NCBI GenBank assembly: GCA_910589415.1
Contig: OU342630.1
Span: forward strand, 17,145,867-17,209,866
Direction of reading: 5' to 3'
Source: Malachius bipustulatus
Lineage: Eukaryota; Arthropoda; Insecta; Coleoptera; Melyridae
DNA length: 64,000 bases
Shown: one piece after another, positions 1 to 64,000 of the stretch
Position numbering within the stretch: the first letter of the stretch is position 1
How the letters are laid out: each line of letters starts with the position of its first letter
Notes under the pieces: generated by a model
What the model saw: only the letters and a program-made list of their open reading frames with translations
Databases searched by the model: none
What the model was told of the DNA's origin: nothing
Translations under genes and position numbers: made by a program

Positions 1-214
1 TCAAGACGGATTCGTTGGAATCGCTAACAAAGGACTCGGCATAATCACACTCCGCAATATCACACTTTTCTAGCCAATTTGTGCACTTCACTATGCTGTT
101 TTCTTCATTTTCAGTAAGTATGAGTTGGTCTTTTGGTATATTTTTTAAATCGTGTTTATTTTTGTTATTTGTATTATTTGTTTCTTTGCAATTAGCTTGC
201 AAAACCGTCGCCAT
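1..214 (-). CDS. N-terminal part of an unrecognised minus-strand gene, cut by the window edge
   Basis: A reading frame of 71 codons starts at an ATG whose A lies at 214 on the minus strand and stays open to base 1. The start context is good (G at -6 and G at +4), and two in-frame stops lie just upstream, so the start is well fixed. The translated start is rich in Asn and Lys, then turns acidic (TENEENS, later AECDYAESF), with four cysteines after residue 8. There is no signal peptide and no membrane segment. No family was recognised. Even codon use and a lack of stops across an AT-rich stretch support a first coding exon rather than chance. The 60-codon plus-strand frame at 81-263 is its shadow. 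Confidence 0.5.
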   Translation of the reverse strand, partial: MATVLQANCKETNNTNNKNKHDLKNIPKDQLILTENEENSIVKCTNWLEKCDIAECDYAESFVSDSNESVL

Positions 215-430
215 GACTCCTTATCAACGCAGCACCCACCGCACACTGTTTTGTTGTTTTTAATTGTACGATTATAAACAACAATATAACTTGCATTCAT
301 TCAAAACCTAAGGCAGTTCAAGGACACCCACAAAAAATACGGTGTCTAGATGATTAAACTCTCGCAGTCGCAAATAATAGTAGGTAATAAGCGAGAGATC
401 TCGCTACATCATAATCATTTTAGTTGTTTA
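215..430. other. Upstream flank of the left-edge gene, no gene seen
   Basis: AT-rich DNA between the start codon at 214 and the first foldback. It should hold the promoter and 5' UTR of the left-edge minus-strand gene, but no clear TATA box or initiator stands out. Confidence 0.4.
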
Positions 431-1210
431 TACAGGGTGTTATGTAATTGAATGTCAATATTTAAGGGGGTGATTTTTGGGCCCATTTTAAGAAGAAAAC
501 TTCATAAGAACGTATGTTCTAAGAGTCTTAACTTTTGAGATACAGGGTGGTAAAGTTTTATTAAAATAAATCATTTTTTCGTAATATCTATAATACCGCT
601 CTGGATATTTTAATGAAATTCCGTATACAGATATTACGCATCAAGGGACATTTTTTCATGTAGGTACCATGTTTCATTTTATTTCTATTAGTGACGATGG
701 TTGCACGATCGTGCAGAATTTTACCGGCATATTTTAGCAGACATTGATGGTACGCCACTGATTTCTGTTCAAATAGAAATCATTTTTGGAGTCCCCATTC
801 ATTTCCAAGCAAATTCGATTACTCGTTTTTTTTTAGTCCGATGCACGGTTTTCGCGTAAAAAAAGAAAATCTGTTTCTCTACATGGTCACAAGATTATCG
901 TTAAAATGACAATAAAAAAATATAAAAATATGCAGGTAAAATTCTGCAAGATGTGACTAGTGGAGATAAAACGGAATGTGGTATATGAAAAAATGCCTCT
1001 TGATGAGTAATGCCTGTCTATTAAATTTCATTAAAATATCCGAGAGCGGTATTACAGATATCATGAAAAAATTATTTATTTTTAAAAACTACCACCCTGT
1101 ATCTCAAAAGTTAAGACTTTTAGGACATACGTTCTTATGAAGTTTTCTTGTTAAAATGGACCAAAAATCACCCCCTTAAATATTGACATTCAATTACAAA
1201 ACACCCTGTA
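431..1210. repeat. Foldback element, 780 bp, ends TACAGGGTG
   Basis: The left end TACAGGGTGTTATG is answered by an inverted ACACCCTGTA end at 1201-1210. The arms pair over about 300 bp (431-740 with 905-1210) with scattered mismatches. Within each arm lies a second internal TACAGGGTG-like block (541-548; 1090-1101). No coding capacity is visible. It is non-autonomous, and the mobilising enzyme is unknown. Confidence 0.8.
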
Positions 1211-1228
1211 TAAATTCTGAAACCATAT

Positions 1229-3882
1229 CGATAGTGTAAATCGCAAAGTGCGTAACTCCATTTATCAAAATTTTCCAGGGGTGCTAAAAAACTAATTTAG
1301 TTGACAAAAAAAATTGATTGGCAGGAAACTTGTTTTTATGACTAGTAGTCAAGTTAGGTGAAGTCGGAAAGTAATATTATCGGTCTTAAAGCTTATTACT
1401 AGGGTTTTCTTTTAAATAATGGAGATACGCTGTTTAACCCAGCAGGACCGGTAAAATAAACAGCTCGTAAACAGACCGGGGAAATCTATTTTTTTTTTTT
1501 TTTCAGTCGATGGAGTCGGACCTTCCCTGTCTTTTGACATGTGTCTTAGGTTGGGTCGGGGTGAGGGGGAGGGGGGGCACGCTTTTAAAATTTACTGAAA
1601 ATGAATTTTATCGAAAAAACGGGTATATCTGAGCCGGATTTGATCTGACAAAAAAATTATGGTATTGAAAATTGAAGAGCTTGACTAAACACGGAAGTTC
1701 GTTCCGACTTGAACCCTTTAGCTCAACTGGTTCGCGAAATATTGCGATATTAATGGTGCAAAAATGAATAAAAATTACAGACTTTTGCTCGGCAGGTGGT
1801 GGAGTTAGGGCGTCAATTTTTTGCGAGAGGAAGGGTGCCACCGAGTACTTTGACGGGCCGGAGGGAGGGGGTGGTGGGCCAATTAAGAGGGGAGATATGG
1901 GGGTGAGAAGAAAAATACGGAAACGCTCGTAAAAAGTTTATTTATTGACCTACAGAGACCAGGCACCGCTCATTTTCTTCGTTTTTTTATCGACTACCCG
2001 GTAGTCATGGCAAAAAAATTTAACTTTCGAATTTCGAAAAAAATAATTATTTTCGCAAATGCGCGCTTGGCGCGCAATTTAAAAAAAAGTCATTTTTTTT
2101 CTCGCGTTTTTGGGGGTGAAGAAAGGGGGTGGGGAAATTTTTTTTCACCACTGAACGGCTTTATTTTAATCTTTAATTTGAGCCCCATTTGAACCCGATC
2201 CGACCATAAATAAGAGCACAACGAACCGGCAAAGTCTAGAGAAAGTTGCAAAACACTCTTTCATCCATTCTCGAAATAATTTTCTTACCTGAAGCAGCCA
2301 TGTGCTGCACTCGCTTGACCATGAATAGATCGAGATGCAGTCTTTTGTGTAGCACCTCTTTTTATTGTGTACCTGCCTATTGTTTTCGTGAACCCGGCGC
2401 GTCATCCCGGGAAAACAATAGAAGGCTATCAAGATAAGAGAGCGCGACTGAGAATGAAAAACAAGGCCAACAACGGCCCAAATGTAAGAAAAATCGACCC
2501 GCCAGCAGATGAAAAAACAGTAACTCGATGTGTTTTTCATTCCCGCTCGTTCAGCGATCAAAAGCAAGCAAGAATTTTAAAAATCGATCCATAATTGAGC
2601 GAAGTACGAGCGAACAAGCATTCGAAAATAAATTCCGAGCGCGCGTTCCCGGCCGATCGTGACTGCCCGGAGTATAGACAAGCGGAGAGCGTAAGCTCCG
2701 CCCACGGCTTCTCGGGTATCTTTCTCGCCCGGTTTAAAGAGAGATCTTCATGTATATAACTCGTGCGCGCGGGCAAGATACGCAGAAAAAAAAAACAAAT
2801 AGATAAATAAATGTTTTCTCTTTCCAATGAGCCTAACAAGAATCCCCCACCCCTCTCCGTTCGCCCTCAATAAAGCCTAGACTTTGCCGGTTCGTTGTGC
2901 CCTTATTTATGGTCGGATCGGGTTCAAGTGGGGCTCAAATTAAAGATAAAAAAAATGCCGTTCAGTGGTGAAACAAATTTTCCCCACCCCCTTCCTTCAC
3001 CCCCAAAAACGCGAGAAAAAAAATGACTTTTTTTAAATTGCGCGCCAAGCGCGCATTTGCGAAAATAATTTTTTTTCGAAATTCGAAAATTAAATTTTTT
3101 TGCCATGACTACTGGGTAGTATATAAAAAACGAAGAAAATGAGCGGTGCCTGGTCTCTGTAGGTCAATAAATAAATTTTTACGAGCGTTTCCGTATTTTT
3201 CTTCTCACCCCCATATCTCCCCTCCTAATTGGCCCACCACCCCCTCCCTCCGGCCCGTCAAAGTACTCGGTGGCACCCTTCCTCTCGCAAAAAATTGACG
3301 CCCTAACTCAACCACCTGCCGAGCAAAAGTCAGTAATTTTTATTCATTTTTGCACCATTAATATCGCAATATTTCGCGAACCAGTTGAGCTAAAGGGTTC
3401 AGGTCGGAACGAACTTCCGTGTTTAGTCAAGCTCTTCAATTTTCGATACCATAATTTTTTTGTCAGATCAAATCCGGCTCAGATATACCCGTTTTTTTGA
3501 TAAAATTCATTTTCAGTAAATTTTAAAAGCGTGCCCCCCCCCTCCCCCTCACCCCGACCCAACCTAAGACACATGTCAAAAGACAGGGAAGGTCTGACTC
3601 CATCGACTGAAAAAAAAATATATAGATTTCCCCGGTCTGTTTACGAAATACCGGTCCTGCTGTGTTAGTTTGCGAAGTAATATTTTGATAATAAATTGGA
3701 TTTACGATTTTTTTTAAAACAACTTTCTTTATTTGTCTCGTTTACAAAAAAACTAAAATTAGCGTATTCTTTAATTAAGCATTTTTCAGACAGTAGATAG
3801 GATAATTATTACACTACTAGATAGCGCAGTAAAACACATTTCAGTAAAAATGGAGTTACGCACTTTGCGATTTACACTATCG
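1229..3882. mobile_element. Outer terminal-inverted-repeat element interrupted by a larger foldback
   Basis: A 37-bp terminal inverted repeat begins CGATAGTGTAAATCGC at 1229 and returns in inverse at 3848-3882. The flanks both read TAT (1226-1228 and 3883-3885), a plausible 3-bp target duplication. The stretches 1266-1434 and 3669-3847 are not inverted copies of each other, so without the inner insertion this would be a MITE of about 420 bp. No coding sequence was found. Confidence 0.65.
1435..3668. mobile_element. Foldback with about 800-bp arms and a 640-bp central loop
   Basis: The arms run from about 1435 to 2237 and from about 2876 to 3668 in inverse orientation. They share G-rich/C-rich tracts (1560-1580; 3531-3560), the GACCGGGGAAATC block and a segment around 2180-2237 mirrored at 2876-2940. 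The loop 2238-2875 is unique and moderately GC-rich, and its short frames on both strands match no protein family I recognise. The mirrored 60-77-codon frames in the arms are the same DNA read twice, not genes. Nested inside the 1229-3882 element. Confidence 0.75.
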
Positions 3883-3885
3883 TAT

Positions 3886-4679
3886 GTTAATCTGTTTTTG
3901 AGAAATAGGGAAATCAAAAATGCAAAATGAAACTTTGGTCAATAATTATTATCTGCCCTAATTGTTTTAGAAAATAAAATTTGAATGACTCATCTGTTAA
4001 GATCGAAGATTCTGTTAAACCCTCAAAGAAGTTTTCAATTTGTGATGTCATATTTATTGTTGCCACGACATTAATAAATATAAAATTTATTCAATACGTC
4101 TGATTTTTTATTTATATCTTTACAAACAGATTCATTTTATTGTTTTTCTCTAATAAAACATTTAGGGGAGGTAATGAGATTGAATCTGTAGAACTGTAAA
4201 ATGATGAAGAATTCTTTACATGACATTGCGACAAAAGTGAAATAAACTCACAATAAATTAAGGGAAATTATGAAAATAAATACGCTCTCATTTAGATGAA
4301 AGGTTAGGGTAAAATTTATTAGTAAATTAAAATAAAATCCTGGAAATAAATAAGTGAAACATTAAATAAAACATTTTCGATTAACATAATATTTTCGTGA
4401 TAAATGAAGGGGAAAGGAAAAAAATTCAAAATGTGGAGGATGATTATCTTGCCTTGGGTGAGTGGTCTAGTGGTCGGAATATTTGGCGCATAACCACACT
4501 CGAGACACATTACTTATTCTAATACATCCTCATCCTTTACAGAGGGACAACCCTACTTTATGAAAATTACGAGCAAATTACCATAAAATGTTCATTGGTT
4601 GTGACCACGATGTAAGATTTCTGACTCATAGACCACGAAGAAGTGGTAATCCCACATTCATCTCTCCACGGTTTATAAA
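3886..4679. other. AT-rich intergenic stretch, nothing recognised
   Basis: No open frame with family resemblance, RNA gene or repeat pair was seen. A short segment near 4455-4500 has weak tRNA-like wording but does not fold as a tRNA. Confidence 0.4.
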
Positions 4680-5641
4680 GGGTGTTTCTTGGCAGCGGCA
4701 ACATGGGAATTTCAATGGTAAAAACTCAAAATTTAATTATTGGATTCCCTATAATATGTTTTAGACGGAAATATTAAGTTAATAATAATATGTTAAGACT
4801 GAAAAGCTGCTTTGTTGCTATGAAGTCAAATTTTGAGTCTGTTAAGCCATTTTAGAAAATTCGGGGACAGGTTTTTCAATTTATGACGTCATATTCTTAA
4901 CTTTAACAATTATTAAAAATTACGTAAATTACTATAAACTTAGCTCACAATGTCATGAAAACAATGAAATTGGCAAAAGTTTATCTAAAATGGCTAAACA
5001 GGCTTAAAATGTGACTGCAACAACAGAAGCAGCTTTTCAATTTGGTATACAGCCATTGCAAACTAATATTAAGGTCACAACTAAGGCCTCTTTGGCACTA
5101 CGGTCAAATTTCTATTTTTTTTTTCACTTTCAGGGCAAGGAAAATCTTCGAGATTAACAGTAGCACGGTTTTTATTTTGAATTTTGCATTTATTTTGCAT
5201 TTATATTCAAAAGATCGTAACATCAATCCCTGTGGTCTTTTCACGATATGAAAAAGCGGATATGATGCGAATAGGGACTGTATACGTTTGGAAGCGCTCG
5301 CATTGTGTTGTAAGTGGATACATCCTTAATTACATGAGACTAGTGCTATTTACTCCACGTTTGTGTCAGGACCGTACTTTCTTTGCACTCTCAAAATTGG
5401 TTTTTAAAGCCGTTTTGTGGCCTTCCGTTTCATTTGCAAAGCAAATAAATACCTTCCTGGTGTTACTATAGGTATGTCCTCCACCATAGTGAAACTGTAG
5501 GAGCCGCGGATGTATATAATGACCTTCAATTTTAACAAATAAAAATGTAACATTTCTCTTAAACAGATAAAGAATCCAATAATTCCAACCTAAAGTTTTT
5601 ACCATTGAAATCTCTATGTTGTATCGGGCAATGAAACACCC
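4680..5641. repeat. Inverted-repeat element ending GGGTGTTTC
   Basis: The left end GGGTGTTTCTTGGC with a following GGTAAAAAC block is mirrored at 5590-5641 (GTTTTTACC then GAAACACCC). Arms of roughly 60-90 bp are recognisable. A related right half lies at 38300-38752. Frames inside (5042-5605) are not recognised and sit in repeat DNA. Confidence 0.6.
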
Positions 5642-5650
5642 CTCCCGGTA

Positions 5651-6110
5651 TACAGGGTGATTGATTAAAACGCCACATTAGAAAAAATTCGACTTCCAAA
5701 TGATCTAGGAATCTGAAATTTGGAACTTAGGCAACATACCTAATAACGAGTCAAAATGAAATATTACCAAGATGGCAGCACATTTAAAAATGGCGAAAGC
5801 AATGGCCATCTTTGTTTTTTTAAATGGGACACCCTATATTTTATTGCATTTTCAGATTGTCTGAGAAAATGTAATAACAATAATATGTTTATAGTTGCAT
5901 TTTAAATTGAGTAGGATATGAGTTATAAACAAGTGAAAATCGCAATTTTCCAACTTTAAACCCATTTACCACGAAAACGACTCAAGATATCAGAAAACGG
6001 CTTACATGTCCTTATCTTAAATTTTTACAGTTTTTCGATATCTTGGCCCGTTTTAAATGTAGCCTCTGCTTTGAGAAAACGGAAAATTGCAATTTACATT
6101 CATTTGTTTA
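5651..6110. repeat. Half copy of the 24052-24906 palindrome family
   Basis: Starts TACAGGGTGATTGATT directly after the previous element and follows the left arm of the 24052 palindrome nearly base for base, including the ATGAGTTATAAACAAGTG block, then continues into a reverse-arm remnant before fading. The stretch 6111-6370 shows nothing recognisable. Confidence 0.7.
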
Positions 6111-6370
6111 TAACTCATTAATTGGCAGATGTACGGAGCACGGGGTATAGGTCAAAAAAGGGTGAAATGGGTGTTAAGTCCACAAGTAATATAAAAAATT
6201 ACCTTTTATGTATACGAAAAGAGATTAAATCCGTTTCTCAGAAGAAAGCACTAACTTATTTGTTAATGTGTAAATGAAAAACCTAATGCACATTTAAATT
6301 ATTTTGTGAAAAGAAATGCATATCAACTTTTAGAAATTTTGAAGTAGGTATACTTTTGACTTCTACCTTT

Positions 6371-6506
6371 TAGTGTATTTTTTAACAAAAAAATACACTA
6401 TTGAGGACGACATCACTTTTCGAAAATCACCCAAACTCATCAAATGTCCACCGATCATGACCCCCAGATTACGAAAAAGTGGTTTTCCAAAATTCACCTG
6501 CCCACG
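6371..6506 (+). repeat. Module M1, copy 1 of 3
   Basis: A roughly 137-bp module that starts with a perfect hairpin (TAGTGTATTTTTT paired across TAACA) and ends CCCACGATATATA. It is repeated inverted at 22003-22138 and directly at 23877-24016. It borders a TA microsatellite (6508-6530). Confidence 0.75.
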
Positions 6507-6529
6507 ATATATATATATATATATATATA

Positions 6530-7146
6530 TACAGGGTGTTGATTTTCAAAGCGGGCCATAGGGGATTAGCATTGCGAAAGTGATTTTTGAGGATTCCTGC
6601 TCGCCGTTTAAACTGACAGAAATGGTTTTGGTATCAAAATGAAGCTGAAATTATTGCGCATAACGCTTGACATCAGAAATTAATTTAATTTCACGTTGTT
6701 TTCTAAAATTCTTCAGTAAAAATTCAACTAATTGTTAATGTTTAATCACAAAATAGCATGCCTTGCCTAAAAAATAATGACGTTTCTACGTTTTGACAAT
6801 CCAATAATAAAACTTTTTTTAAAAATAGAACCAGACTTTATTATTACCTACTGACTTATAAATTTTTATTATTGGATTGTCAAAACGTAGAAACGTCATT
6901 ATTGTTTAGACAAGGTATGCTATTTTGTGATTAAACATTAACAATTAGTTGAATTTTTACTGAAGAATTTTAGAAAACAACGTGAAATTAAATTAATTTC
7001 TGATGTCAAGCGTTATGCGCAATAATTTCAGCTTCATTTTGATACCAAAACCATTTCTGTCAGTTTAAACGGCGAGCAGGAATCCTCAAAAACCACTTTC
7101 GCAATGCTAATCCCCTATGGCCCGCTTTGAAAATCAACACCCTGTA
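6530..7146. repeat. Near-perfect palindrome, 617 bp
   Basis: Left end TACAGGGTGTTGATTTTC, right end the exact inverse at 7129-7146. The arms are about 285 bp with very few differences, meeting around 6838 across a short AT-rich loop. No coding potential. High arm identity suggests recent formation or gene conversion. Confidence 0.85.
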
Positions 7147-7279
7147 TATATATAAATATGAAAGTTTTATTAGAGCCGTGATTATAAATCATGAAAATAT
7201 AATTTTCGGGCATTTAAAGCTCATTAATAAAGTGCTTTCAATGGCAGACAGCACACGCAACCATCTAGAGCCCCTCGAA

Positions 7280-7326
7280 GCTGCAGACGGACCGTTTCGG
7301 TCTTTTTATGACCTCATTAGTACAGC
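7280..7326 (-). ncRNA. Hammerhead ribozyme copy with a core mutation
   Basis: The exact inverse copy of the right-arm ribozyme in the left arm, read on the minus strand. All stems are identical, but the core reads CTAATGA (complement of 7314-7320) instead of CTGATGA. That replaces the invariant G5 with A, which is known to abolish hammerhead catalysis. It should be inactive. Confidence 0.8.
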
Positions 7327-7806
7327 ATATCGAGATGGAATCCAGAGGCTACGATGCTGTCCGCCATCAAAAGCTAGGCCTTTGTATCCACTCAGTTCCA
7401 CGGAACCAAGTGACTTACAACGCCTTTCGCCATCTAACAATGGAGGCAAGAACTACCAGCAATGTGTGCCAGCTTGCGACCATCAGAGACGGCGGCCCGG
7501 TGCAGTTTTATATGCTTTTAGGCTTCACCTCTCCTCGGCCAGTGCTGACCACTGCCGGAATGGAATGGCATCTTCCGGCAGTGGTCAGCACTGGCCGAGG
7601 AGAGGTGAAGCCTAAAAGCATATAAAACTGCACCGGGCCGCCGTCTCTGATGGTCGCAAGCTGGCACACATTGCTGGTAGTTCTTGCCTCCATTGTTAGA
7701 TGGCGAAAGGCGTTGTAAGTCACTTGGTTCCGTGGAACTGAGTGGATACAAAGGCCTAGCTTTTGATGGCGGACAGCATCGTAGCCTCTGGATTCCATCT
7801 CGATAT

Positions 7807-7853
7807 GCTGTACTGATGAGGTCATAAAAAGACCGAAACGGTCCGTCTGCAGC
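7807..7853 (+). ncRNA. Hammerhead ribozyme with an intact core
   Basis: All conserved parts are present in order. The stem I 5' strand GCTGTA (7807-7812) is followed by the core CTGATGA (7813-7819). Stem II is GGTC paired with GACC, with loop ATAAAAA (7820-7834). Then comes GAAA (7835-7838), whose last A pairs with T7846 at the base of stem III. Stem III continues as CG and G against C and CG around a three-base loop (7839-7845). The cleavage dinucleotide TC is at 7846-7847, preceded by G (a GUC site). The stem I 3' strand TGCAGC (7848-7853) gives six pairs including one G-U. Predicted cleavage is after 7847. Every catalytic-core position of the hammerhead consensus is satisfied. Short stem III resembles the type I hammerheads of animal retroelements. 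Confidence 0.85.
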
Positions 7854-7925
7854 TTCGAGGGGCTCTAGATGGTTGCGTGTGCTGTCTGCCATTGAAAGCA
7901 CTTTATATATATATATATTTATACA

Positions 7926-8650
7926 TTCATACATTCAGTCTGACATGACACATAGACCCTGTCTTCTTTTTCCTTTCCTCGCCCTCTAGTAACAGTAACT
8001 CAGGACAACTAGGCCATTAAAAAAATTGTTTCAGAATTAATTAAAAAGAAGAACCATGTAAGCTGCCATCTTAACCTGAAATGAAATTTAAACTATAAAA
8101 AAAGAATTGCACATGTAACTTTCAATCTAGTCATCCAACTAAAGAAAATGATTTCTTAAATTAATAACTGCTGTGTGACAACAAATTTTAATTGTGAATG
8201 TGTTTTTAAGTGTTGCTTTTACGAGAGACTATGTCATTGTTCCTTAAGATCGGTTGTTTCAGACCAAAAGGTCAAAGAGCCCCAAATATGGCATGTGCCT
8301 TTCAGGACTGGTTGATAGTGCTTCTTAAAGTAATTGAGATGTAAAAAAATGTAATTTACCTACCTGCTTTAGATGTTGTTTGGTTCTCATGGAACAAATT
8401 TTAAGAAAAACCTCATGTTTTGTGAGTAGTAATGCATATGATCGATATGATTCAAGCCCTAATGGGTGGTTCAGTGTTTGATTCCTGTTTTTGTATTTTT
8501 TAGACTAGCCACTGAAGATGATTTAAAAATAAATCGAAACGTTTGGCTCAAGAAAACCCAGAGTACTCTTTTTTTGCCCTATTCATCGAACTCCCCACTA
8601 GTTGTGTAATCGTTGTTTTAACTTAGTCGATGACTAATAAAGGATATTAT
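7926..8650 (+). mobile_element. Penelope-like non-autonomous unit, copy A1
   Basis: One of three copies of a unit that ends CTAATAAAGGATATTAT followed by a TA microsatellite. It has no protein-coding capacity. Near its 3' end is a hammerhead-like hairpin (8507-8548). The 5' part present in copy A3 (10274-10465) is missing here, where the 7229-7904 palindrome and a TA tract abut. Assignment to Penelope-like elements rests on the CTGAAGATG...CGAAACG signature, commonly seen in the terminal regions of those elements; it is an inference. Confidence 0.5.
8507..8548 (+). ncRNA. Hammerhead-like hairpin in copy A1
   Basis: AGCCA (8507-8511) pairs with TGGCT (8544-8548). Inside lie CTGAAGA, one extra T, a perfect stem GATTTA/TAAATC, and GAAACGTT. 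This order is stem I, CUGANGA core, stem II, GAAA, a two-pair stem III without loop, and a UU cleavage site. Departures from consensus are the extra base between core and stem II and the loop-less stem III, so activity is doubtful or would require dimers. Inverse and direct copies are at 9439-9480 and 11039-11081; the last has a further inserted G. Confidence 0.5.
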
Positions 8651-8673
8651 TTATATATATATATATATTTATA

Positions 8674-9310
8674 TAATTAACGGGCATTTCGCTCTAACCT
8701 AGGGCTTCCTGAGGCAGACCTGACACGCAGACACTGCGTGTCAGGTCTGCCTCAGGCAGCGTTGCCAACGTTGGTGATTTTTCACCAGATCTGGTGAATT
8801 CAAGTCTTATTTGGTGATTTGGTGAAAACTTTTATCAAATGCCTAAAATCTGGTGATATTTGAATATTTGTGATTTTTTAACACGAATGTGGTTTATTAC
8901 TTTCATCCTTCGATCAATTTTCCTTTTTTTAAGTATCCCCAAAGAAGTAAATCTTATATTATGACTTCTAAAAATGGATTTAATGGGTTACTTAATTATA
9001 AAGATGATAAAAAGACGACTTATGGTTTGACTGGGGTGAAACTTGTCACGTGATTAACTTTTGTGCAATTCGCGGAAGGGATATAATATAGGTACCTACT
9101 TCTGGTGATTTAAAATGAAATCTGGTGAAATTTTAAGGTTTTGTAAAAAAATTTGGTGAAATCTGGCAAAATTTGGCGATTTTACTGCTAAAAACGCAAT
9201 CTGGTGAATTCTGGTGATTTTTTTGGCTAGAGTCTGGTGAAATCTTGAAATTTTGGTTGGCAACGCTGGCCTCAGGAAGCCCTAGGTTAGAGCGAAATGC
9301 CCGTTAATTA
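8674..9310. mobile_element. TIR element B with TCTGGTGA repeats and a perfect hairpin
   Basis: Terminal inverted repeats of about 42 bp (TAATTAACGGGCATTTCGCT... at 8674; inverse ending 9310). Just inside the left end is a perfect 21-bp-stem hairpin at 8710-8754 with a 3-base loop. The interior contains seven exact TCTGGTGA octamers plus several TTGGTGA variants over 440 bp, starting with an ACCAGATCTGGT palindrome. No frame is recognised. It lies between unit copies A1 and A2. Confidence 0.65.
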
Positions 9311-9372
9311 TTTTTGCATTTTTAATTTCATCGCTCATCAACATCATCATTATATTTATATATATATATATA

Positions 9373-10256
9373 ACGATTACACAACTAGTGGGGAGTTCGA
9401 TGAGTAGGGCAAAAAAAGAGTACTCTGGGTTTTTCTTGAGCCAAACGTTTCGATTTATTTTTAAATCATCTTCAGTGGCTAGTCTAAAAAATACAAAAAC
9501 AGGATTCAAACACTGAACCACCCATTAGGGCTTGAATCATATCAAGAATTAATACTCACAAAACATGAGGTTTTTCTTAAAATTTGTTCCATGAGAACCA
9601 AACAACATCTAAAGCAGGCAGGTAAATTACATTTTATATATCTCAATTACTTTAAGAAGCACTATCAACTAGTCCTGAAAGGCACATGCCATCTTTGGGG
9701 CTCTTTGACCTTTTGGTCTGAAACAACCGATTTTAAGGAACAATGACATAGTTTCTCGCAAAAGCAACACTTAAAAACACATTCACAATTAAAATTAGTT
9801 ATCACACAGTAGTTATTAATTTAAGAATCATTTTCTTTGGTTGGATGACTAGCTTGAAAGTTACATGTTACATGAGTGCAATTCTTTTTTATACTTTAAA
9901 TTTCATTTCAGGTTAAGATGGTCGATTTCGATTACATGGTTCTTCTTTTTTAATTAATTCTGAAACAATTTTTTTAATGGTCTAGTTGTCATGAGTTACT
10001 GGTAGTAGAGGGAGAGGAAAAGTAAAAAGAAGACCGGGTCTCTGTGTCATGTCAGACTGAATGTAAGAATGAAGGTTGAAAGTTGTCCGAGAGTGACAGT
10101 TGACATCTATACAAAAGTTATTCCTTTGTTAGATGCGTCTCTCTTGCTCTAGGTAGGTATGCTAGGTTGTCAGGTTGTGAAAATTTTCTTGTAGTATGGG
10201 GGATTTTCTTCTGATGATGTCACCGGTGGTCTGGTGGTTTCTTCTTTTCCCTTCTC
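9373..10256 (-). mobile_element. Penelope-like unit, copy A2 (inverted)
   Basis: Inverse copy of A3, nearly identical. The 3' end of the unit is truncated at 9373 (the last ~35 bases, including the AATAAA, are missing). It carries the hammerhead-like hairpin at 9439-9480. The 79-codon frame at 9282-9521 is a by-product of this repeat. Confidence 0.55.
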
Positions 10257-10273
10257 CTCTCTGCACTCTGACT

Positions 10274-11181
10274 GAGAAGGGAAAAGAAGAAACCACCAGA
10301 CCACCGGTGACATCATCAGAAGAAAATCCCCCATACTACAAGAAAATTTTCACAACCTGACAACCTAGCATACCTACCTAGAGCAAGAGAGACGCATCTA
10401 ACAAAGGAATAACTTTTGTATAGATGTCAACTGTCACTCGGACAACTTTCAACCTTCATTCTTACATTCAGTCTGACATGACACAGAGACCCGGTCTTCT
10501 TTTTACTTTTCCTCTCCCTCTACTACCAGTAACTCATGACAACTAGACCATTAAAAAAATTGTTTCAGAATTAATTAAAAAAGAAGAACCATGTAATCGA
10601 CCATCTTAACCTGAAATGAAATTTAATTAAAGTATAAAAAAGAATTGCACTCATGTAACTTTCAAGCTAGTCATCCAACCAAAGAAAATGATTCTTAAAT
10701 TAATAACTACTGTGTGATAACTAATTTTAATTGTGAATGTGTTTTTAAGTGTTGCTTTTGCGAGAAACTATGTCATTGTTCCTTAAAATCGGTTGTTTCA
10801 GACCAAAAGGTCAAAGAGCCCCAAAGATGGCATGTGCCTTTCAGGACTAGTTGATAGTGCTTCTTAAAGTAATTGAGATATATAAAATGTAATTTACCTG
10901 CCTGCTTTAGATGTTGTTTGGTTCTCATGGAACAAATTTTAAGAAAAACCTCATGTTTTGTGAGTATTAATTCTTGATATGATTCAAGCCCTAATGGGTG
11001 GTTCAGTGTTTGATTCCTGTTTTTGTATTTTTTAGACTAGCCACTGAAGATGGATTTAAAAATAAATCGAAACGTTTGGCTCAAGAAAAACCCAGAGTAC
11101 TCTTTTTTTGCCCTACTCATCGAACTCCCCACTAGTTGTGTAATCGTTGTTTTAACTTAGTCGATGACTAATAAAGGATAT

Positions 11182-11184
<3 letters not shown>
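10274..11184 (+). mobile_element. Penelope-like unit, copy A3
   Basis: Longest copy of the unit, arranged head to head with A2 across a 17-base centre (10257-10273). It ends with AATAAAGGATATTAT and a TA microsatellite (11183-11217). The hammerhead-like hairpin is at 11039-11081 with one extra G next to stem II. No protein is encoded. Confidence 0.55.
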
Positions 11185-11209
<25 letters not shown>

Positions 11210-11218
<9 letters not shown>

Positions 11219-12887
11219 TTCTCCAAAATCGCGAAATTTCGATTTTAAAAACGCTCCTGTGGCTTTATCTTTCAAGATTAGTGAACGAAATTTTGGGTCC
11301 TTGTAAAGCTTTGGAATGACGTTGGATTTTCGTTGAAAAACTTTCCAAAAGTCCCATCACTTCTACAGGGTGTCCCTTCAAAATTCCATGAACCCGGTTT
11401 TTGTCATCTCATTTCAGGTCGCAGTTTTGAATCTAGGGGGCTGAAATTTTTGTGGGAGTAAGATATCTATAAAAACTGGTCTGGTATTGTACTTGAGCAA
11501 AATCGGTCGAGCGGTTTCAAAATGGCGGTCATTTTAATTTTTGAAAAATTTGCTAATATTTGAACCCCTGTATGAGCAAGATGGAAAAAAAACTTTGAAA
11601 CCAAATCAACAGGGTTTGAAGAAAATTATTTCAAATTTAATTTAATGTAACAAAATTTACATTACTTTTATTATTAAGCCAGTGGCGTGGATAGGAAGGT
11701 GGTAAAAATGGCTAAATTTCCCTAACAATTTATGAGCACATTTTTGAAGCAATTGAACTGAAATTTTTACAGTAGATAACTATACTAATAGCCTTTAACA
11801 CTTAAAAATTTCAAGAAGTGAGTAAGAAAAATGGCCGAGATATTCGAATTTTTTTACATGATGTTTATTTCTCTAAAATTTTAAGAACGCTCCAGTAGCT
11901 TAATTTTTCAAGATTAATGAACGAAATTTTTTACTTTTGTGAAACTTAGGGATGACGTTTGATTTTCACAAAAAAACATTTACCTAAAATTGCGCTACTT
12001 TTACAACGTGTCTCTCCAAATTTCCAAAAAAAAAAACGGGTATGAGGCACGGTTTCTGGTCGCTGTTTTCAATCTAGGGGGCTGAAATTTTTTTGGTAGT
12101 AAGATAACTGCAAGTAGTCGTATGGTACTGCATTTGAGTTAAATCAGAAGAGCCGTTCCAAAATGGCGGCCTTTTCAATTTTAGGAAAAATTGATAGATT
12201 TTGAACCCCTAAATAAGCCAGTTAGAAACAAAAACTTTTAAACGAAATTAACATTACTGGAAGAAAATTATTTGAAATTTGAGTTATAAAATATTGAGTT
12301 AAAATATTGCAATAAAATTTGCAATATTTTTATTATTAAGCCAGTGGCGTGGGTAGGAAAAAGGAAAAAGGGCTAAATTTCTATAACTGTTTATGAACAT
12401 ATTTTTGAAGGAATTGAACGAAAATTTTTCCAGTAGACAACTATACTAATAAACTTCAAAATTCAAAGATTTCAAGAAGGAAATAATAAAAATGGCGGAG
12501 ATATTAGAATATTTTTACATATTATGTTTATTCCTCTAAAATTTAAAATTTTCGGTTTTCAAAGCTCCCCTTTCACTTTTTCCGTTCTATAAAAGGTAGT
12601 CTAAAAAATAGTATTTTTTAAGTAAAGTTAGCCAGTGGCGGGCATAGGAAATGGGCCAAAATTGTTCAATTTTGCCAATGATTTTTTTTGTTTTGTTAAA
12701 TTTAAAAATTCATTCTAAGGCATGCACGGTTTAAAACGAAATGAAATGCAATTGTCAGTAAGCCACTACGCGAATATCACCTGACTATGTAAAATTTCAG
12801 AAAGCCAATTTAACAAGCGGTGAAAATCAGAATTGAATCGCATAAAAATACACTATTTCTGCGATTGATGCGCAAGAAGGTTTTTTC
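11210..12887 (+). repeat. Left arm of a 10.7-kb inverted repeat
   Basis: Pairs in inverse orientation with 20127-21950. The arm is itself made of about two and a half direct copies of a ~660-bp unit (starts near 11217, 11865 and 12525; recurring ATTTCTCTAAAAT, the CGTTCATTAATC-type block, and GCCAGTGGCG). It is bounded outside by a TA microsatellite, as is the other arm. No coding frames. Confidence 0.75.
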
Positions 12888-12891
12888 ACTA

Positions 12892-13697
12892 TACAGTGTG
12901 TGTCACAGGCATGGTACACCCCGTCGCATATTCTCGATAGAGCGCACTTTTTAGCACAAAATTGAATTTTTTCCCACATCCGTTTTTTTCGGAAATGTTA
13001 CCAATTTTTTATTTTTAAATGGGACACCCTATATATTATTATATTTTTGGATTCTGTACATTTGTACGAATCCAACAATACCACATAAGTACCTACCATT
13101 TTAAATGTCAAATTTGTTTTTATTTAATTTTTTATTTCTCAATTATAGTGTGCCATGACTATTTCGTTTTACTCCAATTGGATCATCTAATGCTAGAAAA
13201 ATCGAATTTTTGTTCAAAGTACTAAATTAAGTGATCTATGGATAAATAATGCGCACCGGAATGATTTTTTTGAGCTGGATTCATTTTTTACAAATGGTAC
13301 CATATTGGTACCGAGGTACTATCTACTAGTATTCTTAATAAGGGACATTTTGGTGTACCCATTTTGCATCTGTGACGAACACAACTGAAGTCATGGCACA
13401 CTATAATTGAGAAATAAAAAATTAAATAAAAACAAATTTGACATTTAAAATGGCACTTATGTGACATTGTTAGATTTGTACAAATGTATAGAATCCAAAA
13501 ATATAATAATATATAGGTGTCCCATTTAAAAATAAAAAGTTGGTAACATTTCCGGAAGAACCGGATGTGGGAAAAAATTCAATTTTCTGCTAAAAAGTGC
13601 GCTCTATCGAGAATATGCGACGTACCAAATTTCAAAAAAATATATCAAAAATTAAAGAAAAAACAGGGGGCGTACCATGCCTGTGACACACACTGTA
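12892..13697. repeat. Foldback, 806 bp, ends TACAGTGTGTGTCAC
   Basis: Left end at 12892 is inverted at 13683-13697. The arms pair over about 330 bp (shared GCGCTCTATCGAGAATATGC and TGGGACACC blocks), with a 40-50-bp block near 13620-13680 present on only one side. It sits just inside the left arm of the large inverted repeat. No gene. Confidence 0.75.
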
Positions 13698-15609
13698 TAT
13701 ATTCGCCAAATTACTCGTCACAAACTTAAACTGTGAAAATTCGATTGTCTCAGAAAAACTGAAAATGTAGTAATATGCAGGGTGTGCCACTCAAAATATG
13801 AAAAGTGGTGGCTACTTCCGGTATCACTGGAAGTGGTATAGGGTTGTAAATATTTTTGTTCGGTTCGTCGAAATTGAAAACATAAAATGACAAAATTTTC
13901 AGTTTTCAATTACAATCATTTTATCGTTTATGAATGCCCTTTAAGGTTCGATATCACGTGAATTTGGAGACTTAATTACGACGATGTCAGATGTATAACA
14001 TAAGTTAAAAAAAACCAATCCGACCGTTCTAGTGTAGTTTCTTTTTTTATTTACTTCTTTGGTGGTCAAACTACTAAACTATAAGGTTCTCGCGTCTCAC
14101 CCTAAAGAAGAAAATTTTGAAGAAAACTTTTTTTGAGTGTGATAGATTTTTGGTTTCCCTAATTTTTTTAATACAGAATGACATGAAAATCCAATATGGC
14201 GGCCATTAGAAAAACAAAAGTTGACTATGAATTTGAATACTCTGAGATCTAGTTGGCTTTTAAAGTTTTTGAAATGTCAAATGGATTTTAACGGCTTATG
14301 TAAGCCTACAAAAAATTATTTATTAATCTCCAATAATGAAAAATATTTTCAGTTTTTTTCGGGATATTTCAGAAACTGTCCCACAATTGTATGTCTCGAC
14401 GGATTCGAGATGGCAACAAAATAGAGCAGCTTTTCTGTAAATCAACGGACCCTGTATCTCTTAGCGTTTAGGGGACACCTACCCATGGTGAGCTCTGAAA
14501 TAAGGACACACTGTATTATATGTATATGTATGTCAGTGCCCTTTACAGACAGTACATTCTATACACATTTAGATTTTATGACCTAAAGATATAATCTTTC
14601 AAATTTTCTGAAATGCAACCCTGATGGAGAAAAAATTGTCATATAACATGAAGTCTGGAATATCTTCAGTTTCGACAGAAACGGGTTTCTTACCTTGGTT
14701 AATCATAAACTTACTAAGAAAGAAAAAGTTTCCCCTAAGACACTCTCATGGTCTCGGGTAGTCCCAAAGTTCCCCCTTAAGTAGTGGTTGAAATACCTGA
14801 AGCGACTCAACTCAAGTGTCCTATACTCGTATTATTCCTTTGCCGGACTCGTATATTTCAAGTCGCTTCCCGAATCCCGTCCTATAGTCCTGGCGCGGCA
14901 AACGCTTTCCGGTGGATAAATTCTCCTAAAAGTGTATACATATACTTTCTGATTGGTCATCATCAAAAAACAATATTAAATAAATACAATGGACCCACCT
15001 ATGTGAATAAAATTATTTTAAAACAATTAGGTAGGTTTCTACCTATTATTATTCAAATATTTATTTATGCCAAGTAATGTGCACAAAATCGTTAAACAAT
15101 GTCGCTACCTACTTTATTTTTATTTATTTTTTCTACTTTATTGTCATAATGTTTTACGGTAATGGCACTAATGGCAGTTTATAAATCATAAATTAATATT
15201 ACATTCCTGGAAATTATAAGAATTCATGAGACAACAACAAACAACGATTGTGTAAGTGATAACATTTTTATTTGTCTAGGTGTTATTATGTGTATAAGCA
15301 CGTAGACACTGCTGCTATACGAAGGGAACTAGAAAAACTTTCCAGAAAGCAAAGAAAAAGTAGCTGATCTTAGAGTCTTTACTTTTCAAATAAATCTTGA
15401 TTGTGACTCAATCTAGGTAATTTCGTCACTCCTATACCTATACGATACAGTACAGACGACAAGGAGATTAATTATTGTCACACAGTGAGATTGAGATTTT
15501 TGTATTGTGAGAAAATCGCACTTAGCTAGATGAAAAATATGATATTTTTCCGTTTTTTCTGTTCACAATAATTGCGAACTTCTTTGTTATTAGAGCTGAA
15601 GACGGTAGG
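13698..15609. other. Repeat remnants and gene-free DNA
   Basis: 13760-14110 resembles the arm of the 32902-33757 foldback (GGGTGT end, ACTTCCGGTAT...GGAAGTGG, AAGGTTCTCGCG), heavily diverged. 14450-14520 has another degraded TACAGGGTG-type end. The frames at 14221-14424 and 14784-15077 match no family. Nothing else is seen. Confidence 0.45.
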
Positions 15610-15734
15610 TATAGTCGACCAAGGAAATGATCTAATTGTTAAACTGTCATATTTTATGACTTCAACAGTATTTCAATAATCCAAAAATTGATAAAATGAC
15701 AGAAGTCGTTTCGTTATATCTCTGGTCCAACTAT
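15610..15734. mobile_element. Small MITE, copy 1
   Basis: 125 bp with about 25-bp terminal inverted repeats (TATAGTCGACCA... and ...TGGTCCAACTATA), rich in TATTTTATGAC/GTCATA. An almost identical copy is at 48190-48323. TA at both ends fits a Tc1/mariner-type TA target; that is an inference. Confidence 0.7.
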
Positions 15735-15974
15735 ATTATATTATTACATTTCCATATTGTCTGCAGAAAATCGAATTTTAAAAACAAGTGAAAATTGACA
15801 TTTTTCGATATTCAAGACCATTTACAACGAAAACGCTCAAGATATCGAAAAAAAGTTACATGTCCCTATCTTAGATTTTCATCTGGTATCCTACTGTGCA
15901 GTTGAAATGTTTATACAGGGTGATAAAAAAAAAATCTGAAATTAGAAAAAATAAAAAATTGAAAAATATTTCTA

Positions 15975-17359
15975 TACAGGGAGTCCCAAGATTTCTTTAT
16001 CAAGGGATATCCGCGTTATTTAAAAAAGTAAACAAATGAAATTCGGGAAATTTCAACCATACCCCTAAGGCTTTGCAGCTGCACCCTCAATGCCCATTTA
16101 CGCCTTTCCACTCCTAAGTAATTATCCCTTACTTTTTTTTCAAATAACACCCCTATATTTTTTTGCTCGACAGGATTGTTGACTTCTTTCTGAATTTTAA
16201 TGTCACACGATTTTTTAAATCGAGACATATCAGGCACGCCGAAAACAATATAATATCATAACAAACGAGGGTTGTCAAGGAATAACCATTATTAATATTT
16301 AATATGCCATTAAAATCACAGAAGCAATTATTATTATTAACGCCTATACCAGTAACACCGGTATTACTAGTTAAGGTCCGTTGGAGGAAACATTAACACA
16401 AAAAACAAGCAATTAATTACAACTTTTACAACTTCCGACTAGAAGCATAGAACTCCATTAATTTTCACAGCACTCTAGAGTTCCAGCTCCCCCAAAGGCA
16501 TTAACTCACCAATACAAGTGGATTGGAAACGAGTGCTGCTGGTTTTCCTTTTTTTTACGACAAGAAACATAGAACTCCATTAATTGTCACAGCACTCTAG
16601 AGTTTCAGCTCCCCCAAAGGCATTAACTCACCAATACAAGTGGATTGGAAACGAGTGCTGCTGGTTTTCCTTTTTTTTACGACAAGAAACATAGAACTCC
16701 ATTAATTGTCACAGCACTCTAGAGTTTCAGCTCCCCAAAGGCATTAACTCTACAATACAAGTGGATTGGAAACGAGTGCTGCTGGTTTTCCTTTTTTTTC
16801 CCGACTAGAAGCATAGAACTCCATTAATTGTCACAGCAATCTAGAGTTCCAGCTCCCCAAAGACATTAACTCTAAAATACAAGTGGATTGGAAACGAGTG
16901 CTGCTGGTTTTCTCTTTTTTTTCTGACTTGAAGCATTATAGAACTCCATTAATTGTCACAGCACTCTAGAGTTCCAGCTCCCCAAAGGCATTAACTCTAC
17001 AATACAAGTAGATTGGAAACGAGTGCTGCTGGTTTTCCCTTTTTCATTCCGACATGAAGCATAGAACTCCATTAATTGTCACAGCACTCTAGAGTTCCAG
17101 CTCCCCAAAGGCACGATTTAAAAAATCGTGTGACATTGTGTTCAGAAAGAAGTCAACAATCCTGTCGAACAAAAAAATATGGGGGTGTTGTTTGAAAAAA
17201 AAAATAGGGGATGATTACTTAGGGGTGGAAACGTAAAGGGACATTGAGGGTGCAGCTGCAAAGCCTTAGGGGTATGGTTGAAATTTCACGAATTTCATTT
17301 GTTTATTTTTTGAAATAACGCGGATATCCTTTGATAAAGAAATCTTGGGACACTCTGTA
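15975..17359. mobile_element. Foldback with a satellite array as its loop
   Basis: Inverted arms of about 250 bp, 15975-16230 and 17107-17359, begin TACAGGGAGTCCCAAG and end TTTTTTAAATCG. Between them lie about 150 bp of unique DNA and then a tandem array. The 73-codon frame in the left arm (16016-16237) has no family match. Confidence 0.75.
16446..17115 (+). repeat. Tandem array, about 5.5 copies of 122 bp
   Basis: The block CATAGAACTCCATTAAT recurs at 16446, 16568, 16690, 16812, 16934 (with a 3-base insertion) and 17060. Copies are 90-97% alike by eye, and each ends in a T-rich run with variable linker. The last copy stops at GCTCCCCAAAGGCA, where the right arm begins. Confidence 0.9.
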
Positions 17360-17392
17360 TACCGTAGAATTTTTTTTAATGATAATGCGCAT

Positions 17393-19640
17393 TCACTGCA
17401 GGGAAATTCCTATAACGCTCTGGGGGCGGTGCATGAACGGAGATGTCGATTCACGTTGGTCTTGAATCGCTGCAAGTTGTATTCTTCGGGAAACATGCCC
17501 TTTGGAATGCTATTCCAAAGTGATGCGGTTCTATACATAAAAGAGGTCTGAAATAGGATGGTACGAGGTGTAATAAGCTGAACCTGATACGGATGAGCGT
17601 CTGCGGCTCGACGTGTATTTCTGCCCGATCCATGCCAAGACATGTTCGCTCCGACGTTCACTCCAAGTAAATGAAGAGTGAAAAAGCTGGAGTAAAAGAG
17701 TGTCCCGCCATCACCATATCTGCCTCCAAAACGTTGGCTTTTTTGGAGAAGATGACTGCTTGGGATTTCCAGCATTAAATTGAACTTGGTTTCTATCGCC
17801 CCAAGCTTGAATGTCTTGTAAGTCATTGTTAAGTATGGCAACTTCTTGCTCCCTGCGAGTTTGTGCGTCGATGGCAGATGTTCGCGCATCTAAGGTATAA
17901 GAAGATAGGAGTGCGCTGTCGTCGGCAAAACTGTATATTGGATTTTTTGTTGTTTCAAGCAAGTCGTTTATAAATATTAGAGAGTCGGAGATAGAATGGA
18001 TCCCTGAGGCACACCGGCATTGATGGAAAAGGTCTCAGAAAGAACTCCATCGACTGCCACCTGTAATGAACGATCTCTGAGATAACTCGGCGCAACCCCT
18101 CGAGACTCCCCTGTGGTGCTCGATTGCGCTGTTGCACACCTCGGTGACGTAGGTGAGGAGGTCACCGGCTGACCTCTGTTTGCGGAACCCGTATTGGCGG
18201 TCGCTGATTATATTAGCTCTTTCCAAGTACTTTAAAAGATGTTGGTTAATATAGCTTTCTCCATAATCTTGGATATTACTGAAAGCAGTGCCACTGGTCG
18301 ATAATTATTTGGTATAGTCTTTCTTTAGAATAGGTTGGATTCGGTGCACATTTCCAGCAGGAAGGAAATATTCCCTTTTTATACGACAGATTGAAAAGTC
18401 GACTAAAAACAGATGACAGCTCAGTGGCGCATTTTTTAAATACGATAACACGTACGTCATCGGGCCCAGAAGCTTTATTTGGGTCTAAGGCTAACATAAT
18501 GCTCTTTATGACACGCTGTAGGAAAACAATGTCTGACATTTTGGACTCCGCGGAAGGGATCATTGGCGGAGTTCTTCCCCGAAAGTCGACGGAAGAGAAG
18601 AGTATGAAGAAAAGACTCCCGCCAACAAGTTCGCCTTCTCAGTAGCCGTAGATGCGATAGTCCCGTCTATCTGTGTAAGTGGTGGAATCGTGGATCTGGT
18701 GAAGTTCTGGCTGACCGCCTTAGTTACCGACCAAAAAGATTTCGAACCGTTAGGGCAGGAGAGAAGTTTGTTCCTAATTCTTATGTTGTGAGTTTCCTTG
18801 GTTTGATCTATTATATCTTTGCATCTGTTTCGAGCAAGGATGAAATTGTTGTGGTTTATGCCGTCGGGGCTCTTTCACCATTAGCGAAAAGCCAGTTGTT
18901 TGAAGGCGATAGCTTCTTTGAATCTTTTGTTGAACCAAGGTTTGCTGTTTGAGGGCTGTTTTTTTGAAAAGGGAATGTAGGCTTCCATGTCTGTTATAGG
19001 ATGACTTGAGCAACTTCCCTAGCACAAACAGATGTATCATTAGAACCGAAACAAACACTCCTCCATGGAAAATCTCGATAATATTCCCTGAGTTCTTCCC
19101 ATTTAGCAGATCTATAGTGCCAGACTACACGCGGTTTACTTGCTTCTTTACTACTAGTACCTAATTGGTAGGACACAAGATGTTGAGACGAGTTTGTGGT
19201 CTGAGGAACCCAGTGGGGCTTTCACCGTGATAGTATGTATATATTTAAGGGTTCGTGGTCAAAAACAGATCCAACAGGCTAGCGAACTCTCCCTCGCGAT
19301 CAGGAATGCGGGTTGGTTCATCAACGATGAGCTGGGTAAAACCACAGCTGATCGCAAACGATTCCGTTTCACGGCCTTCTTAATCAGTGGAGTTTGAGTA
19401 GTTAAGCCAGTTGATGTTGTGTACATTAAAATCACCCAAGATGGATATCTCGACTGGTAGTTTATCTGTATGAAGTCAACAGTTTTTGTCAGGGACAAAA
19501 AAAAGTGTCCTATACTGTGTATCGCTGGGTGGTCAGTATAAACAACAGATGAATCTCGTCGTTTGTCGGTCTGTTATCCTAATCCTAATCCACATGACGT
19601 TAAAGTCATGGGGATCAAAGACCTTGGCAGGAGAGGTCAC
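17393..19640 (-). pseudogene. Decayed non-LTR retrotransposon (family R-a, copy 1)
   Basis: Read on the minus strand from 19640 to 17393. First the endonuclease (GDFNVHN near 19435-19415, then a LIDEPTR-like stretch). Then reverse transcriptase pieces: KASGPDDV and FPSCWK near 18450-18370, QYGFRK near 18205, GVPQGSILSP near 18010, and the FADD box near 17930. Last the C-terminal YRTASLWNS/PRT region to 17410. Stops and frameshifts break it throughout. Compared with the copy at 39115-39785, about 370 bp is deleted at ~17632. Jockey/CR1-like by motif; exact clade not assigned. It lies inside the 10.7-kb inverted repeat. Confidence 0.8.
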
Positions 19641-19739
19641 TTCTGACAAAAATGCCAATTCCGAAGTTGCGTCTAAATCGGGAATGAAAGTAATATCCTG
19701 GATAAAGATAATTAGCTTTATTAACTTTATTATTAAGAA

Positions 19740-20110
19740 TAGAATATTATTTAAAGTTAATATAGAGATATGTAAGTCGTTTTCCGATATCTTGAGTCAT
19801 TTTCGTTGTTTGGAAATAAAAAATGCCGATTTTCACTTGTTTTTAACTCATAAAACTATTCAGTTTAAAAACAAACCAAACAAGAAAAAATAAGATTGGT
19901 TTTACAGTTGGTGTTTAAATTCAAAAGTTTTTGAGTTATAAACAAGTGCAAACCGTCATTTTTAAAGTTCAAGGCCCTGTACAACGAAAACGGTTCAAGG
20001 TAGAGAAAAACGGCTTACATGTCCTAATTTTAACTTTTCATGTACTATCCAATGATGTAGATGAAATGTTTATACAGGGTGATAAAAAATTTGAAAAATT
20101 CCGAGATTTC
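19740..20110. repeat. Fragments of the GAGTTATAAACAAGTG foldback family
   Basis: Two inverse pieces (19760-19865 and 19900-20085) carry the TTGTTTATAACTC/GAGTTATAAACAAG and CGAAAACGG blocks typical of the foldbacks at 32493 and 56776, ending in a TACAGGGTGAT sequence. They abut the right arm of the large inverted repeat. Confidence 0.6.
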
Positions 20111-20126
20111 TCCACGCGTCGACAAA

Positions 20127-21950
20127 TAAAAAAACCTTCTTGCGCATCAAACGCAGAAACAGTGTATTTTTATGCGATTCAACTATGAAAATTTTTGCCG
20201 CCTTTTAAATTGGCTTTCTGAATTTGTCAATAGTCAGGTCGAATTTGCGTAGTGGTTTACTGTGAAAATTTCATTTCATTTCGTTTGAAAGCGTGCCATA
20301 AAATAGATTTTTACATAATAAACCAAAAAAAAATTGGCAAAATTTAACAATTTCGTCTCTTGTCCTATATACCCGCCACTGACTAACTTTAAAAAGTTAC
20401 AGGCGAGTTCTGAAAACCGAACATTTGAAATTTTAGAGAAATAAACATCATGTAAAAAAATTCGAATAACTCCGCCATTTCTCTTATTTGCTTCTTTAAA
20501 TTTTGGAGAGTTACAAGCTATTAGTGTAGTTGTCTACTCCGAAAATTTCAGGTAAATTCCCTCAAAAATGTGCTCATAATCAATTAAAGAAATTTAGCCA
20601 TTTTTATCATTTCACCCACGCCACTAGCTTACTAATGAAAATAATAAAAATTTTATTGCATTAATTCAAATTTCAAATCATTTTAATCCAACCTTGTTAA
20701 TACAGGTTTGTAAGAGTTTTTATTTTCTGCAATTGGGGTTGGCAGGAGCAGTCATATCTGCATGGGTGGTCCTGCCCGAGCCGAGCGCGATGAAAACGGT
20801 GCGCGCTGGTCTGGTGCTGGTGCTGGTTTTAAATCAAGCAGTCCCGGGTCTGAATATTACATTCAATCGTTAAGTTATTAAACAAGCCTTTAATTGTCAT
20901 CCTCATTATTTTGTTGTGAAAAGTTTTCTTTCTATATTGCTTATACAGGGACTAAAAAATAGCCTTTTTCCCTAAAATTCAAAAAGCCGCCATTTTGAAA
21001 CGGCTCGATCGATTTTGCTCGAAAAATGCAATACCAGACCACTACTTGTGGATAATATCTTCCTCCCATAAAAATTTCAGCCTCCTAGATTGAAAACTGC
21101 TACCAGAAAACCGTGCCACAGGACCGGATGTTTCGAAATTTTAAAGGACACCCTGTAGAAGTAACGCGACTTTTGAAAAAATTTTCAACGAAAATTTAAC
21201 GTCATCCCGAAGTTTCACAAGAGTAAAAAATTTCTTCCACTAATCTTGAAAGATGAAGCTACACTAGAGCGTTTTTAAAATTTTAGAGAAATTTACATCA
21301 TGTAAAATAAATTTAAATATCTCCGCCATTTTTTTTATTTGATCCTTGAAATTTTTGAAGATTAAAGAGTATTAGTATAGTTGTCTACTGTAAAAATTTT
21401 AGTTCAATTCCTTCAAAAATGTGCTCAAAAACTGTTATAGAAATTAAGCCATTTTCACTCTTTTCCTACCCACGCCACTGGCTTAATAATGGAAAAAATT
21501 CAAATTTTTTTGCATTAACTCAAATTTCAATTAATTTTCTTTCAATCCTGTTAACTTGATGTGAAAGTTTTTTTGCCATCTTGCTCATACAGGGGTTCAA
21601 ATATTAGCAAATTTTTCAAAAATTAAAATGACCGCCATTTTGAAACCGCTCGACCGATTTTGCTCAAGTACAATACCAGACCAGTTTTTATAGATATCTT
21701 ACTCCCACAAAAATTTCAGCCCCCTAGATTCAAAACTGCGACCTGAAATGAGATGACAAAAACCGGGTTCATGGAATTTTGAAGGGACACCCTGTAGAAG
21801 TGATGGGACTTTTGGAAAGTTTTTCAACGAAAATCCAACGTCATTCCCAAATTTTACAAGGACCCAAAATTTCGTTCACTAATCTTAAAAGATAAAGCCA
21901 CAGGAGCGTTTTTAAAATCGAAATTTCGCGATTTTGGAGAAATATATATA
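20127..21950 (-). repeat. Right arm of the 10.7-kb inverted repeat
   Basis: Inverse of 11210-12887 with the same internal direct-repeat structure, diverged by an estimated 10-15%. It is longer because of a ~190-bp insertion at 20735-20925. Outer end GGAGAAATATATATAT borders a long TA microsatellite (21942-22003). Confidence 0.75.
20735..20925. other. GC-richer insertion in the right arm
   Basis: Absent from the matching position in the left arm (around 12200). It contains a GC-rich stretch (CCTGCCCGAGCCGAGCGCG) and an AT-rich tail with TTAAGTTATTAAACAAGCC. It could be a SINE or a solo LTR; neither can be shown by reading. Confidence 0.4.
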
Positions 21951-22002
21951 TATATATATATAAATATATATATAAATATATATATAAATATATATATATA
22001 TA

Positions 22003-22138
22003 TCGTGGGCAGGTGAATTTTGGAAAACTACTTTTTCGTGATCTGGGGGTCATGATCGATGGACATTTGATGAGTTTGGGTGATTTTCGAAAAGTGATGT
22101 CGTCCTCAATAGTGTATTTTTTGTTAAAAAATACACTA
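22003..22138 (-). repeat. Module M1, copy 2 (inverted)
   Basis: Inverse of 6371-6506, ending in the same TAGTGTATTTTTT hairpin at 22109-22138. It borders the TA microsatellite that closes the large inverted repeat. Confidence 0.75.
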
Positions 22139-23067
22139 AAATCAAAGAAAGTACAAATGTTTCTATACCACAGGATAGTACATGAAAAGTTAAAATAGGG
22201 ACATGTAAGCCGTTTTTCTCTATCTTGAACCGTTTTCGTTGTACAGGGCCTTGAACTTGAAAAATGACGATTTTCACTTGTTTATAACTCAAAAACTTCT
22301 GAATTTAAACACCAACTGTACAAGCCAATCTAATTTTTTCTTCTCAGACAATCTAAAAATGCAATAACATAGGAGCATTCTATATAAAAAAACATAACTT
22401 TGATATGTTTCATGCTTTTGGGACATCCTGTACATTATGAATATAATTTTAAAACATACCTCTGCCGGATCTCTATCCACTCCAAAAATAAAAAGATCCT
22501 AAAATCCAGAGACACGGCCATAATCTTCCGTGGCGTATACCGTGAATAACCCTGTATATTATGATCTTTCCATTTAGCACAAAAATTTTTTTTTCAAAAA
22601 CCCAATTAACCCATTCTGAGTTACAATTTACGTATTCTCAATTAAATTTAACTATGCTCAATTTCAATTAGCGTATTCTGAAATACATCTAACCGTTTCT
22701 CAATTACAACTGGAAAAGGCGTAGTTCAATTACTTTATCATTTAGGAATGCCCTAAGGTTCTCGCGCATCACACTGCATACTTGAGGTCCGTTGTCCGTT
22801 TCTGATTTAAGTGTATACGACTTAGCTTTACCGATGAAGTGTTTTGTCAATGGAGTTACACGCAATAATTACACATCTGAGAATCACAGTTGTGTACGAA
22901 CGAGTTGCTAGACGACGTTGTTGGAGATCACGACGATATGATCCGTGAGGGGTCCTGTTTCATGCAGTTTAGACATCCCCTGGGGACCACAAATGCCAAC
23001 TTTTCTATATTTTTTCTATTTAGAGGGAAAGTGTTGGAGGGAAACGAGTGAAAAATATTACTGTTAA
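22139..23067. repeat. Foldback remnants and an ATTCTCAATTA repeat
   Basis: 22140-22440 is a right-arm fragment of the 56776-type foldback. 22605-22735 carries short degenerate repeats around ATTCTCAATTA, shared with 29095-29258. No gene is seen between 22740 and 23067. Confidence 0.5.
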
Positions 23068-23659
23068 TAGCTAGGAATAGACGAAGCGATTTGTTGGTCG
23101 ATTTGATCGCCACGAGCAAACCCGGAAGATAAATCTCTTCGTCTGTGGTAACTCAGCGCGCCATGCCAAGAGCCATGCCAGCACCGTAGACGCCTCTGGC
23201 ACGGCGTGATAGCATTTTCTGCCATAAACGAACAGACTTTTCTGCCAAACTAGCGTGATACGCGATACGCTCACAGCAGCTCGTTTTCCATTTTTGTTAT
23301 TATTATTATACTTTGATATTATTATCAAATATTAATTAGCTTAAAAAGTAAAGGTAGGTACTTGGTACTTGCACTCTGAGTGTAAGCGTTAAAAAAAGAT
23401 TTTAGGCATGGCTCGCAACCTCTTGAAATTTTCTACAGATCACGAGCCACGCAAATCCGACCGATAAATCGTGTAGTTTCCCCATAAACGTACACATTTG
23501 CATGTGATGAGCCACTCCGACGGATAATTCGTTCGATTAGCGTGGACGTTTATGGTGTGACTTGAAAAATCTGTCGACGCTGCTCGCCACGAGCAAATCC
23601 ATCGGATTTGCTCGACGCATGCAAATCGGCCAGCAAATCGCTTCGTCTATTCCTAGCTA
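23068..23659. mobile_element. MITE, 592 bp, TAGCTAGGAATAG ends
   Basis: Left terminal repeat TAGCTAGGAATAGACGAAGC with about 35 further matched bases; inverse right end at 23618-23659. Repeated GCCACGAGCAAA and GATTTGC motifs occur inside. No coding frame is recognised. Confidence 0.75.
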
Positions 23660-23660
23660 A

Positions 23661-23874
23661 TAGCTAGGAATAGACGAAGCGATTTGCTGGCCGATTTGAT
23701 CGCCACGAGCAAACCTGGAAGATAAATCTCTTCGTCTGTGGTAACTCAGCGCGCCATGCCAAGAGCTATTCCAGCACCGTACACGCCTCTGGCACGGCTT
23801 GATAGTATTTTCTGCCATAAACGAACAGACTTTTCTGCCAGACTAGCGCGATACGCGATACGCTCACAGCTCAC
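23661..23874. mobile_element. Truncated second copy of the same MITE
   Basis: A 214-bp direct copy of the left part of 23068-23659, about 94% alike by eye, starting one base after it and cut off where module M1 begins. Confidence 0.75.
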
Positions 23875-23876
23875 TT

Positions 23877-24016
23877 TAGTGTATTTTTTAACAAAAAAAT
23901 ACACTATTGAGGACGACATCACTTTTCGAAAATCACCCAAACTCATCAAATGTCCACCGATCATGACCCCTGGATCACGAAAAAGTGGTTTTCCAAAATT
24001 CACCTGCCCACGATAT
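23877..24016 (+). repeat. Module M1, copy 3
   Basis: Direct copy of 6371-6506 with two or three changes, starting with the same hairpin and ending CCCACGATATATA. Confidence 0.75.
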
Positions 24017-24051
24017 ATACCGGGTGTCCCATTAGTATATATTATTAGGTA

Positions 24052-24906
24052 TACAGGGTGATTGATTGAAACGCCACATTAGAAAAAGTTCGACTTCCAA
24101 ATGATCTAGGAATCTGAAATTTGGAACTTAGGCAACATACCTAATAACGAGTCAAAATTAAATATTACCAAGATGGTAGAACATTTAAAATGGCGAAAGC
24201 AACGGCCATCTTTGTTTTTTTAAATGGGACACCCCATATATTATTGCATTTTCAGATCGTCTGAGAAAATGTAATAACAATGGTGCTTATAGTTGTATTT
24301 TAAATTGAGTAGGCCATGAGTTATAAACAAGTGAAAATCGTGATTTTCCAACTTTAAAGACATTTACCACGAAAACGGCTCATGATATCAGAAAACGGCT
24401 TACATGTCCCTATCTTAACTTTTCATCTGGTATCCTACTGTAGAGTTGAAATGTTTATACAGGGTGATGAAAAATCTGACAGTTTTCACCACCTTGTATA
24501 AAGATTTCAACTGCATATTTTTGGATGCCTTATAAAAAGTTAAGATAGGGACATGTAAGCCGTTTTCTGATATCTTAAGCCGTTTTCGTGATAAATGTCT
24601 TTAAAGTTGGAAAATCACGATTTTCACTTGTTTATAACTCATGGCCTACTCAATTTAAAATACAACTATAAGCACCATTGTTATTACATTTTCTCAGACG
24701 ATCTGAAAATGCAATAATATATGGGGTGTCCCATTTAAAAAAACAAAGATGGCCATTGCTTTCGCCATTTTTAATGTTCTGCCATCTTGGCAATATTTCC
24801 TTTTGACTCGTTATTAGGTATGTTGCCTAAGTTCCAAATTTCAGATTCCTAGATCATTTGGAAGTCGAACTTTTTCTAATGTGGCGTTTCAATCAATCAC
24901 CCTGTA
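24052..24906. repeat. Palindrome, 855 bp, ends TACAGGGTGATTG
   Basis: Arms of about 425 bp, highly similar, meet near 24485 where two inverse TACAGGGTGAT / CACCTTGTATA pieces face each other. Contains the ATGAGTTATAAACAAGTG and ACGGCTTACATGTCC blocks shared by the foldbacks at 19900, 32493, 55185 and 56776. No gene. Confidence 0.85.
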
Positions 24907-24929
24907 TATATATATATATTTATATAAAG

Positions 24930-25060
24930 AGCAGTGGTTATTGGGTGCTGAGTCAATAAAAAGGCCAAAGTTACATCAACTGTGTCTATGTTGCAAGCTT
25001 TCGGAGGAAACTGCCCCCCTTCATCAGGCTAGAAACAGTTCAGTTGTGGCACATGAGTTG
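24930..25060 (-). mobile_element. Penelope-like 3' fragment with a hammerhead-like motif
   Basis: On the minus strand it contains CCTGATGAAGG, then GGGG, a loop and CCTCCGAAAGC, followed by a tail ending in a TA microsatellite. CTGATGA, a G/C stem and GAAA appear in hammerhead order, with one extra A next to stem II and only two convincing stem I pairs. The tail wording resembles Penelope-like element ends known from invertebrates. No coding sequence. Medium-low confidence. Confidence 0.45.
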
Positions 25061-25187
25061 TTGTATAATTGAAGAATGTAATATTGGGTGTCATTATAAA
25101 ATGGATTAGAATTTAATTTAAAATAAGATGTTACATTATCAGACCACCCTTGTGTTAAAACTCGTCAAAATGGCGTGTTGTTATCGC

Positions 25188-27925
25188 CGGACCATTCAGG
25201 ACGGACCATTCAGGACGGACCATTCAGGAGGTGCTTCTTGGCCATCTGGAAGCATTGTTTCAGACTATTGATAGCATTCTGATGATGGGTGATTTCAACA
25301 TTCCTCAGTATAATGTTGTGTCAGACGGATTGAGTTCACTTTTAGATAATTTTTGCAGTTATTTCAATTTTAGGCAAATTAATAGTATTCACAACTGTGA
25401 TGATAGAATTTTGGATTTGGTTTTTACGAACAATGCACAGGCTTTTGTCTCGCATGATTCAGATTCGTTGGTGCGAGAGGACCCGTATCATCCGGCCTTG
25501 TCAATTTTGGTAGAATTAAGATGCTCTTTACCAAGAAAATTCACCTGGAATCCGAACTCTGATAGGTTCAATTTTAGGAAGGCCAATTTTGTTGCTTTAT
25601 ACAATGAAATGCTGCATATTGATTGGTCTCTATTACGCAATATGTCTGATGTTAACCAGACATGTGACAGATTTTATGATATATTATATACTGTTATTGG
25701 CAGACATGTGCCTCTCTTACAGATAAAAAAACGTAATTATCCACCATGGTTCAACAGGGAAATTATAGCCAATTTACGCACTAAGCATTTGGCTCTTAAA
25801 CACTGGAGAAGACATAAACTACCACAATTTATGGACACATACAAAGAGTTGCGCGCTCTGGTGAAAAGGCAGATAAGTATTGCATATAAATTATATTTAG
25901 GTCAAGTTCAGGAGGCAATAGTATCTGATCCCAAGAAGCTATTTTCATTTATTAACAGCAAAAGAGGTGTTACTAGGATACCTGGTAGGATGCATTATGG
26001 TGATGTTTCTCTTGATAACTCGCAGGATATTGTCAATACTTTCGCCATATTTTTCAAATCCACTTTCCTGGTATCTTCTCAAAGAGACAGAGTTAAAAAT
26101 TCTTTTGGCGAGGTTAATCTGCCATCTTTTAGCATAGCATCTATTACAAGGGAAGACATACGAAGTGCCTGTAAAAAGATCAAGCCCAATATGACATCAG
26201 GTCATGATCAGATTCCTGGTTTCTTCGTTAGGGATTGTGTAGAGGTTTTGATTGAACCATTGCTTATTGTTTTCAATTTATGTTTGGAAAACAACACATT
26301 TCCGGATCATTGGAAGATCGCGAAAGTTTACCCTGTGTTTAAGAGTGGCGATAAACAAAATGTTCCTGATTACAGGCCTGTATCACTTTTGTCAGTATTT
26401 TCAAAGGTGTTCGAGGTGATTCTGCAAAGATTTATCTTTAACCATGTTAGATGCTATATCTCCCAGCACCAGCATGGATTCTTTGAAGGCAGGTCCACCT
26501 TGACAAATTTAACGCAATTTACTCAATCCGCATTAGAGATTGTAGACGGCAGGGGCCAATTAGATACGATATATACGGATTTTGCAAAAGCATTCGATAG
26601 GATTGATCATAACATTATTTTAAAGAAGTTAGAGGCATTCGGGTTTTGTAGTGATCTTGTGGTCTTCTTTGAATCATATCTTATTGACAGACAACTCTAT
26701 GTAACTTATAATGGTTATAGCTCACCGCGTTACTTCCACTTCCACTACTTCCACTTCCGGTGTTCCCCAAGGATCTAACCTTGGCCCTCTGCTGTTTCTT
26801 ATTTTTATTAACGATCTCCAGGACGTAATCTCAAGTGATATATTGATGTTTGCGGACGATGTTAAGATTTTCCGCGCCGTGGGTTCCCTTGAGGATGCCG
26901 AGATGCTCCAGAAAGACCTCGGAGTTTAAACAGCTGGTGTAATAGCAACAATTTATCACTTAATTTCGACAAGTGTAAGGTAATCACTTATACGCGCATA
27001 AAGAATCCTATTGTCTACTCTTATGGTATTGGAGAAAACATTATTGAGCGGAACTTGTCCACCAAAGATCTTGGTGTATATTTTGACAGTGAATTATCTT
27101 TCGCACAACACATAGAAGCGACTTCAAACTCTTCTCTCAGAATGTTGGGCTTTGTATTAAGAAACACTAGATCATTTGATAGTATTCATTGCATGATTAC
27201 TTTATATAATACATTTGTTAGAACTAGGCTGGAATACGCTATGCTGATCTGGTTTCCATTTTATAATAGACAGATTACATTGTTGGAATCGATTCAACGG
27301 AGATTTTTGAAGGCACTTTGGCTGAGGAAGTTTGGCGAGTATCCTCATCAGGGGTTCCCTCATCTGACATTGTTGCAGACATTTAATTTTAAAGCACTAC
27401 ATGAAAGACACAGATGCAGCTGCTTAATATTTCTATTTAAATTAATTCATGGCCAGGTTGATTCAAATTGGTTGATCGGTGAGCTCAAATTTTGCATTCC
27501 ACGCACTGGTATTCGTACTCCACAGGCATTCGTTTTATCGACACCCAGGACGAATCTCCTGGTCAGGTCGCCCATTTTCAGAATGTGTTCATGGTTCAAT
27601 GAGATCAGTGACGAGTGCGACATTTTCCACATGTCAATAAGCGCTTTCAAACAAGTGTTGGATTCATAGCTGACAGGGTTGAAGGGGGTTTGTAGTTGGG
27701 GGGGACCAATCCTTGTGTTGTTCTTCATTTTTTTCTGTATTTTTTTTTTCTTCTCATATTATGTTATAAGGCAGAGTATTGTTGAAACTTATAAATTTTG
27801 ATGTTTATAATATCATTATAATTGTTCTCTAGTGATATAAGATATAATACATAATACTGTTGTTGTATTTTCAAATGTTATTTTGTCCTGTAAATGGATT
27901 TTTTCAATCTGTTGGGCAATAAAGT

Positions 27926-27968
<43 letters not shown>
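25188..27968 (+). pseudogene. 5'-truncated non-LTR retrotransposon, largely intact
   Basis: The main frame 25231-26778 has the C-terminal part of the endonuclease (MGDFNIPQ, RILDLVFTN, DPYHPAL). Reverse transcriptase follows (SGHDQIPGFF, DYRPVSLLS, QHGFFEGRSTL, YTDFAKAFDRIDH). A frameshift near 26750, at a CTTCCAC duplication, leads into GVPQGSNLGPLLFLIFIND and FADDVKIF. A second frameshift near 26930 precedes the C-terminal domain (27055-27669). The listed start at 25231 is GTG and not a true initiation site; the frame was longer upstream. A 14-bp unit (CGGACCATTCAGGA) is repeated three times at 25188-25229. The 3' end has AATAAA (27920-27925) and a TTA repeat tail (27929-27968), as in I/Jockey-type LINEs. 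Two frameshifts make it dead. Confidence 0.9.
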
Positions 27969-27973
<5 letters not shown>

Positions 27974-28439
27974 GGTTTTCAAAATTTAAAATCAACAAGT
28001 ACAAAGGACATCCTGGCTGTATAAATACCTGTATAAATGTCTGTATTTTCTGATTCTGAATAATTATACTTCTGCTTCTGACATGTTATTTTTGCAGTTA
28101 TATTACAGACCATTTAATGAAATCAAAAAACTTTCATCTTATTTGTTTATTATGTTATTTGTTATTGTTCAGCCACTTTTGTCATCACTGAAAGGGAGGG
28201 GGCATTACATTTTCGAAGCGGAATTTTTTAATGAAAAATACTCATTTGCCACTCTTCTTTGAACATTTTACGTATAAGCATTGTTATTATGTGTTATTAA
28301 ATGTTACGTGAGTTGGGATACGTTACATAATGTGTTCTTGTTGGAACCATAATGGAAAACATTTTTGTTATTGATTTTAAGAGAAAAAGTTATTCTTCGT
28401 AAAAAGTGATGGTCCAAAACCTAAAACAATCAGACATAA
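27969..28439. other. Gene-free AT-rich stretch
   Basis: No frame, RNA gene or repeat partner was recognised between the two LINE remnants. Confidence 0.4.
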
Positions 28440-28975
28440 TTTTTTTTTAAACTGATGGCGGTTTCAGATTGGAGAGCTCACGCAGACAAAAACAGTTGCA
28501 GGCATTTGGTTTGTGTATTCTACGGCCGAATATTATTGTTGCCCAATCTGCATGAATAGAGCTCATGTCCATAAAATAGATTGTGAATTTAACACCACTA
28601 TGCGAGTTATTACTGGTTGTATTAGTCAACTCCAACACCTTGGCTGCTGGTAATTTCAAACATTACACCATCAAGAATCAGAAGACAAATAGCAGCTGAG
28701 CGATAATTCGAGAAATACACACCCAAATTTCCAATCTGGCAAGATCTTCAGAATCCTCCTACGACAAGACTGAAATCTCGAAGTCCATTTTGGCAACAAA
28801 ATCATGAGACCTCTTCCCCACTGGATTCTTAAAAAAGGCAATGGAGAGTTTCGAATGTTTTCAATCATCGTCTTATCCAAGAACTGACCATGGACGTTGT
28901 AACTCAATTTTATTGAAATGGACGGCAGTTCCAAGTTCAAATCCAAGTTCCTGCCCAGGTTTCCACTGGGTTACA
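28440..28975 (+). pseudogene. LINE polymerase C-terminal remnant
   Basis: In one plus-strand frame the piece around 28535-28630 reads AEYYCCPICMNRAH and NTTMRVITGC, the consensus of the region after reverse transcriptase in some non-LTR elements (AEYCAPVW...TMRxITG). Stops and shifts follow. The minus-strand frames at 28447-28946 are shadows. It ends at a degraded foldback end (GAGCTGGGACATCCTGTA, 28991-29008). Confidence 0.6.
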
Positions 28976-29300
28976 GAGACCGCTTCGAATGAGCTGGGAC
29001 ATCCTGTACCTAGATAAGTTTTTATAGCTGAATATGTTAATATTTCTTTGTTGTAAAGATTTTATAACTACATACTTTCATTAACATTTGACCTGCTCTC
29101 AATTACATATATGACGCATTGTTACTTACATTTTGATGATTCTCAATTAGAAAGTAACGCATTCTGAATTACATTTTGACTATTCTCAAATAAATTAACT
29201 CATTCTGAAATACATCTAATCGTTTCTCAATTACAACTGAAAAAGGTGTAGTTCGGTGTGGTAGATTAATATAAAAAAAATTCTTAAACCGATTAAAATA
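28976..29300. repeat. Foldback end and ATTCTCAATTA repeat
   Basis: 28976-29008 is the right tip of the 56776-type foldback. 29095-29258 carries degenerate repeats of ATTCTCAATTA/CATTCTGAATTA matching 22605-22735. Confidence 0.5.
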
Positions 29301-29301
29301 T

Positions 29302-29307
29302 TTTATT
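29302..29307 (-). terminator. Poly(A) signal of the TIL gene
   Basis: AATAAA on the minus strand, 37 bases after the stop codon of the TIL gene. Confidence 0.7.
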
Positions 29308-29343
29308 TTAAGTTTTAACGAATTGCTTTCAATCATGTTGACG

Positions 29344-32099
29344 TTATTCTCGACGATTATTCACTGCCCTCAGGAGGCAGAGGTGAGGCGTGATGCATTC
29401 ATCTGAGAAGTTGTCCCTAACAAGTCCAGGAGCGCAGACGCACCCATCCTTGCAGTCGCATTCCCTGATTCCAAGCATATCGTAGCACGTGGGAGGACAG
29501 CCTATAACACCACATGTCTGGAAGACCTCGTTAGGTGGACATTCTTTCGGGACTTCTCCTACAAGTATCAGATGAAAAATTAAAGCAATATTGACAAAGT
29601 GAAGTCTGAAAATTTGCTATTAGATAATAAAAAAACGTCCATTTATTACGTTTTTATTTTTATTTCTTTTATACTTTTTTGGTAACTTCAAAGTGCTAGA
29701 ACGACACCATCGAATAATCTAACGGGCCAGAACGTATCTGGCGTGTCCCTACCTTACTTAACTTTTCATGTTGTATCATACTATATAATGTGCTTTAAAT
29801 TTTTATACAGGATGATGAAAGATCTGATCATTTTCATCATCCTGTCCAGTATTAATAAATTTAAGCCACATATCTAGTACATAAGATACCACGCACTCCT
29901 TTCAAAATGAAAAATTGCAATGTTAACTTGTTTAAAATTCACAAACTACCTACTCAATTTACCCTACTTCTGCAAAAACCATTCTAATTGCATTTTCTCA
30001 AGAAGTATGAAGATACGATAATATACAGGGTGTCCTATCGAAAAAAAAATAGATACTGTCATCATTACTTCAAAACCTTATTACACCCCAATACAATACA
30101 AATTTCTTTATTGTACTTGAATTACAACAGTCATTGCTTAGTACAACAGCGTTATTACAGAAATAATAAAAACAAAAACAAAGACAAACAAGTAAAAATT
30201 AAAAACGCACAGTCAACATAACACCGGCAACAGTGAGAGTCGAGACGCGCAGAGACACTAAAGACATCAGGTCTCAATTATTTAGGTATGGTTCCAACTC
30301 TATGATAAGGATGGATCAAGGCTGAGGGTTTTAGATATTTTAATATCAGACTGCAGGTAGGGATGGGAGGTTGAAGGACGGTATATCAGAGGTAGTGTAT
30401 GGTTCCAATTCCGTGAGGTGTTTCCGGAGATACGCCCTATACGCTGAGAGCCCAACAGTTGCAGGATCTATTTTGAAATGGTTCAGGTATTTGATAGATG
30501 CGTACGTGAATGTTATTTCTGAAGACGACAGATGGTGTGCAGGAGGTTTGAACAAATTGAATATGGTACTGTAGTGATGGGTGAATCGGAAAGGTAAAAG
30601 TTTATCCTGATTTTTGTGGATCAGTTTGAGTAGAGAAAAGACGTACAAAGCAGGCACGGTAAGAAGTCCAAGCCGCCTGAAATGACCTCTGCATGACTGC
30701 TGCACTGACAAGCCTGCCAGGATCCTAATCGCTCGCTTTTGAAGAAGAGAAACCCTTCGGAGAGATCTCTCAGATCCACCCCAGACGGCCCGCTCATATA
30801 GTTAATGTGGCTGATGAAATGCTCATAATAAGCATAGAGAAGAACCTCAGGAGACACCGTGTGCTGATGGCGTCTGAGAAGGAAGCAGACACTAGCAAGG
30901 CGACGGCACAAATGATCTGTGTGAGCCGACCAGTTTAGGTTCTGGTCGATGTGGAAGCCCAAAAACTCCACGACAACCTTCGGCTCGATCAAGGCACCGT
31001 CGGTGGGTACGGAGGGTAACGGAGGAAGACGTGATCGGCTAGAGTGAAAATCAATCATCTCAGTTTTGTATAAGTTGAGTTTTAGTTTATTATTGACCCT
31101 GAGCCATAAACTTGCTCTTTTCAACGGAAGTTGAACGGCATCATCTATCAGACTAGGAAGGTCGCCTGGTTTTATCCTAATAAGAATTGTTGTATCATCA
31201 GCATAGTTACCACAGAGTGAATTAGGGGAGGTAATTTTGGGGCCCAGGTCGTTAATGAAGATAAGGAAAAGAAGTGGACCCCCCATAGTGAAAATGGATA
31301 CTGAACCGTCTCTGTCTGTGAAAATTAAAAAATGCCTAGGGTAGAAATTATCTTGGGGGTTTTGCATGATTTCAACACATTCGAATTTATACAGACACCG
31401 GCTACTAGCGTGATGTTAGCGTAACCAAATTATATACCCGACTAAAAGTTGCAAGTGCGCATTAACTAGCTTAAACAAGCTACCTACTTTCAAAACTAGG
31501 GTAATGTATTCCAAATAACAAATTTGCAGATTGCTGCTTGCCACTCTGACCGGGAGGGGTGAAAATTGTAACTAATTAATAAAAACTAATATTGCATGTT
31601 GAAGTGGTAGCCTGTATGTGTAAGGAGTGACATGATTGGAGTACCATGAACTAAACAGTACTAAAAGTAGAGATTAGAATCATGCTTACACCGTACGAAT
31701 ACTGCGAGTTTTTATTACACAGGAAAAATGTACGAAAAGGTGTACGATTATATTATGTTGAATACTGAACGTTTAATAAATAATAATTGTTAGGCTCTAT
31801 ATCAATGAGTTACGACCATATATGTAGGTATACATACTTTTAATAGTTAATATTGTTTCAAACAATCCAATTGAAACAATTTACCATAGGAGCTATTAAT
31901 TGCAATTCGCCTATGTATACAGACTCAGTACTCACACGGTATATATATATATATATATATATTAGGTCAAAACCAAAGAAGATTTTATATCATCAATAAT
32001 ATTTAATATAGCAGTTGCGTTTAACAAAAACTTACCAGTAGAAATGCCAACGCAAATGAAGGAGAAATACAGAACTACAACAGCAATCATAAATGACAT
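29344..32099 (-). CDS. Secreted TIL-domain (ten-cysteine) protease-inhibitor-like protein, two exons
   Basis: Exon 1 (32099-32036) encodes a 21-residue signal peptide (MSFMIAVVVLYFS...) and ends in a GTAAG donor. Exon 2 (29558-29344) follows a TTGTAG acceptor and gives the rest, joined in phase 1; total 92 residues. Exon 2 has ten cysteines at about 28, 37, 42, 46, 55, 57, 61, 63, 76 and 82, with ECPPNEVF at the start and a CVC pair, the trypsin-inhibitor-like (TIL) pattern. TIL proteins are secreted and many inhibit serine proteases. Cysteines five and six are separated by a single residue, whereas in inhibitors such as the honeybee chymotrypsin inhibitor the reactive loop has three, so inhibition of a protease is uncertain. 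A TATA box and poly(A) signal frame the gene. The intron (29559-32035) contains a LINE fragment in the same orientation. Too short and split to show as one long frame. Confidence 0.9.
30086..31372 (-). pseudogene. LINE fragment in the TIL intron
   Basis: Minus-strand frames 31367-30621 and 30711-30346 give reverse transcriptase from GPLLFLIFINDL and YADDTTIL to the C-terminal domain (VVVEFLGFHID, the LNW...H thumb region), with a frameshift around 30700. The 3' UTR ends with AATAAA (minus strand, near 30100) and TTGTA repeats at about 30086. It is 5'-truncated at ~31372. Jockey-like by motif. A separate family from 25188-27968 and 17393-19640. Confidence 0.8.
31373..32035. other. Rest of the TIL intron
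   Basis: AT-rich intron DNA with a TA microsatellite at 31939-31962. No exon-like frame or repeat partner was seen. Confidence 0.4.
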
Positions 32100-32177
32100 T
32101 TTTAAAGAGCTGGTTTATTGCTGGTTAAGACTTTGAAGTGTGAAATAATATTGATGATGGCGAAAATGCGAATGGGT

Positions 32178-32185
32178 TATTTATA
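32178..32185 (-). promoter_or_regulatory. TATA box of the TIL gene
   Basis: TATAAATA on the minus strand, 79 bases before the start codon; a plausible initiator (CATCATCAA) lies about 30 bases downstream near 32147. Fits a strongly regulated secreted-protein promoter. Confidence 0.65.
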
Positions 32186-32901
32186 TTAGGTACCACTTAT
32201 TGCCAGAATTTGTTATATCTACCTATAACACAATATTTATGAATAACTTACTGCAAAAATTATTTCTGCGTTGTTTTATCTTTCTTTTCGAAACGCTTTT
32301 AAGTGATAAATATCATAATTTATTCTCTACTTGTATCAAAATTTTGCATTCTTAGGAGATAGTTTTAATAACAAAGTTTAACGAATACGTTATAGCCGAC
32401 TTATTATAATATTATGCCGGGTGTTTCATTGACCGACGCACATAGGGATTTCATGATAAAAACAGGATTGAATTATTGTACTAAATGTACTATACAGGGT
32501 GTCCCAGCTCATTCGAAGCGGTCTCTGTAGGACAAACGATGGATTTTTTCAAAGAAAATTTTGCAAATTCAAGTACAGAATCACAATGGCCATAATTTAA
32601 AATTATTTTGGAGTATACAGAGTGACCCATACGACAGTGCATATCAAAGTTATGTTTTTTTAAATGGAAGTGCTCCTATGTTATTGCATTTTTTGATTGT
32701 CTGAGAAGAGAAAATAAGATTGGCTTTTACAGTTGGTGTTTAAATTCAAAAGTTTTTGAGTTATAAACAAGTGAAAATCGTCATTTTTCAAGTTCAAGGC
32801 CCTGTACAACGAAAACGGCTGAAGATAGAGGAAAACGGCTTACATGTCCCTATTTTACTTTTTCATGTACCTACTATCCTATGATGTAGATGAAATGTCT
32901 A

Positions 32902-33757
32902 TACAGGGTGAGGCGCGAGAACCTTAGGGCATTTTTATATGGAGAAGTCCTGGGAGTAGAAGTCTAAAAATTTGTACGTGTATGATTTCGGTTTTGCCGA
33001 GCTGAACTAAAATATTCACAACCCCTCACCATTTCCGGTTATACCGGAAGTTGCCATCAACTTTCTTATTTTAAATAGGATACCCTGTTTATTTTTATAT
33101 TTTCAGATTGTCTGAAAAAATTCAATAAAAATGGGGTTTACAGTTCAAAATTGTACCGAGTGGTTTATGAGTTATAAACAAATGAAAATCGCAATTTTCC
33201 ATTTTCAAAGCAGCTTAGGTCGAAAACGGGTCAAGATATCGGAAAACGGCTTACATGTCCCTATCTTAACTTTTCACGTAGTATCCTACGGTGCTGATGA
33301 AATTTGTATACAAAGTGATGAAAAATCAGCGATTTAAAAAAAAATTAATAAATTTTTTTTTGTAGGTACTCTAGCGTAGTATACAAAAAGTAAGGATAGG
33401 GACATGTAAGCCGTTTTCCGATATCTTGGCCCGTTTTCAAGCTAAGCTGCCTTGAAAATGGAAAATTGCAATTTTCATTTCTTTATAACTCATAAATTGG
33501 TCGTTACAAATTTGAACTGTAAACATCATTTTTATTACTTTTTTTCATGCAATCTGAAGATGTAATAATATACAGGGTGTACCATTTAAAAAAGGAAAAA
33601 TATGGCAACTTCCGGTATAACCGGAAGTGGTGTGGGGTTGTGAATATTTTAGTTCAGCTCGTCAAAACCGAAATTATACACGCACAAATTTTTAGACTTC
33701 TACTCCCAGGACTTCTCCATATAAAAATGCCCTAAGGTTCTCGCGCCTCACCCTGTA
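32902..33757. repeat. Nested foldback, ends TACAGGGTGAGGCGCGAG
   Basis: 856 bp, arms of about 400 bp, inverse ends at 32902 and 33757. Carries ACTTCCGG...CCGGAAGT on each side and the ATGAGTTATAAACAAATG block. A diverged relative lies at 13760-14110. Confidence 0.8.
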
Positions 33758-33912
33758 CAGGCTGATAAAAAATTTGAAAAATTCTGAGATTTCTTCACGC
33801 GTCAACTAATAAAAAAATTAAAGAAAGTACAAATGTTTCTATACCCAAGGATAGTACATAAAAAGTTAAAATTGGGACATGTAAGCCGTATCTTCAGCCG
33901 TTTTCGTTGTAC

Positions 33913-34552
33913 CGGGTGTCCCAACACTAGTGTCCACCCCCTAAATAGAGCTTAATTTTAAAGATAAAAAATTGAAACTTTGAGGATTTGTGTACTTGAT
34001 ATAGGACCACGGAATGGCATAATCAGTTTCATTAAAAAAAAAATTAGTTCGGGCGCCAGCGATAAAAAACTGTAAGATGGTGGTAAATTGTCGAAAAAAA
34101 AATTGATTTTTTTTCAATACATACGTAGAAATCGATTAATAAAATCAATATCGCTTGAAAGAAATGTGAAAAAACTAATTATAAGGCTTTAATTAAATAA
34201 AATATAATTATATAGCAATGACAGGTAGACAATAATATAATCTGAACAATATAATCAATATAATCTGAAAACGGTAGGTGCAATAAGTTTTATGACAAAG
34301 TAAATAAGGCCCAAATAAATAGAAGGACGGCTCTTGCTGGGCTAGCCGGCACACCGAACCTGCACTGGACAGTGTCGTAGTATGGACTCATGAAAAAGGT
34401 GATTATTAAAAAGATATTAAAAATGTTTTTTAATGAAACTAATTATGCCATTCCGTGGTCCTATATCAAGTACACAAATCCTCAAAGTTTCAATTTTTTA
34501 TCTTTAAAATTAAGCTCGATTTAGGGGGTGGACACTAGTGTTGGGACACCCG
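33913..34552 (+). mobile_element. Foldback CGGGTGTCC, inserted in GTAC, orientation 1
   Basis: 640 bp with ~135-bp inverted ends (CGGGTGTCCCAACACTAG and inverse) and a ~370-bp asymmetric loop containing GGGCTAGCCGGCACACCG (34338-34355). Flanked on both sides by GTAC (33909-33912; 34553-34556), the apparent 4-bp target duplication. Confidence 0.8.
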
Positions 34553-34887
34553 GTACAGGGCCTTGAACTTGAAAAAATACGATTTTCACTTGTTTATAAC
34601 TCACAAACTTCTGAATTTAAACACCAACTGTAAAAGCCAATCTTATTTTTTCTTCTCAGACAATCTAAAAATGCAATAACATAGAAGCATTCCATTTAAA
34701 AAAAACATAACTTTGATATGCCACTGTCATATGGGACACTCTGTATACTCCAAAATAATTTTAAATTATGGCCTTTGTGATTCTGTACTTGAATTTTCAA
34801 AAAGCTTTTTGAAAAATTCCATCGTTTGGCCTACAGGGACCGCTTCGAATAATCTGGGACACCTGTATATACAGGGTGTTTCAGATA

Positions 34888-37650
34888 TACAGGGTGTTAA
34901 CTACCAACTAGAACAAAATAAAGGAGGTGACTCTACGACTTATTCTAAGAAAAAAAGTTCCTATTAACATGGGTCCGCAAATGCACCGTTTTCGAGATAT
35001 AGGTTAAAAAAAAAAAAAATTTCTTACTTTTTTTACGATATTTCAAGAACCGTTAGAGCTACAGGCTCCAGCTTTTGTACAGATTTTTACATTAATAATA
35101 GCTACTTTTAAGACTCCGAACTAATGTTCTAAGATATGCCAGTGGTGGAGATTTTAGGGTTGTGTGAGGGTTTCACCCCCTTATAACTTTTACGGTACTA
35201 GAAAAACCAATGTTTTTTACACAAAAAAGTACTCCTGGGCAAAAGCTGAAGAAGCCACCGTTCTCGAGAAAAAAATACATTTTATGATCAAAAACGTACA
35301 AAATTCAACATGAACAGAAACAGAAATGTATTTATTTTATTTTATTTATTTTATTATCTAGACGAAGTTGAAAACAATGTGGCTACAAGCACAAGAAAAA
35401 TAGGTGCAAATTTGAATTTGTGCCATGTTACAGTAGGTATGGAAAATTTTGAAAATAAATTTTTTTGGTCATGTTGAATTCTGTATTTTTTTGATCATAA
35501 AATGCCTTTTTTTCTCGAGAACGGTGGCTTCTACAGCTTTTGACCAGGAGTACTTTCTTTGTGTAAAAATCATTGGCGCTTTGAAATTTGCTCTCAAAAT
35601 GACAATTTTTCCAGTGCCGTAAAAGTTAGGGGGGTGAAACCCTTACTCAACCCTAAAATCTCCACCACTGGCATATCTTAGAACATTATCAATATATTGG
35701 AACAGAATATTGGCATATTAGAACAGAAATCGAATTTACTAGCCTTTCCTATAATGAGGTTGGTGATTTGATGATGTCTCTAAAGAAGAGTCCCGCTAAA
35801 GATTATTGTGGTTGCAACGCCAAGATTCTCATTAGTATCCTGGAATATGTACTGGTGCCACTAACAAACTTGTTCAATATGTGTATTGAAAAAGGTGTTT
35901 TTGAAGGTTTCGATTGTTCTTCCTTTGCACAAAAAAGGGTCGATCTCAGATCCATCTAACTACAGGCCGATTTCTATTATACCCGTGGTAGATAAGATAT
36001 TTGAAAAGGCATTGGAAAATAAAATTGTATTTTTTTTTTTAATCTAATGAATTGTTTTCTCAGTCACAATATGGATTCCGAAAGTCTCGTTCGACGGTCT
36101 GAGCAATGATCAGCCTCATTTCGGCAATATCCTGATGGATTTAATGAAGGTGAATACGTGGGAGCATTATTTTTCAATCTTTCAAAGGCCTTTGACTGTG
36201 TGAACGTTGACATGCTGTTGGAAAAGTTAAACTTTTATGGATTCAAAGGTAGCACACTTGCACTTATGAGATCTTATCCGTCGGGGAGGAAGCAGGCTGT
36301 CTGCTACGGTGGCACTAGATCATATTTAGTGAACAACAAGACGGGTGTTCTACAGGGATCCATTTTGGGTCCCATCCTGTTTTTGATATACGTTAATGAC
36401 TTACCGGGTTTTGTATCTGAAGCCTTACCCATTCTATTTGCCGATGACACGACTCTGGTGACGAGAGATACTCAGCTGAATGGCCTGTCTCAAAAAATTT
36501 TAAAATTGGAACGGAAAGTTTCAGAATGGTTTACTTCCAACCGATTGTCCTTGAATGCTAAAAGACGGTGAATTCTTGCTTTTCTCCAAGAGATCTAACA
36601 CGGTCAGGGTTTTCTTCTGACGTTCGCTTTCTTATTCGTGTCAGATTGGACTCTGAACTAACTTGGGCTAGTCACACTGATTCCCTAGCGCGTTATATAT
36701 CTCCTTATATTTTTTCCCTTAGAAACATAATGCCGCTGGTAAGCTTGGGCGTGGCAAAATCCGTGTACTTTGCAACAATTCATAGTAGATTGTCATATGC
36801 AATATTGATATGCGGGGTCACTGTGCCACTATGGATAGAATCTTTGCTTTGCAGAGGAGGGCGCAGCGAGAGCTTTGGACCAGATTGGATACCGTGACGA
36901 CTGCAGGGATAGTTTTGCTAAACTGGGTATTTTGACGGTTCCATCCTTATATGCATATCACTGTTTAATTTATATTAAAGAACATATTTCCAATTATATG
37001 ATTCACTGTGATGATGTCAGCGCTCGCCACACGCGGAATGGCAACAATATATTTCTGGATTTCAACAGAGTAAATAAGGCTCGAATGGGCACTAACTATT
37101 ACGGACCGACGATGTACAACAGACTGCCTATTACTATTAGAAATCTCCCTTTGAAAGATTTTAAATTGAAGATAAGGGACTTTTTCGGGACTCATGCCTT
37201 TTATAGTCTTGATGAAGTTTTTAAAAGTATTTCCCACGCTCAGTGATCCTGGTCGTCTCCAGTTTCTTTTCTAAGTGTTTGTTATTTTATGAATTTGAAT
37301 TTAATGCATTGCATTGTTTTTTGCTCATTTTGTTTGTATGTGTACATTTGTATTTGTATTTTATTTTTGACCTGTTCCATAGCAGTTTACTGCTTTAGGG
37401 AATTGATGATGGCAAATAAATAAATAAATAAATCAATAAAATTAGTTCGGAGCCTTAAAAGTAGCTATTATTAATGTAATAATCTGTACAAAAACTGAAG
37501 TCGGCAGCTCTAACGGTTCTTGACATATCGCAAAAAAGTAAGAAAAAAAACATTTTTTTGAACACCCTGTATCTCGAAAACGGTGCATTTGCGGACCCAT
37601 TTTTAATAGGAACTTTTTTTCTTAGATAAAGTCGTAGAATAACCTCCTAT
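34888..37650. mobile_element. Foldback TACAGGGTGTTAACTACC split by a LINE
   Basis: Left arm from 34888 to about 35330; inverse arm 35460-35690 resumes at 37441 and fades at 37650 before reaching a terminal end. The arms share ACCGTTCTCGAGA, CACCACTGGCATATC and the GCACCGTTTTCGAGAT block. The LINE at ~35695-37440 is inserted in the right arm. Centre near 35390. Confidence 0.7.
35695..37440 (+). pseudogene. 5'-truncated non-LTR retrotransposon with motif A mutated
   Basis: Plus-strand pieces: 35768-35959 (start of the reverse transcriptase, KSPAKDYCG), 36158-36571 (FFNLSKAFDCVN, GVLQGSILGPILFLIYVND, FADDTTLV), 36568-36897 and 36875-37246 (C-terminal domain). In motif A the usual DLSKAFD reads NLSKAFD, so the first catalytic Asp is lost. 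Several frameshifts. The 3' end is an AAAT repeat (37418-37436). Jockey-like. Confidence 0.85.
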
Positions 37651-38299
37651 ATAAGGCCAAACTTACAGGGGTAGTTCCTCTCAGAAATATAAGTTTAAAT
37701 AATAATTATCAGATCAAAATGACGTTTCCTTTAAAGGTTACCAACATAATATGCATCTTAGAACAGAAAAGTATTTTCTAATTTTTTTCATATATTTTTG
37801 AGATATTTAATGTTTTCTCAGTTAATGTTAGGTATTACCCAAATTTACATTGCAAAATTATTATTTTCATTAAATGTTATCTGACTAGAATTTTTATGCT
37901 GATTGTTATTCTTAATTATTAGTGATATTGCTGGAGGAAAATTCAAGTATCTAAAAAATGGCACGCCGTATGAAATAAATTATATGTAATACCTACTTTT
38001 TTGTTTTAAAAAGTGCACAAACTATTGAATGATGTTTGTGTATTTGCAATAACGTCAGTATAGCGTAAATAGCCAAATTAGAGATCTTAGTTTGTTTATG
38101 GTTCAAGTTTTATACAATTAAATCGGTTTAAATGTACACGAGTTATACCCACTGTTATAATTTTATTTTACACTCGGTATCTTCTAAACGAAACTTAATT
38201 TTGAGCTGAAATTTATTTTTTTAACTTATATTAATGAGAGGTACCAGCCCTTTAATTGTGGCCCTATATCTCTGAAACACCTGTATTTGTATTAGAGGG
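37651..38299. other. AT-rich stretch, nothing recognised
   Basis: No frame, RNA or repeat pair found. Confidence 0.4.
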
Positions 38300-38752
38300 A
38301 AATTGTAAATTAATAACTTGTTAAGTATAACATGAACTGCTTATTCTGTTGCTGTAGTTACATGTTAAGTCTGCTGAAAAAAGTTTTTTCAACATGTGAC
38401 GTCAATTTCATTGTTTTCAATTCGCTGTGACGTAATATTTTCGTCATTGAGAAGTTATTTTTAGTTGGTAAATTCAAGGCAATAAGGAACATGGTGTCAG
38501 AAATAATGAACATGACGTCACTAAATTGAAAATTGTGTTTGAAAATTGAAAAACCAGAGTTTCTCTAAAATGGCACAACATAATTAAAATGCAACTGGCG
38601 CAGTAACAGAAGCAGCTTTTTAATCTAAACAGATCATCAATTCACCATTTTTCTCTAAAACATACAAGAATGCTAAAAATAATTCAATCCTCAGTTTTAC
38701 CACTTTTTACCATTGAAGTCCCTCCCTATGTTGTGTCGGCCAAAGAAACACC
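38300..38752. repeat. Partial copy of the 4680-5641 family
   Basis: Shares the internal GAAGCAGCTTTT block and the right end GTTTTTACCATTGAAGTC...GAAACACCC. The left half is degraded. Confidence 0.55.
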
Positions 38753-39114
38753 CGGTATAAATGTAATTATGTATTTTTGATATTGTAATACGTTTTTGCA
38801 ATAGCAATGGATATGGATATGTGATGACAAATTGCATAAACTTTTCATGAAATGCATATGTTTTAACGATAATAAAGTCAAAAAAAGAAAGCATAACTTA
38901 ATTTTATGTTGGCCAAAAACAATTTATTCAAATCTTAAAAATAAAAAACTGCTTATCTATAGCTGCCTCGATAATCAGAAAAAGTTTTTGCAACCAAATC
39001 ATTTTTAGAAACGGAACTGTGTGACCAGTGACCACAACAGAACTTGGTTTGAATGCTACCACTAAACAATATATAATTTTTTAATTATTTTTAAAAAACA
39101 ATTTTTTTTATTGA
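38753..39114. other. AT-rich stretch, nothing recognised
   Basis: No gene or paired repeat was seen. Confidence 0.4.
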
Positions 39115-39785
39115 AAATGCACATGCACTGCAGGGAAATTCCTATGACGCTCTGGGAGCGGTGCATGAGCGGAGATGTCGATTTACGTTGGCCTTGAATC
39201 TCTGTAGGTTGTATACTTCGGGAAACACGCCCTTTGGAATGCTATTCCAAAGTGATGCGGTTCTATACATAAAAAAAGTCTGAAATAGGGTGGTACGAGG
39301 TGTAACGAGCTGAACCTGATACGGATGAGCGTCTGCGGCTCGACGTGTATTTCTACCCGGTCTTGTTCTTAATGGGATCAAGCGGGCCACGTCTTTTGAA
39401 CACTTTCCATAAAAATATCTGCAAAACAGACTCAGGTCAGCTACTCTTCTTCGATGTTCGAGAGTGTCTAAATTTTTTGTCAAATCTGGGTCCCCAATCA
39501 AGTGGATGGCTCTTTTCTGAATAGAGTCGAATAATCTCAGCGTATGTTTAGGAGCTGAGCTCCAAACATGTGAGCAGTACTCCAAGGATGGTCGGATTTG
39601 AGCCTTGTATAATTAGAGGAGAAGCTGTTGTGGTGTATAAATTTTTTTCGTACGGAAGAGTGTTCCAAGTTTTTGAGAAGCACTCTTCGCCAGACGTGCA
39701 ACATGATCATGCCAAGACATGTTCGCTCCGAGGCTCACTCCACGTAAACGAAGAGATGACGCTGGAGTAAGAGAGTGTTTGAAAA
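39115..39785 (-). pseudogene. LINE family R-a, copy 2 (3' end)
   Basis: Minus-strand frame 39585-39142 is open for 147 codons and encodes the LINE C-terminal domain (MEYCSHVWSS, RLFDSIQKRA, FFMYRTASLWNSIPKGVFP). It matches 17393-17700 and 49415-50100. Upstream parts are missing; only the last ~670 bp inserted or survived. Confidence 0.8.
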
Positions 39786-40389
39786 TGCAAATTTGGAAAA
39801 TTTTAAACAGGATAAATTGTTCAATTACCCTTTATCTGTGCCAATTAATATGTGGTACTATTACACAGTTTAATGTTATTTTTTTGTATCAGCCAAAAAC
39901 ACTACACAGCAAATCATCTTCAAAAATTCAATGAAAACAAAAGGTAGGTACCTATACAGGCAGGTAGTATTTGGGGCGGTTAGTTGGCCATATTTTTACC
40001 CTGTAAATAAATTGTCTTAAGTAAAAGTCCCTCAATAAAATTACAGATACATATCAACTTACCTTAACAGACGGGAAAAGGAAAATTAAGATTTTTCTTC
40101 TGTCTTCACTTGTTATTAAAGGAAAAAAATAATAACACTGCTAATAATCACTTAGTCAAAACATGCGCGAATTAATAAACAAATTACTTTTAGATGGTGT
40201 TATTCTGATATTTGATCGGTTATATTCAGTGACCTAAAGTGTTCATAAAACAAGATGATATGAAACTTGGATAAAATTTAGCTGATAAGAATACAGGAAC
40301 TCCCAAACTTGGAACACTGACAAAGAGACAAACGACACTGGCTGTGAGTGTGAGTCTGACGCCAATTACCACATAAAACACAAAGGACA
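39786..40389. other. Gene-free stretch
   Basis: No recognisable frame or repeat. Confidence 0.35.
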
Positions 40390-41360
40390 AAGGTATGCCT
40401 CGTTATAGTGTGCGGGAGACATCGCGGAGATGTGTTGTACTGGTGTTACTGTTACAACGCCAAATATGTCTCAAGAGGATGTGTCAGACACATCAGATGC
40501 ACATAGACAAGAGACATCCTTTTTGCACTCAGATGCGATATGCACAACATGTAACATGTCACAGAATGTTTCCTGGGTTGTTCACTACGAAGTGAGCTCC
40601 TGATGTACGTACCCCCATGGATCACTTCGAGAATCTTCGGAACTTTACTCCTTGGAATCACCCAACTACATGACGATCTTCTTTCCGTCGGTACTCTCCC
40701 AGGCTCTCTTCAGCAGACCATTTTCAATTCACAGGGACTTGCCCATTGTGACCATAGAGCTTTAAATTCTGGGCTACGTGGAGAAACCTCTGCCCAAGTT
40801 GGTCTAGGTTTATTCTTTTCTTTCCGTTTTAAATTGTCTCCAATGTGTTCATCTTTTTCTTGCTCTTTCCTACATGCTTATATTGTCCATTCTGCATCTG
40901 CATTGATCACAATCCTTCGAGCGCACTTTTCCTTAAGGCTATCCTCAACCCGCTCACATGCAATGTGAGCATTTCACGCATGGCCGCCTTGATAATGCAT
41001 CAGCGTTCTGGTGTAATCTGCCTGCACGATGTTTTATTTTGAAGTTGAACTGTTGTAGTCGTTCTATCCACCTAGCAGTCTGGCATTCTACGTTCTTCAT
41101 CTTTATCGGCCAGGTGAGCGCGCCATGATCTGTTCTGATCAAGGATTCCTTCCCATGAATTTTTTTTTTAAATGCTCCACCGATTTGATGGTCGCCAACA
41201 ATAATTCTTTCTTGGTGGTTCCTCTCAGGCTTCGTCAAAATCTTGCTATAGTACCGCTGACTCGCTCTTCTCCATCTTGGACCTGCGATAGAACAGCATC
41301 TATCCCGATGTTGCTGGCATCAGTATCAAGTATGGAATTTCCTTCTCTTTGAGGATATGA
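40390..41360 (-). pseudogene. Gypsy-type LTR retrotransposon pol remnant
   Basis: Minus strand, from 41360: the RNase H start reads FILDTDASNIGID, broken by stops. Then, in frame 41238-40954, RTDHGALTW, QTARWIERLQQF and HQNADALSRRPC, which is the end of the RNase H domain of Gypsy elements. After it come a degraded linker and, in frame 40661-40452, IPRSKVPKILEVIHGG, the start of the integrase zinc-binding region. No LTRs are visible near it. Confidence 0.8.
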
Positions 41361-43085
41361 CAGGATCGGAGGGTGTATCTAAAATGAACCGGGAAAATTC
41401 AGAGGGTGATTGATGAGATCATTTTAGGAAAAAAAGTAAGTATAAACGTAGTCCTAAAAGGCTTAACTTTTTAACCACAGGGTGTTGAAGTTTAAAGAAA
41501 AAATCGTTTTTTCATAATAACTTTGATAGCAATCAATATATTTTCGTGAAAATTTGTATACACCTTCCGTGCATGAAGAGGCATTTCCCAACGTATAACT
41601 TTTAGTTATTGTGGCAGTGGTGTTCGTGCAAGTCGCAACTAGCAGATTTAATTCCCACTACTTCGACTAGTAATTACTTAGTAATTAGTAATTTTTTATC
41701 AGAAGGAAAAGTTCAAAAACGGAAACATCGGACGATAATCAAAATTATGATAATTAATCATTCCGATCATTCGTACCACTGCCAATTTATGAGTCAAGCT
41801 TGGAAGAGGAAATTAATACAACAAGTTACGAATATATTTCTTCAGAACCTGCTGAACCACTCAGAGAAGTATTTTGTGAAGAAATTTTTTTCATGAAAAC
41901 AACATGTCGAAGTAGAGGTGGAGCTGGTTGATAAAGTATGTTTGAAACTTTCAGTTATAAAAAAAATGAGTGAAGTACTGATTATATTTATTTATTTTAG
42001 GGCTTTACTTCAATAAGTTTTTACTGTCACCACCAGTACCATCGACATTTCATTTGTCGTTTCACTGCAGTCGCCATCTGCTAGTCTCGCTTGACCACTT
42101 TCTGATCTGGCGAGACTAGCTCTGGCATATCATCATCAAATAATACCAGGTAAGCCACTTATAACATCACGTACTTGATTTGAAAAAACTATACCGAAAA
42201 AATTTCGTACCCAAGGGAAAGACTACTAAATAAAAATTACAAATTTTGGTGACAAAACAACTTTTCAGGAAATAGATCATCTTGGTGAATCAATCCAAAC
42301 TTTTTTCTGGTGCAAGGTGCAATATACCTTTTACCGTGATAGATTCTGATCACTTTAGGCGATTTGTAAAGTAACTGATCTTCATCCAGCATATGGATCC
42401 AAGTTACCCAGCAGCAAAGTATTATCAACTACTTTACCAGAAAATGCTTACAAGAAATGTATCGAAAAGACATCTGGATCCCTCAACATTTAGAACTGCT
42501 TATTGACGGGTAGAAAAATTCGTCTAGGAACTCAAAAATGGTCTTATTGATGGATCTAACGGGGGAAGCTGAATCATAAGACAAAGACAAACTAACTGAA
42601 ATCGTAAATGAATCGATTCAGTTAGCAAATAAACTTTATATTACCACAATTTATGCCGTTAGCTATGCTTACAATGGGACGTACTGTTGAAATTTGTCAC
42701 ACTATTGGTAATTGCAATTCTCACACTGCATTTTAATTAAATCAATTAAATCGGTTAATATTTAACCGACCTAAAAAACGGTTACATGTGCATTTATCTT
42801 TAAAAATTCTAGATTCTAACATTTCTAACTACCTAATTGTTAGTGACGAATACTGAATTCAAATGGTCGTGTAACTGAGTTAAATAAATAAACCAAGGAA
42901 ACCTGCCTTTTTACTTCCTTACTCAACCTTATTTAACATTAATTCCAGTCCAGACTCCAGATAATCACAATAAAATTCAAAATAAATAACCTAAAATGTA
43001 GAGTTAACCAATATTAATAATACTCATTCAATCAATAAAAAATGAGGCATACATTTATTATTAATTAATAATAATTAGATAGGTA
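41361..43085. other. Unassigned stretch
   Basis: 41400-41600 resembles the arm of the 431-1210 foldback (GTCCTAAAAG, CAGGGTG, ATATTTTCGTG order). Frames at 41609-41896 and 42237-42428 match no family I know. Nothing else is seen. Confidence 0.35.
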
Positions 43086-44360
43086 CTGTAGTGTAACCTA
43101 CCTTTAAAAATTGAGATCCTGCGTCATGTGCAGTAAGTTCAGTAATGTGGCCCCCTTAAATTGAAGAACCCCTTTGACATTTGAAATGTCAACTTGTCTG
43201 TCATGAATGACTGTTTGATTTCCCGCTCTGAATGTTTGATTTAAATTTAAAATTCTCCCGCCCTGATTTCAAATAAAATGGCCAACATTACTTACTGTTT
43301 GAGATCGTGGTTTTACCTTGGCTCGTGATTTACCTGGGCTCGAGTTCGTCTAGTTTTTCACCTTGTTTGAACCTTCCGTCGTGTTCGTAGTAACCTGTTA
43401 CCTTGTTATTAGTTCTTTTATACACAGACATGAAGCAAAATGTGGGAGATTTGAGATTAGTGAAACAAATGAATTTTAAAAACACCTACTTTATCCTAAG
43501 AGAAACCTAGCAGTGCCTTTATTACGCTCGACTGGGACTCACGAGCAAAAGAGCGTGGCCGAGAAAATCTCGATCATTGTCCCGAAATGAAAAGAACCAA
43601 CGGTGGTTTGAAAAGCGTAGATCAATCGTCTCGACAACTGTCACCAAAACTAATGAACCCTCTTTCATGACTCATTTGCGCGAATCATTTTAAACAGAAG
43701 CATTACCACAGAAATCTAGGTCTTTAAGATAACCATGGGAATGGGTTTTGTTAGTATGACGATGTAATGAGGTCTGATTAAGATACTATACCCACCTATA
43801 GTTGGAGGAGCCCCTGAGTTCCGGAGTCCGACTAGGATACTATCCGTTGGCTGTTTAAATGGCTCCCCAGGCCAGGACGAAAATGTTAGTTAGATTCACA
43901 TAAGGCCCATACATTCGCAGTTCAATAGTTCGGTAAACAATTATCAATCAAAATGATCTACCCCTTTGTAGTGTAACCTACCTAAAATCCTGGTCACGGC
44001 ACCAAATCTGTAGTGTAACATGCCTAAAAACCTGCATCCTGGTTGACGGTAAAGAATCTGTGATGTAAGCTACCTAACCTCTTAAAATGGAGGTTCTGCG
44101 TAATGCGCAGTAAATTCAGTAATGTGGCCTTCAGACTGAATGGTTTTGAAAAAGAAGAACCCCTTTGACGTTTGAAATGTGAACTTGTCTGTCATGAATG
44201 ACTGTTTGGATTCCCGCCCCGAATGTTTGATTTGAATTTAAGGTTATCCCGCCCTGGTTTCAAATAAAATGGCCAACAATTACTTACCGTTTGTGGTTTT
44301 ACCTTGGCTCGTGATCTGTCTAGTTTTCGTCTTGTGGTGGACCTTACGTTATTGTGTAGT
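43086..44360 (-). mobile_element. LTR-retroelement remnant with direct repeats
   Basis: Direct repeats 43086-43400 and 44008-44350 both begin TGTAGTGTAAC and share TCAGTAATGTGGCC, TCATGAATGACTGTTTG and TTTTACCTTGGCTCG. On the minus strand the upstream LTR would end in ACACTACA at 44008, followed by GATTTGGTGCCGTGACC, which looks like a primer-binding-site region of BEL/Gypsy-like elements. A ~42-bp unit at this junction is repeated (43968 and 44008, degraded again at 44058). The internal part holds no frame. LTR assignment is an inference. Confidence 0.45.
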
Positions 44361-47300
44361 AACCTTATTTTGGTTCGTTCGTAGCAAACGCTACGAAAAT
44401 ACTTTGAGCCAGTCTTTTGTTGAGAGATAGGAGATTTAATTTAAAAGACAGAGTTTCCCCTTTGAAAATGAATTGATTTATTGACTTTTGAAATGATTTG
44501 AGTATTATTGAATCTCTCCATCCCACCCCACACGACTGATCCCGCCCGCAAAGAGTTCCACCTACGCAAATTTATAGTCAGAGTAAAAAAAGAACCCCGT
44601 GAAAATAAAAAAACCTCTGACTGTATGAAGTGCAAAACATAAAATGAAAAACATACAATGAACAACACACAACGAAACACATACAATGAAACGACGACAT
44701 GTTAGAATCAAGCATTTGCTTGGGCGTTGAGGGGTGAGAACTAAATCTCTTGTATTATGGTAACCTGTCATTTTAACGTTAGTATTTGCGAACCGTTTAG
44801 TACCTGTAAAGAAAAGACATAACAAAACACACATAAATTAGACCTTGTTGATGCGAGAAGCCTAATCGACTTATCTCCACACCCCGGACTAATACCAAAT
44901 AAATAAAATCGATTCCAAAGGACATCCAACGTTAAAATGAGACATAACCTATACAACAGATTGAAGCGTCGTTGTCTACCGCTGCGATTCGTGAATCAAC
45001 ATACAAAATCATATCGTCGTTTCATTTAGGTTTTACATAAAAATACACCATGACAAAAACATAAAATACAAGAGACACAACACATAACACATAATCGTCA
45101 CCGTTTTGGTGCAAAATTGACATTGATAAACAAATATGTTATATTCAGGAAGACCACATTTTATCTTTCTATTTCAAGGACTCATACCTCCTGAAAAGGA
45201 AACAAGACACTCAAAAATGTCCAAAAAAACAAATAAATAGATCAGGCGAGTAAATCAATGGCAGCAAGTAAATAAATAGTTCGGGCAAGTAAATCAGTAG
45301 TAACAAATAAATAAATAGGTCAGAGCAAGTAAATCAGTAGCATCAAATAAATAAATAGTTTAGAGTCCAGGAAATATGAAATACAAAATGAGGTCAAACA
45401 TATTATACAACAGAGGCGTTATATCGAACCGTAAAAAGACGGTCCTCGATAACAATTTAAAAACGAAATCAAATTCATCAGTGCATGTGTCGCTCGCATT
45501 CCAAAACAATAAAATTTCAATTTGAATAAAATGATTAATGATCAAAACCTCACAATGGCAATTAAGTTTGACGAAAATGACAAAGAAGTTAAAATTCACG
45601 AGTAAAATGCAATCAAAGACATAATAAAATTATACAGTGTGATCGTTTAAATAGTTTCATGAATAAGATGTAAATAAAATTGTTGAGAGCAGAAAATAGT
45701 TTAAAATACAAAGAAAATGTGATCACTGTGAAATAAATTGTTTGTAGAGAAATGTGCTTGATAATAATAATAATAATAATAACAATCAAAAAGGACATGT
45801 GCGGGTTCATGATTACAATAAATAAATTTAAATATGTAATTCAAATAACCATAGAGATTGGATGAAACGTGTGGTGTTAAAATAAATCATGCTTTCTGTA
45901 AAACGTGGTGTTAAAATGGGGCCCTCCTTGATATAAACTACCTACACCAATTGTATGATTTTCAGAGAGATAAAATTTAAAAGTCGAGCAGCACGTGTTA
46001 AATTAGAAACAATTGATTCCTCTTTGCACACAGAAATAATAATTATTAAAACACTATGATTATTAAAACACTATGGGCTCCTTCATGAGAGTAACAAATT
46101 AACCAAAGGCCACGTGCGCCTTCTTACCATTGTCTTTTAAATAAATGATGTTTCAAACAATAAATAAACAGTAAGAGGCAAGAGCTAGTCTCTTGTAATA
46201 TTGCAACAACAATAAATAAATAAAAAACAACTCACGTGCGTAATAATAAACAATAACAAAATGCGGGCAGAGCTCATTGAGTTTATAACCAAACAAAAAT
46301 GAAAAATCATTTTCGATTGGACAGTTTTGTTGAATAAATATGTTCATGGAATATAAATAAATAATCAAAAAGTATAAGACAAATTAACAGCAATTAAATC
46401 AAGAATGTTCGGTAGACAATTTAAATAAGACATCGATTAAGTAAATGGTTATATAAACGGCAAGTAAAATAAGAATAAAGAGCGAACATGTGACATAAGA
46501 TAAAAACATGGCAAGACATAATAAGTAGGTACCTGATTATAAAATGTGGATGGCAGCAATTGATGGTTAGAAAATGGTTAAAACATATACAATAAGAATG
46601 AAGCGAGTCGACTAAATATTATTCTGGAGATACACAAGGTTGTTCGATGAATGGTTCGGTTAAGTTACGTTCTCAGTAAATAGCATAAAATAAAGTGTAG
46701 AAGAATTAAATAAACATTTTGACACACACAGGTGAATAAATGCAGGCATGAATTGTAAAATAAATAAATAGAGCGGTAGATACCATGTGGTTCGTAGACT
46801 ACAATAAAATATAAAAGGTGAACCTAGCACATGTTTAGAATGATACTTAAAATATAAAATATGAGAACGAAGTCCGTTTATAGTTTGTTAATCCATTTCT
46901 AACAAAAACCATGCACGTGTGAGAAGTGATTAAAATAAGATCGTTAAAAATATCCCTTCGTAGGTACCTACCTACAGGAATGTGGAAATTATCTATTCAA
47001 TAAACTTTCTTTACGCCAATTTAGAATTTTCAATCCTTATTTTATAAATTATCCTTTAATCAAAACTCATTATTTAGAAATTGTGCAATAAGTTAGTTTA
47101 AAACAAATCTATTGAAATAACTGCAGGTAAAAATAAAGCATGGCAGGTAAAACGTGACAAAATTGTTTTGAAGAATTAATAATTTTGCTTTTGGATTTGG
47201 ATGATCAAATTAATAATTATTATACAGTAGATAGGTAGGTAGGTACTTACTTGGGTAATGTTAAACAGACATAAAAATTCAACAATAATAAATAACAGGT

Positions 47301-47760
47301 GAAATCGTACTTACAAGAATAACAATCAAAGCTTTTGTTTTGGGTTTTGGAAGCAGCACAAGAAACACGAGGGTACTTTTAAACAAATCGCCGCTATAAT
47401 TTGAGGTGGTCGTCCATCCAGGAAGTGCTGCTAACAAAAGATGCCGTTCTTGGGGTTCCGCACCCTTATATAGCCTATTTACCTCATTAGGTCGGTCATT
47501 ATTTTGCCATTAAATTCACATTAGCCTTCCATCCTATTTCCGCTGGATCCACCATGTTACCAAGAGGAAACTGACAGTGACATTTTGACGTATCTAAATA
47601 TGAAAGTTTGACGACTGACATTTGAATCGATGGAATATCAGTGAATGGTAGAAACTCTACGTTTTCGATTTTAACATGCGCATTGACATTTGTAAAGGCA
47701 ATCTGGGTCATTTCAGTACATAAACTATTAACTGCATAAGAAATGAATAAGCATAGATTT
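44361..47760. other. Gene-free AT-rich DNA
   Basis: Dominated by AAATAAAT-like runs (45230-45360, 46180-46370) and an ATA/ATT microsatellite at 45770-45782. The few frames are short and AT-driven. No gene or structured repeat is supported. Confidence 0.4.
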
Positions 47761-47843
47761 GCATTGTTTACGTTCTTTACGTTTCTTACGTTGTTTACAT
47801 TGTTTACACTCTTCTCTTTACCTTCAAAAAGTCCATGTAAAGA

Positions 47844-48134
47844 ATGAATTGTTTACCCGTAAACAATCCGTCAAGAATAGAGGTAAACAATATCACTGCT
47901 TATCGCACTGATGCTGGGAAGGAACAGGTTCTAATAATATCGATGAGTGGGAAAATTTTGAAAAAGTGTGGAGCGTTAAAGTCGAATTCTCTCTATCACC
48001 CTATTTGTTCTGATCATTTCAAAGAAGAAAATTTTGTTGATCTAGCAAATAATATAGGTATACCTTTAATAAAACTGCAAGGAAGCACATTATTGAAATG
48101 GCGGAAAATAAATAGTTTACACTCATGTATTTAG
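47844..48134 (+). pseudogene. THAP-domain-like fragment
   Basis: A 96-codon frame. Its middle reads YHPICSDHFKEENFVD, matching the C-terminal part of THAP zinc fingers (C, two residues, H, then F). The N-terminal zinc-binding cysteine pair and central Trp of a full THAP domain are not visible upstream, where the DNA is a GTTTAC-type simple repeat (47767-47811). It may be an exon of a gene or a P-element-like relic. Low confidence. Confidence 0.35.
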
Positions 48135-48189
48135 CGATTCAATATTTTTTCAATATTATAGGACCTACCTATATTAATAAAATTGTGTG

Positions 48190-48323
48190 TATAGTCGACC
48201 AAGAGATATAACGAAAAAATCTAATTGTTAAACTGTCATATTTTATGACTTCAACAATATTTCAATAATCTAAAAATTGATAAAATGACAGAAGTCGTTT
48301 CGTTATATCTCTGGTCCAACTAT
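48190..48323. mobile_element. Small MITE, copy 2
   Basis: Matches 15610-15734 nearly throughout, with a longer left terminal repeat (TATAGTCGACCAAGAGATA) and the same right end. Confidence 0.75.
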
Positions 48324-49414
48324 ACCTAATAGTAGTTAATAATTATTATTGTTAATAAACATATTGAAAACTTTGTTGTTTATTGTTGTATTAATTCTTC
48401 ATCCCAATTTCATCCGTCTGTTCCGTCTAATTATTAATTTTAAGACTTTTTCTATTTAGTGTTGGTACTTACAATATATGTATAACTCCCGCTATATGTT
48501 TCACCAAATATAACTTTTATTAGTATCGCCAAGTCATGTTTGGCGACGCTGCTAAAGTTGTCGCACCTCGTCGACGCAATGCATTAGGTATAGAAGTGTC
48601 CGGTATTCATATTTTAACGTATTTGGTACATTATATTTGAGATTAGCACGGCGGAGTAAGTCTGGTGCAATCTTACCTATTAACCTACTTTACAGTATAA
48701 AATTATCCATCCTAAGAGTTTACTCAATCTATTGAGTTAGCGTTATTTATAAAAAAGCGGTATAACGTCAAAAATCATTACATATGACACATATGACAAG
48801 CAGTTTTACATTCTAAAAAAAATTGTTGGAAAAGTTGAAAAAGAAGAACGAAATAAATTGGCGGGAGCAAGAATTAAAATTTTGGTATTTTTATTTGCTT
48901 TTCCTTTCAATTCAACCGATTACCGATTCAGTTCAGTTCTTCAGTAGTAGGTAGTTAGTGTTAGTAGTAAAATATTTTTGTGTAACATAAATAATATAAT
49001 AATACCGTCTGCTAGAACTCGATTTCACTGCTTTCGAACATTAAAAAATTAAGTGTAATTTTCGTACCTCTTACTGAATGTTAAGGCTCGAGCCTTTGCA
49101 AAACTCTCAAAAACAGAAGACAACAACAAAGTCTCGTAAGTAGAATAAATATAATACCAGAATGCACGGTTTTTTAATTTTTAGTGCCATTTTTTTCTTC
49201 TCTAACCTATTGATTCACACATTACTCCATTAGATTACAATTTGTAACTATATTGTATTTTTGCTTAGGGCTTATTATTGACTGGACACTTTAGTCAGTA
49301 TTACCTACATTACCCCTACATAGTTTATTTTAGAATGATTCAGCATGATTATTGTTGTGGCGGATACCCACGGGACTTGCCAAGTCACGCCTAGATGTGC
49401 CGAATATACCTAAA
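48324..49414. other. Gene-free stretch
   Basis: AT-rich; no supported frame or repeat. Confidence 0.35.
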
Positions 49415-50148
49415 ATGCACATGCACTGCAGGGAAATCCCTATGATGCTCTGGGAGTGATGCATGAGCGGAGCAAAAAACACACACTTTGGAATGCTATT
49501 CCAAAGTGATGCGGTTCTATACATAAGAAGTCTGAAATAGGGTGGTACGAGGTGTAATGAGCTGAACCTGATACGGATGAGCGTCTGCGGCTCGACGTGT
49601 ATTTCTTCCCGGTCTTGTTCTAGATGGAACTAAGCGGACTACGTCTTTTGAACACTTTCTCATACAAATATCTATAAAACAGACTTAGGTCAGCTGCTTT
49701 TCTTTGATGTTCGAGAATGTCTAATTTTTTTGTAAAATCTGGGTCCCCAATCAAGTGGATTCTGAATGGAGTCAGAGTCAAGTAATCTCAGCATATATGT
49801 TTAGGAGATGAGCTCCAAACATGTGAGCAGTACTCCAAGGATGGTCGGATTTGAGCAGTGAATAAAAGGAGAAGCTGTTGAGGTGTATAAAATTTTTTCG
49901 TGTGGAAGAGTGCTCCAAGTTTTTTAGAAGCACTCTTCGCCAGACCTGCAACATGATATGCCAATAAGACATGTCTGCTCCGAGGCTCACTCCAAGTAAA
50001 CAAAGAGATGACGATGGGGTAAGAGAGTGTCCCGCCATCACCATATCTGGCTCCAAAACGTTGGCCTTTTTGGAGAAGTTGACTGTTTGGGTTTTTCCAG
50101 CATTAAATTGAACTTGGTTTCCATCGCTCCAAGCTAGAACCTCTTGTA

Positions 50149-51366
50149 TATCCCATTCCAGATGTTTTCAAATTCAGAGTTGGCTATGGAATATTTGAAT
50201 TTATTATGTTGACACCTCTTCAAATAGTGAGCTTTGAACTACCTACCTCTGACAAGCTAAATTTTTAAAGGTTATGGATGTTTCTAATCAAATTTGATGT
50301 CGACTGTATATTTTAACTACGCTAGTTTTCTTTTGAATGTTTTTATAATAAATATTATGCCCTTTTGTGTTTTTCCAACTACCTTTGGCATTTTAAATAA
50401 TCAAGTAAGGTAATATTCAAGCGATATTCAACTACCTAGTTTTAAAATTAGTGACAGCAGGTAATTAAATGTGATAGAACTTTTTGACTGAAGTAAAACT
50501 TCAATAATGGAAGGCCAAGAATGAGATACTAAACCAAAAATGTTGCTAAACTGTAGCAACGAAAAACAACTTATTGAATTATTGTTTTCATACTTCAAAA
50601 TTATTTTATTTTTTCTACGACGGGCTATAAGTTTGACCTTTTTTCCCCGTTGACAGGTAGAAAAATGCCTCATTATATGAGCTGCATCTTATCGGGGAAA
50701 TAAATGAGTACTTATTTCCCCGAAATGGCGGCTTAGATATAGCTACTATTAACACTCAGATTATCATTAAATTTATATCAAATATACGTAAAGGAAAGTT
50801 ACCTTATTATCCAATTATTAAGGGAATTTTCATAATAATCACTATCCATATTATTAAATTCACTCATCGAAAACTAACAAGAATCTTTGCAAAACTGTCT
50901 TCAATTTTAATTACATTAATATGACGTTTATGTAATAATTAAATCGTTTCGTTACCCAGATAACGTCAATTACGATAAAAGACAGTTTGAAAATCCAAGT
51001 TTAACATAAATCATTTTTCCGACATAATTTTCAGTTATCTGAACGTTTTTCGACATTCTAACACTGATATTTCTTCTCGCAGAAAAAAATTGTATATTAC
51101 ACACGAGAAAAAAGTGCGATTTTAGCTCTCGATGTGTTTGTCCCCTCCGCTAAACGCGTCGGGGACGAAATCACATCTCGAGCTAAAATCTATCACTTTT
51201 TTCTCTTGTATAATAAATAACTATTTTTGTAATATAAGAAAAATTATTCCTAATGACATATTATGAGCATAGTAAAAGTGATTTGAACTTTTTTAGCTCA
51301 AATTGGCTCAAACTTTAGAAGAAATATCACAGCCAACTTGAATTTGAAAACGTCTGAAATGGGATA
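50149..51366. mobile_element. DNA element with TATCCCATTCC ends and TA target duplication
   Basis: Terminal inverted repeats of about 45 bp (TATCCCATTCCAGATGTTTT; inverse ending ...TGGGATA at 51366). The TA dinucleotide flanks both sides (50147-50148; 51367-51368), and removing the element restores the host LINE reading CTTGTAAGTC. The interior is AT-rich without a recognised transposase; a short palindrome (GAGCTAAAATC pairs) lies at 51122-51192. Confidence 0.7.
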
Positions 51367-51395
51367 TAAGTCATTGTTAAACATGGCAACTTCTT

Positions 51396-51918
51396 AAGAA
51401 CCAAAGAGTACAGCACGGGGTCAAGTTAATTTATGGGTTAGAAAAAAACGCAAAGAATATTGGGATAAAAGGACCAAACATCAACATGGGAAAGCGTTCA
51501 TCAATTGACCCATAAAGAAGAAAACTGAAGAACTACTATCACTTACTAGGAATCAGTTACGTATCACAGTGGGATTCTTGATGGGACATATTGCCCTAAA
51601 AGAACACTTAAATAAAATAGGACTGTTCAATGGAGACCTAAGCTGCCGAGAATGCAGCAAGGCCCAAGAGACAGCTAAACGTGTCCTGTGCGAATGCGAA
51701 GCTCTGGACCGCAAAAGACAGGAAATGTATGGACAACCAAAAATGAGTCCGAAAGAATATGACACTCATCCAGTGATGGGACTGTACAAACTAGTTCAGG
51801 GGACCAGACTGACAGAATGGGTGGCATGAAGCAAAGGGTGTTTAGCACAATAAGCCCATGAGGCTGAGGTATTTCCAGCGATCCTGAATCATACACGGCC
51901 CTTGGAGAAAAAAAAATT
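51396..51918 (+). pseudogene. 5'-truncated I-clade LINE insertion with target duplication
   Basis: The frame 51569-51829 gives GHIALKEHLNKIGLF and CRECSKAQETAKRVLCECEAL, the Cys-rich region after the RNase H domain of I/Nimb-type LINEs. The 3' UTR ends with CCTTGG and an A-rich tail (51908-51916). A 10-bp duplication GCAACTTCTT flanks it (51386-51395; 51919-51928). It shows normal LINE integration into the older R-a copy. Confidence 0.8.
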
Positions 51919-51945
51919 GCAACTTCTTGCTCTCTGTGAGTATGT

Positions 51946-52182
51946 GGGCCGGTTGTTCAAACGTCAATTAAAAATTTTGAGATAATTACTGATTTTAAAT
52001 TGCAAATTTTGAAAATACGGCGAATATAATTAATGATCTTGTATTTTTAATCAATAATTAACTCTTCTTAAAGGGAGCAGAATCCATTTTCAGCAATATC
52101 AGACCAATGGTTCGATAATACAGGGCATTTTAAAATCAGTAATTATCTGAAAATTTTTAATTAACGTTTGAACAACTGGCCC
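51946..52182. mobile_element. MITE, 237 bp, GGGCCGGTTGTTCAAACG ends
   Basis: Terminal inverted repeats of about 52 bp (GGGCCGGTTGTTCAAACG...; inverse ...CGTTTGAACAACTGGCCC). Inserted in the R-a LINE fragment. No clear target duplication could be read. No coding frame. Confidence 0.75.
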
Positions 52183-52402
52183 TATAAGTGTTGATGGCAG
52201 ATGTACGCGCATCTAAGGTATAAGAAGATTTGAGTGTACTGTCATTGGCAAAACTGTATATTAGATTTTTTGTCGTTTCAAGTAAATCGTTGATTAATAT
52301 ATTAGAAAGGAAATCCACATCTGAAGGGAGAGCTTATTTGTTTCGGAAGTGTCAGATAAATTAATTTTTTATCACATAATTAAGGAACAAGTAATTATTA
52401 TT

Positions 52403-52620
52403 ATAAAATGAATAACATAAACGCCAAAACAACAAACAAACAGTGGGCATTTGATGCTTGACTTCATAAAAGCTCATGAAGTTTTATTGACGGGCAAATT
52501 AAGCCCCTAACAATGGGCCAGAAACCACTAAACATTTTTGGGAGGAACTGGCCGGAATTTTAAACGTCTATGATTCTGGGCCATCCAAATCGGCAGACGA
52601 ATAGAAAACAGTAACTGAAA
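52403..52620 (+). pseudogene. Myb/SANT-like DNA-binding domain fragment
   Basis: Three plus-strand frames in succession read TTNKQWAF, MLDFIKAHEVLLTGK and TTKHFWEELAGILN...DSGPSKSADE. The pattern (QW..LxDFxxxH, FWEELAxxLN, GPxKSxxxW) is that of the Myb/SANT-like domains found in zeste-like regulators and in Harbinger-type transposon accessory proteins. Two frameshifts and a stop at the position of the expected Trp break it. Confidence 0.55.
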
Positions 52621-52698
52621 CCTATTATACCTAGTCAGCCCGATATTTTGCAACTCATAAATTATTATAGGTACCTACTAAATTAGTTTTTTGTTTAA

Positions 52699-53428
52699 CA
52701 CTCTCGCCGCCAAGTGTATCATTTATGATACACCATGTGTCCATCGTGCAGGCCAAGTGTATTATAAATGATACACCAAGTAGTCCTATTTTCATAACGT
52801 CGGTGTATCGAAACGAAGACACGTATATGTACATTTACACACTAAAACGACAGGCCTGGCCTGGGAATGGACATTGTACTGCGAGTTTTGGCCTCCTGTC
52901 TATCGAAATTTTGTTATTTGTATTCATTACCTTGCAATAAGTACCTTTGGAAATACATTATGTATTTCCGAAGCTGTGACTGTGTGTTTGGTTACTTAGA
53001 AAGTCGGGACTAAGGATATATAAGAAGAGTTCGTTTAATAAATTTTATTGTATTATATAGGTAATCAACCGGTAAATGAAACAAAAAAAAAAAAAAAATC
53101 TCATGCATTTTGTTGAAGCAATATCTGCAGAAGAAAGGAGTTCCATCGCAAGTGTCGCAAACAGTACCAACTTGTGATGGCATCTTCTTTCGGCCATCTA
53201 CGATTTTACCATGTTTACCATATTTCCGGTAACATTGCTTGTAACATTGTATGCCCAGGCCACGTGTATCATTTTTGATACACGCTATAAATATTTCAAA
53301 AAAATACAGAAAAAAATTGCAGAAATTAAATTTATATTAAAAACCGCTATTTAAACATAACAGCTGAGACAGAAACACCCTTGGCCTGTGGGACCAAAAA
53401 TTGTTTTTTCACTTTGGCAGTGAGAGTG
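52699..53428. mobile_element. piggyBac-like relic flanked by TTAA
   Basis: TTAA at 52695-52698 and 53429-53432. Terminal inverted repeats CACTCTCGCCGCCAAG and its inverse. Just inside both ends lie GTGTATCA(T/-)TTATGATACAC-type palindromes (52717-52736, 52750-52779, 53265-53284), likely subterminal binding sites. The remaining coding DNA is the transposase C-terminal zinc finger. An internally deleted, non-autonomous copy. Confidence 0.75.
53103..53246 (-). pseudogene. piggyBac transposase C-terminal cysteine-rich domain
   Basis: The minus-strand frame reads CYKQC, then VCDTCDGTPFFCRYCFNKMH: a cross-brace zinc finger as at the C-terminus of piggyBac transposases, ending shortly before a long T run. 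The catalytic DDD core is absent. Confidence 0.7.
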
Positions 53429-53607
53429 TTAAATATTTGCTAAATATTTGTACACCAAATGTCAGATTGGCATTATATGATCATTTATTGCCAGTAATGC
53501 CTCAGTAAGTAATGCAATATTGCGTGTAATGCATATATTTCCTGCCTAATCCCACTTTGCCCAGAATTGCCGATAATACCTACTTACTGCTGGTAATGCT
53601 CAACATC

Positions 53608-54486
53608 TACACTGTGTCTCTTGAATTTCTGGACATAGGGAATTCCCATGTTAAAATAAACTATTGGAAATATTGGCTCCCCTAATTATTTTACAGTAAA
53701 ATGTCAAATATAAAACTTCTTAAGGAAAAAAAGCTGCTTCTTATGCTACAATTGCATTTTCATGTAGTTCATCCTTTTTCGAGAAAATTAGGAAAAACTT
53801 CACGGTTTTTCGTAGTTTTTCGAGGCTGCTTTGCTTTTGACAGATAATGCTAAAAATTATTAATTGTCAATAACTGATTGTTCAAAAGTAATTCATTCAT
53901 CATTAAAACTTTAATGTCCGTATTCATCAAACTTCAAAATATAACTCCGGGGTTATATTTTGAATTTTCTGACAGCTGATTGGTCTAATGGTCAAACCCT
54001 ACGAACGCTACGAATTTTAAACCAATGACATGTTCCAAAATATAACCCCAGGGGTTATTTTTATTGATGAATACGGGCCTAAGTGGCAAAGTATTACTTT
54101 TTAAAGAAAAACTTGTTTATAAAAATGAATTGACCAATTGAAGTAACACCATTGAAGAAAAAGTAAAATTTATTGAATGACATTACTCTGGCAATTCACT
54201 TATTAGAAATATTAGAAATTTGTTATTATCTTATTAGTTATTAGCATTATCTGTGAAAAGCAAAGCAACCTTGAAAAACTACGAAAAACCGTTAAGTTTT
54301 TCCTGATTTTCTCGAAAACGGATGAACCAAATGAAAATCCAATTATAGCATAAGAAGCAGCTTTTTTTCCTTAAGAAGTTTTACATTTGACATTTTACTG
54401 TAAAATAATTAGGGGAGCCAATATTTACAATAGTTTATTTTAACATGGGAATTCCCTATGTCCAGAAATTCAAGAGACACGGTGTA
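53608..54486. repeat. Foldback, 879 bp, with an inner MITE
   Basis: Ends TACACTGTGTCTCTTG and inverse ...AGAGACACGGTGTA. Arms of ~280 bp share GGGAATTCCC, GGAGCCAATATT and AAAGCAGC blocks. The centre is occupied by a MITE. Confidence 0.75.
53915..54079. mobile_element. MITE, about 165 bp, CCGTATTCATCAA ends
   Basis: TCCGTATTCATCAA and inverse TTGATGAATACGGGC, each followed by a palindromic ATAACCCCGGGGTTAT-type block. Nested in the 53608-54486 foldback. Confidence 0.65.
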
Positions 54487-54679
54487 TATGACAATTAATT
54501 GTATTCATCAAAGGGCTTATCATAAAATGGATAAAGAAGAAACAGGGATTGGAGAAGGGAACAACTCTACCTACCTAATGAGAAACACATTACTAGCGCC
54601 CCTAGAACTCAGTCACTAGGAAAGACAGCCTTGGGAAGAACTTTGTAATACAGCTCAGTAACAAAAAGGAATGGACAAA

Positions 54680-55045
54680 TGAGTCCAACAAGTACAATAT
54701 CAACAGCATACCGTAAAATGGTACACAGACGGAGGATCAAAAACCATCGAAGGAAAAGGTGCAAGAGTATTTGGACATGGTAAGAAATATTTGGAGCCAA
54801 TTGGAAAATACACCAGCATATTTCAAACGGAAATACACATTATCGAAATGCCATGTTGTACAACAATGAAGATTCTGCTGTCTGGGTCTTCACTAAGCAG
54901 CGGAAAAAGATTTATCATCTTTAAAACCGTAGAAAATCCTAAATATCCTCCGAGAACTAGAATTGGATTGGGTGCTATTGAATAGTCACCAGAAGGGGAG
55001 ACACAAAAGATCTTCTGGATAGTAGTGTAGATTATCCACAAATAC
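54680..55045 (+). pseudogene. LINE RNase H domain fragment
   Basis: Plus-strand frame from ~54715: KWYTDGGSKT, GARVFGHG, then GKYTSIFQTEIHIIE, carrying the first Asp and the Glu of RNase H. The rest decays after 54860. Belongs to I-type LINEs that carry RNase H, and is not contiguous with the 51396 insertion. Confidence 0.7.
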
Positions 55046-55184
55046 AATAAAATATAATGCTGCCGTGCTTATTTAAAATGCCGTATCTCCACTACAGATA
55101 GTTTTAAGAAAATGGCGCTACAAAATTTATAAAATATAAATGCTTGTATCAATTGCAAGGTATTTGTTATTGAGCTCATTTTTT

Positions 55185-56425
55185 TTCAATTGTCATTTTT
55201 CAAGTTCAAGGCCCTGTACAACGAAAACGGTTCAAGATAGAGAAAAACGGCTTACATGTCCCTATTTTAACTTTTCATGTACTATCCTATGATGTAGATG
55301 AAACTTTTATACAGGGTGATAAAAAATTTAAAAAATTCGGAGATTTCTCCACGCTTCGCCAAATAAAAAAATCAAAGAAAATACAAATGTTTCTATACCA
55401 TAGGATAGTACATAAAAAGTTAAAATAGGGACATGTAAGCCGTTTTTCTCTATCTTGAACCGTTTTCGTTGTACCGGGTGTCCAAACACTAGTGTCCACC
55501 CCCTAAATCGAGCTTAATTTTAAAGATAAAAAATTGAAACTTTGAGGATTTGTGTACTTGATATAGGACCACGGAATGGCATAATTAGTTTCATTAAAAA
55601 ACATTTTTAATATCTTTTTAATAATCACCTTTTTCATGAGTCCATACTACGACACTGTCCAGTGCAGGTTCAGTGTGCCGGCTAGCCCAGCAAGAGCCGT
55701 CCTTCTATTTATTTGGGCCTTATTTACTTTGTCATAAAACTTATTGCACCTACCTTTTTCAGATTATATTGATTATATTGTTCAGATTATATTGTCTACC
55801 TGTCATTGCTATATAATTATATTTTATTTAATTAAAGCCTTATAATTAGTTTTTTCACATTTCTTTCAAGCGATATTGATTTTATTAATCGATTTCTACG
55901 TATGTATTGAAAAAAAATCAATTTTTTTTTCGACAATTTACCACCATCTTACAGTTTTTTATCGCTGGCGCCCGAACTAATTTTTTTTTAATGAAACTGA
56001 TTATGCCATTCCGTGGTCCTATATCAAGTACACAAATCCTCAAAGTTTCAATTTTTTATCTTTAAAATTAAGCTCTATTTAGGGGGTGGACACTAGTGTT
56101 GGGACACCCGGTACAGGGCCTTGAACTTGAAAAATGACTATTTTCAATTGTTTATAACTCAAAAACTTCTGAATTTAAACACCAACTGTAAAAGCCAATC
56201 TTATTTTCTCTTCTCAGACAATATAAAAATGCAATAACATAGAAGCATTCCATTTAAAAAAACATAACTTTGATATGCCACTGTCATATGGGACACTCTG
56301 TATACTCCACAATAATTTTAAATTATGCCGATTGTGATTCTGTACTTGAATTTTCAAAAAGTTTTTTGAAAAAGTCCATCGTTTGGCCTACAGAGACCGC
56401 TTCGAATAAGCTGGGACACCCTGTA
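55185..56425. mobile_element. Truncated 56776-family foldback with one insertion
   Basis: The left arm starts internally near 55185; the right end CTGGGACACCCTGTA is complete at 56411-56425. The right arm is split by the CGGGTGTCC foldback. Confidence 0.75.
55475..56110 (-). mobile_element. Foldback CGGGTGTCC, inserted in GTAC, orientation 2
   Basis: Same element as 33913-34552 in the opposite orientation: loop sequence and arm-specific variants are both reversed. Flanked by GTAC (55471-55474; 56111-56114). It sits at exactly the same host-foldback position as the other copy. Confidence 0.8.
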
Positions 56426-56775
56426 TTAGAGGCATATTGCAAAAGATAACTATTAATGAAGCAAACTAAGAAATTCAAAAACAAGTCTAATATGCCTGAT
56501 AGGTACACTTATAATTTAAAGTAAAGCTACATTTTCTAACAAAAATTTGAGATATAATAATAAAGGAACGTATTAACAAATAAAATAATAATTATAGGTC
56601 CTCTATGTTATTAATGAGGTCTGCAGAGTCATCGTTTACTTTTAATGAAGACCAAAACTCTAATTTATGAGCAGGCATCAGTCCTTTTAAATTTATAATT
56701 ATGGCTTTTTTCCTCTCTGAACCAATTCCTCTGTTACATTTTAAGGTCTCACCAGAAGGAAGATCATTGTTAATA

Positions 56776-57656
56776 TACAGGGTGTCCCAGCTTATTCGAA
56801 GCGGTCTCTGTAGGCCAAACGATGGACTTTTTCAAAAAACTTTTTGAAAATTCAAGTACAGAATCCCAATGGCCATAATTTAAAATTATTTTGGAGTATA
56901 CAGAGTGTCCCATATGACAGTGGCATATCAAAGTTATGTTTTTTTAAATGGAATGCTCCTATGTTATTGCATTTTTAGATTGTCTGAGAAGAGAAAATAG
57001 GATTGGCTTTTACAGTTGGTGTTTAAATTCAGAAGTTTTTGAGTTATAAACAAGTGAAAATCGTCATTTTTCAAGTTCAAAGCCCTGTACAACGAAAACG
57101 GCTGAAGATAGAGAAAAACGGCTTACATGTCCCTATTTTACTTTTTCATGTACTATCCTATCATGTAGATGAAATGTTTATACAGGGTGATAAAAAATTT
57201 GAAAAATTCTGAGATTTCTCCACGCGTCGCCAAATAAAAAAATCAAAGAAAGTAAAAATTTTTCTATACCATAGGATAGTACATAAAAAGTTAAAATAGG
57301 GACATGTAAGCCGTTTTTCTCTATCTTGAACCATTTTCATTGCACATGGCCTTGAACTTGAAAAATGACGATTTTCACTTGTTTATAACTCAAAAACTTC
57401 TGAATTTAAACACCAACTGTAAAAGCCAATCCTATTTTCTCTTCTCAGACAATCTAAAAATGCAATAACCTAGGAGCATTCCATTTAAAAAAAACATAAC
57501 TTTGATATGCCACTGTCAGATGGAACACTCTGTATACTCCAAAATAATTTTAAATTATGGCCATTGTGATCCTGTACTTGAATTTGCAAACATTTTTGGA
57601 AAAAATCAATCTTTTGGCCTACAGAGACCGCTTCGAATAAGCTGGGACACCCTGTA
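56776..57656. repeat. Complete foldback, 881 bp, ends TACAGGGTGTCCC
   Basis: The undisturbed reference copy of the family interrupted at 32493 and 55185. Arms ~400 bp; centre near 57215. It ends nine bases before the stop codon of the following minus-strand gene remnant. The stretch 56426-56775 shows no gene. Confidence 0.85.
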
Positions 57657-57664
57657 TTTTGAGG

Positions 57665-59850
57665 CTAGAAAGTGTCCTCAGGACCTTCAAAATCTGTTTT
57701 ATAATATAAATGCTTTTTGCCCCTTTTTGCTGTTATTAAACATATATCCTTTAATAATGGCATCTCCTTATTTTTTCTAATTTTTTGCAATCTATAATAT
57801 GAGGAAGACAAATCCGGCCGTCGATGAAAATCTAAATAAGACATTTCTTTAATTATGTTTCTTTTTGAATTACAGTCTCTAACAACGTTGACAAAGTCTT
57901 GGAAGTCATAAACTTTGGGTTTCTTTCTTAATCCAACTTCCACCTGGTGGTGGAAACTATCAGCAGACATAAATGTGTGACCAGCTTCAAAGTATTTGAT
58001 TACAATGGTTTCAGTTGATATTTCATTAGAGTTTATTAGGTAAATTAACATTGAAAACAGGCACCAGTTTTTATTCTGCCCCGCACAGTTATCAAGCCAT
58101 AGAACAACATCTTCAGCATCTCGGGTAAAAATAAAAAAGTGGTAAAATGTACTTGCCAAATCTTCCCTCTTCCTTCCAGATGTTCCTTCATGCCATAGTA
58201 CAATGAAGGGTGAAGTTTTTTCATATTTCCTAATGGAACAAATGATTCATTAAAAGCGATAATTCTGGTAGTGAATATTGCTGACTTGAACATTTCGCCA
58301 GAATAATAGACATTCTTGGTGTTGTTTGGTTTTGCAGCATCTTTTCTGTATTCTATTCTAGAAACTTTAGCCTTTTCTATATGTTCGCCCCATTGAATAC
58401 ACCTCTCATAGTCTGTATTTAGTTGAAAGTTTTTCTTGGTGTGATTGCCGTTATGAAGGTTGAAAGTTTCACATTTTTCACATTCTTCTTTTCCTAATTT
58501 CGTAAAAGATATATTCATTACACTCGTTACCTCTTTTCTATACGTTTCATAAGCTAACTTTATATTTGAATTTTTTTCATCAAAATCATTATACATTTGT
58601 GCTATTGTAAGATCACTAGGTAAGTATAGTTTGCTTGGAGCATGCTCTCTTCTATAATGTGACACACATGGAGAAAAAGACTTGACGTGACTCTGAATCA
58701 AATTTCTGTCAATTTTCTGTTTTTTAGCACAGCTTGCTCTTTGCTCATTTCCCGTAATTTTTTATTACAAAAAATATATTTCAAAACGCTGTCATTATTT
58801 GATGCAAAGCCTAATGTTGTTAAGAAAAACTTCTTGCATACTTGCTTCCGTGATCCATCTTTATTTTTCAGGCAATAATAAATACTTTTTTGCCTAATAT
58901 GTTCATTGTCTTTCTCTGTTCTTCTCCTATTCACACATTTTTTCTCAGTATGACTAGAAATATATACCCTCTGTTCTTTCAAGTTGAGATTCCAGTAGTA
59001 GCTGTTCAAATCTACTCTCGTCTCCTCTAAAATATTTTGAGTACATGTCTTCTTACACTGGTGACAAGGCGGCTTAACTGAATGTCTTTGTTTTTTCATT
59101 TCCAAACAATAGTTTTTTCTTTCAGTTTTACTTTTTATATATTTTCTTCGTTTTCTTTCGTTCCAAGATTTCGTAATTGTGCTATCTGTTAGAAATATAT
59201 CATTTTCGTTTTGAATTTCATTTGAATCGCTATTTTCCAACATAATTATCTACTATTTCTATTGAAATATTTGTTTCTTGAAATGATGTCAATAGCGGCT
59301 GAAAATTTTCATCCAATATTGGAATCTCATTGATATTAAACTGCAAAATTTTTATCACTCCATCTACAATGTTATTCAGTATATCAGCAATAAATTCCAG
59401 GACTCTTTCCACTCCAAAAATTTTTTTTTCGAGCACATGCAGATCGATGGCATAAGATAGCACTTGCATAAAAAAAATCCACTGGTAGTATTCTGCATTA
59501 TCAAATATTTTTTGAATATTCCTTCATAGTCCTCAGATATGGTTACACGTGTTTGGAAAATTATATTTTTCGCTGATTCAGATTTAGGTAACGGGGTGGA
59601 TCATCATTTATTAAATATTTTCTTGCTAAATCAACATCTTGCGGTTTCATGGTTTCCATAGCCATGATTGCAATTTTTTGCCCTCTCGTAAGGTTACTCA
59701 TTGCTAAATAAAATTCAATTTTATCAGTAGGCATTACTTTTAATTGGTATTTAATATTATTAATCTTACCTTTATACTTAAAACACCTTAATATATTCCA
59801 TTGCAATAAATTTTTACGTCTCAACACTACTGCGGCACTTTTATCTCAAC
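57665..59850 (-). pseudogene. Broken gene of an arthropod DDE/RNase H-like family
   Basis: Read from 59827 to 57665 on the minus strand in five frames (59827-59561; 59469-59230; 59243-58698; 58701-58045; 58159-57665). The middle part has many Lys/Arg and a CHQCKKTC cysteine cluster with further cysteines, suggesting a zinc-binding N-terminal half. The C-terminal part reads LWHEGTSGRK, WLDNCAGQNKNW and AGHTFMSADSFHHQVE: spaced acidic residues (D, then D and E) on an RNase H-like pattern seen in a large uncharacterised arthropod family, similar to what is called DUF7869. I infer a transposase-like or domesticated nuclease. Frame changes at ~58205, ~58700, ~59235 and ~59500 could include introns, but the one at ~58205 falls inside a conserved motif without splice signals, so the copy is probably dead. 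Confidence 0.6.
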
Positions 59851-62110
59851 AACGACCCGTTCTCGTCAACTAAAGTAACTCGAATGATGGTCGAGGGCCT
59901 CGGCAGCTGCTAGTTCAACGAGGTCGAAATGGTAGGGAAATGCTTGCAAAAAATAACGCAAGTTGGTTGTTGCGTTGCTATAGTGTAAAGAAGCTAACTT
60001 AGTAGCCCACTTTACATGGCAGAAAGACCGTATATACATCCTACTGCAAAATAAACTTGGTTATGATGGCTGGTAAACCGGCCAATCAAAACACCGTATG
60101 TCTGGACCTACGGCATTTTGAATTACTGAGTGATGGAGATACTGTATTTCTGACTACGAAAATAGTAGATACGGTGTTCTTTATAAGCATCTTAACATCT
60201 TTTTAGTAAGGAATGCAAATTGTCTAAAAAACGGCGGTTTGACCATGTTTTTCAGTAGAAAATGTATGTCAGAACCAATTAACACACCTAACTCAATTTT
60301 CACAAAAATGGAGATACGGTGTTTTAACTAAGCATGGCAGAATGGGGGATTTTGAATAATGAATATTCCGAGGAATATTCATAAGTATACCCTTTTTTAT
60401 AAGAAAGCTCAAGAATTCAACACTGATATGTAAGATCTTGTACGTCTCATGAGTGTAGAAATTGTTGAGCGAGAAAGGGGTCATATACTTCATATCTACG
60501 CCACTGATGAATTTTTCCTCCGTGTTTTTCTTCCTTTTGTGTGCTCTAAATTATAATAAATAACCTCTGGGTATAAAATAAAAAAATAAAAAAATGCCCA
60601 AGTTATGCCGCGAAAACTAAATTTTTTTTTTTCAACTCTATCTTTTTTTAAGCTTTTGGGACATATGTTTATGGGAAGTTTAATGCCTTAAAACAGGTCT
60701 TCTATAAACTGGTGAAGTCCTGGAACAAGAAACTGACTCACACGGTTGAATCTTACTCGAGACATATTATAAATTATGAATTTTATTTTGAACAAGTATT
60801 ATTGCGGCACTTAACCTTAAGAGCTTGTATGTAAATGAACATTGGAAATTTATAGCAGAGGAATCGTTTTAAGGAATTTATTCGTCAGCATAAACCGGTG
60901 GCCTTCAACTGACAATAAAAAAAAAATAGGGTCCACAATAATTCACTTTAATCAATAATAATCACCATGAAGAGTTAATATCAATAATAATCTGTATAAA
61001 TAACTATTAAGATGTAGTAACAATCAATCAAATCTATAATGTTGAAGCGTTATTGTTCATGTGTGTTTTAACCCATCGCCCTTCCTGTTTTTCACATGGC
61101 GATCCTACCGTCCTGGGTGTAGCACACCATAAACAAGAATCGTTGTTGAGCTTTTCAAAAATCTTTTTTTTTTACCTTTTCTAAAGGGGGATGAATGGAA
61201 TCATGTTGCTGCATGGAAAAACCGCTCACTGCTGAAGCTCCGTGGTTCTACTTTTTTTTTCTGGTATTAACATTTGGACGTTACTTCCATGGTTGGCTGT
61301 CGTAGTAACCATTAGAACAAGAAGGATTTTCAGACTAGCGTTATCCCGTAGCCACCTTCTCATAATAACCATATCAATAATTTGGAGCACAACACACTGC
61401 ATAAGGTGATTTGAGACCAACAAATTTTAATTCCGTGCATTTGCGTTCTGTGTTATTTATTGCATGAACAATGCACTAGATATTTATTGATAAATAACAA
61501 AGATGTTTGGTTCTCTGTTTTATTGTGGAAAACTAACTGAATTAAAATCAATGTCAAAACAAACAGCTTGTACTGTTGAACCCTTTTTTCCGTTTTTATT
61601 TAACCATTTTTTAACGCAGTGTAAGTAGCCCATTATTAAGCTATACTATTTTTCAGATAAGTAGATAGTATGAAGTTAGGTATGGTACAAGGAGAGGACC
61701 TAAGATTATCGATTATTATGAATTATTCATTTACAGAATGATTCGAGGTTTATTTTCGGCATCATTCCACTTTTTCCTTACTCTCTATCCGTTTATTTTA
61801 ATTCAAAACATAACTTTGCATAAAAATCACAACCTTGAATTTAAAAAATCGGTTTTATTAATATGACATGCAACCAAGTGACATACCACCAACATGACAC
61901 CTTGTTCGTAAAATCATTTTAATTGTAAATTATAGTGTGTAATTTTCAAATTATAGGATTGGTATTACAAGTAACTAATCAGTTATTATGATGCAACTGC
62001 ATACTGTCTAAGTATATGAAATGACCCATAGTTACCTACTTCTTTACACTAACTTGTCTATTAAAATCAAACAATTTTTTTTAACACTATCTAATTTTAG
62101 TTAAATTTTT
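59851..62110. other. Intergenic region before WDHD1
   Basis: No supported gene. The frame at 61226-61423 has no family match. The region should include the promoter and first untranslated exon of WDHD1, not identifiable by reading. Confidence 0.4.
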
Positions 62111-62114
62111 TCAG

Positions 62115-62223
62115 GGACATGGAATCAATACAGATGATGTTAACGATCAAACTTTGAAGAACTGAAGAAAAATTGATACAAAGAAACAAAAGACTTACAT
62201 GTAAGTTAAATAAACTTCCAAAG
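62115..62223 (+). promoter_or_regulatory. WDHD1 5' leader with two short upstream frames
   Basis: A pyrimidine-rich TTTTTTCAG acceptor ends at 62114, so this leader is probably the start of exon 2. It contains an upstream ATG frame of 12 codons (62119-62157) and an ATG directly followed by TAA (62200-62205). Both end before the main start, which could dampen translation. Confidence 0.4.
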
Positions 62224-64000
62224 ATGTTGGACGAAGGTCTGCGTTATGCTCATGATGAAGGACTTACCGATGTGTGTTTCTCAAGCGACGGTGAGAAAGT
62301 CATCACTTGTGGCAGTGATGGTGACGTCCGCATTTGGCCTCGCGACGAACGACAAGACCCGGTGCATGTCTGCATTGGAGAATACGCTTTGAGTGTCTGC
62401 CATAAAGACAATAGCATATACGTTTCCACAAGTAATAAAGATATTCAAATACTAACTTACCCTGAAGGAGAAAGAGAGGGAGTTTTCGCTCGATATGCAA
62501 ATCAAATTAATCAAATTGCTATAACCAAAAAGTCCAAACTAATAGCCCTGGCTGCTGAAGATATGCACGTCAAGTTATTAAACTTGGACGACTCCAACGA
62601 TGTGAAATGTTTCAACTGTGATAATGCAACATGCTTGAGTGTTGCCATCAGTCCCGATGGTAAGATGGTGGCCGGAAGTTTTGGAGATGGCAGACTAAGA
62701 ATATGGGATACTAACGAAAGTCAGTTACTAAAAGAAATCGATTGTTTTCCAAAAGTAAATTCGATCAGTAATGCTGAAACCTTATGTCGAATTGATTTCG
62801 ACAGCAACAAAAGCCAGCTCTTGGCATATCCGCAAAATAATAGTGTCGTTATATTAAAATGTGACGACTGGACAGAGTTGATTAGATTTACCGAAGAGAG
62901 TGTTTCAGTGTTTTCAATTGTCCAGTTTTCTCCGTGCAGTAAGTACATATTGGGTGCTACAATTGAAGGAGACTTTGTAGCCTGGAATTTAACGACAAGA
63001 ACTGTTGAGGGAATTGGAAAACATCCAAACAAAACTGCCGTTTGTGGTCTAGCGTGGGATCCAAAAGGCACAGGCAAAATTGTTTACACCGACAAGGAAG
63101 GTCAATTAGGATCCATGCTGCTTCAATTAGAAAAACAGAGCTCTGCCTCCCCTGCTGTAATCGGAACTGATTTTGAAACTGATAATAATATTGACTTTGA
63201 AGGTGTCCAGTTTGAAGATGACGATGAAGATAACGAAAATGCCGTGTCCCTTGAAGAGTTAAAGAAACAATACATGGATAACGCGCAGTCGGATATCGAT
63301 GGTAAATCTGAGCTTTCGATTCGAGCTGTAACTCCTCGACCTGTCACTCCTGTCATACCCCTGCAGAAAGCGTTCATGCCGTCTTCTACTCCCGAACATT
63401 TGGATCCTCGATATTTATGCTGGAACGAAGTCGGCATTATCAAATCATATGGTGCAGCAACAGATGATGATATCAAGTACATAGAAGTGGAGTTTCATGA
63501 TTCATCATTTCATAACAGCGTGACACTCCAGAATTTCAATAATTATTCCATGGGGTCCCTGAACAAATCCTGTATTGTCGTTGCTAATGCTAATCAGATA
63601 ACAGCAATACCGTTATGTGCTGGTAGTAAAGACTGGATGTTGAAAGTGGAAGAGCCTGAAGAGATTGTTACAATTGCCTCATCTGAAAGTATAATAGCCC
63701 TAGCTCTATCAAATTATTTCGTTCACGTAACGACAACCTACGGCACCCAAAGAAGTGTTTTTTCAGTCCCAGGTCCTATTGTTTGTATGTCAGCGCATAA
63801 TAATTCTCTCCTCATTGCTTATCACTCTGCAAGTATCAGAACTGGAGATCAATGCATCAGCATTTTGTTGGTTAAATTTTTTAAAATGAAAATTCATAGC
63901 ACGGAACTTAATTCAGCTTTAGGTCCTGAAGCGACATTGTTTTGGCTTGGGTTCTCCGATTTAGGTACTCCAGCGATGATGGATTCATTAGGAACGTTAA
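62224..64000 (+). CDS. WDHD1: WDHD1 / And-1 / Ctf4 N-terminal 592 codons, cut by the window edge
   Basis: One uninterrupted frame from ATG at 62224 to the last base. Residues 1-300 form WD40 repeats (GSDGDVRIW at ~30, FGDGRLRIWD at ~153, SPCSKYILGATIEGDFVAWN at ~239-258). An acidic linker follows at ~320-338, then the SepB-type propeller from ~400 (CWNEVGII, VEFHDSSFHN at ~422, WLGFSDLGTP at ~574). This order is that of WDHD1 (And-1, yeast Ctf4), the nuclear trimeric hub that links the CMG helicase to DNA polymerase alpha and other clients during replication. The C-terminal half, including the HMG box of animal forms, lies beyond the window. No intron interrupts the 1.8 kb. The minus-strand frames opposite it are shadows. 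The start was chosen because the first WD40 strand (RYAHDEGLTDVCFS) follows at once. Confidence 0.93.
   Translation, partial: MLDEGLRYAHDEGLTDVCFSSDGEKVITCGSDGDVRIWPRDERQDPVHVCIGEYALSVCHKDNSIYVSTSNKDIQILTYPEGEREGVFARYANQINQIAITKKSKLIALAAEDMHVKLLNLDDSNDVKCFNCDNATCLSVAISPDGKMVAGSFGDGRLRIWDTNESQLLKEIDCFPKVNSISNAETLCRIDFDSNKSQLLAYPQNNSVVILKCDDWTELIRFTEESVSVFSIVQFSPCSKYILGATIEGDFVAWNLTTRTVEGIGKHPNKTAVCGLAWDPKGTGKIVYTDKEGQLGSMLLQLEKQSSASPAVIGTDFETDNNIDFEGVQFEDDDEDNENAVSLEELKKQYMDNAQSDIDGKSELSIRAVTPRPVTPVIPLQKAFMPSSTPEHLDPRYLCWNEVGIIKSYGAATDDDIKYIEVEFHDSSFHNSVTLQNFNNYSMGSLNKSCIVVANANQITAIPLCAGSKDWMLKVEEPEEIVTIASSESIIALALSNYFVHVTTTYGTQRSVFSVPGPIVCMSAHNNSLLIAYHSASIRTGDQCISILLVKFFKMKIHSTELNSALGPEATLFWLGFSDLGTPAMMDSLGTL

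What the first reader, a model, noticed from the sequence alone, without database searches (positions are those of the whole stretch)
7229..7904. Palindromic element with an intact hammerhead ribozyme
A full hammerhead (stem I GCTGTA/TGCAGC, core CTGATGA, stem II GGTC/GACC, GAAA, short stem III, GTC cleavage site) is readable at 7807-7853. It lies in a 332-bp arm of a 676-bp palindrome that is far more GC-rich than its surroundings. Retrozymes usually carry hammerheads in direct repeats and Penelope-like elements in pseudo-LTRs; an inverted dimer with outward-facing ribozymes is not a form I know as described. It could be a foldback copy of a retrozyme-like RNA.
Basis: partly seen in the sequence, partly recalled or inferred. 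Interest (0 to 1): 0.9.

Follow-up and report, generated by a model that had tools for sequence, protein, structure and literature searches.

The report
Hammerhead retrozyme inserted as back-to-back arrays
The palindrome is a young copy of a small mobile RNA element with a self-cutting ribozyme that enters the genome as outward-facing copies or arrays, apparently copied from both sides of a break in a TA repeat by a Penelope-type enzyme, which would show in DNA how such RNAs get back into chromosomes.

Summary
The palindrome and an intact type I hammerhead (7807-7853) are real. The element is larger than reported: 7154-7906, a minus and a plus copy of a 441-nt unit meeting at 7558-7560, between TA repeats; the left ribozyme is mutated (CTAATGA).

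The core occurs 283 times in this genome, often in tandem 441-bp arrays: a metazoan-type non-LTR retrozyme. Of 33 loci examined, 18 are two-sided, all with minus copies left and plus copies right. All 51 outer (3') ends fall in an 81-nt AU-rich stretch, 45 beside TA repeats; inner ends lie anywhere. In 17 of 18, one outer end is 'long', the other 'short'. Arm lengths correlate; in two older arrays the same variants recur in every lap of both arms.

Penelope-like elements here share the layout: tandem units, 23 minus/plus pairs of like score, and, in the loci read, a hammerhead about 85 nt before the end, TA target and a tail on one side. A purified Penelope protein is published to cut and extend both strands.

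Best reading: Penelope-type enzymes prime on both strands of a TA break and copy one retrozyme RNA, probably a circle, for several laps. RNA and activity are untested.

The parts
7154..7906 (.). whole retrozyme insertion (two-sided, less than one lap per side)
   Evidence: unit k-mer mapping
7154..7560 (-). left arm, unit 407 down to 1 on the minus strand; outer end of the 'long' class
   Evidence: 1 variant, 243G>A
7558..7906 (+). right arm, unit 427-441 then 1-334; outer end of the 'short' class
   Evidence: 0 variants
7558..7560 (.). inner junction of the two arms, 3-nt overlap
7807..7853 (+). intact type I hammerhead ribozyme; predicted cleavage after 7847 (unit 275)
7280..7326 (-). mirror hammerhead, core changed to CTAATGA (7318), predicted inactive
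7154..7227 (-). AU-rich 3' region of the unit (positions 334-407), in which outer ends fall; kept only on the left arm
7145..7153 (.). left target flank, short TA repeat
7905..7923 (.). right target flank, TA repeat

Best explanation
The feature is one insertion of a non-autonomous metazoan-type retrozyme (441-nt unit, type I hammerhead). Proposed cycle: tandem copies are transcribed; the hammerheads cut the RNA into 441-nt monomers; a host ligase closes them into circles (inferred from published retrozymes, not shown here). A Penelope-like protein (RT plus GIY-YIG endonuclease) cuts both strands of a TA tract. Both 3' ends read ...TATATA because the tract is its own complement, and both anneal at AU-rich sites about 55-135 nt downstream of the hammerhead cut. 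One end primes at a distal ('long', unit 402-411) and the other at a proximal ('short', 331-378) site of what was probably the same RNA circle. Each RT runs 0.1 to 14 laps round it, the two cDNAs are joined at a random point, and a minus-left/plus-right array results. The window copy is a minimal case with less than one lap per side. Shown from sequence: unit, arrays, orientation rule, end positions, TA target, long/short rule, shared variants, correlated arms, same layout in Penelope-like elements. Inferred: circular template, a Penelope-like protein as helper, one molecule for both arms, ribozyme activity.
For: Orientation: 18 of 18 two-sided loci are -/+. Outer ends: 51 of 51 lie in unit 331-411 (81 of 441 nt); inner ends 10 of 51 there, as for a uniform spread (KS p 0.70). 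TA repeats beside 32 of 36 outer ends of two-sided and 13 of 15 of one-sided loci (with L038 moved to the two-sided set) against 0.6% of random 34-mers of the window. Long/short rule: 17 of 18 (permutation p 0.0003). One template: in L029 eight variants occur in every lap that covers them in both arms (3 of 3 to 5 of 5), in L034 five likewise. Arm lengths correlate (Spearman 0.76, p 0.0002) and the two inner ends lie nearer each other on the unit than permuted pairs (65 against 111 nt, p 0.0004). Helper: three Penelope-like ORFs tested all carry RVT_1 and GIY-YIG. Among 150 scored GIY-YIG hits (of 775 candidates) neighbours within 10 kb are 47 same-strand, 23 -/+ (scores within 1.5 bits) and 2 +/- (scores 2.7 and 4.5 bits apart). 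L056 and L059 have a minimal hammerhead about 85 nt before an outer end at TA repeats and a tail on one side only. In the L059 family 7 pairs of ends are one short and one tailed, all -/+. L059 sits in the host repeat that flanks 22 of 33 retrozyme loci. Published: a purified Penelope protein cuts and extends both strands and starts RT at two internal sites that define the tail (PMC11167929, main text).
Against: No RNA, circle or cleavage data. The isolated hammerhead fold (-16.5 kcal/mol) is not the predicted minimum (-20.4). No sequence is shared between the unit and the nine Penelope-like loci compared beyond 14-24 nt weak matches (best E 0.32), so the helper family is not identified. Of three Penelope-like loci with both arms read, L057 does not end at TA. 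In the published assay RT start was not homologous to the cut DNA and hammerhead mutants did not affect insertion. Junction overlap is not above chance (8 of 18 with at least 1 nt, chance 44%), and 8 of 18 junctions carry 3-24 extra nt. L012 breaks the long/short rule. 15 of 33 loci are one-sided. One L059-family locus may have two short ends, and 13 of 21 tailed ends have no listed partner. Most young arrays have no variants with which to test for a single template. Linear multimers are not excluded.
Confidence: 0.66

Rival explanations
1. Fold-back (self-priming): one cDNA is made from one side by target-primed reverse transcription, its 3' end folds back within the self-complementary unit and is copied, giving the second arm; the free end is then joined to the other flank through TA microhomology.
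For: Inner ends of the two arms are closer than chance (65 against 111 nt); the same variants in both arms; RNA strongly self-paired (z -8.4 for the 334-nt arm; circular fold of the unit -168 against a mean of -121 kcal/mol for 30 mononucleotide shuffles). Self-priming has been proposed for inverted Penelope elements (PMC3846280, passages read).
Against: Does not predict that one outer end is long and the other short (17 of 18). If the primed arm were always the long-ended one it should be the longer; it is so in only 9 of 16. Variants confined to one arm (L011, L012, L013, L015/L037, L029, L034, window) are not mirrored in the other, though later mutation could account for these.
Confidence: 0.18
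2. Two-sided priming as in the best explanation, but on linear multimeric transcripts rather than a circle, or on two different RNA molecules.
For: The published Penelope model uses a multi-copy RNA, and unprocessed RNA was the main substrate in vitro (PMC11167929); Penelope-like arrays in this genome are tandem too.
Against: Runs of up to 14 laps (L037) would need multimers with every hammerhead uncut; the same variants in every lap of both arms in L029 and L034; inner ends correlate modulo the unit.
Confidence: 0.12
3. DNA-level inverted duplication or hairpin amplification of an ordinary tandem satellite.
For: Arrays look like satellite DNA, and palindromes are prone to such events (general knowledge).
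Against: At 12 of 33 loci both flanks, and at 22 at least one, are recognisable parts of one host repeat, of which 197 uninterrupted matches exist; outer ends are confined while inner ends are free; orientation 18 of 18.
Confidence: 0.02
4. Assembly artefact or two independent neighbouring insertions.
For: Palindromes are a known long-read artefact (recalled); TA tracts are repeated targets.
Against: 18 loci with different junctions, no TA tract between the arms, one locus later split by a 4,028-bp insertion (L038/L039), older loci with shared variants.
Confidence: 0.02

Closest known systems
Metazoan non-LTR retrozymes (Cervera and de la Pena 2020, PMC7229834)
   Same: Type I hammerhead, short tandem repeats without LTR, PBS or PPT, GC below 50%, self-paired RNA, Penelope-like elements in the same genome
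   Different: 441 nt against the published RNAs of about 170-400 nt; arrays two-sided and outward-facing with defined 3' ends in TA tracts. That paper's main text holds no 'inverted', 'inverse' or 'opposite'; the 2020 review says the repeats show no motif that would reveal the helper (PMC7761336, its section 7)
Endonuclease-containing Penelope-like elements (Adineta vaga, PMC3846280; Anolis PAc, PMC11167929; D. virilis)
   Same: Head-to-head inverted copies, tandem units, optional tail on one inverted end, type I hammerhead, AT-rich targets, both-strand cutting and extension in vitro
   Different: The retrozyme unit carries no RT or endonuclease ORF (longest open stretch 146 codons, minus strand), so it must borrow the enzyme; its ribozyme has a 3-bp stem III and an internal loop in stem I; up to 14 laps per side
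LINE-1 twin priming (recalled; no paper read for it)
   Same: Second target strand primes on the same RNA and gives an inverted 5' part, the same -/+ topology
   Different: L1 inversions split one RNA into two parts; here both arms copy the same unit, often for several laps
Plant LTR retrozymes (PMC4918200, search listing only; features from PMC7761336)
   Same: Hammerhead and RNA circles
   Different: Type III hammerheads in direct LTRs; 4-bp target duplications

Membership tests
metazoan non-LTR retrozyme | type I hammerhead with complete core | tested here: met
   read directly and 283 copies; Rfam HH9 25.3 bits, below its gathering score of 52
metazoan non-LTR retrozyme | tandem repeats of about 150-450 bp without protein-coding frame | tested here: met
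   441-bp period; six-frame check of the unit: longest open stretch 48 codons on + and 146 on -, too short for RT or endonuclease
metazoan non-LTR retrozyme | GC below 50% | tested here: met
   0.46 for the unit
metazoan non-LTR retrozyme | dispersed, mobile | tested here: met
   33 loci on ten contigs; 197 uninterrupted copies of the host repeat
metazoan non-LTR retrozyme | self-cleavage and circular RNA in vivo | not testable with these tools
   no RNA data held
mobilised by a Penelope-like element | helper with RT and GIY-YIG present in the genome | tested here: met
mobilised by a Penelope-like element | same target, head-to-head layout and one-tail rule as the helper | tested here: met
   exceptions L057 (not at TA) and L012 (two short ends)
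mobilised by a Penelope-like element | shared sequence with a specific helper family | tested here: inconclusive
   only 14-24 nt weak matches in nine loci compared
Penelope-like element itself | RT/GIY-YIG ORF between pLTRs | tested here: not met
   unit of 441 nt without such a frame
foldback/MITE DNA transposon | fixed terminal inverted repeats and fixed centre | tested here: not met
   variable ends, variable centre, tandem laps

The most novel reading that the evidence does not exclude
Two reverse transcriptases, one primed from each strand of a TA break, chase each other round one and the same RNA circle for up to a dozen laps and both stop where the ring breaks; the genome thus keeps records of rolling-circle reverse transcription of a ribozyme-made RNA circle, and the same process would build the inverted tandem arrays of Penelope-like elements.
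Probability: 0.42. Interest if true: 0.88.

Novelty: new variant of a known kind. Interest (0 to 1): 0.78.

Why it matters
Which enzyme returns animal retrozymes to DNA, and how, is left open in the two papers read on them (PMC7229834, PMC7761336). This family offers a footprint that makes it testable: target, priming sites, two-sided layout, lap counts and shared variants. It also suggests an explanation for inverted Penelope copies with a tail on one side.

Tried and rejected
Rfam gathering search: no hit in 64 kb; the relaxed microRNA hits at the palindrome centre are taken as artefacts. A pattern for one exact outer end found only two places, which showed that ends vary. BLAST of the unit against nine fetched Penelope-like loci for a shared 3' region: nothing beyond short weak matches. 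A relaxed Rfam search of L056-L059 gave no hammerhead hit up to E 1; their hammerheads were read by pattern and rest on that. Junction microhomology as the joining rule: not above chance. The first count had 34 loci and one outer end outside the AU-rich stretch; L038 and L039 proved to be one element split by a 4,028-bp insertion, so the final count is 33 loci. The long/short limit (402) was set after seeing the ends; no end lies at 379-401. Ends were taken from exact 14-mer runs and are uncertain by a few nt next to TA; the right end of L012 (361 by k-mers) was set to 377 by eye because one substitution cut the run. Naming the species was not pursued: COX1 reads openly in the invertebrate mitochondrial code beside frames that look like ND2 and COX2, an insect-like order (recalled). 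Sampling limit: 26 loci are all those in the 100 places listed of 283; 7 more were added; the rest of the genome was not examined.

Full report
What is there. The palindrome at 7227-7906 is real: 334-nt arms, one mismatch, 12 nt between. A complete type I hammerhead lies on the + strand at 7807-7853 with predicted cleavage after 7847. The mirror copy has CTAATGA in place of CTGATGA (7318). Rfam reports it only below its gathering score, as Hammerhead_HH9, 25.3 and 22.4 bits.

The window copy in its genome. The window lies in a 544-Mb, 52-contig assembly. The core occurs 283 times at up to 3 mismatches, control 0. The arm is part of a 441-nt unit that stands in head-to-tail arrays. Mapping the unit back shows that the window element is 7154-7906: a minus arm from unit 407 to 1 and a plus arm from 427 through 441 to 334, overlapping by 3 nt at the centre and flanked by TA repeats.

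Architecture. I examined 33 loci (counted; mapped): all 26 in the 100 places listed of 283, plus 7. 18 are two-sided: all 18 have minus copies on the left and plus copies on the right, so the 3' ends point outward. 15 are one-sided. Every one of the 51 outer 3' ends lies in unit 331-411, an AU-rich stretch (GC 0.24 for 334-411) that starts about 55 nt after the hammerhead cut; 45 of the 51 are beside TA repeats (both ends of L030 and of L038/L039 and the ends of L021 and L068 are not). Inner ends are spread over the unit (10 of 51 in that stretch, KS p 0.70). 22 of the 33 loci have at least one flank, and 12 both, in one host repeat, CACCTGCCCACGA(TA)n...TTTCTCCAAAATC, of which 197 uninterrupted matches exist. 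The window copy is not among the 22.

Two rules that constrain mechanism. First, in 17 of 18 two-sided loci one outer end is long (402-411) and the other short (331-378); L012 has two short ends; permutation p 0.0003. Second, the arms come from one template sequence: in L029 the variants at 41, 71, 76, 99, 153, 174, 345 and 367 are in every lap that covers them, on both sides, and L034 shows five such variants. Of these, 153, 174 and 345 are shared with other older loci, 71 and 76 of L029 with L065, 71 and 286 of L034 with L036; 41, 99 and 367 were seen in L029 only. Arms run from 0.1 to 14 laps and their lengths correlate (Spearman 0.76), and the inner ends of the two arms are closer than permuted (65 against 111 nt, p 0.0004). 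Variants confined to one arm are not mirrored in the other. Junctions: 8 of 18 overlap by 1-4 nt, 2 blunt, 8 with 3-24 extra nt, some of which resemble pieces of the unit by eye; overlap is not above chance.

The likely helper. GIY-YIG hits in this genome (150 scored of 775 candidates): three ORFs tested carry RVT_1 and GIY-YIG. Neighbouring hits within 10 kb: 47 on the same strand, 23 -/+, 2 +/-; the two +/- pairs join hits 2.7 and 4.5 bits apart, the 23 are within 1.5 bits. L056 and L059 are head-to-head, have outer ends at TA repeats, and carry minimal hammerheads, read by pattern, about 85 nt before the short end; Rfam does not report these. One side of each bears a tail of about 36 nt; in L059 it aligns to the internal unit, and that of L056 is the continuation of the unit in ten related loci, L045-L054, two of which (L049, L050) run into TA just after it. 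L057 does not end at TA. End patterns of the L059 family: 10 short and 21 tailed ends; 7 pairs of one short and one tailed end, all -/+; one locus (C3:38.75 Mb) with two short and one tailed end, which may be a short/short pair; 1 short and 13 tailed ends without a listed partner (pairing done by eye from the coordinates). L059 lies in the same host repeat as the 22 retrozyme loci.

Literature seen. PMC7229834: parts 1-3 of 6 of the text and the Discussion; it names Penelope-like elements as a strong candidate for mobilising animal retrozymes. PMC7761336: abstract, its sections 6 and 7, and passages; it says no motif tells which helper is used. PMC11167929: passages and the whole main-text section; the Anolis Penelope protein cuts and extends both strands, RT starts at two internal sites that correspond to the tail, and hammerhead mutants do not affect insertion. 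PMC3846280: passages; inverted head-to-head Penelope copies with a tail, explained there by self-priming. PMC8490949: 12 of 20 passages; nothing on inverted arrays in them. PMC4918200: search listing. Searches: 'retrozyme' with 'hammerhead' and 'inverted' (7 papers); 'hammerhead ribozyme', 'Penelope-like', 'circRNA', 'metazoan', three of four (20 listed); 'Penelope', 'retroelement', 'inverted orientation', 'GIY-YIG', three of four (20 listed); 'hammerhead ribozyme', 'satellite DNA', 'insect', 'inverted'; 'retrozyme', 'Penelope', 'target-primed'; two or more of 'retrozyme', 'head-to-head', 'palindrom', 'twin priming', 'both strands' (755 papers, 12 listed, none of them on retrozymes); 'Penelope' with 'twin priming'; 'Penelope-like', 'hammerhead', 'inverted', 'tail'; two or more of 'Penelope-like', 'head-to-head', 'pLTR' (12 listed). 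No title or abstract start listed describes two-sided retrozyme arrays; most of these papers were not opened, and subscription papers and preprints are not held, so this is not proof of absence.

Reading. A TA tract is its own complement, so a break offers two identical 3' ends; both can prime on the AU-rich part of the same RNA. Two enzymes on one RNA cannot start at one place, which would give the long/short rule. A ring explains many like laps, shared variants in both arms, correlated lap counts and, if both run off at the same break in the ring, correlated inner ends. This last chain is inference. Fold-back synthesis explains the inner-end correlation and the shared variants but not the long/short rule.

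Noticed in passing
6517-6816 / 6860-7159: A second near-perfect palindrome (300-nt arms, 98%, 43-nt centre) with ends ACAGGGTG/CACCCTGT beside TA repeats, directly left of the retrozyme; the same repeat end also adjoins retrozyme L032. Looks like a TA-target MITE or another two-sided element.
   Followed up: no
25159-27669, 30346-31415, 36110-36571, 39142-39612: Fragments that look like non-LTR reverse transcriptase ORFs (by eye from the translations; no family search made).
   Followed up: no
G000:C11:3382-82839: A contig carrying one large Penelope-like butterfly: 6 minus then 18 plus GIY-YIG hits, spaced about 3,327 bp.
   Followed up: partly
L062, L063 (G000:C22): The same mini-butterfly of about 104 nt occurs twice on one contig with near-identical left and different right flanks beyond the TA repeat.
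   Followed up: partly
L038/L039 (G000:C7:2573701-2577730): A retrozyme arm split by a 4,028-bp insertion with terminal inverted repeats CCATACAGCACAA and GAT on both sides of the site.
   Followed up: partly
L018, L019, L020 (G000:C36, C52): Two mitochondrial contigs (30,080 and 15,716 bp) each with COX1; the larger holds a second partial copy.
   Followed up: no
L013, near 4310: A 9-nt insertion in one lap only, repeating neighbouring unit sequence, as from slippage during reverse transcription.
   Followed up: no
441-nt unit, minus strand: One minus-strand frame has a single stop per lap (146 open codons; 441 is a multiple of 3); no sign that it is coding.
   Followed up: no
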